In this document: piece by piece, positions 1-54,578 of the stretch
Numbering within the stretch: the first letter of the stretch is position 1
Layout of the letters: each line of letters opens with the position of its first letter
Assembly (NCBI GenBank): GCA_012523035.1
Contig: JAAYJH010000089.1
Coordinates: 1 to 54,578, forward strand
DNA: 54,578 nt
DNA from: Fibrobacter sp.
GTDB taxonomy: Bacteria > Fibrobacterota > Fibrobacteria > Fibrobacterales > Fibrobacteraceae
Direction of reading: 5' to 3'
Notes under the pieces: generated by a model
Databases searched by the model: none
The model's input: only the letters and a program-made list of their open reading frames with translations
What the model was told of the DNA's origin: nothing
Program-made: the position numbers and the translations under genes

Positions 1-299
1 AATCTGCACTTTAGCTAGAGTTTTTGTTTTTTAAAGTATTTATTTGAAAATAAGCTGCATTTAAAAGAATAGATGCTTTGTTTTTTTGAAAAAATGAAAT
101 TCCTTTAAAGAAAAGCTTAAAAAAATGTAAAATCATTTGGACTCGTTTAAAGGTCTAAATCTATAGTGTTTTTTTGTATTTTTTTTTGGCTAAATCAGTT
201 TATTTAAAATGATGAGTTTTAGCCCTATATTTTTCCTTTTTACACTTTTTTAATCTTTAGTTTTGTATTTATTTTATGCTGATTCACTTAGGAGATTTT
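1..299. other. AT-rich intergenic leader, no gene seen
   Basis: Very AT-rich stretch with long T and A runs and no open frame that looks coding. It must carry the promoter of the RidA-like gene that follows, but I see no convincing -35/-10 pair. The only clear signal is the ribosome binding site TTAGGAG just before position 300. Confidence 0.5.
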
Positions 300-749
300 A
301 TGCAACAGATTACAGAAAAATTAAACGCCAAAGGACTTCGATTGCCCCCTCCCCCTCAAGCCCTTGCTGCTTATGAGCCAGCACTCCGCGTTTTAGATTC
401 AATTTATGTGTCTGGCCAACTTGCCTTTGATGATTTTAAGGGAGTGGTGCCTAGCTCTATTTCACCCGAAAAGGCAATTAAAGCGGCAGAAACAGCTTTT
501 TTGAATGCACTATCTCTTGCTATTTCTCTGCTAAACCCAGAAGAGAAACTGCAATTAATTCAAGTGCAAGGCTTTGTCCAATGTGAGTCTGATTTTAAAG
601 AAATCCCACAGATTATAAATGGAGCTTCTCTTTTGGCTATAGAGTTGTTGGGAGATCAAGGGAAACACACTCGTTTTGCGGTTGGAGTCGCCTCTTTACC
701 TAAAAATAGTCCTGTAGAAATAGCTTGTACTTTTAAAGTATATCTTTAG
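300..749 (+). CDS. RidA/YjgF-family protein
   Basis: A 149-residue protein of the YjgF/YER057c/UK114 (RidA) superfamily, whose best known members hydrolyse reactive enamine/imine intermediates. The whole chain is one domain. It carries the LYVSGQL-like strand (YVSGQLAF) near residue 45 and the C-terminal TRFAVGVASLP segment, where the Arg falls at the place of the catalytic arginine of RidA. The subgroup looks like the atypical longer YjgF-like proteins. I chose the start at 300 rather than the in-frame ATG at 276 because AGGAG lies 6 bases before it. The 3' end overlaps the convergent HD gene by 17 bases. Substrate unknown. Confidence 0.85.
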   Translation: MQQITEKLNAKGLRLPPPPQALAAYEPALRVLDSIYVSGQLAFDDFKGVVPSSISPEKAIKAAETAFLNALSLAISLLNPEEKLQLIQVQGFVQCESDFKEIPQIINGASLLAIELLGDQGKHTRFAVGVASLPKNSPVEIACTFKVYL

Positions 750-1245
750 CTTTGCTTTTTAACCAAGCCCGAATTTCACTCAAAGGCACCTCTTTGGAAG
801 CTTCGGCTAGCTTTGCTCCAAGATCTGTGGCCATTTTTTTGGGGTCCGAACGGTATCCAGCACGAGCCAAGTCTAAGCGGTCTGCATCATAACAGGTGTT
901 GATGCTAATGTTATCACTGGCATGCTCTTTGGTGTGGTAGTGGCAAGCGTGTTTTAATAAGTTGTATTTTTTTTCTTCTAATTCAAAATATTGACCTCGA
1001 CAAGAGTCCAAAAAAAGTGCAGCTCTAGGCCCGTGTTCGGGGTCATAACCATCATCGATTCGACGAGAGTCATGAAACAAGGCAAAAAGTTTTATTATCG
1101 TGGGGTCTGCTCCAGTTTTTTTGGCTAGCAAAAGGCCATTGTGCTCGACTTGTTCCCAATGGTCTAAGCCATGTATAGTTTCTGGCCCCGTCATCCTTTG
1201 ATCATTGATCATTTTTTTTAATGCTTCGTAGTCAATCCACTTCAT
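733..1245 (-). CDS. HD-domain hydrolase, conserved family of unknown substrate
   Basis: A 170-residue protein with the metal-binding HD superfamily pattern: HGLDHW (His25, His29), the HD doublet FALFHDS (His58-Asp59), a central His cluster (CHYHTKEH) and a late Asp in CYDADRLDL. Proteins with HGxDHW and LFALFHDSRR are widespread as stand-alone HD phosphohydrolases, but I know no assigned substrate. It overlaps the upstream mutS by 4 bases (ATGA), so it is the last gene of the minus-strand run, and its 3' end overlaps the convergent RidA gene. Function beyond metal-dependent phosphohydrolase is not supported. Confidence 0.8.
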   Translation of the reverse strand: MKWIDYEALKKMINDQRMTGPETIHGLDHWEQVEHNGLLLAKKTGADPTIIKLFALFHDSRRIDDGYDPEHGPRAALFLDSCRGQYFELEEKKYNLLKHACHYHTKEHASDNISINTCYDADRLDLARAGYRSDPKKMATDLGAKLAEASKEVPLSEIRAWLKSKAKDIL

Positions 1246-3842
1246 AAATGATAGTGTTCCTTTAAATCTGATAAAAATTGAAGGGCCTCGAGAGGGGTCA
1301 TTTCTTCTGGTTTTAAACGAGAAAGCTCTTCACAAATGAGCGTGGCATTTTCGTCTGGAGGAGCAAAGATATCAACTTGAGGAGTTTCTTTTATTTGTTT
1401 TTCTACAGACACATCACTAGGGTCTAATTGATGTTTTTCTAATCGATGTAAAATTCGCCTGGCCCTGCGAACCACATTGGGTGGAAGCCCTGCCATTTCT
1501 GCTACATGAATTCCATAACTGGAGTCACAAGCTCCTTTCGCTATTTGATGTAAAAAAATCAATTTATTGTTTTTTTCTTGAACTAAAACCTGATAGTTTT
1601 CTGCTTTGGGAAGGCTGTCTATAAGACTTGTAAGCTCGTGATAGTGTGTGGCAAATAAAGTCAAAGGAGATTCGCAGTCTTCTTCACCATGCAAAGTCTC
1701 GACGATGGCCCAAGCAATGGAAAGCCCATCAAAAGTACTGGTTCCACGACCAATTTCATCGAGTAAAATTAAACTTTTTGGACTTGCATTTCGAAGGATG
1801 TTGGCTGTTTCTACCATTTCTACCATGAATGTAGAGAGTCCTTTGGACAAACGGTCACTAGCACCTACTCGTGTGAAAATTCGATCGACTATTCCTATTT
1901 TCGCCGATTTAGCAGGCACAAAAGAACCCATTTGAGCCATTAAAACGATGAGCCCAGTTTGCCTTAAATAAGTAGACTTTCCTGCCATATTAGGTCCAGT
2001 GATCAGCATGAATCGTTCGTGTTCACTGCTGAGAGCTATGTCATTGGGTACAAAACGCTGATTTGGATTGGCAGCCACAATCACAGGATGAAAGCCCTCT
2101 ACTATTTCGACACCGTTTGCCTCATGGACTTGAGCTCGACAATAATTATAACGCCGTGCTGCGATGCTTAAGCTGTAAAGTACATCTAATTTTGCAATAG
2201 CCCCAGCTATTTTTTGAAATAAGGAACGCCAAGAATTGACCTTTTCTCTCAATTCACAAAAAATTTTATATTCTTCTTCGTGGATTTGCACCTCTGCATT
2301 AGAGATGATAGATTCATACTCTTTCATTTGAGGGGTGATGTATCGCTCTGCATTGACTGTGGTTTGTTTTCGAATATATTCTTCGGGAACTTTTTGTGTT
2401 TGTGCTTTGGTCACTTCGATGTAATAACCAAAAACTTTGTTAAAGCCTACTTTTAAGGTGGTGATGCCTAGTCGTTCTTTTTCACGCGCTTCTAAAGAAG
2501 CCATCCACTCTTTTTTGTCTTTGATCTCGGCATGCATGGCATCTAAGGTCTCGCTTGCCCCTTCTTTAATCATGCCACCTTCACGAATGGTTAAAGGTAA
2601 ATCCTCTTTTAGAAAGCTTAAAATTTCTTCTCCACGACCTTTGGCTTGCTCTAAAATAACATATAAATCTTTAAAAATTGGGGAATCTAAAGATAATATA
2701 GAAGCCGACAGAGTGATAGATTTCAATAAAGAAGTTCCCAAACCTGCTAAATCTCGTGCATTGGCTCTTCCAGCACCCACTCTTCCCATCAAGCGTTCTA
2801 TGTCTAATATTTCTTGAAGCTCTTGTTTTAATTCATCTAAAATAATAGGATTTTGGACTAATTCTGCAATGGCTTCACTTCTTTTTTCGATAGCCTGGAC
2901 TTTAATCAAGGGGTGCACTATCCAGTCTTTGAGCAATCGTCCACCCATAGCGGTAACCGTGTGGTCTAACACTGCATTGAGAGTGCTTTTAGTGTCTTCT
3001 ATATTTAAGGGACGAATCAACTCTAAGTGTCTTTGAGTGGCTGGATCTAGAATCATGTAGTCGCCTAAGTTCAAAAACTCCAAGCGAGTGATATGAGATA
3101 ATGCAGATTTTTTTTGTTCTAATAAATAAGCTAATAATGCCCCAGCGACTCGCAACTCATTTTCCTTGGCCTCTAAGCCCAAGGACTCTATACTGTCTAC
3201 TTTAAAATGAGAGACTAAGGTGTGAGTGGCTTGAGACTCTTCAAAGTAAAACTTATCTAAAGGAGTTTTTAAAATAGACTCGTAGTCCAACAAAGTTTCC
3301 AAAGAATCAGGGATTTCCTGCCCCTCAAGGATCAAAACTTCACTTGGATTTTTTTTGGAGAACTCACTTTCAAAGACATTATAAGAAGAAATTGAAACAG
3401 AGAAAAAACCTGTAGAAACATCGGCAAAAGAAAAAGCAATTTGATCTTTTGAAGTGACTAGTATTGCACATAAATAATTGGCTTCTTTTTCTACTAAATT
3501 CCCTTCACTCATCGTGGTGCCCGCACTGATAATTTCTACTACTCCTCTTTTTACAAGCCCTTTAGCCTGTTTGGGATCTTCTAGTTGTTCACAAATTGCC
3601 ACTCTGTACCCTGCATCAATCATTTTAGGGATATAGCGTTCTGCTGCATGGTATGGAAAACCACACAAAGGAGTAGAAGAAGCTGCCCCATTATTTCTAG
3701 AAGTTAGAGTTAAACCTAAAATTTTTGAAGCTGTTTTAGCATCTTCATCAAAAAGTTCATAAAAATCTCCCAAACGAAAAAACAAAATACAATCTGGATT
3801 TTCACTTTTGAGTTCATTGTATTGTCGCATTAAAGGGGTCAT
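1242..3842 (-). CDS. mutS: DNA mismatch repair protein MutS
   Basis: An 866-residue MutS, close to the usual 850-870. The N-terminal mismatch-binding domain starts with TPLMRQYNELK and includes the FFRLGDFYELF segment with the Phe-x-Glu mismatch-reading motif. Then follow the connector, lever and clamp regions. The ATPase has Walker A GPNMAGKST near residue 616, and DEIGRGTSTFDG (Walker B and signature) near 693, followed by FATHYHEL. It recognises mismatches and recruits MutL. The start overlaps the scpB stop by 4 bases, pointing to translational coupling. mutL is not in the window. Confidence 0.97.
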   Translation of the reverse strand: MTPLMRQYNELKSENPDCILFFRLGDFYELFDEDAKTASKILGLTLTSRNNGAASSTPLCGFPYHAAERYIPKMIDAGYRVAICEQLEDPKQAKGLVKRGVVEIISAGTTMSEGNLVEKEANYLCAILVTSKDQIAFSFADVSTGFFSVSISSYNVFESEFSKKNPSEVLILEGQEIPDSLETLLDYESILKTPLDKFYFEESQATHTLVSHFKVDSIESLGLEAKENELRVAGALLAYLLEQKKSALSHITRLEFLNLGDYMILDPATQRHLELIRPLNIEDTKSTLNAVLDHTVTAMGGRLLKDWIVHPLIKVQAIEKRSEAIAELVQNPIILDELKQELQEILDIERLMGRVGAGRANARDLAGLGTSLLKSITLSASILSLDSPIFKDLYVILEQAKGRGEEILSFLKEDLPLTIREGGMIKEGASETLDAMHAEIKDKKEWMASLEAREKERLGITTLKVGFNKVFGYYIEVTKAQTQKVPEEYIRKQTTVNAERYITPQMKEYESIISNAEVQIHEEEYKIFCELREKVNSWRSLFQKIAGAIAKLDVLYSLSIAARRYNYCRAQVHEANGVEIVEGFHPVIVAANPNQRFVPNDIALSSEHERFMLITGPNMAGKSTYLRQTGLIVLMAQMGSFVPAKSAKIGIVDRIFTRVGASDRLSKGLSTFMVEMVETANILRNASPKSLILLDEIGRGTSTFDGLSIAWAIVETLHGEEDCESPLTLFATHYHELTSLIDSLPKAENYQVLVQEKNNKLIFLHQIAKGACDSSYGIHVAEMAGLPPNVVRRARRILHRLEKHQLDPSDVSVEKQIKETPQVDIFAPPDENATLICEELSRLKPEEMTPLEALQFLSDLKEHYHL

Positions 3843-4543
3843 GGACTACCCATACTGAGTTCTACTTGATCGGGATTATCGTTCGAAGAAGACATTTCAC
3901 TGATAGAATCCGGTCTCTCGTATTGAGGGATAAGCATTCCCGCTGAAATTAACTCATCAAACTCTCTGAGTCTAGGTAAATCTTCGGGGATGCGATTGAT
4001 ACCAAAATAAGTCATAAACTCTGTGGTAGTGACATAGGTATAAGGGTTACCCACTGTTTCTGCCCTTGCTCCAAGAGCTATTAACTTTTTTTCCAATAAA
4101 TTTCTAAGAGGAGCATCAGAAGAAACCCCTCTCACTTGCTCTATCCCAGCTCGAGTGATTGGCTGCTGGTAAGCCACTACAGCCAAAGTTTCGAGTGCCG
4201 CTTGAGATAGTCGTCTTGCTGCTATATCCGGGAACAATTTGCGAACCCAAGGATAGTATTTTGAACGAGTTCTAAAACGATAGCCTCCAGCATGTTCTAC
4301 GATTTCAAAAGGAGAATGAATTTGATTTAGAGAATCGTTGGCATTGATCAAAGCGTTTGCCACCATACGAGCATCAATAAAGTCTCCTAAAATAGAACGA
4401 ATTTTTTTGAGTGTCACCACTTCGGGAGAGGCAAAAACAATTGCCTGAATAATACGCGCCAAATCTTCGCTGTTTTCGACTTGTGGCAAATCATTAGATG
4501 CATCCTCTAAATATTCTGTGTTTTCGTCTTTGTTTTTATCCAT
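3839..4543 (-). CDS. scpB: Segregation and condensation protein ScpB
   Basis: A 234-residue ScpB, the winged-helix kleisin partner of the SMC-ScpA condensin that organises and segregates the chromosome. The first 25 residues are acidic and probably disordered. Tandem winged helices follow, with the conserved LSQAALETLAVVAYQQPITRAGIEQVRG segment at about residues 112-140 and LRNLLEKKLI after it. The C-terminal 50 residues are low-complexity. It sits between ftsE and mutS, sharing a 4-bp overlap with mutS. scpA, its usual neighbour, is not here. Confidence 0.93.
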   Translation of the reverse strand: MDKNKDENTEYLEDASNDLPQVENSEDLARIIQAIVFASPEVVTLKKIRSILGDFIDARMVANALINANDSLNQIHSPFEIVEHAGGYRFRTRSKYYPWVRKLFPDIAARRLSQAALETLAVVAYQQPITRAGIEQVRGVSSDAPLRNLLEKKLIALGARAETVGNPYTYVTTTEFMTYFGINRIPEDLPRLREFDELISAGMLIPQYERPDSISEMSSSNDNPDQVELSMGSP

Positions 4544-4554
4544 TCTACTAAGCC

Positions 4555-5244
4555 CTAAAAAATATCACGATTTAAAAGTTTACCTTGAGTCAAACTAAGT
4601 CGGCGAAAAGGACTGTCTAAATAAAAATCAGGGTTATGCGTGGCCATAACAACAGTTGTCCCTCTAGCGTTGATTTCTTTAAATATAGAAAAAACTTCAT
4701 TGGCATTGTCTGGATCCAAATTTCCTGTAGGTTCGTCTGCTAAAAGCAAGTAAGGGTTGTGCACTATTGCCCTTGCAATGGCTACTCTCTGCTGCTCTCC
4801 ACCAGACAGCGTATAGGGCATAGCCAATCGTTTTGCTGTGATTCCAACTAAAGCGAGTGCATCAAAAACCTTCAATTTTATCTCTTTGTTTCTAACCCCC
4901 ACCATTCGAAGTGCTAAGGCTACATTTTCGTACACATTTCTATCGGATAAAAGCTTGAAATCTTGAAAAACCACTCCCAAATAGCGTCTAAGTGTTTGGA
5001 TGGACGCATCTTTAGTGGTTTTACTGTCATAAAATGCTGTAGGACTAAATTTCACTGTAATTTGTCCACCCCGTTGAGTGTCTGGCCTATCGTCCATATA
5101 AATCATTTTCAAAAAAGTCGATTTACCCGCTCCAGAATGGCCTGTTAAAAATACAAATTCACCTTTATAAATACGACAGGTGATGTCCGAAAGGGCTCTC
5201 CAATCGTCTTCATATGTTTTGGTGACATGAGAAAATCGAATCAT
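4555..5244 (-). CDS. ftsE: Cell-division ABC transporter ATPase FtsE
   Basis: A 229-residue ABC ATPase with Walker A GHSGAGKST (35-43), Q-loop VVFQDF, signature LSGGEQQRVAIARA and Walker B LLLADEPTGNLD. The opening MIRFSHVTKTY and the phrase THNPDF are typical of FtsE, which with FtsX activates septal peptidoglycan hydrolases at the divisome. LolD/MacB-type ATPases are the main alternative. The gene lies 6 bases downstream of a methyltransferase gene and 11 bases upstream of scpB. There is no ftsX next to it or anywhere in the window, which is unusual because ftsE and ftsX are normally adjacent. Confidence 0.85.
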   Translation of the reverse strand: MIRFSHVTKTYEDDWRALSDITCRIYKGEFVFLTGHSGAGKSTFLKMIYMDDRPDTQRGGQITVKFSPTAFYDSKTTKDASIQTLRRYLGVVFQDFKLLSDRNVYENVALALRMVGVRNKEIKLKVFDALALVGITAKRLAMPYTLSGGEQQRVAIARAIVHNPYLLLADEPTGNLDPDNANEVFSIFKEINARGTTVVMATHNPDFYLDSPFRRLSLTQGKLLNRDIF

Positions 5245-5250
5245 CAGCTT

Positions 5251-5985
5251 TTATTCCTTCGATAACACAAAATGAATTCTTTCTGCTTTTCGGTTTCCTT
5301 TTTTCTCACTAAAATCAGAATAAGTCGCTTTTATTTTAAGTGAATTTGAGCGAGCTAAATTTTCAAAAAAAGAAATCGGATAAACAACTTGTTCGTGAAG
5401 TTCTGTGTAGCGTTTATAAAGCTTATCTTCTGTTTGTACAAAAAAATTAAACTCATTGTATTGTTTTTTTGCTATAAAATCATACCAAGAGTGCCTGGCT
5501 ATAAAATCGTCTTTGATTTGCACTAAATCGTGAAGATCTTCGAAATGAGTGTAACTGTTGTATTCGGTAGTGGCATCAAAAACAAAAAGACCACCCTGAT
5601 TTAATAATCTATAAACTTCTTCAAAAAACAATTGTAGTTTCAAAGGTGACAAATAGTTAATAGCATCGTAGGTCATCAAAATCAAATCGAAAGGACCGCG
5701 TAAAGGAATAGCACTAGCATCTGCAACTAATCGATGACCGCTCCATTTTGGAGATGCTAAAGAAATCATTGCAATAGAAATGTCTGTAGTCACTCTAGAC
5801 TTCACACTAGAAAAACGCAAGTTTTCTGCTAAAGAACCTGTACCAGCTCCAAGCTCTAAAATAGATTCAGGCTCGAGACCTTCTTTTTTTATGATTTTTT
5901 TTAAAAAGCTAGCCCACATGGAGTAATCGACATGTTTCATCACTGTTTCATAATAACTCGCTAAAACATGATACGGAACACTCAT
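5251..5985 (-). CDS. Class I SAM-dependent methyltransferase
   Basis: A 244-residue Rossmann-fold methyltransferase. Motif I is ILELGAGTG (residues 42-50), followed by an acidic strand end (TTDIS) and the motif IV-like LILMTYDAINYL. The C-terminal half contains several aromatic-rich strands, typical of small-molecule methyltransferases with a beta-sheet insertion. Substrate cannot be read from the sequence. The start overlaps the end of the surA-like gene by 4 bases, so it is co-translated with the periplasmic chaperone genes and ftsE, though this does not explain its role. Confidence 0.85.
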   Translation of the reverse strand: MSVPYHVLASYYETVMKHVDYSMWASFLKKIIKKEGLEPESILELGAGTGSLAENLRFSSVKSRVTTDISIAMISLASPKWSGHRLVADASAIPLRGPFDLILMTYDAINYLSPLKLQLFFEEVYRLLNQGGLFVFDATTEYNSYTHFEDLHDLVQIKDDFIARHSWYDFIAKKQYNEFNFFVQTEDKLYKRYTELHEQVVYPISFFENLARSNSLKIKATYSDFSEKKGNRKAERIHFVLSKE

Positions 5986-7265
5986 TCTTTGTGCCTAACC
6001 TCGATGTGAACTTCTTGACGCCATTTTTGAACAAAAGCTTGTAATTTCTTGTTTTCCATTTGACTGGCTGCTAGAGCCTCTATTTTCTGGTAATCTTCTT
6101 CTATATTGAGTTCCCTCACCTCTCGCTCATCATCTAAGCGAAACAAATGATAGGAGTCATCAATCAATACAGGCTCTGAGATTTCTCCAACACTCAATCG
6201 AGAAATGGTCTGCACATAATTAGAGTCAAATTCATTCCTTTGAAACCACCCTAAATCGCCCCCTTTAAAGTTTGTTTCTAGATCTTCACTCCATTTTTTT
6301 GCCGCTAAAGCAAAGCTTTTTTTATCGTGAATATTGCTTCGTATTGAATCTGCTTTACTCAACACTTTTAAAGAGTCTTCTTTAGAAGCTTGTACTTTTA
6401 GCAAAATGTGTGCTGAGCGAGTGGCGTTTTCTTTTCGACCCACCAATCTTATAATATGAAAACCTTGTGAGGTTTTCACAGGTTTTTCTGTATATTCCCC
6501 ATTTTTTAACCTCTCTAATGCCCGTTCGTAAGCTGGTTCAAAAAGCCCTTTTCTCACAAAACCCAAATCCCCACCCTTTTCTTTCAAGGAATCTTGAGAG
6601 TGATTTTTAGTCAAAACATCCCAATGGACTCCCTGGTCCAAACTATCAATTAACATCAGTGCTTTTTTTTCCACAGAATCTACTATAGATGGATTGGCTT
6701 CTATTTTCAATTGCAAGTGACTCACCGATATACAATTATACTGTTTGGGTAAAGAATCCTTATAAGCTTCATAAAAGGCTAAGACTTCTTTTTTTGTGGG
6801 GCTAAGGACACCCACATGCAGCTGACGAATACGAGTCACCAAGATATGATCTCGAATTTGTTTGCTCAACTGCTCTCTATATTGGGCCATGCTAATTCCT
6901 AATTGATTTTGAATAGCCTTTTCTAATGTAGCCAAATCAATATTTTGACTAGCAGCGAGAGAAGTTAAATGCATAGAAACTCGTTGATCCACTTCCTCAT
7001 CTGCAACCACAATAGAGTCTATCGAAACACGACTCAATAAGACCTTTTCATCGATCAAATGGTTTAAAACAAAAGACATTTGCTCTGTTTCAGACATGTT
7101 TTGAGCTTCTGGAGAGTTTTTAAATTGATAAAAATGATTTAACAACTCAGAACGCATGATAGGTTTTCCATCAACAATAGCTGCGATGGACTCCATTAAA
7201 ACAGGAGTTGCCCACAAGAAGTGAGTGAAAGTCAAAAACAAAACAACATAAAACAATCGAATCAT
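5982..7265 (-). CDS. surA: Periplasmic peptidyl-prolyl isomerase/chaperone, SurA-like
   Basis: A 427-residue exported protein. The first 19 residues form a signal peptide ending in WAT. A SurA N-terminal chaperone region follows (AAIVDGKPIMRSELLNHF), then two parvulin-type rotamase domains, at about residues 177-275 (HLQLKIEA ... GGDLGFVRKGLF ... TSQGFHIIRLVGR) and 283-380 (SAHILLKVQA ... GGDLGWFQRNEF). Both keep the GGDLGW/F motif. SurA assists folding of outer-membrane proteins, which fits the beta-barrel candidate at 33477. It overlaps the upstream lipoprotein gene and the downstream methyltransferase gene by 4 bases each. Confidence 0.88.
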   Translation of the reverse strand: MIRLFYVVLFLTFTHFLWATPVLMESIAAIVDGKPIMRSELLNHFYQFKNSPEAQNMSETEQMSFVLNHLIDEKVLLSRVSIDSIVVADEEVDQRVSMHLTSLAASQNIDLATLEKAIQNQLGISMAQYREQLSKQIRDHILVTRIRQLHVGVLSPTKKEVLAFYEAYKDSLPKQYNCISVSHLQLKIEANPSIVDSVEKKALMLIDSLDQGVHWDVLTKNHSQDSLKEKGGDLGFVRKGLFEPAYERALERLKNGEYTEKPVKTSQGFHIIRLVGRKENATRSAHILLKVQASKEDSLKVLSKADSIRSNIHDKKSFALAAKKWSEDLETNFKGGDLGWFQRNEFDSNYVQTISRLSVGEISEPVLIDDSYHLFRLDDEREVRELNIEEDYQKIEALAASQMENKKLQAFVQKWRQEVHIEVRHKE

Positions 7266-8083
7266 TTATTCCTCTTTTTTGTTAAAGAATCCGCAAACAA
7301 CTCAGAATTTGAATATATAGGAAGTTTCTTTTTCAAGTTTAATTTAAAGCTTTTTAGTGCTTCTTGTCTCTTATGCATATAAGAAAGGTCTTTGGCTAAC
7401 GCTGAAACAGAGTCAAAAGGAATCACTGTACCCGAATCTTGCCTAGCTGTAATTACAATACTTTTTAATAAGCCACCACAAGCCTTAGGCTGTGAAAGTT
7501 TCCCTAGCTCCAGTTCTCGCAAGTCCACCGCCAAGCAAGAGTCAGGCGTTTCTAAGACTTCATTAAAAGCAGTTTTCGTTTTCAATCGAAAATCACTCGA
7601 AGGCTCTGCAGAAAAAACTGAAGATTGCTTTGACTTATAATAACTAGAAGCCCACTTCCATTCGTTGTAAGAAATAATAAAACCAGACCAAATCCACTTG
7701 TCATACAAAAAATGTTCAGGATTGGAGTCATAAAAGCTTCGAATTTCTTTGGGGCTTACAGATATAGAGTCCACTTCTTTAGCAGTGAAAGCGTCAACTA
7801 CAATTTTTCTTTCTGCCGACCGAATGCGTTCTCTCACCGATTTTTCTCGATTAAAGCCTTGATTTAAAGCCGCCTGATAAATCGATTCTTCGTCAATCCA
7901 GTTTTCGATCCATACTATTTTTTCGCGTTTTGAAAGAGAATCCCAAGATTGCACTTTCGATTTTAAATAAGATTCCTTTAACTTCACTTCACCCACAGAT
8001 GCAAGCACTGGATCCGAGTTAAACCAAGAAAATTCACAAGCCACCAAGCTCAAAAGACTAAAAAGAACTAATAAAAATTTCAT
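7262..8083 (-). CDS. SurA/PrsA-like lipoprotein chaperone
   Basis: A 273-residue lipoprotein: signal peptide MKFLLVLFSLLSLVAC with lipobox LVAC and Cys16. The region around residues 45-120 (WIDEESIYQAALNQGF, then SPKEIRSFYDSNPEHF) resembles the chaperone arms of SurA/PrsA-type PPIases. The expected parvulin core after it is weak: no GGDLG-type motif is seen, so isomerase activity is doubtful. It overlaps the surA-like gene by 4 bases and probably works with it in outer-membrane protein assembly. This is inference from context and partial similarity. Confidence 0.7.
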   Translation of the reverse strand: MKFLLVLFSLLSLVACEFSWFNSDPVLASVGEVKLKESYLKSKVQSWDSLSKREKIVWIENWIDEESIYQAALNQGFNREKSVRERIRSAERKIVVDAFTAKEVDSISVSPKEIRSFYDSNPEHFLYDKWIWSGFIISYNEWKWASSYYKSKQSSVFSAEPSSDFRLKTKTAFNEVLETPDSCLAVDLRELELGKLSQPKACGGLLKSIVITARQDSGTVIPFDSVSALAKDLSYMHKRQEALKSFKLNLKKKLPIYSNSELFADSLTKKRNK

Positions 8084-8118
8084 AGATTCTAATTTAGAAA
8101 AACTTTCGAAAAAAAAAT

Positions 8119-11100
8119 TTAAAGCTTTGCAAAACGCTCTTTTAATACATGCAAATCTTGTTTTTGAAGAGTCTCTTGCTCTTTTTTATAAAAAAAACCT
8201 TTTTTATGCCCCTGTAACTCTAGTTTTTCGTATAAAACTTGTGCTCGAATCCAAATGTCAAAATTGTTTTGATCACGCGATTTGCAACGATCCAAGTCTT
8301 TGATAAACTCATTAAACTCTAAATCCAGTTTTGGAGTGTCCAATTTTTCTGTTATCCATGGCCTAAATAAATTTCTCAAATGTTTGGAATTTTCTAAAAA
8401 CGGTTCTGAAACAGGTGAAAAATCTTCGCCATTCAAATAAGCCCGAATAAACAAAATTCGATTGAACTTTAAGCCCAACTCCATATAGTTTGTCAGCGTT
8501 TTACGCAAGTCCTCACCTATTCTAAGGTTTATTAAAGGCCACGCTTTTACAAAAATCTTTTTCCCTAAATAACCACTTTCCAAAATAAAGCGAATCAAAA
8601 CATTTTGCAAATCCTCTTTTATTTCTAAAGTGAGACTCCTTAAATCATTGAAACTTTTAGTTTTTTTATGACTTTTTAAACCCGTAGTTTCTGGTGTTTT
8701 TAAGTCTTTTTCAATAAATTCTTCTACTTTCAATCCATCTAAAATTAAAATCTCAAGGATCCTTTCGAAATCCAACTTGAATCTAGGGTCTTGAATCAAA
8801 ACTTTTTTAAAAAAGGGATAAATAGCGTCGCGTATTTTTTCTTTTTTTTGCAGAAAATCTTTACTGTTTTGAAAACTTCTTAGTCTTTTTTCGATAGCAG
8901 TAAAAAAGTCATATTCTTCAATAGAAATAATCCTGTTACTACTTTTTAAATAATAAAAAGCGGGAAATCGATAATAAACTTCACTCTTTAATAAATTCTT
9001 TTCTACAGCATCAAAAAACTGAAAAGCCCCCCACTCTGGACTTAAATCTAACACCAAATTCCCTTCTGTATTCAAAACTTCTAAATGTAAATTTAGATGG
9101 GCTTCTTTTTCTAGATTCAAATGAAATTGAAAGCCCTCTTTTTCTCGCCATTTTTTACAAGCCAAAATCAAAGCATAAAAAGGAGATTTAAAAACATTTT
9201 TCTCTAAAAACTCACAAAAAACATCATCTAAACACCCGTAATCTTCTCGCATTAAAACTTGTAATTTTTTATTTTGTCCTTGAATCAAAAAGTCTAAAAT
9301 CCAATGCCTCCAAACCTCTACTTTTAAAGCAAATGTCGATGGATTTAGCTCTGTAATCAACGAGATAGGCAAGTTCAAACTAAGACCATCATTGCTTAAA
9401 GAAGCATTAAAAACAAAACTTCCTTTTATTTTTTGACCACCCAAATAAAAATAAGAAAACTCTTCTTTTTTTGAATCTTTCTTTTGAACCCTTTGCTTTT
9501 TATTGAACGAAGGAATCTTCAACTTGTGTTCAAACTTTTCGTGATATTCTACACCCGATGGCGTAGCTTCTAAAAAATAATCTAGTTTATATTTTAAATC
9601 CCGATCTCCATTTTTCACAATATAATCTTTTAAAGATCTTATGGAATTTACCCCTTCTATCTTTGACACAAACCAATCTACCTGTGCGTCTTCAGATGGA
9701 ACTAAACCAAAGTTTCGTTCTCTAGCTTCTATAGCCTCTAAAGTTTTCAAGACTTTTTGATTGTGTTTCATAAATTCAAAAGGTCTAATCATATCCATCA
9801 AAACCACTGCTTCTCTAAAAAACACAATAGCCGCTTCATCAGGATCTATTTTTGCATAATCTCGTTTTTTCCCTTTACTTATCAATAAACCTTTGAACAA
9901 AACCTCTTCACTAATTTCTACAAAGCCCCTTTCTCTATTCCAAAAGGGAGCATAGTATCGAACAGAGCACAAGTTTTTAGCGAGTTTGTATATCCATTCC
10001 GGCTTAATTTCTGCATTTTTTGTCAAATAAACCCGACTTGTTTCTCTAATTTCTGCTGCAAATAAAAAATCCACCTTTCTTTTGTGCAGATCACTCCCTG
10101 GAAAAACATAAGCTTCTCGGCCAGAACTTAATTTAAAACAGTTTTTCTCGTTATCTCGTTTAGCGACACCGCTTAAAAAACCAGAAAGCAAAGCCATGTG
10201 AAAAGTATCTCGATGAAAAGAATCTAAAGCACAGGCTTCTTCCATATGCTTCAATCTCATTAACCTGGAATACTGCTCCACCAAGTCTATCCACTCTTTC
10301 ACTCGTAAAAAATGCAAAAAATGTTGTGTACAGAAACGACGCAAGACATTCCACGAACGCCTGTTTTCGGCCTTATTTATACTATTCCATAGAGCAATAA
10401 AAACCAGAAAATCACTTTTATGTCCCATCCATTTTCGGTGCAATTCTCGAGCTTTTAGTTTTTCTGGAGCTTCTGATGGGAACAACCTTGGATCTTGAAT
10501 AGAAAGAGCTGCAGTCACAATTAAAGTAGGCTTTAACACATTCAACTCACGAGCTCTCAAAAGCACAGCCGAAAGAGACACATCCATAGGGAGTTTTGCC
10601 ATCTCAAATCCAAGAGGGGTGACCGAGGCTCCTTGAATACTATCGTCCAAGGCTCCCAACTCGAATAAAACTTTATATGCACCTCTAAATGCAGACTTTG
10701 GTGGGGCTTGTAAAAAAGAAAACTCATCGACATTCAAACCTAAACTTTGCAATTGAAGCACCACATTAGCCAAGTTAGAGCGACGAATCTCTGGTTCACT
10801 AAAATCTTCTCTCTCTAAAAAATCCTCTTCACTATAAAGCCGCACACACACACCCTCTTTCACTCGACCAGCACGGCCCGCCCTTTGCATTGCACTCGCC
10901 TTAGACACTTTTTCTATGGGAAGGCCTTGAATTCTGGATTGGGCATTGTATCTAGAAATCCTTGCTAGCCCAGAATCTACCACATACCGAATCCCTGGGA
11001 TTGTAAGCGAAGTTTCGGCGATATTAGTCGCAAGCACCACCCTTATCTTAGAAGATGGGTTAAAAACTCGTCGTTGTTCTGCAGGTGACATCCTTCCAAA

Positions 11101-11862
11101 AAGGGGCAACACATCAAAAGTGCGTTCTTGAAGCTCATTTTGAAGCAAAGCCTTTAAATCTATAATGTCTTGTTCTGTAGGCAAAAAACAGAGCAAGTGG
11201 TCGGGATTTTCTGATAAAACATCCACAATGATTTTTTTCGCAAAATCCACCAGAGTTTCCATTTCCTCGTTTTCTTCTTCAGCTTTAAAATCGGAGTAAA
11301 AAATCTCCACAGGAAAAGAGCGGCCCTCGGCTTTTAACACCACTGCATTTTTATAAAAATCTTGTAAAAGGGCACCATCTAAGGTAGCCGACGCAATAAC
11401 CAAGCGGAATTCGGGTCTTTTTTCTAAAACAGTCTTGAATATCCCAAGCAATATATCGATATTCAAAGATCGTTCATGCACTTCATCGATCATCACTGCA
11501 GCGTAGCGTTTAAAAAGTTTATCTTTTCTAAACTCTTGCAACAATATACCATCGGTCATCACTTTTATGGGAGCGTCCGCGGGTCCTTCTTCCAAAAATC
11601 GAATCCGAGTCGAGACTAAACTTGGGTTTTTAAGCTCTTCTCTCAAGCGATCAGCAATAGACAAAGCCGCCAATCGTCTAGGCTCTGTCACCCCAATACG
11701 CCCTAACTTTGTCAAAGAGGACTCCAGCAAAAATTTGGGCAATTGCGTAGACTTTCCAGAACCTGTATCGGCTTGAACAATAATCACCTGGTGGCTTTTC
11801 AATAGTTTTAAAAACTCTTCTTTTTTTGCCACCACTGGCAAATCAGGATATTCAATTTTCAT
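8119..11862 (-). CDS. hrpA: ATP-dependent RNA helicase HrpA-like (DEAH box)
   Basis: A 1247-residue DEAH-family helicase, near the ~1300 of E. coli HrpA. Walker A is TGSGKST (about 33-39) and the DEAH box reads DEVH (126-129). SAT (motif III) and the QRAGRAGR motif VI follow, then the helicase-associated domain and a long C-terminal HrpA-specific region (DUF3418 type), rich in Lys and Phe. HrpA acts on mRNA and stalled ribosomes. The last third is more lysine-rich and AT-biased than the core. It sits 26 bases after the zinc-ribbon gene and 35 before the SurA-like lipoprotein gene. Confidence 0.93.
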   Translation of the reverse strand: MKIEYPDLPVVAKKEEFLKLLKSHQVIIVQADTGSGKSTQLPKFLLESSLTKLGRIGVTEPRRLAALSIADRLREELKNPSLVSTRIRFLEEGPADAPIKVMTDGILLQEFRKDKLFKRYAAVMIDEVHERSLNIDILLGIFKTVLEKRPEFRLVIASATLDGALLQDFYKNAVVLKAEGRSFPVEIFYSDFKAEEENEEMETLVDFAKKIIVDVLSENPDHLLCFLPTEQDIIDLKALLQNELQERTFDVLPLFGRMSPAEQRRVFNPSSKIRVVLATNIAETSLTIPGIRYVVDSGLARISRYNAQSRIQGLPIEKVSKASAMQRAGRAGRVKEGVCVRLYSEEDFLEREDFSEPEIRRSNLANVVLQLQSLGLNVDEFSFLQAPPKSAFRGAYKVLFELGALDDSIQGASVTPLGFEMAKLPMDVSLSAVLLRARELNVLKPTLIVTAALSIQDPRLFPSEAPEKLKARELHRKWMGHKSDFLVFIALWNSINKAENRRSWNVLRRFCTQHFLHFLRVKEWIDLVEQYSRLMRLKHMEEACALDSFHRDTFHMALLSGFLSGVAKRDNEKNCFKLSSGREAYVFPGSDLHKRKVDFLFAAEIRETSRVYLTKNAEIKPEWIYKLAKNLCSVRYYAPFWNRERGFVEISEEVLFKGLLISKGKKRDYAKIDPDEAAIVFFREAVVLMDMIRPFEFMKHNQKVLKTLEAIEARERNFGLVPSEDAQVDWFVSKIEGVNSIRSLKDYIVKNGDRDLKYKLDYFLEATPSGVEYHEKFEHKLKIPSFNKKQRVQKKDSKKEEFSYFYLGGQKIKGSFVFNASLSNDGLSLNLPISLITELNPSTFALKVEVWRHWILDFLIQGQNKKLQVLMREDYGCLDDVFCEFLEKNVFKSPFYALILACKKWREKEGFQFHLNLEKEAHLNLHLEVLNTEGNLVLDLSPEWGAFQFFDAVEKNLLKSEVYYRFPAFYYLKSSNRIISIEEYDFFTAIEKRLRSFQNSKDFLQKKEKIRDAIYPFFKKVLIQDPRFKLDFERILEILILDGLKVEEFIEKDLKTPETTGLKSHKKTKSFNDLRSLTLEIKEDLQNVLIRFILESGYLGKKIFVKAWPLINLRIGEDLRKTLTNYMELGLKFNRILFIRAYLNGEDFSPVSEPFLENSKHLRNLFRPWITEKLDTPKLDLEFNEFIKDLDRCKSRDQNNFDIWIRAQVLYEKLELQGHKKGFFYKKEQETLQKQDLHVLKERFAKL

Positions 11863-11888
11863 TATAAAAAAACACTTGAATCGGGCAA

Positions 11889-12239
11889 TTAAATACGACT
11901 AATAAAGTCATCCACATCGTCGCAATCGTCTAAAATCTTTGCAATTTCTGTAGCCGAACTCCACTCGTTTTCTGAATTAGAACCCCAGACAGGGAGTTTA
12001 TCCACCCCCTCCAGTTCTATCTCCAAATTTTCTTTAACCAAAGCATCTAGCACCGTCTTTAATTTAGATCGAAGCGAATGAAACTCTTCTTTATCCAATT
12101 CAAAAATCTCCCCTTGGTAACGCATCAAAGGAGTTTTACAACGATTACAAATCAACACAATCATCGACGATGCCTTTCCTTGCATCTCGATTTCCATATT
12201 CAAGCCACATTCTGGGCATGTTAACGACATATGATCCAT
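11889..12239 (-). CDS. Small zinc-ribbon protein of unknown function
   Basis: A 116-residue protein. The N-terminus has two CxxC pairs, CPEC (about residues 9-12) and CNRC (about 32-35), a classic zinc ribbon. The middle (FHSLRSKLKTVLDALVKENLEIELE) is a likely amphipathic helix, and the tail is acidic (DDCDDVDDFISRI). I do not recognise the family. Another start is possible at the Met three codons in (12230). It is the first gene of the long minus-strand run, immediately upstream of hrpA, so a role in RNA or translation is possible but unproven. Confidence 0.7.
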   Translation of the reverse strand: MDHMSLTCPECGLNMEIEMQGKASSMIVLICNRCKTPLMRYQGEIFELDKEEFHSLRSKLKTVLDALVKENLEIELEGVDKLPVWGSNSENEWSSATEIAKILDDCDDVDDFISRI

Positions 12240-12437
12240 ATAAAAAAAATAGTCATTTTTAAAAAAAATAAATCAAAAAATAAAACATTCACCCTATTTA
12301 TTTATTATTATGAAGTTTCAGAAGCGCCTCGAAGACTTCTATTCACACAAAAGCATCCAAGTTCTAAAAAACACAAATCCCTCTAAATTCCAAATACAAG
12401 TGTTTTTTTTGTTTTTTTTTATTAAATTTCTAAAATC
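12240..12437. other. Divergent intergenic region between the zinc-ribbon gene and valS
   Basis: Very AT-rich spacer, 198 bases, that must hold promoters in both directions. It contains the 20-bp repeated motif at 12310-12329 and a polyT tract with one G near 12403-12420. No Shine-Dalgarno sequence precedes valS. I could not assign a firm -10/-35 pair. Confidence 0.5.
12310..12329 (+). repeat. Copy 1 of 20-bp intergenic motif, heads a short ORF ending at valS
   Basis: ATGAAGTTTCAGAAGCGCCT, identical to 30102-30121 and 32793-32812. Its ATG opens a 43-codon frame (MKFQKRLEDFY...) running to TGA at 12439-12441, which overlaps the valS ATG (12438) as ATGA. The frame later runs through the polyT tract as Phe-rich sequence. 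Identity at every base, including third codon positions, argues for a DNA or RNA element more than a conserved peptide. Confidence 0.7.
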
Positions 12438-15194
12438 ATGATGGAATCGAGATATACCCCCCAAGAAGTAGAAGCTCGCTGGCACAGCGAATGGCAAAAA
12501 CACAAAAGTTTTAAACCTTCTCACCAAGGCGAAGCTTTTTCTATAGTCATCCCACCACCCAATGTAACTGGTGCCTTACATCTTGGACATGCACTGAACA
12601 ATACAATTCAAGACATTTTAGTGCGTTACAAACGCAAAATGGGCTATAACACACTTTGGATACCTGGCACAGACCATGCCGGTATAGCCACACAAGCCGT
12701 CGTAGAAAAACGCTTATTGCAAGACGAAAACAAAACTCGCCACGATATTGGCAGAGAAGCGTTAATCCAACGAATCTGGGATTGGAAAGACACTTATGAA
12801 AATCGAATCACCGAGCAACTTAAAAGTTTAGGCTCTAGCTGTGACTGGGATCGACAAAGATTCACTCTGGACCCTATCTGTGCTAAAGCTGTTCGACATT
12901 CTTTTTTCAACTTATTTAAAAAATCTCTTATCTATAGAGGAAAAAGACTTGTCAATTGGGACACTCATCTACAAACCGCCGTTGCCGACGATGAAATCTA
13001 CCATCAAAGCGTAAAAAGTTTTTTTTGGACCTTTAAATACCCTCTAGCCGATGCTTCGGGCTATATTCCTGTTGGAACTACTCGTCCAGAAACTATTTTA
13101 GGGGATACCGCTCTAGCCGTACATCCAGACGATCCACGCTATCAAAAATACATAGGTAAAAATGTATTAGTCCCTTTTACCCATCGTGAAATCCCTGTGA
13201 TCGCCGACGCTCTATTGGTAGATCCAGAGTTTGGAACAGGCACGGTAAAAGTCACACCAGCACACGATCCCAATGATTATTTAACTGGAATCAGACACCA
13301 ACTTCCTATGATAAATATTTTAAATCAAGATGGAAGTCTCAACGAAAACGCAGGAAAATTTCAAGGTCTAAAAGGGCAAAAAGCAAGAGACGCAGTAGTA
13401 GAAGCCTTGATAGAACAAGATTTACTCATTCAAGTCGAAGACCACGAGATGCAAGTGGGACACAGTGATCGTTCTAAGACAGTAATAGAGCCTTACCTAA
13501 GTGACCAGTGGTTTGTAAAAATGGAAGATTTGGCCGAAAACGCTATGCAAGCTGTGAGAAACAAAGAAGTCCAGTTTTATCCACAACGCTATAGCAAAAA
13601 CTACTTAGACTGGTTAGGAGAAAAACGAGATTGGTGTATTAGCAGGCAACTGTGGTGGGGGCATCAAATTCCAATTTGGCACACTCAAACTGCGAGTTTA
13701 GAAGACTTACAAAAAGCCTTTCATGGTCGAGACGATATTTTTTACATGGCTTCCGAAAAAGGCGGCTGGTTAGTCTGCTCTAAAGAAGAAGACCTTTCGA
13801 CAAACGCTATTCCCGGGCATTTTTTAGAGAGAGACCCCGATGTTTTAGACACTTGGTTTTCTAGTGCTCTATGGCCACACAGCACTATGGGTTATCCAGA
13901 ACAAACCGAAGACTTAAAAACTTTTTACCCTACTTCTGTTTTGGTCACCAGTCGAGATATTATTACTCTATGGGTGGCTCGCATGGTGATTTTCAGTCAA
14001 GAAAACATGGGGACTATTCCATTTTCACAAGTTTATATCCACCCCAAAATCATGGACGGTCAAGGACGAACCATGAGTAAATCTTTGGGCAATGGAGTGG
14101 ATCCTTTGGATATAGAAGAAAAATACGGGACCGATGCCCTTCGCTTTGTCATGGCCAGCCTATGCACAGACAATCAAGATGTCAGGCTCCCAGTAAAAGC
14201 AGAAAAACAAACCGATGGACGGACGATCAACACCTCTGAAAAATTTGAAATCGGGCGAAACTTCAGCAACAAACTGTGGAACGCTTGTCGATTTTTATAC
14301 CCCCATCTTAACGAAGCCGGGGCTCTACAAGGTGTTGAGCTTCCCATAGATTCTAAACTATTTCACTTAGAAGATGAATGGATATTGAGTCGCTTAAATA
14401 GCACTATTGTAGACACTCAAAAAATGATTGAAGAATTTCGATTTGCAGAGCTTTCTCAATTTTTGTATCGCTTTGTCTGGAACGATGTTTGCAGTCAATA
14501 TTTAGAAATAAAAAAATCCATCATCCAGCAAGAAAATTTAGATGACAACAAGAAGAACGCCATGGCCTTGTTGGCTTTTGTCCTTCGAAATGTGATCGAT
14601 TTACTCCACCCTGTGATGCCTTTTATCACAGAAGAACTCAACAGGATACTATTTCCAGGCACCGAACTTGTAATTTCTCGTCCTTTTCCAAAAGCACAGA
14701 CAGAGAAAATCAACCCTAATATCGAAAAATCTTTTGAAAGAGCCTTTGAAGTGGTGGAAAACTTACGAGCACTACGAGGTCGCTACAATATATCTCCAGC
14801 AACATTGTTAGACACAGTATTATCCGTGAATTTAGAAAAAACAAAAGAAGATTTGCAACAATGTGCCTCTATCATGACAGAACTCGGTGGCATCAAGCAA
14901 CTCGAAATCGCTGTAAACGCTACAAAACCAAAATTTAGTGCCAGCTTCCTTCTATCTGGTGCAGAAGCTTATGTCCCACTAGAAGGGATTTTAGATCCTA
15001 TAACAGAAAGCGAACGACTCCAAAAAGAAATTGAAAAAGCGAAATCTTTTGTCAATAATTTAGAGAAAAAACTGTCAAACCCAGGCTTTGTCGCAAAAGC
15101 TCCTCCCGAAATTTTAGAAGGAGAAAGACAAAAACTGGCAACTCAACTTCATATTATAGATAAAAACCAAAAAGCACTCGAAGAACTTCTTTAA
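12438..15194 (+). CDS. valS: Valine--tRNA ligase
   Basis: A 918-residue class I aminoacyl-tRNA synthetase. The HIGH motif is HLGH (48-51) within PPNVTGALHLGHA, and the second signature is TMSKS (545-549). The editing (CP1) domain carries GTTRPETILGDTA. The C-terminal 60-70 residues form the ValRS coiled-coil arm (ERLQKEIEKAKSFVNNLEKKL). It charges tRNA-Val. The gene begins ATGATG with no Shine-Dalgarno sequence; a possible upstream short ORF ends in an ATGA overlap with it. The flippase-like gene starts 11 bases downstream. Confidence 0.96.
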   Translation: MMESRYTPQEVEARWHSEWQKHKSFKPSHQGEAFSIVIPPPNVTGALHLGHALNNTIQDILVRYKRKMGYNTLWIPGTDHAGIATQAVVEKRLLQDENKTRHDIGREALIQRIWDWKDTYENRITEQLKSLGSSCDWDRQRFTLDPICAKAVRHSFFNLFKKSLIYRGKRLVNWDTHLQTAVADDEIYHQSVKSFFWTFKYPLADASGYIPVGTTRPETILGDTALAVHPDDPRYQKYIGKNVLVPFTHREIPVIADALLVDPEFGTGTVKVTPAHDPNDYLTGIRHQLPMINILNQDGSLNENAGKFQGLKGQKARDAVVEALIEQDLLIQVEDHEMQVGHSDRSKTVIEPYLSDQWFVKMEDLAENAMQAVRNKEVQFYPQRYSKNYLDWLGEKRDWCISRQLWWGHQIPIWHTQTASLEDLQKAFHGRDDIFYMASEKGGWLVCSKEEDLSTNAIPGHFLERDPDVLDTWFSSALWPHSTMGYPEQTEDLKTFYPTSVLVTSRDIITLWVARMVIFSQENMGTIPFSQVYIHPKIMDGQGRTMSKSLGNGVDPLDIEEKYGTDALRFVMASLCTDNQDVRLPVKAEKQTDGRTINTSEKFEIGRNFSNKLWNACRFLYPHLNEAGALQGVELPIDSKLFHLEDEWILSRLNSTIVDTQKMIEEFRFAELSQFLYRFVWNDVCSQYLEIKKSIIQQENLDDNKKNAMALLAFVLRNVIDLLHPVMPFITEELNRILFPGTELVISRPFPKAQTEKINPNIEKSFERAFEVVENLRALRGRYNISPATLLDTVLSVNLEKTKEDLQQCASIMTELGGIKQLEIAVNATKPKFSASFLLSGAEAYVPLEGILDPITESERLQKEIEKAKSFVNNLEKKLSNPGFVAKAPPEILEGERQKLATQLHIIDKNQKALEELL

Positions 15195-15204
15195 AGTTAA
15201 AAGC

Positions 15205-16152
15205 ATGCAAAGACTAAAAAAAGTACTCCTAAACTTGCTAAAAATTGGCATTAGTCTTTCTGGTTTAATTTATATTTTTCATAAAATTCCGGTGCAGAAA
15301 GCTTTTTCTCATTGGTCCATAGAAATGCTACCATGGGTTTTTTTAAGCCTTTTACTTTCTATCTTATCCATGTTTTTTCAAGGGAAACGCTGGCGTGCTT
15401 TATTATTAGAAAAAGGCAAGGCTATTTCTTTAAAATATTATTATTCCTATATTGCTTTGGGGTATTTTTTTAATAATTTATTGCCCGGTGGCATTGGTGG
15501 TGATGCTGTTAAAACAGTGCTTTTCGGAAGAAGATTTGGAGACACCATTCAATCGGTAGCGGCCATCATCGTTTCTAGGATCATTGGTTTACTCGCCGTA
15601 TTCATCTTATTTTTCATTGCTCTTCCCTTTGTGCTAAGCCATTATACTTTACCTACTCACTATACTGTTTTCATAGTGTTTTTGTTTTTATTCACACTGG
15701 TATGCTTAATGAGTGTTTTCATTATCGACAAAAGCCCTAGATTGAGTCTTTGGATTCGTCGATTTTCATTTTTAATAAAAGTGAAAGAATCATTTTCTAT
15801 ATACAAGTCTCATAAAATAAACATCATCAACGCATTTATAGATTCCATTTGGATTCAAATTTTAGCCATTCTAATGAATTTTTGCTTTTTCAAAGCCTTT
15901 CAACTGCATATTGACCTTTTAACTATCACCGTTTTTACTACAATCACAGTCACTTTGACCATGCTTCCCATTTCTATTAATGGAATAGGCATTCGAGAAA
16001 ATGTGCAAGTCAGTCTTTATAGTGTTTTACTTGGCATTCCAGCAGATTTAGTCTTAGCCGCTACTCTGGTGAGCTATATCCCCATCTTATTTCAAGCCAT
16101 CCAAGGTGCTATCGTTTTTGTTCAAATCCCAAAGACGCAAAGAAGCAGATAA
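15205..16152 (+). CDS. Flippase-like integral membrane protein (LPG synthase TM / UPF0104 family)
   Basis: A 315-residue polytopic membrane protein with roughly seven to eight hydrophobic segments. The conserved core is FFNNLLPGGIGGDAVKTVLFGRRFG (about residues 88-112), diagnostic of the lysylphosphatidylglycerol synthetase TM-region / UPF0104 family, plus SINGIGIRENV near the C-terminus. Members are proposed to move lipid-linked substrates or are fused to lipid aminoacylases. There is no aminoacyltransferase domain here. It lies 11 bases after valS and is probably in the same transcript. Exact substrate unknown. Confidence 0.82.
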   Translation: MQRLKKVLLNLLKIGISLSGLIYIFHKIPVQKAFSHWSIEMLPWVFLSLLLSILSMFFQGKRWRALLLEKGKAISLKYYYSYIALGYFFNNLLPGGIGGDAVKTVLFGRRFGDTIQSVAAIIVSRIIGLLAVFILFFIALPFVLSHYTLPTHYTVFIVFLFLFTLVCLMSVFIIDKSPRLSLWIRRFSFLIKVKESFSIYKSHKINIINAFIDSIWIQILAILMNFCFFKAFQLHIDLLTITVFTTITVTLTMLPISINGIGIRENVQVSLYSVLLGIPADLVLAATLVSYIPILFQAIQGAIVFVQIPKTQRSR

Positions 16153-16341
16153 ACTATAAGCCTTTCTTGATACAAAGACATTATTTACTATATTTTCAAT
16201 AAAAAAAACTATGCCTTTATTTTTTCATCTATAAATCGTTTAAATAGAATAAGCACTTTGAAATTCATTTGTTTTCTCAAAAATGCTTTTCTATTGAAAT
16301 GGACATAAAAACCCTAGTCTTTCATTTTTTAAGGTGCATCT

Positions 16342-17232
16342 TTGAATATTGAACGAAAAAAGCCACACAATGCCTTAAAGCAAACACACCTAGATTTGAA
16401 GTCTTTCAGTCTATCTGGTTTTTCTATTTCTGGTCTGGCAACTTACCACCTTTTGCCAGAATTAAACTTTGCTGTGGACATGGGAGAATGTCCTATTTCG
16501 GCTATACCTATTGATCATGTGTTTTTAACCCATGCTCACGGCGATCATAGTCGCTGCTTGATGCGACACCACAGCCTTAGAAAAATGATGAACATTCCCA
16601 AAGATGCAGCTTATTATCTTTCCGAATCCATATACAAACAGGCCGTCCAGTGGATTCGTTCCGAAGCACTTTTCGAAGGTGTCCCCGAAGACCGCATTCA
16701 AACACCTAATTTAATTCCCCTCAAAACAGGCCAAAAAACACACCTTCAGTACAGAAAAAACCTAGCACTTGAAGCTTTTGAAGTCAATCACTCCGTCCCA
16801 GCTCTGGGATTCACTCTTTTTGATTACAAAAAAAAGCTCAAAGAAGAGTACCTAAGCTATAGTCCTCAAGAAATCATCCAACTTAGAAAAAACAACACCC
16901 TTATCACCAACGATATTTACACTCCTATTATCACTTTTATGGGAGACTGTCGAAGCGATAGCTTGACCAGCAATGATTCTATCTGGAATTCTCCAGTATT
17001 AGTCATGGAATGCACTTTTATTGATGAAAATGAAGAAACAATGGCCACCAAAAAAGGACACACTCATTTAAACCAAATTATTCAGATTTTCAATGAAAAA
17101 AAAGAAGAAATTCGATGTGAAACGATCGTCCTCAATCATTTTTCTATGAAATACTCCACTAAACATATTATAAATACTTTAAAACAAAAACTACCCGATT
17201 TTATAAAAAACAAAGTGATGTTAATGATATGA
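16342..17232 (+). CDS. MBL-fold metallohydrolase, RNase Z-like
   Basis: A 296-residue metallo-beta-lactamase-fold protein. The zinc motif is THAHGDHS (His64, His66, Asp68, His69), with further candidate ligands in NHSVPALGF (near 150), MGDC (near 200) and NHFS near the C-terminus. The order HxHxDH, NHxxP, GDC/GDT, NHF fits the RNase Z / ElaC group, which trims tRNA 3' trailers. Both tRNAs in this window lack an encoded CCA, which suits such an enzyme. The start is TTG, with AAGGTG six bases upstream; no ATG fits. The stop overlaps trmB by 4 bases. Confidence 0.75.
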   Translation: MNIERKKPHNALKQTHLDLKSFSLSGFSISGLATYHLLPELNFAVDMGECPISAIPIDHVFLTHAHGDHSRCLMRHHSLRKMMNIPKDAAYYLSESIYKQAVQWIRSEALFEGVPEDRIQTPNLIPLKTGQKTHLQYRKNLALEAFEVNHSVPALGFTLFDYKKKLKEEYLSYSPQEIIQLRKNNTLITNDIYTPIITFMGDCRSDSLTSNDSIWNSPVLVMECTFIDENEETMATKKGHTHLNQIIQIFNEKKEEIRCETIVLNHFSMKYSTKHIINTLKQKLPDFIKNKVMLMI

Positions 17233-17948
17233 ACCAAGAGAGAAAAAAGAAAACCATTATCCCCGAGTTTTATCGAGACCTAAAGAAATCCAATACACAC
17301 CCCGCTTTGTATTATTTTTCATTTAGAAAATCTTCTAAAAACTCAAAAAAACCAATCCCTACTCCAGACAATCTCCCCCATAAAATTGATTTCAAATGGG
17401 ATCAAATTTTTGATTCTACAGGCCACATTGAAATAGAAATAGGCTCTGGCAAAGGTGGATTTTTGTGCGAATATTCTAAAAATCATCCAGAAATACAGCT
17501 TTTAGGGAGTGAATGGGATAAATCTTGGGCTCTTTTTGCTCTAAGGCGATGGATGCAAAAAAAACATCACGACAATGTCAACATGCTTTGTGGAGATATG
17601 TTTTATTTTGTTCGAGATGCGGTGCCAGACCACTCTGTTAATGCCTATCATATGTATTTTCCAGACCCCTGGCCCAAAGAAAAACATCATAAAAACAGAC
17701 TTTTAAAAGCTGATTTTGTTAAAGAAGTCGCCAGGACTTTAAAACCGGGTAAACGACATTTTTATTGGGCTACAGACCATCAAGAGTACAATGAAGAAGC
17801 CCTCTCTGTTTTTGACGCTTTCCCAAAGTGCACTATTATAGAAAGAAACAGTGCAAGCCCTACAGAAGGCATTATGACGGGCTTTGAAAAAAAATATATT
17901 CAAGAAGGACGCCCTATTTACAGAAGTATCATTGTTTTTGACAAGTAA
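17229..17948 (+). CDS. trmB: tRNA (guanine-N7-)-methyltransferase
   Basis: A 239-residue TrmB, which makes m7G46 in tRNA. SAM-binding motif I is IEIGSGKGGF (about residues 75-84), GSEWDKS holds the acidic ribose-binding residue, and the TrmB signature YFPDPWPKEKHHKNRL lies near residues 147-162. TDH comes near the C-terminus. The first 55 residues are a Lys-rich extension, longer than in E. coli. The start overlaps the RNase Z-like gene by 4 bases, so two tRNA-maturation genes are adjacent. Confidence 0.95.
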   Translation: MNQERKKKTIIPEFYRDLKKSNTHPALYYFSFRKSSKNSKKPIPTPDNLPHKIDFKWDQIFDSTGHIEIEIGSGKGGFLCEYSKNHPEIQLLGSEWDKSWALFALRRWMQKKHHDNVNMLCGDMFYFVRDAVPDHSVNAYHMYFPDPWPKEKHHKNRLLKADFVKEVARTLKPGKRHFYWATDHQEYNEEALSVFDAFPKCTIIERNSASPTEGIMTGFEKKYIQEGRPIYRSIIVFDK

Positions 17949-17968
17949 ACTTTGCTAAATTACACAAT

Positions 17969-19621
17969 ATGTTACAAAAAATCTTCATCCAAGACTTTGC
18001 TATTATTTCTGAAAACACCATTCAGTTTGGTCCAGGCTTCACGGCCATTACTGGTGAAACTGGTGCAGGTAAATCCATTTTATTGCATGCTATTCGATTG
18101 ATATGCGGTGAAAAAGCAAATGCATCTATGATTCGATTGAATGCAGAAAAAGCTGTGATAGAGGCTACATTCAATATCACACACAATACAAAAGCAAAAA
18201 ACATATTAGATCGTCTCGAAATAGACATTGAAGATGAATTGATCATTAGAAGAGAGCTTTTGAAATCTGGAAAATCTAGAGCTAGAGTCAATGACGCTGT
18301 GGTGAATTTAGTGGCTTTACAAGAGCTTTCGGAAACTTTAATTCAAATGCATGGTCAAAGTGAGCAAGTATTGCTCCGTGACATTCGCACACACGAACAA
18401 ATGCTAGATGATTATTGTATGAATCATGAATTACTAGAAAATTACAAGACTTTATATAATGAGTGGTCCCAAAAAAAGCAAGCAGCAGAAAACCTAAAAA
18501 AAAGAGCCACAGAATTAGCCATTCAAAAAGATTTTTTAAAATTTCAATTCCAAGAGCTTTCAAATGCTAAATTAAAATTAGGAGAAGAAGAGAGTCTAGA
18601 AGAACTGACTTCTAGTGCATCAAAAGGAGAAGTGGAACGACGATTTTTAGAAGATATGAGTCGAATCTTAGAAAGTGAAAATGGTTTATTAGACCAACTT
18701 AGGAGCTTTTCTTCTAAACTGAAACAACTCGCCAATAGACTCCCTCAATACGAAATTAATTTTCAAACCTATGAAGCACTACAAGAACCCTTAGAATCTT
18801 TTTTCAAAGACTTCGAATCCATAAAACCCGATACAGAAATTTCTCCAAGAGAATTAGAGTCAGCCAACACTCGATTGGCTTTTTTACAACAATTAAAAAG
18901 AAAATATAAAACAGACATAGCGAGCTTAATAAATCTAAAAAGTACAAGAGAAAAAGAATTAAGTAGCATAGAAAATTTAGATTCAGACATGAAAGAGTTT
19001 CAAAAACAAATTTCAGAACTAGAAAATCAATTACTCGTTTTAGCCAAAGAACTCTCTACAAAAAGACACGATAAAGCCAAAATACTAGACTTAGCTGTGG
19101 AAACTATTTTACATGAACTAGGGATGCCAGGAGCTCGCTTTAAAACCGAAATACAAAATACTCCCCTCCATTCCACAGGAATAGATCAGGTAGAGTTTTT
19201 GATGGCACCCAACATTGGTGAAGGAGAAAAATCTCTAAAAAGAGCAGTTTCTGGAGGAGAACTTTCTCGTGTTTTATTAGCTTTTAAAACTGTACTAGCT
19301 GAACTCGATACCACTCCCCTTTTAATTTTTGACGAAGTGGACTCTGGTATTAGCGGAGAAGTGGGCAATAAAATTGGCGAAGCCCTACAAAAATTAGGGA
19401 AACACCATCAAATTTTAAGCATCACCCATTTGCACCAAGTCGCTAGTCTTGCTCAAAACCAATTGGCTGTCAAAAAAGAAGAAATTGAAAACCGCACTTA
19501 CTCTAAAATTTTCAATCTAGATTATCAAGGCCGCCTTTTAGAATTGTCTCGTATGCTTGGAGACGAACACTCCCAAACAGTCCAAGAACATGTAAAACAA
19601 CTTTTAGAGGCCGCTCAATGA
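17969..19621 (+). CDS. recN: DNA repair protein RecN
   Basis: A 550-residue SMC-like ATPase acting in double-strand break repair. Walker A is GETGAGKS (29-36). A long coiled coil occupies roughly residues 150-370, with the central Gln-rich hinge region. The C-terminal half carries the signature VSGGELSRVLLAFK and Walker B LIFDEVDSGISGEVG, then ITHLHQVAS. Length matches the family. The stop overlaps the next gene by 4 bases (ATGA). Confidence 0.96.
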   Translation: MLQKIFIQDFAIISENTIQFGPGFTAITGETGAGKSILLHAIRLICGEKANASMIRLNAEKAVIEATFNITHNTKAKNILDRLEIDIEDELIIRRELLKSGKSRARVNDAVVNLVALQELSETLIQMHGQSEQVLLRDIRTHEQMLDDYCMNHELLENYKTLYNEWSQKKQAAENLKKRATELAIQKDFLKFQFQELSNAKLKLGEEESLEELTSSASKGEVERRFLEDMSRILESENGLLDQLRSFSSKLKQLANRLPQYEINFQTYEALQEPLESFFKDFESIKPDTEISPRELESANTRLAFLQQLKRKYKTDIASLINLKSTREKELSSIENLDSDMKEFQKQISELENQLLVLAKELSTKRHDKAKILDLAVETILHELGMPGARFKTEIQNTPLHSTGIDQVEFLMAPNIGEGEKSLKRAVSGGELSRVLLAFKTVLAELDTTPLLIFDEVDSGISGEVGNKIGEALQKLGKHHQILSITHLHQVASLAQNQLAVKKEEIENRTYSKIFNLDYQGRLLELSRMLGDEHSQTVQEHVKQLLEAAQ

Positions 19622-20778
19622 CCCACGATAACAACGCTGATACCATTAGACTTCGAGGACGCATATGGAGTGCTTTGAGAATATTGCTCTTTATATTTGT
19701 CATTTATTTTATTTGGACAGAAAAAACATTTTTTGCTTCTGTCTGTGTTTTAGCTGCCCTCATTATGGGGTGGATCAACACCTATCAACTCCATATTCAA
19801 GAAATAGAAAAGCCTTATTATAGAATCTGGCTCAACTTTATCGACAGACTTTTAGCTTTTGCAGTGATGACTAGCATTTTTGTAAGGAATTGGATAAAAC
19901 TGCAAGAAATAGAAATCTTACTTGCCATAGGTTCTATTTTTTTGTTGGTTCGTCTTGTGGCATACAGTCTTTTTTCAATTGCTGTACTTTATGAAGGAAA
20001 GCCCATTCAAAAAAGAGGTTCTTGGAGCAAACTCGCGACTATCTCTATCACTTTGACTATGGGAGTCTATCTACTCCACTTAGAGCACTACAAACAAATC
20101 ATGATGATCGCATCGCTATTATTGATGTCTGCTTCGACCATTTCTTTTATTTATTGGTATTATCGAGATCCTTCCCATAGAAAACCTCTTTCTGTGGCCA
20201 CCCAACTCACCATGAGTCGTATTGTACTCACTCCATTTTTAATTTGGATTTTCTTTTACGACAATGATTTAGATTATAGCAACAACCATATTACATTTAA
20301 AATCCTCGCTTTAGTTATGGTTTTGGGTTTTATGCTCACCGACTTTTTAGACGGTTATTTGGCCCGAAAAATGGGCGATGTGAGTACCCTTGGAAAATAC
20401 CTAGACCCTTTTTCAGATAAAATCTCTAACATGACCATATTCCTTTGCTTTATTGCAACAGGATATGCCCCTGTCTGGATGGTCGCCTTGATTTATTTCA
20501 GAGAAGCTAGTGTTGAAACTTTGCGTACTTTAGCCGCATCAGAAAACATTATCATGCCTGCAAGAAAAAGCGGAAAATGGAAAACGGCCATACAAGGGAT
20601 TGGCATTGTCATTATATTACTTGGTGCTATTGATCCAATAGCTTCTTTTGTCCCATATTATAACGAGATATGGGCATATATCCCTACCTCGGTGATGGGT
20701 ACTATCACAGCAATCACTATTATTAGTGGTTTAGACTATTTTATCGCCTCTAAACATATCATTAAAAAGTTTTTTTAA
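19618..20778 (+). CDS. pgsA: CDP-alcohol phosphatidyltransferase, PgsA-like, with degenerate N-terminal repeat
   Basis: A 386-residue membrane enzyme, about twice the usual 180-200. The C-terminal half carries a perfect CDP-alcohol phosphotransferase motif: Asp245-Gly246-x2-Ala249-Arg250-x8-Gly259-x3-Asp263-x3-Asp267. It is probably phosphatidylglycerophosphate synthase. The N-terminal half (about 15-185) has matching spacing of membrane segments, with WLNFIDRL (71-78) where the catalytic half has YLDPFSDK, and IQKRGSWSKLA (130-140) where it has PARKSGKWKTA. It lacks the DGxxAR motif, so it looks like a dead duplicate. The start overlaps recN by 4 bases. Confidence 0.85.
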   Translation: MTHDNNADTIRLRGRIWSALRILLFIFVIYFIWTEKTFFASVCVLAALIMGWINTYQLHIQEIEKPYYRIWLNFIDRLLAFAVMTSIFVRNWIKLQEIEILLAIGSIFLLVRLVAYSLFSIAVLYEGKPIQKRGSWSKLATISITLTMGVYLLHLEHYKQIMMIASLLLMSASTISFIYWYYRDPSHRKPLSVATQLTMSRIVLTPFLIWIFFYDNDLDYSNNHITFKILALVMVLGFMLTDFLDGYLARKMGDVSTLGKYLDPFSDKISNMTIFLCFIATGYAPVWMVALIYFREASVETLRTLAASENIIMPARKSGKWKTAIQGIGIVIILLGAIDPIASFVPYYNEIWAYIPTSVMGTITAITIISGLDYFIASKHIIKKFF

Positions 20779-20788
20779 AAATTAACCC

Positions 20789-20816
20789 TTGCAAAAAACT
20801 TAAAATTAGCTATATA
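20789..20816 (+). promoter_or_regulatory. Sigma70-type promoter of tRNA-fMet
   Basis: TTGCAA at 20789-20794 and TATATA at 20811-20816, 16 bases apart, about 14 bases before the mature tRNA 5' end. The placement suits a tRNA promoter. Confidence 0.6.
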
Positions 20817-20830
20817 TGATGTACACTCGA

Positions 20831-20904
<74 letters not shown>

Positions 20905-20911
20905 CTATAAA

Positions 20912-20937
20912 AGAGATCCAAATGGGTCTCTTTTTTT
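20912..20937 (+). terminator. Rho-independent terminator of tRNA-fMet
   Basis: AGAGATCC, loop AAAT, GGGTCTCT, then a run of T. Eight pairs with one G-T wobble, starting 8 bases after the tRNA. Confidence 0.85.
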
Positions 20938-21302
20938 ATTTATATAAAAAACCAACACGCATCTTCACTAATTTTACTCATCCTTTGAAAAATCCCAATT
21001 CAAGAGGAATTAGATTCCAAGGTGTATTTTTAATAAGAACAACGATTTTATACGCGTTTGACGCCTATTCAAAGCAAGCCTTTTTAGCTTTTTAACAAAA
21101 TAAGTGTAAAAACCCAGTTTTTTGTTGGACCACTCAAAGACTTTTTAGGAGTTTCATAAAAAAAACAGAGACTCCTCAAACAATATTCCTCAAAAAGAAT
21201 TAATATAAAATGATCAAAGTTTTTCTGCTATTCAAAAAAATCACTTTATTATTTTAAAAAAAAGAATAACTAAAACACCCCATAATTCAACGATTAGAGA
21301 AT
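20938..21302. other. Intergenic spacer between the two tRNA genes, no gene seen
   Basis: About 365 AT-rich bases with no credible ORF. A hairpin GGAGTTTC/GAGACTCC with an A-rich loop lies near 21149-21178, with no T run after it on either strand, so I do not call it a terminator. Confidence 0.5.
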
Positions 21303-21333
21303 AAAAAAAAGAGGCCTAAAATAAGCCTCTTTA
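21303..21333 (-). terminator. Rho-independent terminator of tRNA-Arg
   Basis: On the minus strand: GAGGCT, loop TATTTTA region, GGCCTC, then eight T (the A run at 21303-21310). Directly after the tRNA 3' end. Confidence 0.8.
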
Positions 21334-21334
21334 G

Positions 21335-21408
21335 TGCAGATGCCAGGACTCGAACCTGGAATCTTCTGGTTCGTAGCCAGATGCCTTATCCAGTTTGGCC
21401 ACATCTGC
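21335..21408 (-). tRNA. tRNA-Arg (ACG)
   Basis: Acceptor GCAGATG pairs with CATCTGC (21336-21342 and 21402-21408 on the plus strand), discriminator A. Anticodon loop CTACGAA within the TCTGG/CCAGA stem gives ACG, reading CGN arginine codons after A34 deamination. T arm CCAGG-TTCGAGT-CCTGG is regular. No CCA is encoded. Confidence 0.95.
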
Positions 21409-21421
21409 ATGTGGTAGGACA

Positions 21422-21449
21422 AATATAGATTTGCACCGTTTTTTGTCAA
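21422..21449 (-). promoter_or_regulatory. Sigma70-type promoter of tRNA-Arg
   Basis: On the minus strand: perfect TTGACA (21449-21444), 16-base spacer, TATATT (21427-21422), about 14 bases before the tRNA 5' end. The best promoter match in the window. Confidence 0.75.
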
Positions 21450-21558
21450 GGGTTTTTCTAATTTTAATAAGCAAATAGAAAAAATAAAAACTAAAAGAAT
21501 AAATAAATTTATTTTATGAACAAAAATAATTTAGATTTGCAAAAACGACCTTTAATCA

Positions 21559-23850
21559 ATGACTTTTATGAAACGCTCTTATTTAAATAAATTGAAACAG
21601 ATAATGCTAAAGCCTAAATTCAAAATTTGGTTTTTTATATTTTTAAGCCCTTTTATTTTGATTGGGATTGCTATCGTTCTTATATGGAATTTTTATTCTT
21701 CTGAACTGCCTTCAGTTTCTCAATTAGAAAAAATTTCTCCAAAACTAGTCACCAATATTTATGACAAAGACTCTAACATTGTACACGAATACTTTGTAGA
21801 GCGAAGAGAATGGATTTCTTTTGACTCTATACCTCTTATGGCAGTCCAAGCAGTGATGGCCACCGAAGACCGAAAGTTCTACAAACATTGGGGCATGAAC
21901 ATTTGGGCTATCCCTAGTGCAATTGTAGAAAGTGCATTGAAAGGTTCCAAACTAAGAGGGGCTTCCACGCTCAGTCAGCAGCTGTCTAAACTTTTATTTT
22001 TAACTCCCGAGCGAAAGATTTCTAGAAAAATCAAAGAACTGATGACCGCTATTCGGATAGAAAACACCTACACTAAAAATGAAATTTTAGAGTTTTATAT
22101 GAATGAAGTGTACTTGGGTGGTGGTAACTATGGTTTTCAAGCCGCCGCTAAATACTATTTTGCAAAACCTTTAGATAGTCTAAGTGTTCCAGAATACGCT
22201 ATGCTCGCTGGAATGCTCCAAAGACCCGAAGCTTACCGCCCAGACAAATATCCCAAACTTGCACTAGAAAGACGAAACACAGTCCTATACGCTCTGATGA
22301 GTGCCTCTTATATTTCCAAAGATGAGTACCGAAAATTCATCCAAGAGCCTTTAGTCACCGCAGAAAAGCAAAGTGAAAAAAAAGCAGGCCTTTATTTTTA
22401 TGAAGAGATTAGAAAATACATGGAGAAAAAATATGGAGAAAGCTCTCTTTATGCAGATGGCATCACCATTTATAGCACCATAGACCCTTACATACAAGCA
22501 TACGCAGAAGACTATGCTAATAAACACTTAGAAAGCATCCGAAAACGAATCAAAAGGAGAAGCATCAGACGACTAGCTTTGGTTTCCAAATATAATATGA
22601 AAGAAGATAGTATTATTGTTCATTTTGATAGTATTTACACCTTGTTTAAAAATGAATATTTATCCAAAGACACCATCAGTGATCTTAGCAAGAGAAGGTT
22701 TCCTGATAGCAACCAATACCACCACGCACAAGTTGCTGCTATTTTGATTGAAAATGAAACCGGTGCCATTAGAGCTATGGTGGGTGGCAGTGATTTTAAT
22801 GAATCCAAGTGGAACCGTGCAGTGCAATCGATGCGACAACCTGGCTCTTCTTTTAAGCCATTTGTTTATGCCACTGCTATGGATAATGGAGCTAGCCCTT
22901 GTGACTCTGTCAACGATCAACCCATCACCATACAAGACCCCGATGATCCAGCTAAAACATGGAGACCCGCCAATTTTGGACATAATTTTGATGGTATGAT
23001 GACTCTTCGCAGAGCCCTTTATCAATCTAAAAATTTACCCGCCATTGTGACCGGTATGAAATACGGCTTAAATAATGTAGTCAACTACTCCCGAAAGTTT
23101 GGGATTCAAAAAGCCCCATTATTAGCTGTCCCAAGCCTTGCTCTGGGTTCTGTTGGAGCCACTTTGATGGAGATGACCTCTGCCTACACAGTATTTCCTA
23201 ATGGTGGCAATCGAATTGAACCTTACCTCATTGAAAGCATCACCGATAAAAATGGAGAAACTATAGAAAAGCACTTCAAAGTGGAACACGAAGTGTTAAG
23301 AGCTCCATCTGCTTACTTGATGGTAGATATGTTAAGAGATGTCAATATTAGAGGGACTGCGGCACGAGTTTGGGGCGGAGGCTTTCATCATCCTAGTGGT
23401 GGAAAAACAGGGACAACCAATGACTATACCGATGCTTGGTATATAGGTTTTACCAAACAATACACCATGGGAGTATGGATTGGTTCGGACACTCCAGGAA
23501 CAATGGGTGCAGGTCATACGGGTACCGAAGATGCACTCCCCATATGGATTGCGGTCATGAAAGAGCTACACAAAGATCTTCCCAAAAAGCCTTTTCCTAT
23601 ACCTTCAGGAGTGGTTAGTAAAAACATTTGTAACTACACTGGTAAAATTGCAGGCGAATTTTGTGCTGCCAAAACTTATTGCATCTACTCCACAAGCAAT
23701 ACTCCAGACGAAATTTGCGACGGAAATCACTTGGACAACAAACACAAATCAGCTGACAATGCCACACTTTTTAGCAGCAAAAGCAATGAAAATCAGTCAC
23801 CGACAAAAAAAGAAAACTCCCAAAAGAAGCAACCAAGAAAAATGTTTTAA
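21559..23850 (+). CDS. Class A penicillin-binding protein (PBP1a-type)
   Basis: A 763-residue bifunctional peptidoglycan synthase. One membrane anchor lies at about residues 22-44. The GT51 transglycosylase holds ATEDRKFYKHWG (catalytic Glu103), GASTLSQQLSK, and EILEFYMNEVYLG. The transpeptidase domain has SSFK within QPGSSFKPF (near residue 430), SKN (YQSKNLPA) and KTGTTNDYTDAWY (near 616). The C-terminal tail is Lys/Gln/Ser-rich and probably disordered. It polymerises and crosslinks cell wall. Start at 21559 or at the ATG three codons later; neither has a good ribosome binding site. Confidence 0.95.
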   Translation: MTFMKRSYLNKLKQIMLKPKFKIWFFIFLSPFILIGIAIVLIWNFYSSELPSVSQLEKISPKLVTNIYDKDSNIVHEYFVERREWISFDSIPLMAVQAVMATEDRKFYKHWGMNIWAIPSAIVESALKGSKLRGASTLSQQLSKLLFLTPERKISRKIKELMTAIRIENTYTKNEILEFYMNEVYLGGGNYGFQAAAKYYFAKPLDSLSVPEYAMLAGMLQRPEAYRPDKYPKLALERRNTVLYALMSASYISKDEYRKFIQEPLVTAEKQSEKKAGLYFYEEIRKYMEKKYGESSLYADGITIYSTIDPYIQAYAEDYANKHLESIRKRIKRRSIRRLALVSKYNMKEDSIIVHFDSIYTLFKNEYLSKDTISDLSKRRFPDSNQYHHAQVAAILIENETGAIRAMVGGSDFNESKWNRAVQSMRQPGSSFKPFVYATAMDNGASPCDSVNDQPITIQDPDDPAKTWRPANFGHNFDGMMTLRRALYQSKNLPAIVTGMKYGLNNVVNYSRKFGIQKAPLLAVPSLALGSVGATLMEMTSAYTVFPNGGNRIEPYLIESITDKNGETIEKHFKVEHEVLRAPSAYLMVDMLRDVNIRGTAARVWGGGFHHPSGGKTGTTNDYTDAWYIGFTKQYTMGVWIGSDTPGTMGAGHTGTEDALPIWIAVMKELHKDLPKKPFPIPSGVVSKNICNYTGKIAGEFCAAKTYCIYSTSNTPDEICDGNHLDNKHKSADNATLFSSKSNENQSPTKKENSQKKQPRKMF

Positions 23851-23929
23851 CTTCTCATAAAATCATAAATCGTATAAGTTTTTCTTTAATATATACAAAC
23901 AAAGAGGCTTTTACTATATTTAATACTTA

Positions 23930-25003
23930 GTGAAAGCTTTTAAGAATATAAAATCATTAAATTTAGAAGAACTCAAGACTTGGTTAAAAAGTTTTGAGGA
24001 AAAACCTTATAGAGCAGAACAAATTCAGAACTGGCTTTTTGTGAATCAAGTCCGTTCCACTGCAGAAATGGTCAATCTTCCTGCTAGCATCCTAAGCAAA
24101 CTAGACGAAAGTTTTTATTTGCACTCTCTCTCTGAGTCTCAAAAACACACATCTACAGATGGCACTATCAAATGGTTGTTTAAAACTCACGATTCTTTTT
24201 ACATAGAAACCGTGATGATCCCCACTAATGGGCGCTACTCCGTTTGCGTTTCTACACAGGTTGGTTGTGCAATGGGTTGTACTTTTTGCAGAACGGCTAA
24301 AATGGGTTTTTTAAGAAATTTAGAGGCTGGTGAAATTTTAGAACAAATCATTCGAGTCAATTGGCACTTAGAAGACTCTAACTCACTCAGTCGTGAAGGT
24401 TTAGCAGCCAAGGTGACCAACATTATTTTTATGGGAATGGGCGAACCCTTAAACAATCTCGACAATGTACACCGGACTTGCTCTATTTTGCACCAACAAA
24501 AGTTATTCAATATGGGCAAAAAAAGGATGACCATCAGTACTTCTGGAATCGTCCCCAAAATTAAAGAGCTTGTGGATAGAAACACTCCATGTTGCTTGGC
24601 CGTTAGTTTGAATAGCTCTAATAACCAACAACGGTCTTCTGTGATGCCCGTTAATGATGTATGGCCCATTGAAGCTTTGCTAGAAGCCACCGACGAATAC
24701 ACTAGGCGTACTGGAAACTATGTTACTTTTGAATTTGTCTTGATTAAAAACATCACTTGCACCAAAGAAGCAGCCAAAGAATTGGTTCGCATTTGTGCTC
24801 CAAGGCGTTGTAAAGTAAATGCCATTGCTTTAAATGATGGTGACAACAATAGCCTTCAAACTCCAAGTGAAATTGAAATAGAAGCTTTTTTAGAAATCGT
24901 AAGAGCAGCCAAAATTCAAATCACCATGCGTACCCCACGCGGTCGAGATATTTTTGCTGCATGCGGACAACTTGCACATAAACAAGGGAAGGAATCATGC
25001 TAA
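23930..25003 (+). CDS. rlmN: Dual-specificity rRNA/tRNA adenine-C2 methyltransferase RlmN
   Basis: A 357-residue radical SAM enzyme that methylates A2503 of 23S rRNA and A37 of some tRNAs. The cluster motif is Cys113-x3-Cys117-x2-Cys120 (GCAMGCTFC). NIIFMGMGEPLNN is the GGEP-like SAM segment, and the methyl-carrying Cys lies in the C-terminal DIFAACGQLA. The N-terminal domain (YRAEQIQNWLF) is the usual RNA-binding helical part. The start codon is GTG, with no Shine-Dalgarno sequence, and no in-frame ATG is possible before the conserved region. It overlaps the next gene by 7 bases. Confidence 0.95.
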   Translation: MKAFKNIKSLNLEELKTWLKSFEEKPYRAEQIQNWLFVNQVRSTAEMVNLPASILSKLDESFYLHSLSESQKHTSTDGTIKWLFKTHDSFYIETVMIPTNGRYSVCVSTQVGCAMGCTFCRTAKMGFLRNLEAGEILEQIIRVNWHLEDSNSLSREGLAAKVTNIIFMGMGEPLNNLDNVHRTCSILHQQKLFNMGKKRMTISTSGIVPKIKELVDRNTPCCLAVSLNSSNNQQRSSVMPVNDVWPIEALLEATDEYTRRTGNYVTFEFVLIKNITCTKEAAKELVRICAPRRCKVNAIALNDGDNNSLQTPSEIEIEAFLEIVRAAKIQITMRTPRGRDIFAACGQLAHKQGKESC

Positions 25004-25617
25004 CACAAAATTTATCAGATTTTTGGGATAATCTTTATTCTGAAGGAAAAGACTATTGGAATTTTAAAAAGTCTACACCCGCTCTTTTAAAGTTTTTTGA
25101 ACACCCTTCTTGCCCCAAAAGTGGAAGTGTCCTTGTCCCAGGAGCAGGTTTTGGATATGATGCCGAAGCATGGGCAAAAAAAGGGCATCCAGTCCTTGCA
25201 GTAGATTTTAGCCCCACCGCTGTCGACGAATTAGATAGCCTAATCCGAAAACACTCCAATCTAAAATCTTTAGATTTAGATCTTTTTGAACTCTCTCCCC
25301 ATGATGAAAAAAAAGGTGGAGAACAGTTCGACATTATTTATGAATATGGCACATTTTCGGCTATTCACCCTGGAAGACGCGACGAATACTTCGAAGTCTG
25401 GCACAAAATGCTCAAAGACGATGGAATAGTGATCGCTCTATTTTACCCTCTTATGAGTGGTGATACCTTCAAAGGGCCACCGCACTCCACTACCGAAGGG
25501 GAATTAATGGCTCGTTTAAGTGGTGTATTTGACCTCGTCGAAAAAATCCCCGCCCAAGAAAGTTTTCCTAATCGTGAAAATAAAGAAGAATTTTGGATTC
25601 TAAAAAAATCAACTTAA
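24997..25617 (+). CDS. TPMT-family SAM methyltransferase
   Basis: A 206-residue class I methyltransferase of the thiopurine/thiol methyltransferase-like group. It begins [26 protein letters not shown], has motif [35 protein letters not shown] (ribose-binding Asp), and [15 protein letters not shown] with the family's Arg-Tyr patch, ending EEFWILKK. In bacteria such proteins methylate thiols, selenium or tellurium species; the substrate here is unknown. Overlaps rlmN by 7 bases. Confidence 0.85.
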
Positions 25618-25630
25618 TAATAGGTGTTTT

Positions 25631-26122
25631 ATGTCAAACGATTTATGCCCATGCCTCTCGCAAAAAAAATACAGTGAATGCTGCGAACCCATCATCACAA
25701 AAAAAGAAACTGCAGACAGTCCAGAAGCCTTGATGCGTTCTCGTTATACAGCTTATGTAAAACAAAACATTACTTGGTTAAAAGACTCTTTAGAACCTAG
25801 TCAGCAAAAAGACTTTGACTTAAAAAGTGTAGAAGCTTGGAGTAAAAACTCTACTTGGATGGGCTTTGAGCTCAAAAACTCCAAAATAGATGAAGAGAAA
25901 AACCTAGCTTGGGTGGAATTTATCGCTCGCTTTAAGCAAGGAAATATCACTAGAGATCATCATGAACTAGGAGAATTTCATAGAATTGATGGTGTTTGGT
26001 ATTTTTATGATGGAAAGGCATTAAAACCAGAAACAGTAAAAAAAGAATCTCCAAGCATTGGTCGTAATGATCCATGTCCTTGTGGTTCTCAAAAAAAGTA
26101 CAAAAAATGCTGTGGAAAATAG
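25631..26122 (+). CDS. YchJ-like SEC-C motif protein (UPF0225)
   Basis: A 163-residue protein of the YchJ/UPF0225 family. Cys-rich SEC-C-like motifs lie at both ends: [13 protein letters not shown] (near residue 6) and [20 protein letters not shown] at the C-terminus, which bind zinc. Between them is the NTF2-like fold with [17 protein letters not shown] and WVEFIARFK. Function is not established. It follows the methyltransferase gene by 13 bases, with a GGTGTTTT leader and no strong Shine-Dalgarno sequence. Confidence 0.9.
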
Positions 26123-26143
26123 CATCTCTTAGGGTAATTATAT

Positions 26144-27115
26144 ATGAAGTTTAAAGTTTTTGTCGATGGTCAAGAAGGCACAACTGGCCTTCAAATTCAA
26201 GAGCGACTGTTAAAAAGAAGCGATGTAGAAATTTTACAAATAGACTCTCATCTTCGAAAAGATAGCAAAGCTAGAGCCAAATTAATCAATAGTTCTGACA
26301 TCACTTTTTTGTGTTTGCCTGATTTTGCAGCCAAAGAAAGTGCCACACTTTGCACCAATCCAAACACCAGAATTATTGACGCATCTACAGCACACCGTAC
26401 TCACCCTGATTGGGCTTATGGCTTGCCAGAACTCTCATCGACATTTCGAGAAAACATAAAAAAAAGTCGTCGAATCTCTAATCCGGGTTGCCACTCTACT
26501 GCCTTTATCTTAGGAGTCTACCCCCTTATTACAAACGGAATCCTTCCTAAAAGCACACTATTTTCTATTTATAGCATCACAGGTTACTCCGGAGGCGGCA
26601 AACAACTTATAGAAGACTATGAAAGCAAAATCCAAGCCTCGAATAGCCAAACCAACGAAAGTATTTTTGCTCCTAGTCCATACGCCCTTTCATTGACTCA
26701 CAAACACATTCCCGAAATGAAGAAATACTGCGAATTAGAGCACACTCCATTTTTCAACCCTATTCTAGGGCCTTTTTATAAAGGAATGGCTGTCACGACT
26801 TCACTATTTCCTTCGCAATTTTCTAAAAAAATAAGCCCTAAAAATCTGGTAGAAATTCTAAGCACGCACTACAAAGACTCTCACTTTATAGAAGTTATGC
26901 CATTTGAAGAGCAACCCACATTAAATAATGGTCGCCTAGATTGTACTATTTGTAATGACACCAACAAAGCCAAGCTTTATGTTTTTGGAAACTCAGAAGT
27001 CATGCAAGTCACTACCATCATCGACAACCTAGGAAAGGGTGCTAGTGGTGCAGCGATTCAAAACATGAATATCTGCTTAGGCCTAGACGAAAAAACGGGG
27101 CTTTCATGTTTTTAG
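26144..27115 (+). CDS. argC: N-acetyl-gamma-glutamyl-phosphate reductase
   Basis: A 323-residue ArgC of the shorter type 2 class. The NADP-binding N-terminus reads KVFVDGQEGTTGLQI, and the catalytic Cys116 is in RISNPGCHSTAFILG. The SITGYSGGGK segment and HKHIPEM follow. It reduces N-acetylglutamyl phosphate in arginine synthesis. No other arg gene is nearby, so the pathway is split. The 3' end overlaps obgE by 10 bases. Confidence 0.94.
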   Translation: MKFKVFVDGQEGTTGLQIQERLLKRSDVEILQIDSHLRKDSKARAKLINSSDITFLCLPDFAAKESATLCTNPNTRIIDASTAHRTHPDWAYGLPELSSTFRENIKKSRRISNPGCHSTAFILGVYPLITNGILPKSTLFSIYSITGYSGGGKQLIEDYESKIQASNSQTNESIFAPSPYALSLTHKHIPEMKKYCELEHTPFFNPILGPFYKGMAVTTSLFPSQFSKKISPKNLVEILSTHYKDSHFIEVMPFEEQPTLNNGRLDCTICNDTNKAKLYVFGNSEVMQVTTIIDNLGKGASGAAIQNMNICLGLDEKTGLSCF

Positions 27116-28095
27116 ATGAGAAATCCATAGAAGTTTATTCTGGAAAAGGTGGAGACGGTGCCTGCAGTTTTCGTCGTGAAAAATTTGTACCTCTTGGAGG
27201 TCCAGATGGTGGCGATGGCGGCAACGGTGCTAATGTCATACTCAAGGTCAATGAACAATTCACCACCCTTTTAGACATGGGGCGAAAGCATGTTTACAAA
27301 GCGACTCATGGAGCTCCTGGCGGGGCTTCGAATCGCACTGGAGCCTCGGCCAAAGACTTGATTATAGAAGTGCCTCGAGGCACTTTAGTCAAAGACAGCG
27401 AACAGCGTATATTAGCTGATTTGACCGAAGCCGGCCAAACTTGGTTAGCAGCAAAAGGCGGAAGAGGGGGCAAAGGAAACCAACATTTTGCCACACCTAC
27501 TAACCAAGCTCCACGAAAAACCATCCCTGGACGACCAGGAGAAAAGCGTTCATTACACTTAGAGCTTAAACTCATGGCCGACATTGGACTTGTAGGTTTT
27601 CCCAATGCAGGAAAATCCTCTCTAGTGCATAAAATCTCCAAAGCACGCCCCAAAGTTGCCGATTACCCTTTCACCACTCTTGAGCCAGTTTTAGGCATGG
27701 TGCAATTAGGAAACCGCAGTTTTGTGGTAGCAGATATTCCTGGTTTAATAGAAGGAGCAAGTCAAGGCAAAGGGCTTGGGCATCAATTCTTAAAACACAT
27801 CGAACGGACTCATTCCATTTTGTTTGTCATCGACGCTTTTCAAGAAAAGGCCTTTGAGCAGTTTTTGATCCTTAAAAAAGAATTAGAAGAGTTTCACCCT
27901 AAACTGGCAGAAAAACCATACCTCATTGCATTAAATAAAGCAGACTTGAATACAGAGAAAACACAAAGCATTTTTAAAAAACACAAAGAAAGTTTTATCT
28001 CTACCTCTGCAATTACAGGCGAAGGGTGTCAAGAACTCGTGATTGCTCTTGATAAATTACTGCCTGATCCTCAAAAACAAAGCAAAGGATGGTGA
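27106..28095 (+). CDS. obgE: GTPase Obg/CgtA
   Basis: A 329-residue Obg. The glycine-rich N-terminal Obg fold (about 1-157) is intact: YSGKGGDGACSFRREKFVPLGGPDGGDGG. The G domain has G1 GFPNAGKSS (near 165), switch I DYPFTT, G3 DIPGLIEGA, G4 NKAD, and G5 STSAITGEG. The C-terminal OCT domain of some homologues is absent, as in many species. It acts in 50S ribosome maturation and stress control. Confidence 0.96.
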   Translation: MFLDEKSIEVYSGKGGDGACSFRREKFVPLGGPDGGDGGNGANVILKVNEQFTTLLDMGRKHVYKATHGAPGGASNRTGASAKDLIIEVPRGTLVKDSEQRILADLTEAGQTWLAAKGGRGGKGNQHFATPTNQAPRKTIPGRPGEKRSLHLELKLMADIGLVGFPNAGKSSLVHKISKARPKVADYPFTTLEPVLGMVQLGNRSFVVADIPGLIEGASQGKGLGHQFLKHIERTHSILFVIDAFQEKAFEQFLILKKELEEFHPKLAEKPYLIALNKADLNTEKTQSIFKKHKESFISTSAITGEGCQELVIALDKLLPDPQKQSKGW

Positions 28096-28149
28096 TATTC
28101 ATTGACTACCACACCATAATTATATAAATATAAGGCAATGGGGTTTCTT

Positions 28150-28494
28150 ATGAACAATAAAACAAATATCACTAAAAAAATCATTGTCGATGAAATCGCG
28201 TCTAGAACAGGAGTGACGCAAGTAGATACCAAGCTCATTATTGAATCCTTTTTATCAACAGTCTCCAAAGCCATGATCGACGGCAACAACATCGAAATTC
28301 GAGGTTTTGGTCGATTCAAAGTAAAAGAAACCAAGGCTCGACAAGCCAGAAACCCAAAAACTGGAGAAAAAATGTTTGTAGAAGCAGGGATCAAGCCTGT
28401 ATTTGAACCCAGCAAAGAACTCCGCAACAGCTTGAATGACAGCCTCACCCACTCGATCCATCTGCAAAATAAAAGCGATGAAAAAAACAAATAA
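28150..28494 (+). CDS. HU/IHF-family DNA-binding protein
   Basis: A 114-residue nucleoid protein. The HU/IHF fold is seen as KKIIVDEIASRTGV, the IEIRGFGRFKVKETKARQARNPKTGE strand-and-arm region (with the Arg-Asn-Pro at the DNA-intercalating tip) and VFEPSKELRNSLN. A 17-residue polar tail follows, longer than standard HU. I chose the ATG at 28150 because GGGG lies 6 bases before it; the ATG at 28138 is an alternative. Overlaps smpB by 17 bases. Confidence 0.88.
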   Translation: MNNKTNITKKIIVDEIASRTGVTQVDTKLIIESFLSTVSKAMIDGNNIEIRGFGRFKVKETKARQARNPKTGEKMFVEAGIKPVFEPSKELRNSLNDSLTHSIHLQNKSDEKNK

Positions 28495-28951
28495 CTCACA
28501 AACTCCAAGCATTGTCAATCGAAAAGCCTCTCATTTGTATTTTATAGAAGAGCGTTTTGAAGTAGGGATCATGCTCATTGGATCCGAAATCAAATCCATT
28601 AGAAATGCAAAAGTAAACATCAGTGAAGCGTGGATAGACATTCCCTCTGGAAAAAACGAGCTTTGGCTAGTGGGTGCTCATATTGACGAATATCTATTTG
28701 CCAATCAATTCAATCACATCCCTGCAAGACGCAGAAAACTACTTGCCCACACTCATGAAATCCAAAAAATGAAAAAAGCCATCGAACTCAAAGGGAAAAC
28801 CATTATCCCTTTAAAGTTGTATTTCAAAAACAGGCGTGCCAAGCTAGAAATCGGAATTTGTCGAGGCAAAGACCAAAAAGACAAAAGACAGGATGTTCTA
28901 AAGCGAGAAGCCAATCTCGAAATGGCACGACAAATCAAAAAGCACCAATAA
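28478..28951 (+). CDS. smpB: SsrA-binding protein SmpB
   Basis: A 157-residue SmpB, the tmRNA partner in trans-translation. The OB-fold core shows IVNRKASHLYFIEERFEVGIMLIGSEIKSIR, then VSEAW-like ISEAWIDI, and a basic tail (GKDQKDKRQDVLKREANLEMARQIKK). I chose the ATG at 28478, giving the family length; a frame extension upstream to 28436 lies inside the HU gene. The tmRNA gene is often nearby, but I do not see it in this window. Confidence 0.94.
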   Translation: MKKTNNSQTPSIVNRKASHLYFIEERFEVGIMLIGSEIKSIRNAKVNISEAWIDIPSGKNELWLVGAHIDEYLFANQFNHIPARRRKLLAHTHEIQKMKKAIELKGKTIIPLKLYFKNRRAKLEIGICRGKDQKDKRQDVLKREANLEMARQIKKHQ

Positions 28952-28954
28952 ATC

Positions 28955-30091
28955 ATGCCTTTAGTTTATTTTTTTCTATTGTTTTTCTTTAGTCACCTAT
29001 CCTCTGCAGAAATAATGCAGAAAAATCAAAGGTGTTTTTTTAATATAGAAAGCTTTGCCAAACAAGAAAACTACAAAACAGATTACAATCCCTTTGAAAA
29101 AAAACTCACCATCAATAATGACAAAACTAAATGGATTTTTGTACTCGGGTTTCAATTTTTCTCAAAAAACAAACAAAATCATTCCATTAAAACACCTCTT
29201 TTCTTAGAAAACGATAAAATTTTTGCTCCTTGTGACGAAATCCTCCCTTATTTTGAAAAAGAAAGCTCTAAAAAATATTTCATAGACACTTTGAATCAGC
29301 AAATCACCTTTAAAAAGCCCCCTCCTTCGACCACTAAAATAGCCCCATTAAAACAAGAGAGAGCCGGCACTAGAGAGGTGAAAACCATAGTCATAGATCC
29401 CGGGCATGGCGGCAAAGACCCTGGAGCCCTCGGCAAAAAAAGCAAAGAAAAAGACATTGTTTTAAAAGTCGCCCTCCTTTTACAAAAAAAGCTAAAAAAA
29501 GAGGGGTTTAATGTAAAACTAACCCGAGACAAAGATGTTTTTGTCCAACTTGGAGAACGGGCCAATCTTGCAAATCAATGGGATGGAGACCTTTTCATTA
29601 GCTTACACTGCAATGCTGTAGATGGCGTGCAACGCCAGCGCATCACCGAAGGCTATCACTTTTATGTCTTAAGGGCACCAGAAAGTGAAGAAGACAAAGC
29701 CATCGCAAGGCGAGAAAATAAAGTGGCCACCCTCTATGGAGACGGGTCTGCAAAAGCAGAATTGAGCCCCATCGAATGGATTAAACTCGAAGCTCAACTC
29801 GAAAAATACAAACAAAGCAGTTACGACTATACCGAAGAACTCCTCAAAAGCTTCCAAGGGAATGGCAAGATAAAACAACTCGGAGGGGGCGTTGGTGGGG
29901 CTGGATTTATGGTATTAGTAGGTGCCTTAATGCCTGCGGTGCTCGTCGAATTGGGATTTATCACCCACCCCAAAGATGAGGCATACATGATCACTGCCGC
30001 GGGGCAAAACAAGCTTGCCGAGATGATAGCCAAATCCGTAATAGAATACAAAAAGAAAGTCCATCGCTACAGAAAAACTCTACAGCACTAA
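28955..30091 (+). CDS. N-acetylmuramoyl-L-alanine amidase (Amidase_3)
   Basis: A 378-residue exported cell-wall amidase. The signal peptide is the first ~20 residues. An N-terminal region of about 110 residues resembles the substrate/regulatory domain of AmiC types. The zinc amidase domain begins TIVIDPGHGGKDPGALG (near 146) with the first His, then ERANLANQ, LFISLHCNA, and the catalytic Glu in VLVELGFITH. It cuts the stem peptide from peptidoglycan. The last 20 codons plus downstream sequence are repeated at 32721-32822, beyond the GH8 gene. Confidence 0.92.
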   Translation: MPLVYFFLLFFFSHLSSAEIMQKNQRCFFNIESFAKQENYKTDYNPFEKKLTINNDKTKWIFVLGFQFFSKNKQNHSIKTPLFLENDKIFAPCDEILPYFEKESSKKYFIDTLNQQITFKKPPPSTTKIAPLKQERAGTREVKTIVIDPGHGGKDPGALGKKSKEKDIVLKVALLLQKKLKKEGFNVKLTRDKDVFVQLGERANLANQWDGDLFISLHCNAVDGVQRQRITEGYHFYVLRAPESEEDKAIARRENKVATLYGDGSAKAELSPIEWIKLEAQLEKYKQSSYDYTEELLKSFQGNGKIKQLGGGVGGAGFMVLVGALMPAVLVELGFITHPKDEAYMITAAGQNKLAEMIAKSVIEYKKKVHRYRKTLQH

Positions 30092-30130
30092 AAGTAAATA
30101 TATGAAGTTTCAGAAGCGCCTGGCTCCTCT
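30028..30130 (+). repeat. Upstream copy of ~102-bp duplication (amidase 3' end plus motif)
   Basis: Covers the last 20 codons of the amidase gene, its stop, and the 20-bp motif plus GGCTCCTCT. The partner is 32721-32822. By hand alignment about nine in ten bases agree, with one 2-base indel after the stop codon. Homology stops right after CTCCTCT on the right and near the Ala-Lys-Ser codons on the left. Confidence 0.9.
30102..30121 (+). repeat. Copy 2 of 20-bp intergenic motif
   Basis: Identical to 12310-12329. Its ATG opens a 27-codon frame (MKFQKRLAPLKVL...) that stops at 30185, about 300 bases before the GH8 start, so it is not coupled to that gene. Confidence 0.8.
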
Positions 30131-30185
30131 TAAAGTCTTACATATAAAACCAAAATTCACTCAAAAAAAACTTAAAACATTATAA

Positions 30186-30484
30186 AAATGGGAGCTACAA
30201 CCCAATAAAGCAATCCATATTATAGGAAAGAAAAACATTTTCAACTGTGAGTGCAATGTAAACAAGATCCATTTATTGTAAATAATCTCTTACAAAAGCC
30301 TATTGTTTTCTAAATATCTCGTTTTTTCGAAAAATTCGTGTTTTTATTACAATGCAACATTTTTATTACATTCAAAAACAAAACTATTTGTAGATAAGAT
30401 TTTATATTATCTATCACTGGTTGTAAACTAGTTCCATTTTTTAGGATGTGTATTGGGAAAGTCCATTATCAAAAAGGGAACACA
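30186..30484 (+). promoter_or_regulatory. GH8 upstream region with palindrome and tandem sites
   Basis: About 300 AT-rich bases before the GH8 start. It holds a 12-bp perfect palindrome TTTTTCGAAAAA (30323-30334) and two identical 11-mers TTTTTATTACA at 30341-30351 and 30360-30370, 19 bases apart (nearly two helical turns). They are candidate operator sites. Shine-Dalgarno-like AAGGGA sits before the start at 30485. No sure -35/-10 pair. Confidence 0.4.
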
Positions 30485-32629
30485 ATGATAAAAAGATTTC
30501 AAATCCTTCTTTTAACTGCAACGATAGCAGTCAGTTCAGCGATGGCCGCTCCACAATATCCATTTCCTCAAAACAGAGCAAATCCGTATGGCAATACGGT
30601 TAAATATGCCACTCCTCAAATGATCCAAGATCACTTTGAAAAATGGAAAAGCGCATGGTATCAAGATAAAGGCTCTGAAGCTTGGATCCTTGCCCCCGAT
30701 GGGACCTGTTCCACTGTTTCTGAGGCTATCGCATATGGTATGTTGATCATGGTGTATATGAGCTCCAATCAAAAAGATTATAAATCAGAGTTTGATAAAC
30801 TTTGGGCCACTTGGAAAAACAATTCTATGGGTGGAAACGGCGGTATGAACTGGCGTATCGGTTGCGATGGTGGTTCTGGATCTGCAACTGATGCCGATGT
30901 TGACGCCGCTCTTGCTCTCATCATGGCTTCCAAGCAATGGAATGACAACAAGTATCTTGAAGCAGCAAAGTCTCTTATTAGCTGGATGGCTACTAACGAC
31001 ATTGATGGCAATAATTCAGTAAAGCCAGGTAGCAATTGGAACGACTACTTCAATCCAAGCTATGGCACTCTCGCTAACTTTGAACTTTTTGCTAAGGTTT
31101 CTGGAGATAATAAATGGAACTCTGTCAAGACCAAGGCAGGCCAAGATCTTCTTGCCTGTCAAAATTCTAAAACGGGCCTTGTAACTGACTGGTGCGATTG
31201 GAACTCTCATCAACCAACTAAAAATTCTAAAGCAGCCGTTGGTCAAGACGACAACCCAGGCTTCTTTGACGATGCAGCTCGCACTCCATGGCGTATGGCT
31301 TGGGCTCATTATTGGTACAACAACAGTGACGCCAAAACATTTAATACTAAGATTCTCCCTTGGATGTACAACGAAACCAAGGGTACCGCAAGTAATATTA
31401 ATTCTGGTTACTATCCCGATGGGACTATTTCTTCCAAACGCGAAAAATTTGTTTCTTCTACCTTTTCTGGTGGTCTTGGTCTAGCTGCTGTTTCTGATGA
31501 AACCGAAACTGGCAAGAATTTCATAGCCACAGTCTATAAAACGCTTTCTAATATGACAAGTTGTGCTACAAGTAGTGGCTGCGGAAGCTCCATTCCTGGT
31601 GAAAAATATTATCCAGCCACTTTGAATATTCTCTATTTGCTCCTAATGACTGGCAATATGCCTAACCTTTACGACTTGAATGGTTTCACACAGTTCACTC
31701 CAGATCCAAGCCTAGCTCCTTCTGTTTCAGAAATTGATGGTCAACAAATGGAAAAAGGCGACACTACTGTTGGTGTTTCTGGATTCTGGAACTGGGGTGC
31801 TTATCACGATAAGTTCAATATTGGGACGATCATGATACCTGACTCTGGAACATCTCCACTTTATCTCAAAAATGGTGCCATCTATGCAGAAGCCAGCATG
31901 GAAATTGGTCCTGAACCTGAATGGACTCAAGAAGCGGCAGATGCAGGCACTCTTAAATACCCAACCGCTGGCATTGCCATGTCCTTCCTAAAAAGTGAAG
32001 AAGGAGTCAATTTAACAGCACTCGGCATTACCAAGGTGCGTGTGAATGCTAAGATCGAAGGTCCTATTCGCTTTGCTCTCCTTAACACAGCCACTGTAGA
32101 ACTTGGTGGAGAACCTGGTATGTATCTTAGCCCTAGTCCAGATTACAAGGACTATCTCATAGATCTAACTCCAGTTGGCAAGGGAACTAAAGATTTGGAA
32201 ATCCTATCTTGGGTCAACGAAAACACAGCACCTGAAGGGAGCGTTATATTAACCGTCGCTAAAGGAGTGAAATTTGAATTGAAAGACGCTAAAGGCGGAA
32301 TCGGCTCCTTCTCTATCAAGTCGATTGAATTCTTAAAAAATGACGGTTCTGTAGTGGATCCAGCTTTAATTACCGGAATCACTATTCCTGAACCAGTATC
32401 TACCCCCATCGCTTCGATGAATATTGCCAAGTTCCAAACCAGTGTCAACGGCACTCAGCTTCAGATTTTCAATGCCGTGTCTGGCTCTAACTTTGCTGTG
32501 TTTAATATGCAAGGCAAAGTCATAACTAAAGGCAAAATCGATGGCAGCGTTCAAAATGTAAATATGCCTAACAAAGGTCTATTCATGGTTCGGGTTGGAT
32601 CAGAAACTCGCATGATAAGCATCAAATAA
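30485..32629 (+). CDS. Secreted glycoside hydrolase family 8 enzyme with C-terminal sorting-type domain
   Basis: A 714-residue secreted GH8 protein, probably endoglucanase or xylanase. The signal peptide is MIKRFQ...SAMAA. The catalytic domain starts at YPFPQNRANPYGN; the likely proton donor is Glu80 in CSTVSEAIAYGM, and the second conserved acidic site is in SATDADVDAALAL (Asp136-140). It runs to about residue 400. Residues ~415-630 form a beta-rich module resembling a carbohydrate-binding domain. The last ~75 residues (FAVFNMQGKVITKG ... GLFMVRVGSETRMISIK) resemble C-terminal secretion/anchoring domains of Fibrobacter and type IX cargo. Start at 30485, not 30446, because the signal peptide begins there. 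Base use looks less AT-biased than its neighbours. It is flanked by direct repeats, which suggests acquisition. Confidence 0.92.
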   Translation: MIKRFQILLLTATIAVSSAMAAPQYPFPQNRANPYGNTVKYATPQMIQDHFEKWKSAWYQDKGSEAWILAPDGTCSTVSEAIAYGMLIMVYMSSNQKDYKSEFDKLWATWKNNSMGGNGGMNWRIGCDGGSGSATDADVDAALALIMASKQWNDNKYLEAAKSLISWMATNDIDGNNSVKPGSNWNDYFNPSYGTLANFELFAKVSGDNKWNSVKTKAGQDLLACQNSKTGLVTDWCDWNSHQPTKNSKAAVGQDDNPGFFDDAARTPWRMAWAHYWYNNSDAKTFNTKILPWMYNETKGTASNINSGYYPDGTISSKREKFVSSTFSGGLGLAAVSDETETGKNFIATVYKTLSNMTSCATSSGCGSSIPGEKYYPATLNILYLLLMTGNMPNLYDLNGFTQFTPDPSLAPSVSEIDGQQMEKGDTTVGVSGFWNWGAYHDKFNIGTIMIPDSGTSPLYLKNGAIYAEASMEIGPEPEWTQEAADAGTLKYPTAGIAMSFLKSEEGVNLTALGITKVRVNAKIEGPIRFALLNTATVELGGEPGMYLSPSPDYKDYLIDLTPVGKGTKDLEILSWVNENTAPEGSVILTVAKGVKFELKDAKGGIGSFSIKSIEFLKNDGSVVDPALITGITIPEPVSTPIASMNIAKFQTSVNGTQLQIFNAVSGSNFAVFNMQGKVITKGKIDGSVQNVNMPNKGLFMVRVGSETRMISIK

Positions 32630-32650
32630 TTTTAACAACTATCACTTTTC

Positions 32651-32677
32651 AGTCGCGGCATTGTCGCGACTTTTTTT
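32651..32677 (+). terminator. Rho-independent terminator of the GH8 gene
   Basis: AGTCGCG, loop GCATTGT, CGCGACT, then seven T. Strong GC stem, about 20 bases after the stop codon, so the GH8 gene is a single-gene transcript. Confidence 0.92.
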
Positions 32678-32720
32678 ATGCCCAAAATTCAAAAGAAATC
32701 AAAGTATCCATAAAAAGCAA

Positions 32721-32822
32721 AGCTAAATCCGTAGTCAACCACAAAAAGAAAGTACATCACTACAGAAAAACTCTACAGAACTAAGCAAATATATGAAGTT
32801 TCAGAAGCGCCTGGCTCCTCTC
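32721..32822 (+). repeat. Downstream copy of ~102-bp duplication (amidase 3' end remnant)
   Basis: Still reads in the amidase frame as AKSVVNHKKKVHHYRKTLQN then stop, against AKSVIEYKKKVHRYRKTLQH in the real gene, followed by the 20-bp motif and GGCTCCTCT. No amidase sequence is seen further upstream, so it is a detached gene end. Confidence 0.9.
32793..32812 (+). repeat. Copy 3 of 20-bp intergenic motif
   Basis: Identical to copies 1 and 2; its frame stops after ten codons (MKFQKRLAPL). It lies inside the downstream half of the ~102-bp duplication. Confidence 0.8.
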
Positions 32823-32842
32823 TAAATTTTTCAATACAAACT

Positions 32843-33124
32843 TTAATTTTTATTTTTAACACAGCGAACCGAGCGGCCTACTGATTTTTCTTTGACATAC
32901 TTGCTAATAGCTTTGTGTGCACTTTCAATGGCATAATAAAACGCAGTCTTCTCGTTGTAAGTTTCAGCTGTCCAAAAATGAGCCGAAATCCCTAGAGAAC
33001 TAAAAGAGTTTTCACGAAATCCAGCTGCTAGCGCCGAAAAACCAAATTCATTAAATGGATATAGAAGGTCTTTCCACAAATTCGAAGATTTTAACCTTAG
33101 ACCAACATCAAGATGTTTTTGTTT
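32843..33124 (-). pseudogene. Remnant of a Fibrobacter major paralogous domain protein
   Basis: The minus-strand frame ends in FGFSALAAGFRENSFSS...AHFWTAETYNE, then RSVRCVKNKN, the C-terminal half of the Fibrobacter succinogenes major paralogous domain (TIGR02145 type). Similarity continues upstream of the only start-like codon (TTG, 33079): VGLRLKSSNLW matches the domain's KLKS-x-W segment, up to a stop at 33125-33127. The N-terminal half, signal peptide and any start are missing. So this is a truncated gene, not an intact 78-residue protein. Family members are surface-associated and numerous in Fibrobacter. Confidence 0.75.
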
Positions 33125-33127
33125 TTA

Positions 33128-33476
33128 ATAAAACATCTATTCTGTACGAGCTAGAGAAAAAAGCATTGACACACATAGCAAAACTTCTTCATTCTGAAGA
33201 CCATAATAACACTATTTAATAGTTAGAGCCATAAGAAAGTCGCCATTGAAGTCACACCTCTTAAAAACTAAAGCTTCTTTGTTTTTAAAGCTCATTGTAC
33301 ACAAAAAAAAGAAGATTTAAATCTAAAAACAGAAAAGCAAAAGAAATCAATGTTTTTTATACTATTTTTTGATAGTGGTCCATTGAAGCTTCTAAAATGT
33401 TTTGTAGGATTTTAAGTTTTACTATTATTTTACGAGCTTTGTATATTCAATACTGTTAAACCACATAGGAGAAATC
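33128..33476. other. Decayed intergenic sequence
   Basis: About 350 AT-rich bases with only tiny frames in any direction. It is probably the continuation of the decayed region beginning at 32721. The right end must hold the promoter of the beta-barrel gene; TATATT near 33440 and AGGAG before 33477 are the only signals I see. Confidence 0.45.
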
Positions 33477-34499
33477 ATGAAATATTTCACAAAAAAAACA
33501 AGCTTTTGGCTAATGATTTTAGCACTATGCTTTAATGCATTTGCTTCTTCTGGTCTTAGCCTCACAGGAAACTTACAAAGTCAAGCCAAAAAAAATCTAA
33601 ATACAGAAAACCCCACTTTAGATGACTTTTGGATTCGTGCCAACTTAGGGGCTTCATATAAATCTGAGGCTCTAGATGCGGTCATCAGTATTCGTATGTT
33701 TGGCCCCACTTTTGGAAACACCATCGATTCCAAAAAATATGATAAAGTGATGGCTGATCTCTATTGGGCAAATTACAAATGGAATCTTCATGGACAAAAA
33801 ATTAATTTTAAACTGGGACATTGGAAAACCGATTGGAGCGAATCCGCTAACTTTGGAACTTATGTCGATGCTGATTTAAAAAAACGAGGTTTTTGGCTTA
33901 GAGACTACACTCACGACGCGATGGAAATCGGTTGGACTTATGCTTTTAGTCAACTCCATGTGATGCTGGCTACCACAAACACAAAATACTCCACTGGATA
34001 CCTTCGAATAGAAGAAACTTTAAAATTGAACTTTCCTCTAGAAATCAAAGCAGCATATCGCGTGAATGCTTTAGATGTGATGGAAAAATCGGCTGTACTC
34101 ACCCATCGTGTTGCTTCTAAGGTGTCTTACTCCATTTTGAGCGACCTAAAGGTATATGGTGAGCTAGCCTTTATCAAAACAGGGAAAAACTCCGAAGTCA
34201 CCGCTAGCAGTGTAGCGAATAATTTTGCTATAGCTCCAGAATACGAACAAGGCTCCTCTTTTTTACCATTTTATCTTGGAATAGATATCCCTTCTGCAAA
34301 ATTTCTCGACCATTTCTATTTAGAACTTGAATACATTAAAAACAGAAAAAAGCTCAACAAGGATAACGATGATTTAGCATATACCATCTCTGCAGTTAAA
34401 AGTTTTGGAAACTCTAAAGCTCAATTGAGTGTGTTTTCTGGCGATAAACTCAAAAGAAAGGATGTATCTTTAGCACTTCGATTGACTACAGGTTTTTAA
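33477..34499 (+). CDS. Putative outer-membrane beta-barrel protein
   Basis: A 340-residue exported protein. The signal peptide is about residues 1-24, ending NAFA-SS. The rest is alternating polar/hydrophobic strands with many aromatics at strand ends (YWANYKWNL, FKLGHWKTDW, FYLELEYIKNRK) and a C-terminal Phe (LRLTTGF), the usual BAM recognition end. This fits a porin-like barrel of about 16 strands, but I do not recognise a named family. AGGAG lies 6 bases before the start. It is a single gene with its own terminator. Confidence 0.75.
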   Translation: MKYFTKKTSFWLMILALCFNAFASSGLSLTGNLQSQAKKNLNTENPTLDDFWIRANLGASYKSEALDAVISIRMFGPTFGNTIDSKKYDKVMADLYWANYKWNLHGQKINFKLGHWKTDWSESANFGTYVDADLKKRGFWLRDYTHDAMEIGWTYAFSQLHVMLATTNTKYSTGYLRIEETLKLNFPLEIKAAYRVNALDVMEKSAVLTHRVASKVSYSILSDLKVYGELAFIKTGKNSEVTASSVANNFAIAPEYEQGSSFLPFYLGIDIPSAKFLDHFYLELEYIKNRKKLNKDNDDLAYTISAVKSFGNSKAQLSVFSGDKLKRKDVSLALRLTTGF

Positions 34500-34519
34500 T
34501 CTAAATGAAATCCTTTGAA

Positions 34520-34552
34520 CACTCCTAGCTAAAACTCTAGGAGTGTTTTTTT
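34520..34552 (+). terminator. Rho-independent terminator of the beta-barrel gene
   Basis: CACTCCTAG, loop CTAAAACT, CTAGGAGTG, then seven T. Nine perfect pairs. It ends 2 bases before the stop codon of the convergent glnN. Confidence 0.93.
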
Positions 34553-34553
34553 A

Positions 34554-36647
34554 TTAAATAAAAAACATGTCCGCATAGCTGGGCAAAGGCCACTGATTGT
34601 CGGGGACCACCTTTTCTAATTGATCGGCATAGTGTCGAAGCTCTTTCATTTGCTCGATAATCATCAAAGGATTGTTGCTTTTTACAGTTTCTTCTAAATG
34701 CTCTATTGATTCTGCTAAGGAGTCCACTAAACTTGCTGTGAAATTCACCATTTTTGTTAGACCCGTATTTTTAACATCGGACAAGGATTTCAAGGCATTT
34801 GCTAAATCGGCGGCATAAGAAATACCAGCGGGCAAAATCATTGTTTTGACTATGACCAAAGCACACCTAGCTTCTATGAGGATCGTGTTTTTATAGGTTT
34901 CTTTGGCAATGGCATAACGACTTTGGAGTTCTTTTTCTGACAAGACCTTGTATTTTTCAAAAAGAGCCACCACACTTGGGTCTATAAATGCCTGGATGGC
35001 CTCCAAAGTATTAGAAGCACAAGGCAACCCTCGTTTTAAAGCTTCTTGTTTCCACTCTTCACTATAACCGTTGCCATCAAATAAAACGCGTTTGTGAGCT
35101 TTTATTTCCTTTTGGAGTAATGCTTGTAAAGCCAAATTAAAATCAATTCCATCGTTTAGATTTTGTTCTAACTCGTCTAGCATAAGGTCTAAAGCTTCTG
35201 CAACTGCTAAATTAATTGCAGTATTTGGAGAAGCACAACTTTGATCCGAACCCACTGAACGAAGCTCAAATTTATTGCCTGTAAAAGCAAAAGGGCTGGT
35301 GCGATTTCTGTCTGTTACATCTTGTGGAAGTTTAGGTAAACTGGAGATTCCAAGCTCTAAAATATTCCCACACTTTGAAGAAGTGGGCACTCCACATTCC
35401 AATTGATCGATGATATCGCTCAGTTGCTCGCCCAAAAATATAGACATAATGGCCGGAGGAGCCTCGTTTTCTCCTAAACGATGATCATTGCCTGCAGAAG
35501 CCACAGTAGCTCGAATCAAAGACGCATAAGTGTCCACAGCCTTGATAATCGCTGTTAAAATAAACAAAAACTTTGCATTTTCATGGGGAGTTTCTCCTGG
35601 AGTGAGCCAATTTTTAGCATCTGGGCCCACAATAGACCAGTTATTATGCTTTCCAGAACCATTCACACCACTAAAAGGTTTTTCATGAGTAATGCATACA
35701 AAACCATGTTTTTCGGCAAGAGATTGTAAAACACCGATACAGAGCATATTGTGATCTACAGCCAGATTTTGCTCTTCAAAAACAGGAGCAAACTCAAATT
35801 GACCAGGACTCACTTCATTGTGTCGAGTTTTGGCAGGCACTCCTAAATTCCATAATTCTCGTTCAACTTCTGCCATAAAAAGCAAAACTCTAGGGTGGAT
35901 TTTCCCAAAATAATGGTCTTCCATTTGTTGGTGCCTTGCTGGACGAACTCCAAAAAGAGTCCTCCCGGTTTGCATCAAATCCATACGCATTTTATATAAG
36001 TTTATATCTACTAAAAAATACTCTTGTTCTGCACCCAATGTGATAATAGGCCTTTGTTGAATAGGAATATTAAAAATTTTAGCCACTCTATAAATTTGAG
36101 AAATCAAAATCGATTGAGACCTCAATAAAGGTGTTTTTTTGTCTAGTGCATCGCCATGATAAGCAAAAAACAAAGATGGAATACAAAGGACAAAAACACC
36201 CCCCTCACTTTCTCGAATAAAAGCGGGGCTGGTGGGGTCCCAAACGGTATATCCGCGAGCTTCAAAAGTAGCACGCAAGCCTCCAGATGGGAAACTAGAA
36301 GCATCGGGCTCACTTTGAGACAGTTCTTTACCCGAAAAAGAAGCTATCCAATTCCCTTCTATATCGGGATTAAAAAAAGCATCGTGTTTTTCGGCTGTGG
36401 TTCCGTTTAAAGGTTGAAACCAGTGTGTAAAATGTGTGGCTCCTTTTTCTATAGCCCATCGTTTCATAGCATCGGCTACTTCATCTGCTATAGATGGGTC
36501 TAGATCGGTCTTGTTGAGCATGGTGGCTAAAAGACTTTTTTGTGTCTCTGGAGATAAATACTTCTTCATGGTTTTTGCATTAAAAACCATATGACCAAAA
36601 TTCTCTTGAATGGTGTTTCCAATATTCGATGTATTTTCTAAGCCCAC
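34554..36647 (-). CDS. glnN: Glutamine synthetase type III
   Basis: A 697-residue GSIII, typical of Bacteroidota, Fibrobacterota and some cyanobacteria, far longer than GSI. The GSIII-specific N-terminus (FGHMVFNAKTMKKYL, ATHFTHWFQPLNG) is present. The catalytic core has GAEQEYFLVD, HNEVSPGQFEFAP, NGSGKHNNWS and AGNDHRLGENEAPPAI. LFDGNGYSEEW lies near the C-terminus. It assimilates ammonium to glutamine. It has its own promoter region, divergent from pheT, and no neighbouring gltB or amtB/glnK. Confidence 0.96.
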   Translation of the reverse strand: MGLENTSNIGNTIQENFGHMVFNAKTMKKYLSPETQKSLLATMLNKTDLDPSIADEVADAMKRWAIEKGATHFTHWFQPLNGTTAEKHDAFFNPDIEGNWIASFSGKELSQSEPDASSFPSGGLRATFEARGYTVWDPTSPAFIRESEGGVFVLCIPSLFFAYHGDALDKKTPLLRSQSILISQIYRVAKIFNIPIQQRPIITLGAEQEYFLVDINLYKMRMDLMQTGRTLFGVRPARHQQMEDHYFGKIHPRVLLFMAEVERELWNLGVPAKTRHNEVSPGQFEFAPVFEEQNLAVDHNMLCIGVLQSLAEKHGFVCITHEKPFSGVNGSGKHNNWSIVGPDAKNWLTPGETPHENAKFLFILTAIIKAVDTYASLIRATVASAGNDHRLGENEAPPAIMSIFLGEQLSDIIDQLECGVPTSSKCGNILELGISSLPKLPQDVTDRNRTSPFAFTGNKFELRSVGSDQSCASPNTAINLAVAEALDLMLDELEQNLNDGIDFNLALQALLQKEIKAHKRVLFDGNGYSEEWKQEALKRGLPCASNTLEAIQAFIDPSVVALFEKYKVLSEKELQSRYAIAKETYKNTILIEARCALVIVKTMILPAGISYAADLANALKSLSDVKNTGLTKMVNFTASLVDSLAESIEHLEETVKSNNPLMIIEQMKELRHYADQLEKVVPDNQWPLPSYADMFFI

Positions 36648-36911
36648 AAAGACTCCTTTTTACTAAAGCTGTCTATATAATTTAGTTATAAAAACACAAC
36701 TAAGATAAAAGAATCACTTGAAAAACAAAAAAACACTTCAAGAAACAAAGGGCTTCTAGTTCCTCATTATTTATTTTATTAAATTTTGTTTGAAAATATT
36801 AAAAAGTCTATTTTGTTGTGTCACACCAGCTAGTTTTTTGATCAAAAATAATTCTAAACATTTATAGGTGTTGCTCTTCAAGCAAAAGACTAATATATAA
36901 AAGGAAATTTT
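36648..36911. promoter_or_regulatory. Divergent glnN/pheT control region
   Basis: 264 bases between two divergent starts. It contains a perfect 14-bp palindrome TTTTTGATCAAAAA (36835-36848) and, about 20 bases upstream, the short inverted repeat GTGTCACAC. Either could be an operator for glnN or pheT. AAGGAAA precedes the pheT start. No firm -10/-35 assigned. Confidence 0.35.
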
Positions 36912-39371
36912 ATGCTCATATCTATCCACTGGCTCAAAAGACACATTGATTTACCCGAATCTATCGAAGAAATTGAACGAACACTCACGGCGATAGGGCT
37001 TGAAGTCGAAGGGATCAACGATAAGGCAAAGGAATACACATCCCTCATAGTAGCAAAAGTACTCACTTGTGAAAAACACCCCGATAGCGATCACTTGCAA
37101 ATCACTACAGTAGATACAGGCAAAGAAACTTTGCAAGTAGTGTGCGGTGCTCCCAATGTAGCCAAAGGGCAAACCGTGGTATTTGCACCCATAAACACCG
37201 TACTCCCTACCCCAGATGGAGCTTCTTTTAAGATTAAAAAGTCTAAAATTCGTGGAGTAGAAAGTTTTGGAATGATTTGTGCCGAAGATGAAATCGGCTT
37301 GACAGACAATCACGATGGAATCATGCTTTTAGACGATTCTATTGCTGCTGGCACACCATTTGTAGACTTAGACTATTATGACACCATACTAGAGCTCAAT
37401 GTGACCCCCAACCGCCCTGACGCCCTTTGTCACCGTGGTGTGGCTCGAGAATTAGCCGCTCAATTTGGAAGAGACTTAAAAAAACTAAACATTTCTATCG
37501 AAGAAAGCGAAGTTCCAATAGACTCTGCTATTTCACTTTCGGTGCAAAACGAATCTGGATGCACTCGATATGTGGGTCGAGTGCTTCAAGACATTCAAAT
37601 CAAAAAATCCCCATCTTGGCTTTCCTCTTTACTAAACTCTATTGAAATTCCTTCTATTAATAATGTGGTGGATATCACTAATTTTGTGTTGATGGACATA
37701 GGGCAACCTTTGCATAGTTTTGATATGGATCAACTATCTGGAAATTCTATCGAAGTGAGAAGAGCCAAAAAAGAAGAATCCATCACCACAATTGATCACA
37801 AAAAACACCTCTTAGAAAACACCGATTTGGTCATTTGTGACGGACAAACCCCAGCTTGTGTGGCAGGAGTGATGGGAGGCGTCGAATCTGAAATCACAGA
37901 AAAAACAAAGAATGTGTTCTTAGAAAGTGCATATTTTAAGCCCTCCATTGTACGCAAGCAAAGCAAACGATTAGCTTTGTCTTCTGATTCTAGCTACCGA
38001 TTTGAAAGGGGTATAGACCCTTTTATGCAAGACGAAGCCAGCCTTTATGCATGCTCTTGGATTCAAAAACTCACAGATTGCAAAATACTAAAAGGAGCAG
38101 TCGAATACACTGCAGCAGAACACCCACAAGAAGCTAAACAAGTTTCTTTGCGTCAATCTAGGCTACAAAAAGTCCTAGGTATTAAGCCCTCTGCCAATGA
38201 AATCAGAAAACACCTTAGTAGTATAGGTTTAACAGAAGTAGAGGCCTCTTGTGGTGCTCCAAATCAAGAATCTGATCACCTTCACTTTTTGATTCCAGGC
38301 TATCGCCCAGACTTAGAAAGAGAAATCGATTTAATAGAAGAGGTAGCTCGCTTGATTGGCTTTGATCAAATCCCTTATGATATGCCTTTGATCCAAATGA
38401 AACCCAATGAACTCCCCGTTCAAGAGAAATTAAATCGAAAAATTCGTTATACTTTATCGGCGATGGGACTCCATGAGTGTCTTTCTCTTCGATTCACTAG
38501 CAAAAAGCAAACTGAAATTATTTTTGGGGCTCCACAAGACTCAGACCCTCGTAGCAAGCCCGCCACTCTTCTAAATCCCCTTTCAGAAGATTTAGGAGTG
38601 CTCCCCACTTCTTTGCTACCTAACTTACTCCACTATGTCACTCAAAATGAAAAAAACAGACCCGGTACTGTGCGTTTATTTGAAGTTGGAAAAGGGCAAT
38701 TTATGCGAGCTAGAGTCAACGAAAAAGACCCTGGATTCGATGAGACACCCCTTTTAGGGATAGTGGTTGCCGGACACTGGAATACTCATTCTCTTCAAGA
38801 GAAGGCAAGTCCAATTTCCTTTTTTGATTTTAAGGGATTGCTCCAATCCTTGTTCAAAAGGTTAGGGCTTCAAATCCTATTCAAAGAAGTGCAAAATAAA
38901 GAATTGTTCATGCACCCCGCTCAACAAGTGGAGCTTTATGCAGATCAAATTAAATTAGGGACAGCAGGTTTTTTACACCCTGCGGTTATGGAAAAATTAG
39001 ATATCAGCTACACTACAGCAATCGCAGAAATAGACCTTTCTCAAGTAGAACAGGTGATGCAAAAAGCGGTCACATTCAAAGCATATAGCAAGCAAGTCCC
39101 TTCTTCTCGAGATATTTCTATTGAAGTAGACGAACAAATGCTACACCAAAATATTGTAGAACGGATCCAAAGCTATCGCCCCAAAAATCTTGCCTCTATT
39201 CGCCTTAAAAGCATTTATCAAGGTGATAAAATCGAAAAGGGTAAAAAAAACATGGTCTATTCTCTTGTTTATCAATCTATGGACCGTACCCTTACCGACG
39301 AAGAAATAAACAAAGTCCACAACAAACTCCGAGATAAATTAGTAGCCAATGGGGATATTGTTTTAAGATAA
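36912..39371 (+). CDS. pheT: Phenylalanine--tRNA ligase beta subunit
   Basis: An 819-residue PheT. The order of parts is standard: N-terminal tRNA-binding EMAPII-like domain (about 40-150, VVCGAPNVAKGQTV), B3/B4 editing core, B5 (RLQKVLGIKPSANEIRKHL), the class II-like core (YRPDLEREIDLIEEVARLIGF) and the C-terminal anticodon-binding FDX-ACB domain (SKQVPSSRDISIEVDE). pheS usually precedes pheT; here the upstream gene is divergent glnN and pheS is not in the window. Confidence 0.96.
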   Translation: MLISIHWLKRHIDLPESIEEIERTLTAIGLEVEGINDKAKEYTSLIVAKVLTCEKHPDSDHLQITTVDTGKETLQVVCGAPNVAKGQTVVFAPINTVLPTPDGASFKIKKSKIRGVESFGMICAEDEIGLTDNHDGIMLLDDSIAAGTPFVDLDYYDTILELNVTPNRPDALCHRGVARELAAQFGRDLKKLNISIEESEVPIDSAISLSVQNESGCTRYVGRVLQDIQIKKSPSWLSSLLNSIEIPSINNVVDITNFVLMDIGQPLHSFDMDQLSGNSIEVRRAKKEESITTIDHKKHLLENTDLVICDGQTPACVAGVMGGVESEITEKTKNVFLESAYFKPSIVRKQSKRLALSSDSSYRFERGIDPFMQDEASLYACSWIQKLTDCKILKGAVEYTAAEHPQEAKQVSLRQSRLQKVLGIKPSANEIRKHLSSIGLTEVEASCGAPNQESDHLHFLIPGYRPDLEREIDLIEEVARLIGFDQIPYDMPLIQMKPNELPVQEKLNRKIRYTLSAMGLHECLSLRFTSKKQTEIIFGAPQDSDPRSKPATLLNPLSEDLGVLPTSLLPNLLHYVTQNEKNRPGTVRLFEVGKGQFMRARVNEKDPGFDETPLLGIVVAGHWNTHSLQEKASPISFFDFKGLLQSLFKRLGLQILFKEVQNKELFMHPAQQVELYADQIKLGTAGFLHPAVMEKLDISYTTAIAEIDLSQVEQVMQKAVTFKAYSKQVPSSRDISIEVDEQMLHQNIVERIQSYRPKNLASIRLKSIYQGDKIEKGKKNMVYSLVYQSMDRTLTDEEINKVHNKLRDKLVANGDIVLR

Positions 39372-39612
39372 AGCTCAAAGCTCTCTACAAAAAAACTTCT
39401 TTGGATGAATAGCCAGTGGCGTAAAAGTGGGTTTTTCTTGTGCTAATCCTTATGTTTTATGAGGCTCTATAAAGCCAGGCGTGTGTGAGACTTCATCCAT
39501 AGTTTTTAAAATCTTGAGTCAAAGTGAAATGCTCGCCAAAGCTTAAAAGAGATGGAGTATCGCCATTTCAAAATTTTGTTTTAAAGGCGTGTGAGTTTAG
39601 GTAGAAAAATTT

Positions 39613-40734
39613 TTATTTAATCATGATGCCTTTTTCAAGGCCTTTGACTGGAACATATCGATATTGATTGTTTTCATTGACAATAATAGCGATGCCCGCT
39701 AAATAGTTTAGCCATTCCTTGGTTTCATATTCTCGAAGGGAAATTTTTCGATTGGTGGCCCATGCGGCAAAAGGCACTACCACTTGGTCATGAGACACAG
39801 CAATACTATAGCGAGGCATTTCTTGATAGCTGGGGGCTAAATAGCTTTTTTCTAAAAACTCACTGTGTTCATCTAAATCGTGAAAAGCATCTGAAAATCT
39901 AGAAGTAAAAGCCCAACGAGAAACCACTGACCAGCCCCCTCCATGTTCTGATTTATAACTTTCAAACTTATTGCGGTCCAAAACATACGAGGCATCGGCA
40001 AAATCTAAAATGGTGTCCGAAACAAAATTTATGTCTTTTTTGCCTTCTGCAATATAAGAGCATGTTTCTACAGCCCGTTTAAAATTTGAGTGCATATAAT
40101 AAATGTTTTCATTGATTTGCCTTAAAGATTCTCCCAAGGCTTTGGATTGTTTTTTTCCATTTTCGTTGAGTCCACCACCCACACTGGTATCGTGTCCTCG
40201 CTCTGCATGTCGAATAAAAAAAGCGACTTTTTCGGTGGGTTTTAAGCCATAAATAATGTCTTCAATACTGACAAAATAAGAGACACTATTATGAAGTCCA
40301 CTGTCAATAAACAAAGTATCGTAAACGACCAAAGTATCTTTAAAGACTAAAGTATCCATAAAGTAAATTGTATCTATTGAAATCAAAGTGTCCATTTTAG
40401 TGATTGTATCGTAAAAGTTGTTGTTATTGAACATGATTGTGGTATCGTATTTGACATGGACCTCTTTAATGACCAAGGTGTCGATCAATACCAAAGTGTC
40501 TTTAGTGATGATGAGTTTTTCTATGGTGTCATAGACAAACACAGAGTCATAAAATACCATTTTATCGATTATAACTAAAGTGTCTCTTAAGAAAATGGTG
40601 TCCGCATATTGGGGCACGCCCCGTTCTTGAATTTCTGCTTGTGCTAAGTCAGTACTTTGACATGCGGTTGTGACAAGTAATGCACCCACTAAAAGAATCC
40701 AAAATCGAAAAACAAAACTTAAAATTTGTTTCAT
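39613..40734 (-). CDS. Lipoprotein with Asp-Thr hexapeptide repeats and a histidine phosphatase domain
   Basis: A 373-residue lipoprotein: lipobox VTTAC with Cys25. Residues 45-140 are a repeat of six residues, D-T-[LI]-x-x-x (DTLVII, DTLISI, DTIYFM, DTLVFK, DTLVVY and others), about a dozen Asp-Thr pairs mostly exactly six apart, with longer steps of 10-12 midway. From about residue 168 comes a histidine phosphatase (phosphoglycerate mutase superfamily) domain: FFIRHAERG with His176, Arg220 in SNFKRAVET, and the second His315 in AVSHDQ. The catalytic pair is present, so activity is plausible. The substrate is unknown; the repeat may form a beta-rich stalk holding the enzyme off the membrane. 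Confidence 0.82.
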   Translation of the reverse strand: MKQILSFVFRFWILLVGALLVTTACQSTDLAQAEIQERGVPQYADTIFLRDTLVIIDKMVFYDSVFVYDTIEKLIITKDTLVLIDTLVIKEVHVKYDTTIMFNNNNFYDTITKMDTLISIDTIYFMDTLVFKDTLVVYDTLFIDSGLHNSVSYFVSIEDIIYGLKPTEKVAFFIRHAERGHDTSVGGGLNENGKKQSKALGESLRQINENIYYMHSNFKRAVETCSYIAEGKKDINFVSDTILDFADASYVLDRNKFESYKSEHGGGWSVVSRWAFTSRFSDAFHDLDEHSEFLEKSYLAPSYQEMPRYSIAVSHDQVVVPFAAWATNRKISLREYETKEWLNYLAGIAIIVNENNQYRYVPVKGLEKGIMIK

Positions 40735-41021
40735 TGTCTACCTATTCCCGAAAACAACTGGTTCTTTTAGCCAAAATAAAAAAAATTGTTTTTTTGAGGA
40801 AAAGAAAGTGATTTTAATCCAAGAAAAGACCCGCACTTTCAATAATAATGAAGTGAAATGGTCTCAATATAAAAGATGGAACAATCGTACAAGAAAACTT
40901 TAAGTGGCAAAACTCTAAGTTTTTTATTTAAATCATAAAAATATGTCTTAGCTAATTGAATTTGTAAATTATAAAAGAGAGTGGACAAAAGCTATGTTCA
41001 AGCTATTTATAAAATCTAAAA
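40735..41021. other. Intergenic, nothing recognised
   Basis: About 290 AT-rich bases between two minus-strand genes. No credible ORF. It should hold the promoter of the lipoprotein gene. Confidence 0.4.
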
Positions 41022-41339
41022 CTAGTTGGCTCCAAATTTAGCACTGGCTTTTTGAACTTTAGGGTCTGACTGTGCTTCTTTGATCTTTCGTTTAATTCCA
41101 TCTTCTACATGTTTTTTTAGCTTGGCTGCTAGTGCAGGGAAACGATCTTCGATAGAGTCCGAAAAGTCACTGGAGGCCTTGGATGCAGCTCTTTGAGAAG
41201 GATGAGCACCTTTTTTGAAAGCTCGTGTAGATTTAGGACGCTTTTTTTTAGCTGGATTCTTTTTTGAAGAAGCGGGTTTTTCTTGAGCTTGCGTTTTTTG
41301 AGGTTGAGTTTCTTTTTCTTTTTTTTCTGTTTCGGACAT
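41022..41339 (-). CDS. Small Lys/Ala-rich basic protein
   Basis: A 105-residue protein. The first 20 residues are Glu/Lys/Gln-rich, residues 20-60 are strongly basic and Pro/Ser/Lys-rich (KPASSKKNPAKKKRPKSTRAFKKG), and the last 45 form a likely amphipathic helix (FPALAAKLKKHVEDGIKRKIKEAQ). It resembles histone H1-like or nucleoid-tail proteins in composition only; no family is recognised. The start is preceded by GAGG at a proper distance. A DNA or RNA-binding role is inference from charge. Confidence 0.6.
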   Translation of the reverse strand: MSETEKKEKETQPQKTQAQEKPASSKKNPAKKKRPKSTRAFKKGAHPSQRAASKASSDFSDSIEDRFPALAAKLKKHVEDGIKRKIKEAQSDPKVQKASAKFGAN

Positions 41340-41420
41340 AATAACCTCGTTTTAAGTATAATTTGAACAGCCCCCAATATAGTAAATGAGTGTTATTTTT
41401 AAAGGTTCTTTAGAAGAAAA

Positions 41421-43289
41421 TCAAAAAGAATGCGTTTCTAACCAATGGACCAATACGGTTATATCCGCTTGTCTCACACCAGAAATTCGTTGCACCTGCC
41501 CCATTGTCAAAGGTTTTTCTTGATTTAACTTTTCTTGAGCTTCTGCACTCATTCCAATCACTCGGGTGTAATCTATGTTTTTGGAGAGACGAAATCCATC
41601 CATTTTCTTTTGATGTTCAATTTCTTTGAGCTGTCGTTCTAAAAACCCTGCGTAAATTTCTTCGGCATAAAGGAACCATATGTCACGCCTAGAAATCTGG
41701 AGTTCAGGGAAAACTTCTCTAAAAAAAGCTTCGGGGTCTATGCCCGGACGGCGAAGCACTTGAATCCAACGGACTCGCTCACTCACCAAGGCTTGTCCAC
41801 TTTTTATTAAAATAGGGTTCACTTGCTCTGGGCTTCCAGACTCTGTTTCTATATAAGCTTTGATCTTTTGAAAATTCTTTTTACGAGACTGCCAAGAAAG
41901 ATAGTCTTGTTCTGAAATCATGCCTATTTTGTAGGCTTTGTCTTTGAGTCGCATTTCTGCGTTATCGGCTCTTAGAAAAAGTCGATATTCTGCACGACTG
42001 GTGAACATACGATACGGCTCATTGAGCAATACATTCACTAAATCATCGACTAAAACCCCTATATAACTTTCTGAACGACTGAGTATGAATGGGGGGGATT
42101 TTTTAACCTTTAAAGCCGCATTGATGCCCGCCATGAGGCCTTGAGCAGCGGCTTCTTCGTAGCCACTAGTGCCACAGACTTGCCCTGCAAAATAGAGTCC
42201 CGGGTATTCCTTCACTTCAAAAGTAGGGTGCAATTGAGTCGCGTCTATGGTATCGTATTCTATAGCATAACCCATTTGAAGGATTTTGGCTCGAGTGAGG
42301 CCGGGTATGCTACGAATGGCTGCTAATTGTATTTCTGCAGATAGACTCGAATTAAAACCATTGATGTAAATACGACTCACATCTTCTGTTTCGGGTTCTA
42401 AAAATAACAAATGGCCATCTTTGTCTCCGAAACGGTGTATTTTTTCTTCTATACTTGGACAATAACGAGGGCCTGCTCCTTGTATTACTCCAGAAAACAA
42501 GGGGCTATCTTTAAAACCTGAACGCAAAATTTGGTGCGTTTTTAGGTTAGTGCGCGTGATCCAACACACCCCTGAATTATTAAGTTCATGAGTAGTTCTA
42601 TCGCTAAAACTCCACGGGATAGTGTCTCCTTTTTGAACTTCACATTCATGATAATCTACAGAATCTGGGTCTAATCTAGCTGGTGAACCCGTTTTTAATC
42701 GTCGCCATCGAATGCCTGTACTCCGAATAGTGTGAGAAAGCAGTTCTGCACTAGGTGCACCAAAACGCCCTCCAATAGAGCTCTCTAAGCCCACAAACAT
42801 ACGAGAAGCAAGGAAAGTCCCACTGGTGATCACAAGAGTTTTAGTTTTTAAGCGTTCTCCACTAGATAAAGTGAGTTCAAAGCCTTGATCTTGTAGTCTA
42901 GAAAAAGACACTAACTCCCCTTCTATGCAAGTCAAACCTTGTAAAGAGCTTAAAACTTCTTGAGCCAATCGACTGTATCGAAGCCGATCACATTGGGCTC
43001 GGGGCCCCCAAACAGCCGGTCCCTTGCTTTGATTTAGCATTCTAAATTGTATGCCAGCTTGATCCGCAAGCAAGCCCATGAGTCCACCAAGAGCGTCTAT
43101 TTCTCTGGTGATTTGTCCTTTGGCAACACCACCAACGGCAGGATTGCAAGACATGCGTCCGATATCCTCGATACGCATGGTGAGTAATGCTGTTTTGACT
43201 CCTAATTTCCAAGCACTGTGAGCAGCTTCGATGCCCGCATGACCTCCACCAATCACAACAACTTCATAGTCTGTCAAAAGAGAATTCAT
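41421..43289 (-). CDS. mnmG: tRNA uridine 5-carboxymethylaminomethyl modification enzyme MnmG
   Basis: A 622-residue MnmG (GidA), the FAD-dependent partner of MnmE that modifies U34 of tRNAs. FAD-binding GGGHAG lies at residues 14-19. The family signatures [10 protein letters not shown]-like ([15 protein letters not shown]) and [12 protein letters not shown] follow, with the catalytic Cys in [27 protein letters not shown] is the second signature. Length and C-terminal helical domain are normal. It starts 14 bases after the stop of the upstream thioredoxin lipoprotein gene, so they may be co-transcribed. mnmE is not in the window. Confidence 0.96.
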
Positions 43290-43303
43290 AAAAGTGGTTT
43301 ATT

Positions 43304-44506
43304 TTATTTTTTGAGGAGCTTTTGCAATTCCGCTTCGATTTCTTCTAAGTTTTGATCAAAAGAAGGATATCTTTTATAAGATCCATCTGGATAGACTAAG
43401 TAGTATTTTGGTACATAGCCGTCACCATACAATTCACCAAAGACCCGTTCTTCATCTAAAAGCAATTCCATGCTTTCAACTTTTGCAGCTTCTGCAAACA
43501 TGCGGATGGCATTTTTAGGATTTCCTCCAGATGCAATAGCCAAGACTTTTATGCCTTCTTTTTTGTATTTGCTTGCAAAAGCTTCTAGTTTTGGTGCTGC
43601 ACTTTGACAGTGTCCGCAAGTGGTGGAGTAATAAAATATAAAAAACGCTTGATTTGCGTAGGGCTCTAAATTTTCTACTTTATTGAGTATCCCTGTCATG
43701 GGTATAGAGTAGTTGATTTTAGATGGAGTGCCATCTTCTAGGGTGTCTCCGGCAAGGCTCGCTACTTTTTCTTTTAGCTTTTGTTGTTCTTCTTGCATTT
43801 TCTTTTTAGACTCTTCTTGTAATAGTTTTGCTTTTTCATTGAAACGATGCCCCAAAGCTTTAAGGGTGTCTTCTGGTAAAGCAAGCACATATAAAGAATC
43901 TCTATTGATGCGAGCTCCGTCTAGTAAACCAGTTTTAAAATAAGCTTTTTCTAAAGAGACTTGAAATTGTTCACCCACAGCAACAAATTGGTTGCCAAAT
44001 TCTACGCCAATCATATAAGAAAACTTTTCATTGTCACTGCTGTTTTCTGTGACCTGCACAGAGTGGCCAGCACCTGGAGCAGAAGTTTCAATGGGAGCAG
44101 CCTTGATTAAAGAGTCAGCTAGTTGACGAAGTTGCATGGGTTCTAAGGTGGCCATAGCTAAAGAGTCTGGTCGAGCGGCTTCCATCCTTTGTCTAGCTAC
44201 CATGGCAAATTTAGAGCTCACATTCCCTAAAGCTTCTGAAGTCAGTTGTAATTTTGCTGCAGTATCTCTATGCATTTGAACGGCGTCAAGAGCCCCTTGT
44301 ATGGTGTAGTCTTCGATCAATTGAAATCCAACTTGAGGAGGAATGCTTCGAAAAGCTTGACGACCAAACTGCACTCCCAGCATATACGAAAATTTTTGTT
44401 CTTCGTTTGCATTGGCTACAGATACATTAGCATCTTTTTCTTTTAAATCACAAGCATAAAAAAATGACACTGTCAAAAACAAAACAATTAAACTTTTAAA
44501 TTTCAT
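43304..44506 (-). CDS. Lipoprotein with two FKBP_N-like segments and a thioredoxin domain
   Basis: A 400-residue lipoprotein: lipobox FYAC with Cys19. Two related segments start with KFSYMLGVQFG (38-48) and KFSYMIGVEFG (161-171), each followed by a long helical part; both resemble the N-terminal dimerisation domain of Mip/FkpA-type FKBP isomerases. No FKBP catalytic domain follows. A coiled stretch near 220-245 (EESKKKMQEEQQKLKEK) leads to a thioredoxin/TlpA-like domain with Cys297-Gly-His-Cys300 (STTCGHCQSAAPKLEAF) and the cis-Pro near GYVPKYY. Probable periplasmic thiol-disulphide oxidoreductase. A strong AGGAGG lies before the start. Confidence 0.83.
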   Translation of the reverse strand: MKFKSLIVLFLTVSFFYACDLKEKDANVSVANANEEQKFSYMLGVQFGRQAFRSIPPQVGFQLIEDYTIQGALDAVQMHRDTAAKLQLTSEALGNVSSKFAMVARQRMEAARPDSLAMATLEPMQLRQLADSLIKAAPIETSAPGAGHSVQVTENSSDNEKFSYMIGVEFGNQFVAVGEQFQVSLEKAYFKTGLLDGARINRDSLYVLALPEDTLKALGHRFNEKAKLLQEESKKKMQEEQQKLKEKVASLAGDTLEDGTPSKINYSIPMTGILNKVENLEPYANQAFFIFYYSTTCGHCQSAAPKLEAFASKYKKEGIKVLAIASGGNPKNAIRMFAEAAKVESMELLLDEERVFGELYGDGYVPKYYLVYPDGSYKRYPSFDQNLEEIEAELQKLLKK

Positions 44507-44559
44507 GAAAAGGACCTCCTAAGGTTTTCTCTGTGTAGGCGCTTCTGACTACCCATCAT
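44503..44559 (-). other. Possible leader ORF carrying the core of the repeated motif
   Basis: TCAGAAGCGCCT (minus strand, 44548-44537) matches the last 12 bases of the 20-bp motif. Here too an ATG lies just upstream, and the frame MMGSQKRLHRENLRRSFS ends in TGA overlapping the start of the thioredoxin lipoprotein gene as ATGA. The AGGAGG of that gene lies inside this frame. It may be a chance frame; no direct proof of translation. Confidence 0.35.
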
Positions 44560-44745
44560 AAAAAAAGGGTAAACTCACCAAAAGCTTAGTTCGATTTTTA
44601 ACTCTGTACATTAAAAGCCTTTAGTTCTACATTTTTAACGACTACGCTTTTAAATTAGAAAAAAACTGCTATATTTTAAGCATAAAAATGATTTTTTTTC
44701 AAGTTTTACACAAGGTGTGAGCAAAAGCTACAATAATTATACAAT

Positions 44746-46437
44746 ATGAAACTTTCTCGTTACTTTTTTACGACCATCCGCGAAACGCCAAGCGATGCTT
44801 CAACTTCTAGTCATATTTTTTTGATTCGAGGTGGATACATTAAAGCCCTGTCTACAGGTATTTATAGTTTTTTGCCTATGGGGCTTCGAGTGATGCAAAA
44901 ATTGGAAACACTCATCCGAAAAGAAATGAACAATATCGGTGGGCTAGAGGTGGATCTTCCCGTGGTGCAAACCAAAGAATTATGGCAAGAATCCAATCGA
45001 TATTCTGATATTGGCGAAGAATTGCTGAGATTTAAAGACCGTAACGAACACCCTATGGTGCTAGCGATGACTCACGAAGAAGCAGTCACAGATATGGCCC
45101 GCTATGTGCTTTCGAGCTACAAACAGCTTCCATTTATGCTTTATCAATTTAAGGTGAAGTATAGGGATGAAGCCCGTGCCAGAGGTGGACTGATTCGAGT
45201 CAGAGAGTTTTTGATGAAAGACGCTTATAGCTTTCACTCCTCGTCTGAAAGTTTGGATATACATTATAAAGAACAATACGATGCCTATATCCGTATTTTT
45301 AATGCGGTGGGGATAGAACCTATTGTGGTAGAATCAGATACCGGTATTATGGGTGGAAAGATTGCCCATGAATTTATGTTGAACACCCCTATCGGTGAAG
45401 ATTATTTGATTTTATGCGACAAATGTGGTTATCAAGCCAATCGAGAAATTGCTCTTTTTAAAACGAATCCCTATCGTGGAAACGAGAAAGCAGAACTAAA
45501 AAAGGTCCATACCCCTCATAAAACCAGTATAGAAGAAGTCTCCGAATTCTTAAATGTGCCTGCCAATTCTACCGCTAAATGTGTGTTTTTTGAAAATGAT
45601 TCCACTTTAATTACTGTGGTAGTGCCAGGACATCTAGATGTTTCTGAGATTAAATTGAAAAACATTTTAAAAACTTCGGAATTGCTACCAGCCGAAGATG
45701 AGCTTATTTTGGCTTCTGGAATGGTGCCTGGTTATGCAAGCCCCATAAACTCTAAAAACACTAGAGTCTTTATAGACAAAAACATTGTAGATGCAAGTGA
45801 CCTTGTCATTGGTGCAAATGAAACGGATTATCACTATATGCACTGCACTCCTAAAAGAGATTTTGAAAACTACGAAGTCGCCGATATTGCCGAAGCGAGT
45901 GCTCTTTGTTTGTGCTATCAATGCGATCATCCCCTCACAGAAACCCGTGGCATTGAACTAGGGAATATATTTAAATTGGGAACCAAGTTTTCAGAAAGTA
46001 TGAAAGCAATGTATTTGGACGAGCAAGGGAAATCCAAGGCTGCTGTGATGGGTTGTTATGGTATTGGAGTGGGCCGCCTCATGGCTAGCGTGATTGAAAA
46101 TTCACATGACGATTATGGACCTATTTGGCCCAAGAACATCGCTCCTTTTCAAGTGGAAATTGTGAGTATCGGGAAAGATGCTCCCGTTTTAGACGCGGCA
46201 GAAAAGCTCTACAATGAGTTGCTCCAGCAAGGTTTTGAAGTGCTTTTGGATGACCGAGATGAAAGACCTGGAGTCAAATTTAAAGACGCAGACCTTTGGG
46301 GCATTCCTGTGAGGATTGCCATCAGTAAAAAGACTCTCGAAAATGAACAGGTGGAGTGGAAACTTCGCAGTGAAAAGTCTTTTGAATTGATCTCACTCCA
46401 TGATGTTTTAGCACAGCTTAAAGATTTTTATGCCTAA
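44746..46437 (+). CDS. proS: Proline--tRNA ligase
   Basis: A 563-residue bacterial-type ProRS, the length of the form with an internal editing domain. Class II motifs are visible: motif 1 around LPMGLRVMQKLE, motif 2 YRDEARARGGLIRVREFLMKDAYSFH, and motif 3 CYGIGVGRLMASVIE. The editing insert (about 225-390) has TAKCVFFEN and the GTAD-like region. C-terminal anticodon-binding domain VLLDDRDERPGVKFKDADLWGIPVRI. Overlaps the thioesterase gene by 8 bases. Confidence 0.97.
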   Translation: MKLSRYFFTTIRETPSDASTSSHIFLIRGGYIKALSTGIYSFLPMGLRVMQKLETLIRKEMNNIGGLEVDLPVVQTKELWQESNRYSDIGEELLRFKDRNEHPMVLAMTHEEAVTDMARYVLSSYKQLPFMLYQFKVKYRDEARARGGLIRVREFLMKDAYSFHSSSESLDIHYKEQYDAYIRIFNAVGIEPIVVESDTGIMGGKIAHEFMLNTPIGEDYLILCDKCGYQANREIALFKTNPYRGNEKAELKKVHTPHKTSIEEVSEFLNVPANSTAKCVFFENDSTLITVVVPGHLDVSEIKLKNILKTSELLPAEDELILASGMVPGYASPINSKNTRVFIDKNIVDASDLVIGANETDYHYMHCTPKRDFENYEVADIAEASALCLCYQCDHPLTETRGIELGNIFKLGTKFSESMKAMYLDEQGKSKAAVMGCYGIGVGRLMASVIENSHDDYGPIWPKNIAPFQVEIVSIGKDAPVLDAAEKLYNELLQQGFEVLLDDRDERPGVKFKDADLWGIPVRIAISKKTLENEQVEWKLRSEKSFELISLHDVLAQLKDFYA

Positions 46438-46918
46438 CAAAGACAAGATAGAAGCAAAAACAGTGCAAGAGTCTATGGTAGAATCTACCGATATCGTGCA
46501 CCCTAGTGATAGCAATTCATATGGTTTTTTGTTTGGAGGGCACCTAGTTTCATTGATGGATAAAGTCGCTTGTACTGCGGCTTTTAAGCATTCAGAGTCT
46601 AAAGTCACCACAGTTTCTATTGATGGGATCCATTTTTTAAGACCCGCACCGGTAGGAACCGTGCTCACCATTCGGGCTTCGGTGAATCGTAGCTTTAATT
46701 CTTCTATGGAAATAGGTTTGTCGGTGAGCGCATGGAAACCAGGGCAAAAAAGTGAAGCCATCTGCAGAGCTTATATGACTTTTGTCGCCATCGATGACCA
46801 AGGCTTGCCACAAAAAGTACCTGCCATTATTCCAGAGACTCCAGATCAAATTCGTCGTTATAACAATGCAGAAATTCGTAGAAAAACACGATTAGAGCTA
46901 AAAGAAAAACTCTTGTAA
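46430..46918 (+). CDS. Hotdog-fold acyl-CoA thioesterase
   Basis: A 162-residue acyl-CoA hydrolase of the YciA/BACH hotdog group. SNSYGFLFGGHLVSLMDKVACTAAFKH (about 26-50) gives the conserved GG and catalytic Asp, VTTVSIDGIHFLRPAPVG the second strand and Val/Gly motif, and CRAYMTFVAID the last strand. It may clear excess acyl-CoA. Overlaps proS by 8 bases, which looks like coupling of transcription rather than of function. Confidence 0.88.
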   Translation: MPNKDKIEAKTVQESMVESTDIVHPSDSNSYGFLFGGHLVSLMDKVACTAAFKHSESKVTTVSIDGIHFLRPAPVGTVLTIRASVNRSFNSSMEIGLSVSAWKPGQKSEAICRAYMTFVAIDDQGLPQKVPAIIPETPDQIRRYNNAEIRRKTRLELKEKLL

Positions 46919-47065
46919 GCTCTATGAATTTAGGTGGAGTGTTTTACTTCTACCTTCGGCTTGTTTGCATGTGAAACATGATGAACTTATGCTTGTTTAC
47001 AATACACCCCATTTTATTATTTGAATCGCCTTTTTTATATAAGATTTTGTTTCTAATATTGACAC

Positions 47066-48391
47066 ATGAAAGTTAAAGACAGGTCTCTTCTTAGTTTATC
47101 TTGGCCACTGATCCTCACTTTTGGTGTGGGGATGTTTCAGCCGATTATGGATAGCTGGTTTTTATCTAGAACTTCAGAAATTGCGGCAGCGGGTGTGGGA
47201 GCAGTGCTTCCTATCTTAGGGGCTTTGTTTATGGCTATCCAAGCTTTTTCTCAAGCCGGGGCAAGCATCGCTTCACAATATATTGGAGGTAACTACAATA
47301 GACACGCCCGAGTGACCCAAACTATGGTGATTCTTGGCAGTTTTTTACTTGGTATTAGCATCACTTTATTGGTGGTTCCCTTATCGGGAACTATTGCACA
47401 ATGGATTGGTTTAGAAAAACAGCCTGCAGCTTATGCTAAGGAATTTTTGTTAGTCACTGCCTTTGGTTTTGCGTTTAGGTCTTTGCAAACCACTTATACT
47501 GCCCTCATTGCAACTCACGGACTTACTATTTGGAATTTAGTTGGAAATATCATCACCATTGTAGTGAATGCGTTTTTAAATTTTGTGTTTTTAGATGGTT
47601 GGTTTGGACTTCCTTCTTTGGGAGTCACAGGAGTGGCTCTTGCTACTGCTATATCGTGGTTGGTGGCAGCTCTTTTTTTGGGATTGATTTTTAAATACAA
47701 GCTAAAACACAAAACTAAAAGAAGCGATTTCAAGCGAATTCGAGTGATTTTACCAGATTGGATACGGATTGGACTCCCTGCTTCTGCAGAGCCTTTTAGT
47801 TTTCAACTTTTTCAAATTTTTATCACCGCTATGGTCGTTCATTTAGGGACTTTGGCAATGACTGCACGAGTTTTTGCTGCAAACTTTGCTGCTTTAGCCG
47901 TGATTTTAAGCGTGGGATTGGGGAGTGGCAATCAAATTTTAGTGGCTCATTTGGTGGGAGCAAAAGATTATAAAAAAGCCAATCGCCGATTGCATCAAAG
48001 TCTATTTATCAGTAGTGCTGGAGCATTGCTCATTGCACTTTTGGTGGCATTTACAGGTTCTACATTGATTCAATTTTTCACTCTTAATGAAGAAGTCATT
48101 CAGTTGGGAGTACTTTGTCTTTGGTGTGATGTGATGGTCCAACCATTTAAAGCCGCCAATATAGTGCTTACTAATTCATTAAGGGCCTCTGGAGACTCCA
48201 TGTTCCCTGCTGTAGTAGGCTCAGCAATGATGTGGACACTTGGAGTGGGCAGTGCTTTATTTTTGGCTTTTGTACTAGATTTAGGCTTAGCTGGACTCTG
48301 GCTGGGCATGGCAGCAGATGAATTTTACCGTTCTATAGTGAATTATATTCGATGGAATCGAGGAAAATGGAAATCTACGGGTGTCATGTGA
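47066..48391 (+). CDS. MATE-family efflux transporter
   Basis: A 441-residue membrane protein with 12 predicted membrane segments in two pseudo-symmetric halves. Each half starts with the MATE pattern: SLSWPLILTFGVGMFQPIMDSWFLSR, and PDWIRIGLPASAEPFSFQLFQIFITAMVVHLG. SQAGASIASQYIGG and GSGNQILVAHLVGA are the matching second motifs. Exports cationic drugs or metabolites using an ion gradient; substrate unknown. Its own promoter region lies in 46919-47065. Confidence 0.92.
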   Translation: MKVKDRSLLSLSWPLILTFGVGMFQPIMDSWFLSRTSEIAAAGVGAVLPILGALFMAIQAFSQAGASIASQYIGGNYNRHARVTQTMVILGSFLLGISITLLVVPLSGTIAQWIGLEKQPAAYAKEFLLVTAFGFAFRSLQTTYTALIATHGLTIWNLVGNIITIVVNAFLNFVFLDGWFGLPSLGVTGVALATAISWLVAALFLGLIFKYKLKHKTKRSDFKRIRVILPDWIRIGLPASAEPFSFQLFQIFITAMVVHLGTLAMTARVFAANFAALAVILSVGLGSGNQILVAHLVGAKDYKKANRRLHQSLFISSAGALLIALLVAFTGSTLIQFFTLNEEVIQLGVLCLWCDVMVQPFKAANIVLTNSLRASGDSMFPAVVGSAMMWTLGVGSALFLAFVLDLGLAGLWLGMAADEFYRSIVNYIRWNRGKWKSTGVM

Positions 48392-48415
48392 GCTCCATTT
48401 TTCTAAATTGGTGTT

Positions 48416-50284
48416 ATGGCATTTTATAATGATGATGTGATACAACAATTAAAAGCTCATACAGATATATCAGTGATCGTAGAACGATTTGTCCCACTCA
48501 AAAAATCAGGCCCCAGTCGATATATAGGTAAATGCCCTTTTCACGATGATCGCTCCCCTTCGATGAGCGTAAACCCTCAAATGGGAATATACAAATGCTT
48601 TGCTTGTGGGGCAGGGGGTGATGTTTTAAAGTTCATCATGGAGCACGAAAAAATGGATTTCAAGGCCGCTGTAGAATGGGTGGCCTCAGAAACCAACTTC
48701 CCTTTACCAAGCCTTCAATATCAAGAAAACCCTGAAAAACTAGAAGAAAGGTCTTTGGTTCGAGAATTGAACGAGCTGGCTTGCACTTGGTTTGAAGAAC
48801 AACTATCGCTCAATAATAATGCTTTAAACTATCTTTTAAAAAGAAATATCTCTTTAGAAACCCGACAAAAGCTTCGGATTGGCTATGCACCTAATTCACC
48901 CAATAATTTTATTTCATTAGCTTCTAAAAAAGGTTTTTCTCCCAAAGATATTGTCCAAGCAGGCCTTGCTGTCGAGAAACAGCACGGTGGTTTTATGGAT
49001 AAGTTTAGGGATCGATTGATGATTCCTATACATAATTTGACTGGAATGGTGGTGGCGTTTGGCGGTCGAAGCATGCAAGAAAACACCAAAGGTCCTAAAT
49101 ACATGAACAGTCCAGAAACTGTCCTATACACCAAAAGCGACATTTTGTATGGTCTGAATCACAGTAAAAACTTCATTTCTAAAGAAAATGCAGCTATCTT
49201 GGTCGAAGGCTATTTTGATTTTATTTCTCTGTATCAAGCTGGAATCCAAAATGTGGTGGCTGTTTCGGGCACAGCCCTTACCGAAAACCACGCTAAAATA
49301 CTCTCTCGATACGCACAAACCGCTTATTTGGTCTTTGACAGCGACGAAGCAGGGAAAAAGGCTACTCAACGAAGCTTAGAAATTTTACTCCCAACGAACA
49401 CCAACCCCAAAATTTTAAGCTTAAAAAGTCCCACTGGCGAAAAAATAGACCCAGATACTTTTATTCAAGAACACGGTGTAGAAAACTTTCAAAAAGAGCT
49501 TTCACATGCAGTAGATTGGTTAAATTATTTGGGAATAGAAATGGACACAAGCTCCATTGAAAACAAGGCCTCTTTTATAAGCTATGCAAAATCCTTAATT
49601 GCAAGCATCAAAAATAAAGAACTTCAAATTCAATACTTAAATTTAATTGCTGAACGCTTTAACACCAACACTTCTTTGGCCCAAATTAAACCTATAGACC
49701 ATTCTAAAAAAAGAACTTGGCAAGCAGAAAATAATACAAAAGAAGCCCCTATTTCAATCCCATGGCATTTGATCTCTGGTATCGAACTTAGGTTTATTAA
49801 TTTATTGTTAAAAAACAAAAATCTATGGGGACTCACCGCCGAGTTCTTTAGCTTAGAGTTTATTGCACAAAATATAAGTTTACTGGAATCCCCTTTGTTA
49901 GAAGAATTACTTGGAAACGCATTGAGCTTATACGGAGAATCTAAAAGCATTGATTTAAAAATACTTTATAGTATTTCTAATCCGCCCCTCCCCACCCTTT
50001 TAGAAGATTTACCCGAAGAATTATGGGAGGCCCAAAGTGCTCAAAAAGAATTTTTAGACACCCTTTTATACCTAATTAAAAGAAAATCCGAAGAATTTTC
50101 ACTTTCTTTAAAACAAAAAGAGGATGAAGAATCTACATTGTTACGATTAAAAATTATTTCTTTTTCTAAAGAACAGCAAAAATTGCTTCAACAAAACAAC
50201 CTTGCTCAAATCGATGAAAGCTCTCTCTTTCAGAAAATTTTAGAAAATAGAAATAAACTTGTCGAATTTCATATGAATTTATAA
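48416..50284 (+). CDS. dnaG: DNA primase
   Basis: A 622-residue DnaG. The CHC2-type zinc finger is Cys40-x2-His43-x17-Cys61-x2-Cys64 (CPFHDDRSPSMS ... KCFACGAGGD). The RNA polymerase core has KFRDRLMIPIHN and VAFGGR, and the TOPRIM residues are in ILVEGYFDFISLYQAG (near 263) and VFDSDEAGKKA (near 308). The C-terminal helicase-binding part is weakly conserved, as usual. It is not in the common rpsU-dnaG-rpoD order here; it precedes sufC. Confidence 0.96.
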   Translation: MAFYNDDVIQQLKAHTDISVIVERFVPLKKSGPSRYIGKCPFHDDRSPSMSVNPQMGIYKCFACGAGGDVLKFIMEHEKMDFKAAVEWVASETNFPLPSLQYQENPEKLEERSLVRELNELACTWFEEQLSLNNNALNYLLKRNISLETRQKLRIGYAPNSPNNFISLASKKGFSPKDIVQAGLAVEKQHGGFMDKFRDRLMIPIHNLTGMVVAFGGRSMQENTKGPKYMNSPETVLYTKSDILYGLNHSKNFISKENAAILVEGYFDFISLYQAGIQNVVAVSGTALTENHAKILSRYAQTAYLVFDSDEAGKKATQRSLEILLPTNTNPKILSLKSPTGEKIDPDTFIQEHGVENFQKELSHAVDWLNYLGIEMDTSSIENKASFISYAKSLIASIKNKELQIQYLNLIAERFNTNTSLAQIKPIDHSKKRTWQAENNTKEAPISIPWHLISGIELRFINLLLKNKNLWGLTAEFFSLEFIAQNISLLESPLLEELLGNALSLYGESKSIDLKILYSISNPPLPTLLEDLPEELWEAQSAQKEFLDTLLYLIKRKSEEFSLSLKQKEDEESTLLRLKIISFSKEQQKLLQQNNLAQIDESSLFQKILENRNKLVEFHMNL

Positions 50285-50305
50285 AGATAGGACATTGGAG
50301 AAATT

Positions 50306-51055
50306 ATGTTATCCATTCAAAATTTACACGCTGCTTTAGAAGACGGTACCCCTATACTCAAAGGAATCGACCTTCAAGTTCGACCTGGAGAAATCCACGC
50401 CATCATGGGACCCAACGGATCTGGAAAAAGCACACTCTTAAAAGCCATTAGTGGACACCCTGCTTATCAAATAACAGAGGGTGCAGTGATTCTCGAAGGA
50501 GAAAATCTATTAGACTTAGAAATAAACCAAAGGGCAAACAAAGGGCTTTTTGTAGGCATGCAATACCCCATCGAAATTCCTGGCGTCAACAACTTAGAGT
50601 TTTTGCGTTTAGCTTTAGATTCTAAGCGATCTTTTTTGGGACTCGGCCCCATTCAAGAAGATGAGTTTTTAAAACTTATCGAAACACACACTCAAAACTT
50701 AGAAATGGATCCACATTATATAGAACGAGGAGTGAACGAAGGATTTTCTGGCGGTGAAAAAAAGAGAAACGAAATCTTACAAATGGCTATTTTAGACCCT
50801 AAAGTGAGTTGCCTAGACGAAACAGATTCAGGCTTAGACATCGATGCACTGCGTATAGTGGCTCGCGGCATCAACAACTTAATGACTCCAAGCAAAGCCG
50901 TTATTTTGGTGACTCATTACCAGCGTTTATTAGATTATGTGAAGCCCGATTTTGTACATGTATTAAGAAATGGTAAAATAGTGAAAAGTGGCAGTGCAGA
51001 CCTTGCATTAACTCTTGAAAAACAAGGTTATGACTGGCTTGAGGAGGCCCAATGA
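50306..51055 (+). CDS. sufC: Fe-S cluster assembly ATPase SufC
   Basis: A 249-residue ABC-type ATPase of the SUF system. Walker A GPNGSGKST (35-43), the SufC-type GMQYPIEIPGV Q-loop, signature FSGGEKKRNEIL (with the SufC Lys-Lys-Arg-Asn variant) and CLDETDSGLDIDALR with the SufC-specific Asp-Ser-Gly-Leu-Asp. It powers Fe-S scaffold assembly with SufB/SufD. GGAG lies 6 bases before the start. It overlaps sufD by 4 bases. Confidence 0.95.
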   Translation: MLSIQNLHAALEDGTPILKGIDLQVRPGEIHAIMGPNGSGKSTLLKAISGHPAYQITEGAVILEGENLLDLEINQRANKGLFVGMQYPIEIPGVNNLEFLRLALDSKRSFLGLGPIQEDEFLKLIETHTQNLEMDPHYIERGVNEGFSGGEKKRNEILQMAILDPKVSCLDETDSGLDIDALRIVARGINNLMTPSKAVILVTHYQRLLDYVKPDFVHVLRNGKIVKSGSADLALTLEKQGYDWLEEAQ

Positions 51056-52053
51056 GTATTTCAGAAAAAGCCTACCATCAATTTCTAAAATTAGGCATTC
51101 CAAAATCCAGAAATGATGCTTGGATATACTTCCCAACTTCTAAACTTCAAAATCTAAACACTTTAACTCCACTTCAAAATAACATAGAAGCCTTGGGTTT
51201 TGATTTAGGTATAGAGACAGAAAAAAATATAGCCGCTTTAATTCCATTATTTCAAAGCGATAAAACTTTTGTAAAAACCATAGACAAAGATGAAATCGCC
51301 ATTCTCAAGCCCAAGACAGCTATTGCACACTCCCTATTTCACATCCAAAACAAGGCCTCTGTTTCCTTTGAACTTTTAAACTTTCAAGGATCAAGCTCCT
51401 TGCAAGCAGAGCGGTTAGATTTTTTTCTAGAAGAAGACACCAAATTAGAACTGTTTTTTGCTCCCGAAGGACTGAGCTCTGAATTAGCCTTTAAACACAT
51501 TCGAGTTTTTGCTAAAGCTGGAGCCAGTGTTCAAATTTTAGGCCTTCAAAAAAGTATAGGGACTTACCGTTATAGCTTTGATGTAATTTTAGAAGAAAGC
51601 AAGAGTCTTGCTAATTTTAGGCTTCTAAACTTATTAAATAAAAACACAGAGGCACACTACTATTTAAATATATATCAAAATGCTCCAGACACTTGGAGTC
51701 ATCAATTAGTCAAAAACATCCTCTACGATAAAACCCATGTTGCATACGAAGGGGCCGTACATATCGCTCCAAATTGCCCTCAAGCAAACTCGGACCAACT
51801 GATTAACAGCATATTATTTTCAGATGAATCTAAAGTTTCAATAAAGCCTGTTCTTAAAATTTATCACGACGATGTTTCTTGCACCCATGGAAACACTTGT
51901 GGTGAGCTGGATAAAGACACTTTGTATTATTTGCAAGCTAGGGGAATCGATCTCAACACCTCAAAAAAGATTTTAATCCAAAGTTTTATGGCAAGTACAT
52001 TTGAAGGACTAGAAAAAACTCATGCTTTAAAACAAATCCTCAAAAAGCTTTAA
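51052..52053 (+). CDS. sufD: SufB/SufD-family Fe-S scaffold subunit
   Basis: A 333-residue SufBD-family protein, shorter than E. coli SufD (423). The right-handed beta-helix ends in KPVLKIYHDDVSCTHGNTCGELD, then LYYLQARGIDLNTSKKILIQSFM, which is the SufD-like form of the core (DDVxCxHG). The N-terminal helix domain is short. No SufB partner, SufS or SufU is next to it: the order is dnaG-sufC-sufD. It could be a SufD with SufB elsewhere, or the single SufBD of a minimal two-gene system. Confidence 0.82.
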   Translation: MSISEKAYHQFLKLGIPKSRNDAWIYFPTSKLQNLNTLTPLQNNIEALGFDLGIETEKNIAALIPLFQSDKTFVKTIDKDEIAILKPKTAIAHSLFHIQNKASVSFELLNFQGSSSLQAERLDFFLEEDTKLELFFAPEGLSSELAFKHIRVFAKAGASVQILGLQKSIGTYRYSFDVILEESKSLANFRLLNLLNKNTEAHYYLNIYQNAPDTWSHQLVKNILYDKTHVAYEGAVHIAPNCPQANSDQLINSILFSDESKVSIKPVLKIYHDDVSCTHGNTCGELDKDTLYYLQARGIDLNTSKKILIQSFMASTFEGLEKTHALKQILKKL

Positions 52054-52068
52054 AAGAAAATTGTTTTT

Positions 52069-54003
52069 TTAATCCAAATTTTCTGGATTTGTTTCTTTTT
52101 TGTTTTGGTGTTCTTTTTCTTCGATATCTTCTAAAACTTTTTCAGTAATGACTTCTGTTGTTTCTTTGGCGATCAAAGCATTCGCTTGATCTGGAAGCCA
52201 GGGCTTTTCCAAATTAACTTCCCAAGAAACACTTTGAGAGCTTTGTTTTTCTGAATACTCTAAAAGCGACTCACCCAAAATCTCTCGGGCTCTATTTAAG
52301 GCCGCATCGATATTAGCGAGCACATTTTTTTCGCCAAGTTCATGCATCAAGCCAGAACGATTTAATGCAACTATAGGCTGAGCTTCTACTCCAGATAACA
52401 ATAACTGTGTTCCAAAACCTCGTAATCGTTCTAACAAATCTTCTATCATTTGCAAACCACTAGCATCTATAGATTGTACCTGACGCATACGAAGGATTAA
52501 AACTCTAGGTTGTTTAGACTGTTGCTCTAAAGTTTCTTTAAACTTATCTACAGCTCCAAAAAACAAAGACCCAGAAATTTCAAAGACCTCAACTCCTTTG
52601 GGAATACTTCTGGAACTTAAATTGTAAAAATCATCTGAATCTTCATTGTTTTCATCATCTTTTAAAATACCACTCACAAAATCCACTTGGGAAACTTCGG
52701 ACATACGGTGAATAAAGAAAACAGCAGCCATCAAAAGCCCTACTTGAATAGCTACAGTCAAGTCTAACAAAATAGTGAGCGAAAAAGTAACTACTAAAAC
52801 ACTCACATCTCCTTTAGGTGCTTTAAATAATTTTATAAAACTTTTATAGCCCGACATATTAAAAGCCACTTGAAATAAAATTGCAGCCAGTGCAGCCATA
52901 GGAATCATCTCTGCGTATTTCCCCAAAACAAGCATAATCAAAAGTAGCACTAAAGCGTGAACCACTCCAGAAATAGGACTAAAAGCACCATTACGAATAT
53001 TCGTGGCTGTTCTTGCTATAGCTCCCGTCGCTGGAATCCCGCCAAAAATTGGACTGAAAATATTAGCAACACCTTGCCCTAATAACTCTGTATTAGACCT
53101 ATGCTTGTGTCCAGTCATACCATCGGCCACCACTGCACTTAGCAAAGACTCTATAGCACCCAGTATGGCAATAGTTAAAGCCGGTTGAAACATTTTTCGC
53201 ATCATTTCTAAACTGATATTTGGAAAAGACGGCATCGGAAAACCTGTAGGGATCTGGTTTTTTGAACCAATAGTAGCGATAGCCAATTTCTCATCTAAAT
53301 TAAAAATTTGAACCAAAGCTGTAGTCACAATAATAGCCACCAAAGAACCCGGAATTTTAGAACTGAATTTTGGCCAATAAATTAAAATAACCAGTGCCAG
53401 AAAACCAATTAAAAGAGAATAAACATTAATAGTTGAAATAACGCTTATATAAAGAGCTAGTTTTCCAAATGCTTCTACTGGCTCTTGAACACCATTGGGA
53501 AAGCTCAAACCTAAAAAATTAGGAATTTGGCCCAAAGCTATAATAATAGCAATCCCAGCCGTAAAACCCACAGTCACAGGGTATGGTATAAACTTAATAA
53601 TATTCCCAAACCTAGCAAAAGCGAAAATCACAAGCATCACCCCTGCCATTAAAGTAGCAGTAGCCAAACCATCGTAACCATGCTCTCGAACAATTCCAAA
53701 AACAATAACAATAAAAGCTCCCGTAGGCCCACCAATTTGAAAACGAGTCCCCCCTAAAACTGAAATCAGAAAACCAGCAATAATCGCTGTATATAAACCT
53801 TTTTCTGGACTGACTCCCGAAGCAATAGCAAAAGCAATAGCAAGAGGCAAAGCAAGCACACCCACAATAGTCCCAGACATCAAATCACTTAAAAAATTAT
53901 CTTTAGAATAACCTTTTTTTAAGGATTTATACAATTCCGGGGTATAATGTCCAGAAAAAACGCGTGTTTTTTTTATAAAATTAAAGAATTTAGACAGAAA
54001 CAT
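52069..54003 (-). CDS. SulP-family anion transporter with STAS domain
   Basis: A 644-residue SLC26/SulP transporter. Membrane core (about 25-430) with SDLMSGTIVGVLALPLAIAFAIASG, GPTGAFIV and GGIPATGAIARTATNIRNGA, then a cytoplasmic STAS domain (about 470-580: GVEVFEISGSLFFGAVDKF, RQVQSIDASGLQMIEDLL). The C-terminal 60 residues are acidic and probably disordered. It carries sulphate, bicarbonate or dicarboxylates; which is not readable. No neighbouring carbonic anhydrase. It converges on sufD with 15 bases between stops. Confidence 0.94.
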   Translation of the reverse strand: MFLSKFFNFIKKTRVFSGHYTPELYKSLKKGYSKDNFLSDLMSGTIVGVLALPLAIAFAIASGVSPEKGLYTAIIAGFLISVLGGTRFQIGGPTGAFIVIVFGIVREHGYDGLATATLMAGVMLVIFAFARFGNIIKFIPYPVTVGFTAGIAIIIALGQIPNFLGLSFPNGVQEPVEAFGKLALYISVISTINVYSLLIGFLALVILIYWPKFSSKIPGSLVAIIVTTALVQIFNLDEKLAIATIGSKNQIPTGFPMPSFPNISLEMMRKMFQPALTIAILGAIESLLSAVVADGMTGHKHRSNTELLGQGVANIFSPIFGGIPATGAIARTATNIRNGAFSPISGVVHALVLLLIMLVLGKYAEMIPMAALAAILFQVAFNMSGYKSFIKLFKAPKGDVSVLVVTFSLTILLDLTVAIQVGLLMAAVFFIHRMSEVSQVDFVSGILKDDENNEDSDDFYNLSSRSIPKGVEVFEISGSLFFGAVDKFKETLEQQSKQPRVLILRMRQVQSIDASGLQMIEDLLERLRGFGTQLLLSGVEAQPIVALNRSGLMHELGEKNVLANIDAALNRAREILGESLLEYSEKQSSQSVSWEVNLEKPWLPDQANALIAKETTEVITEKVLEDIEEKEHQNKKETNPENLD

Positions 54004-54322
54004 TTTTCTCTCAAATAAAAATTAAAACTAAGGCATGCGTAGAACAAACATAAAACAATCCAATATAATGCCAAAGAACTCCCTATGATCACCACAAATG
54101 TACTATAAAAAATCAATTTAGGAAAGGGGGAAACACTCCATTTTTAATCGCTCAGTCCTTTAAAGCACCCAAAAAACAACTTCTTCTTTATTAAAATAGG
54201 GGAAAGCCTTCCCCTGGTTTCGACCCCTTTGGGTTCTCCACCACCCCTTCTATTCCCATAAAATAAAACCAGAAAACAATGAAAATGGAGCGACTAATCT
54301 TTAAAGTAAAACAGTTGTTTCG
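54004..54322. other. Intergenic, no gene; one hairpin
   Basis: AT-rich spacer upstream of the SulP gene with no credible ORF. AGGGGAA-AGCC-TTCCCCT (54198-54215) forms a seven-pair hairpin; only a weak T-rich stretch follows on the minus strand, so it may be a weak terminator for a minus-strand gene beyond the window edge. Confidence 0.45.
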
Positions 54323-54578
54323 GGCACGCACTTCGACAAGCTCAGTGTAGCAATTTTCGCAGCTTCCCCCTCCGATTTCCGCACAACATCACTGCAGACA
54401 ACTCACATTCCAAGCCCGCATCCCGCATAACTTCTCAAACACGCATCCCCGCCTTTCTGGCACGCGTTTTGCCTAAACTCCGTGAGTCCCTGCGTCTTTG
54501 GCACGATTTTCGCACCACATCTCTGGTAAACAACCCACTTTTTTAGCACGCACTTCGTGGCAATCCATACGAGACACC
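54323..54578. repeat. Degenerate repeat cluster, less AT-rich
   Basis: Four variants of GGCACGCACTTCG start at 54323, 54459, 54500 and 54545. Two ~30-bp blocks also match imperfectly: GATTT-CGCAC-ACATC-CTG...ACAAC-CAC near 54374 and near 54506. CACTTCGACAAGCTCAGTG (54329-54347) is the short palindrome-like sequence seen repeated in many unrelated bacterial genomes. Base composition is clearly less AT-rich than the rest, and no ORF crosses the block. It runs off the window end. Confidence 0.6.

Follow-up and report, generated by a model that had tools for sequence, protein, structure and literature searches.

Probable horizontal acquisition of a GH8 gene placed at a break point marked by a dispersed element in a Fibrobacter genome

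We analysed a window of 54,578 nucleotides (contig JAAYJH010000089.1 of the Fibrobacter sp. assembly GCA_012523035.1) in which the gene for a GH8 glycoside hydrolase directly follows that for an N-acetylmuramoyl-L-alanine amidase, and on balance we consider it probable that the GH8 gene was acquired horizontally and was placed at a break point between the amidase gene and yebC that is marked by a dispersed element. The locus holds a composite repeat, a decayed copy of the amidase tail and a GH8 gene whose divergence is discordant with that of other genes; in relatives the same site is empty of GH8, in this genome yebC has been displaced from it, and one part of the repeat belongs to an element found throughout the genome.

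Results

A composite direct repeat around the GH8 gene

The original prediction was that a direct repeat brackets the GH8 gene and its terminator and that its second copy is still in the amidase frame, and both points hold. In a gapped alignment the two copies (Table 1) are 90% identical over 101 aligned columns, with 10 mismatches and one 2-base gap, and a search with positions 30028-30160 against the whole genome (a draft of 2.2 Mb in 125 contigs, 99.6% complete, with contig ends at 25-bp elements) returned the second copy at E = 2.7e-32. Between the copies lie the GH8 gene and the terminator hairpin; the longest stretch identical in both, AAATATATGAAGTTTCAGAAGCGCCTGGCTCCTCT, has 35 bases, and the amidase frame of the second copy reads AKSVVNHKKKVHHYRKTLQN and then stops. 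The further claim that the repeat copies the end of the amidase gene is right for a tail of about 62 bases, which the whole-genome search found in two places only, but not for the some 40 bases downstream of it, which contain a 25-bp element present in at least 216 copies. Some 40 other short matches came up in the same search, on either strand and always to this last part of the repeat. Nine of the 10 mismatches fall in the amidase part; with fixed boundaries, conservation between the two copies does not differ significantly between element and tail (Fisher p = 0.53), and we therefore make no claim of selection.

Table 1. Features around the GH8 gene and further copies of the dispersed element (positions in the window).
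Feature	Position	Strand	Remarks
Element core, type A variant	12313..12331	+	one mismatch
N-acetylmuramoyl-L-alanine amidase (Amidase_3), intact	28955..30091	+	PF01520 E=5.5e-48
Repeat copy 1	30028..30130	+	amidase 3' end (30028-30091) + dispersed element + CTCCTCT
Element type A	30103..30127	+	in repeat copy 1; outside = left, inside = right
Block homologous (82% DNA) to the GH8 locus of G003	30255..32634	+	promoter region and GH8 gene
GH8 glycoside hydrolase (ORF)	30446..32629	+	PF01270 E=3.2e-27
Terminator-like hairpin (intrinsic), then T-run, after GH8	32651..32671	+	
Repeat copy 2	32721..32821	+	decayed amidase tail (32721-32784) + dispersed element + CTCCTCT
Element type A, second copy	32794..32818	+	in repeat copy 2; same orientation
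Truncated Fib_succ_major (FISUMP) remnant, C-terminal third only	32843..33078	-	PF09603 positions 121-187 of 187
Element core type B (AAGTCTCACACACGCCTGG)	39475..39493	-	where pheT and a histidine phosphatase gene converge, between their ends

The first copy of the tail is the end of a live, intact amidase gene, whereas the second is a startless scrap that differs from it at 9 of 64 bases (14% divergence). The amidase of the two nearest relatives, G003 and G019, ends in SVIEYKKAVNDYRKTLQH or SIIEYKKAVNDYRKTLQH; the first copy keeps this pattern (SVIEYKKKVHRYRKTLQH), and the second translates, without a start, as SVVNHKKKVHHYRKTLQN. When the nine differences are aligned with these two relatives, six prove to have changed in the second copy and two in the first, with one undecided. 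Judged from this alignment, the second copy arose from the amidase end by a duplication of some age and has since decayed.

The amidase locus in relatives

Synteny was compared in 17 relatives of the family in which the amidase gene is readable, all of them of other genera than this genome. Wherever the contigs extend far enough, all 17 keep the order argC-obg-ihf-smpB-amidase, of which the amidase gene is the last member. In none is the amidase gene followed by GH8, and in 11 of the 17 yebC follows directly, on the same strand and 27-139 bases downstream. Such a comparison had been proposed as a check, in which an empty site with a single copy of the repeat would support insertion: GH8 is indeed absent, but the site is not simply empty, as yebC stands there. 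A site without GH8 is seen only across genera because the available relatives belong to other genera.

In this genome yebC lies on another contig (C9), where 6 bases separate its start codon from the end of the contig, and the genes after it are the same as in the relatives. Since yebC follows the amidase gene in relatives and is on a different contig here, a rearrangement has broken the amidase/yebC junction, which makes it more than a place of insertion and is at odds with the clean insertion of a cassette. The break at yebC falls at the contig end and may be an event separate from the arrival of GH8. To the right of the GH8 region are an unrelated porin-like ORF and the FISUMP remnant; the latter matches PF09603 below the curated cut-off (E=1.4e-6), and some 25 bases separate its stop from the second element. 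The FISUMP domain and the gene content of the relatives point to membership of the Fibrobacter family. No Pfam family of integrases, transposases or relaxases occurs among the 13 flanking proteins scanned, in keeping with the earlier statement that no integrase is visible. A tRNA- or tmRNA-like target was rejected: smpB is near, but there is no tRNA or tmRNA gene at the site, and Rfam gave no match.

Origin of the GH8 gene

The GH8 gene, which more likely starts at the ATG at 30485 than at the ORF start, encodes a C-terminal tail of the secretion-signal type. Its nearest homologue (83% protein identity) is that of G003, a member of genus g4, in which it sits among GH43-like and cellulase-like ORFs, away from the amidase gene; DNA identity between the two loci covers 2.4 kb, some 190 bases of which lie upstream of the gene, and GH8 proteins in other genomes of the family reach at most 65% identity. 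At fourfold sites the gene is 60% identical to that of G003, compared with 25-48% for 19 control genes (EF-G, 43%). As far as such sequence comparison goes, this speaks against purely vertical descent, and very probably the gene was acquired horizontally from a related bacterium. The simplest reading would be an exchange between the lineages of this genome and of G003 after they had separated; a weaker explanation of the likeness is that the codons of a highly expressed enzyme are strongly conserved. The view of GH8 as a newcomer next to the amidase gene thus agrees with both its absence from this position in the 17 relatives and its fourfold-site identity, and its insertion at the amidase site is supported. 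The two halves of the gene differ in their closeness to G003, with 72% identity at fourfold sites in the catalytic half (30485-31684) and 45% in the C-terminal half (31685-32626), which hints at a mosaic gene.

With 75 of the 111 family genomes carrying a GH8 homologue at E <= 1e-100, such genes are widespread, which leaves room for the relocation of an old GH8 gene within the genome. We assign a small share of the probability to a history of this kind, in which the amidase end was duplicated in tandem within the genome, with GH8 nearby, most of the second copy was deleted, and GH8 was moved internally. The second copy does look home-grown and decayed, with the genome's own element that is absent from relatives, and the truncated FISUMP gene beside it is of the sort that repeated rearrangement would be expected to leave. 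However, relocation alone does not explain a fourfold-site identity to G003 above that of all 19 controls, and the 38 bases upstream of the second copy have no visible similarity to the amidase gene.

A dispersed 25-bp element

The conserved stretch of the element, derived from 170 copies, is TGAAGTYTCASAMRCGCCTGGCTTT. Its type A core (AAGTTTCAGAAGCGCCTGG) is present in 102 copies in the genome at up to three mismatches and its type B core in 148; the joint pattern (AAGTYTCASAMRCGCCTGG), allowing up to two mismatches, accounts for the count of at least 216 copies, or one per about 10 kb, while its reversed-pattern control yields zero. In each of 110 other genomes of the family the element has 0-3 matches, the level of reversed controls. 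Arrival of the element together with GH8 from g4 was rejected, with zero copies in G003, G013 and G019, as was spread by phages or other species: no viral contig matched, and the two unrelated genome contigs that did are likely chance matches. Variants of the core also occur in one frame inside genes (GAAGTTCCAGAAGCGCCT, EVPEAP), at L110 (C7:8932), L125 (C49:1849) and L127 (C70:41613), either by chance or as element-derived coding sequence; variants "C" and "D", with codons of the EVPEAP type, are probably coding coincidences and were set aside.

Copies are mostly intergenic and stand in all orientations relative to neighbouring genes. They bracket topA, xerD, GAPDH, thioredoxin reductase-like, rplM, ispD and rdgB-like genes as well (names assigned by inspecting translations), so that bracketing by the element is in itself no sign of an insertion or a cassette. 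The idea that the whole repeat is a duplicated end of the attachment type is not supported, given that its 3' part is dispersed and also brackets housekeeping genes.

An integrase-driven island at the amidase end is accordingly unlikely, and we give very little credence to the specific version in which a cassette was integrated at the amidase 3' end by a site-specific recombinase whose gene has since been lost. Such an event would suit direct repeats that flank exactly one gene and a second copy that restores an in-frame, amidase-like end, but the flanking proteins scanned include no integrase remnant, the crossover region would be the end of a protein gene and not a tRNA gene, the gene part of the repeat is divergent, and the element part brackets core genes likewise. 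Moreover, the amidase tail lies outside both elements, and theirs is the only pair among the 170 copies to share an outer flank at such length. Because an island that moves would take along its interior and leave behind what lies outside, the tail owes its second copy to an event in the chromosome, and with a single pair of this kind no repeated cassette system is seen. A recurrent cassette system was rejected on this ground.

The element as a putative terminus of repeat-filled islands

The element has a unique 5' flank (a similar flank is found elsewhere for 6 of 169 copies, two of which are the pair in the window) and a common 3' flank, shared by 63 of 168 copies, in which short repeats (TTCTGGCACGCACTTCGACAGGCTCAGTG and others) form mosaics. 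Among pairs less than 1.2 kb apart, 10 are convergent, two divergent and none tandem, and copies within 800 bases of contig ends face outward in 35 cases and inward in five. Unique outside, shared inside, convergent in pairs and outward at contig ends, the element thus behaves as a terminal inverted repeat; the intergenic islands that it bounds are filled with repeats, and many of them broke the assembly; most assembly breaks of the genome may be such islands. Copies at contig ends include C9:6, C65:65, C97:33 and C104:2922. The sequence itself was read for part of the genome, as stretches, and convergent-pair islands seen there (for example L104 1990-2560, L124 2030-2770 and L086 1690-2095) consist of ~40-base units (GGGATGCG...GCGAAAATCGTGCCAGAAA, TTCGACAGGCTCAGTGTAGCA) in mosaic arrangement, and two ends recur among them, AAGTTGGAAGTGAGAAGT and GGAGCTATACAGC.

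The concentration of contig ends at the element, together with the position of yebC at one of them, also bears on the possibility that the joins between the amidase gene and GH8, or between the second repeat copy and the FISUMP remnant, are false and were made by the assembly at a repeated element. We regard such an artefact as improbable: the element and the longest identical stretch, at 25 and 35 bases, are shorter than usual assembly words, the flanks of the two repeat copies differ, and the second copy has differences of its own, so that it is no duplicated read path.

The element has no stable hairpin (z-scores of -0.3 for the type A consensus and -0.7 for type B), there is no match to the Y1 transposase (RAYT, PF01797) in the draft genome that carries it, and 13 element pairs show no excess of matching outer flanks that would indicate a target-site duplication. 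A terminator or other signal bound to gene orientation was rejected on the mixed orientation relative to genes and the lack of a stable hairpin, and a REP sequence with its RAYT on the absence of a Y1 transposase. A search of the literature on Fibrobacter repeats and on GH8 transfer found nothing bearing on the finding. Tentatively, and with less confidence than in the acquisition of GH8, we suggest that the element could be the terminus of undescribed, non-autonomous, repeat-filled islands confined to the genus, whose breakage and recombination would rearrange the chromosome and create places where acquired genes, this GH8 among them, can settle.

Discussion

In the history that we favour, the GH8 gene and its promoter would have been acquired horizontally, from the genus g4 lineage or from a common donor, and would have come to sit directly after the amidase gene as part of, or after, the rearrangement that separated the latter from yebC. 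The break would have fallen at an intergenic copy of the 25-bp terminal-inverted-repeat element, and the amidase 3' end with the adjacent element would have been copied in the same process and have decayed since. Recombination at repeats is the likeliest route, either by a single crossover with a molecule bearing an amidase end and GH8 or by a tandem duplication followed by deletion, and the data fit these two options alike. That the acquisition, the break and the duplication of the tail were one event is something we infer, as we do its direction and its mechanism.

Such a history would mean that the gene of a fibre-degrading enzyme can move between genera of one family of gut and anaerobic bacteria, and that an acquired GH8 gene can settle beside a cell-wall gene that is essential, with no machinery of a mobile element in sight. 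A further caution is that being "bracketed by a repeat" is weak evidence of insertion where copies of one portion of that repeat are scattered across the genome. As for the element, it is a candidate both for driving rearrangement and for having caused the fragmented assembly.

Among known systems, an integrated cassette or island at a gene's 3' end resembles the locus in the gene-end direct repeat on both sides of a passenger, in relatives (here of other genera) that have the site without the passenger, and in a passenger, GH8, whose history differs from that of core genes; it differs in that the downstream neighbour has changed, with yebC elsewhere, and in that neither an integrase nor a remnant of one is among the 13 flanking proteins scanned. 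Homology-mediated, single-crossover integration shares with it the duplicated gene end, the intact upstream gene and the relatives that lack the acquired gene. Unlike in that case, no recombinase is seen here, yebC is displaced too, half of the repeat is a dispersed element, and the copies of the gene part are 14% diverged.

Of known repeats, REP and REPIN sequences are 20-40 bp long, mostly intergenic and genome-specific, with hundreds of copies that are single or in inverted pairs (PMC3116915, PMC3733652). The element is alike in size, copy number, intergenic position, genome specificity and inverted pairs, but it has no palindrome or stable hairpin and no match to the Y1 transposase family, and its pairs, 0.1-1 kb apart, enclose variable repeat arrays. 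Like MITEs and related non-autonomous elements that end in inverted repeats, it begins with TG, is inverted at the two ends, and is unique outside and shared inside; unlike them, it shows no target-site duplication in 13 pairs, and what it encloses varies, being a mosaic of short repeats in place of a conserved body.
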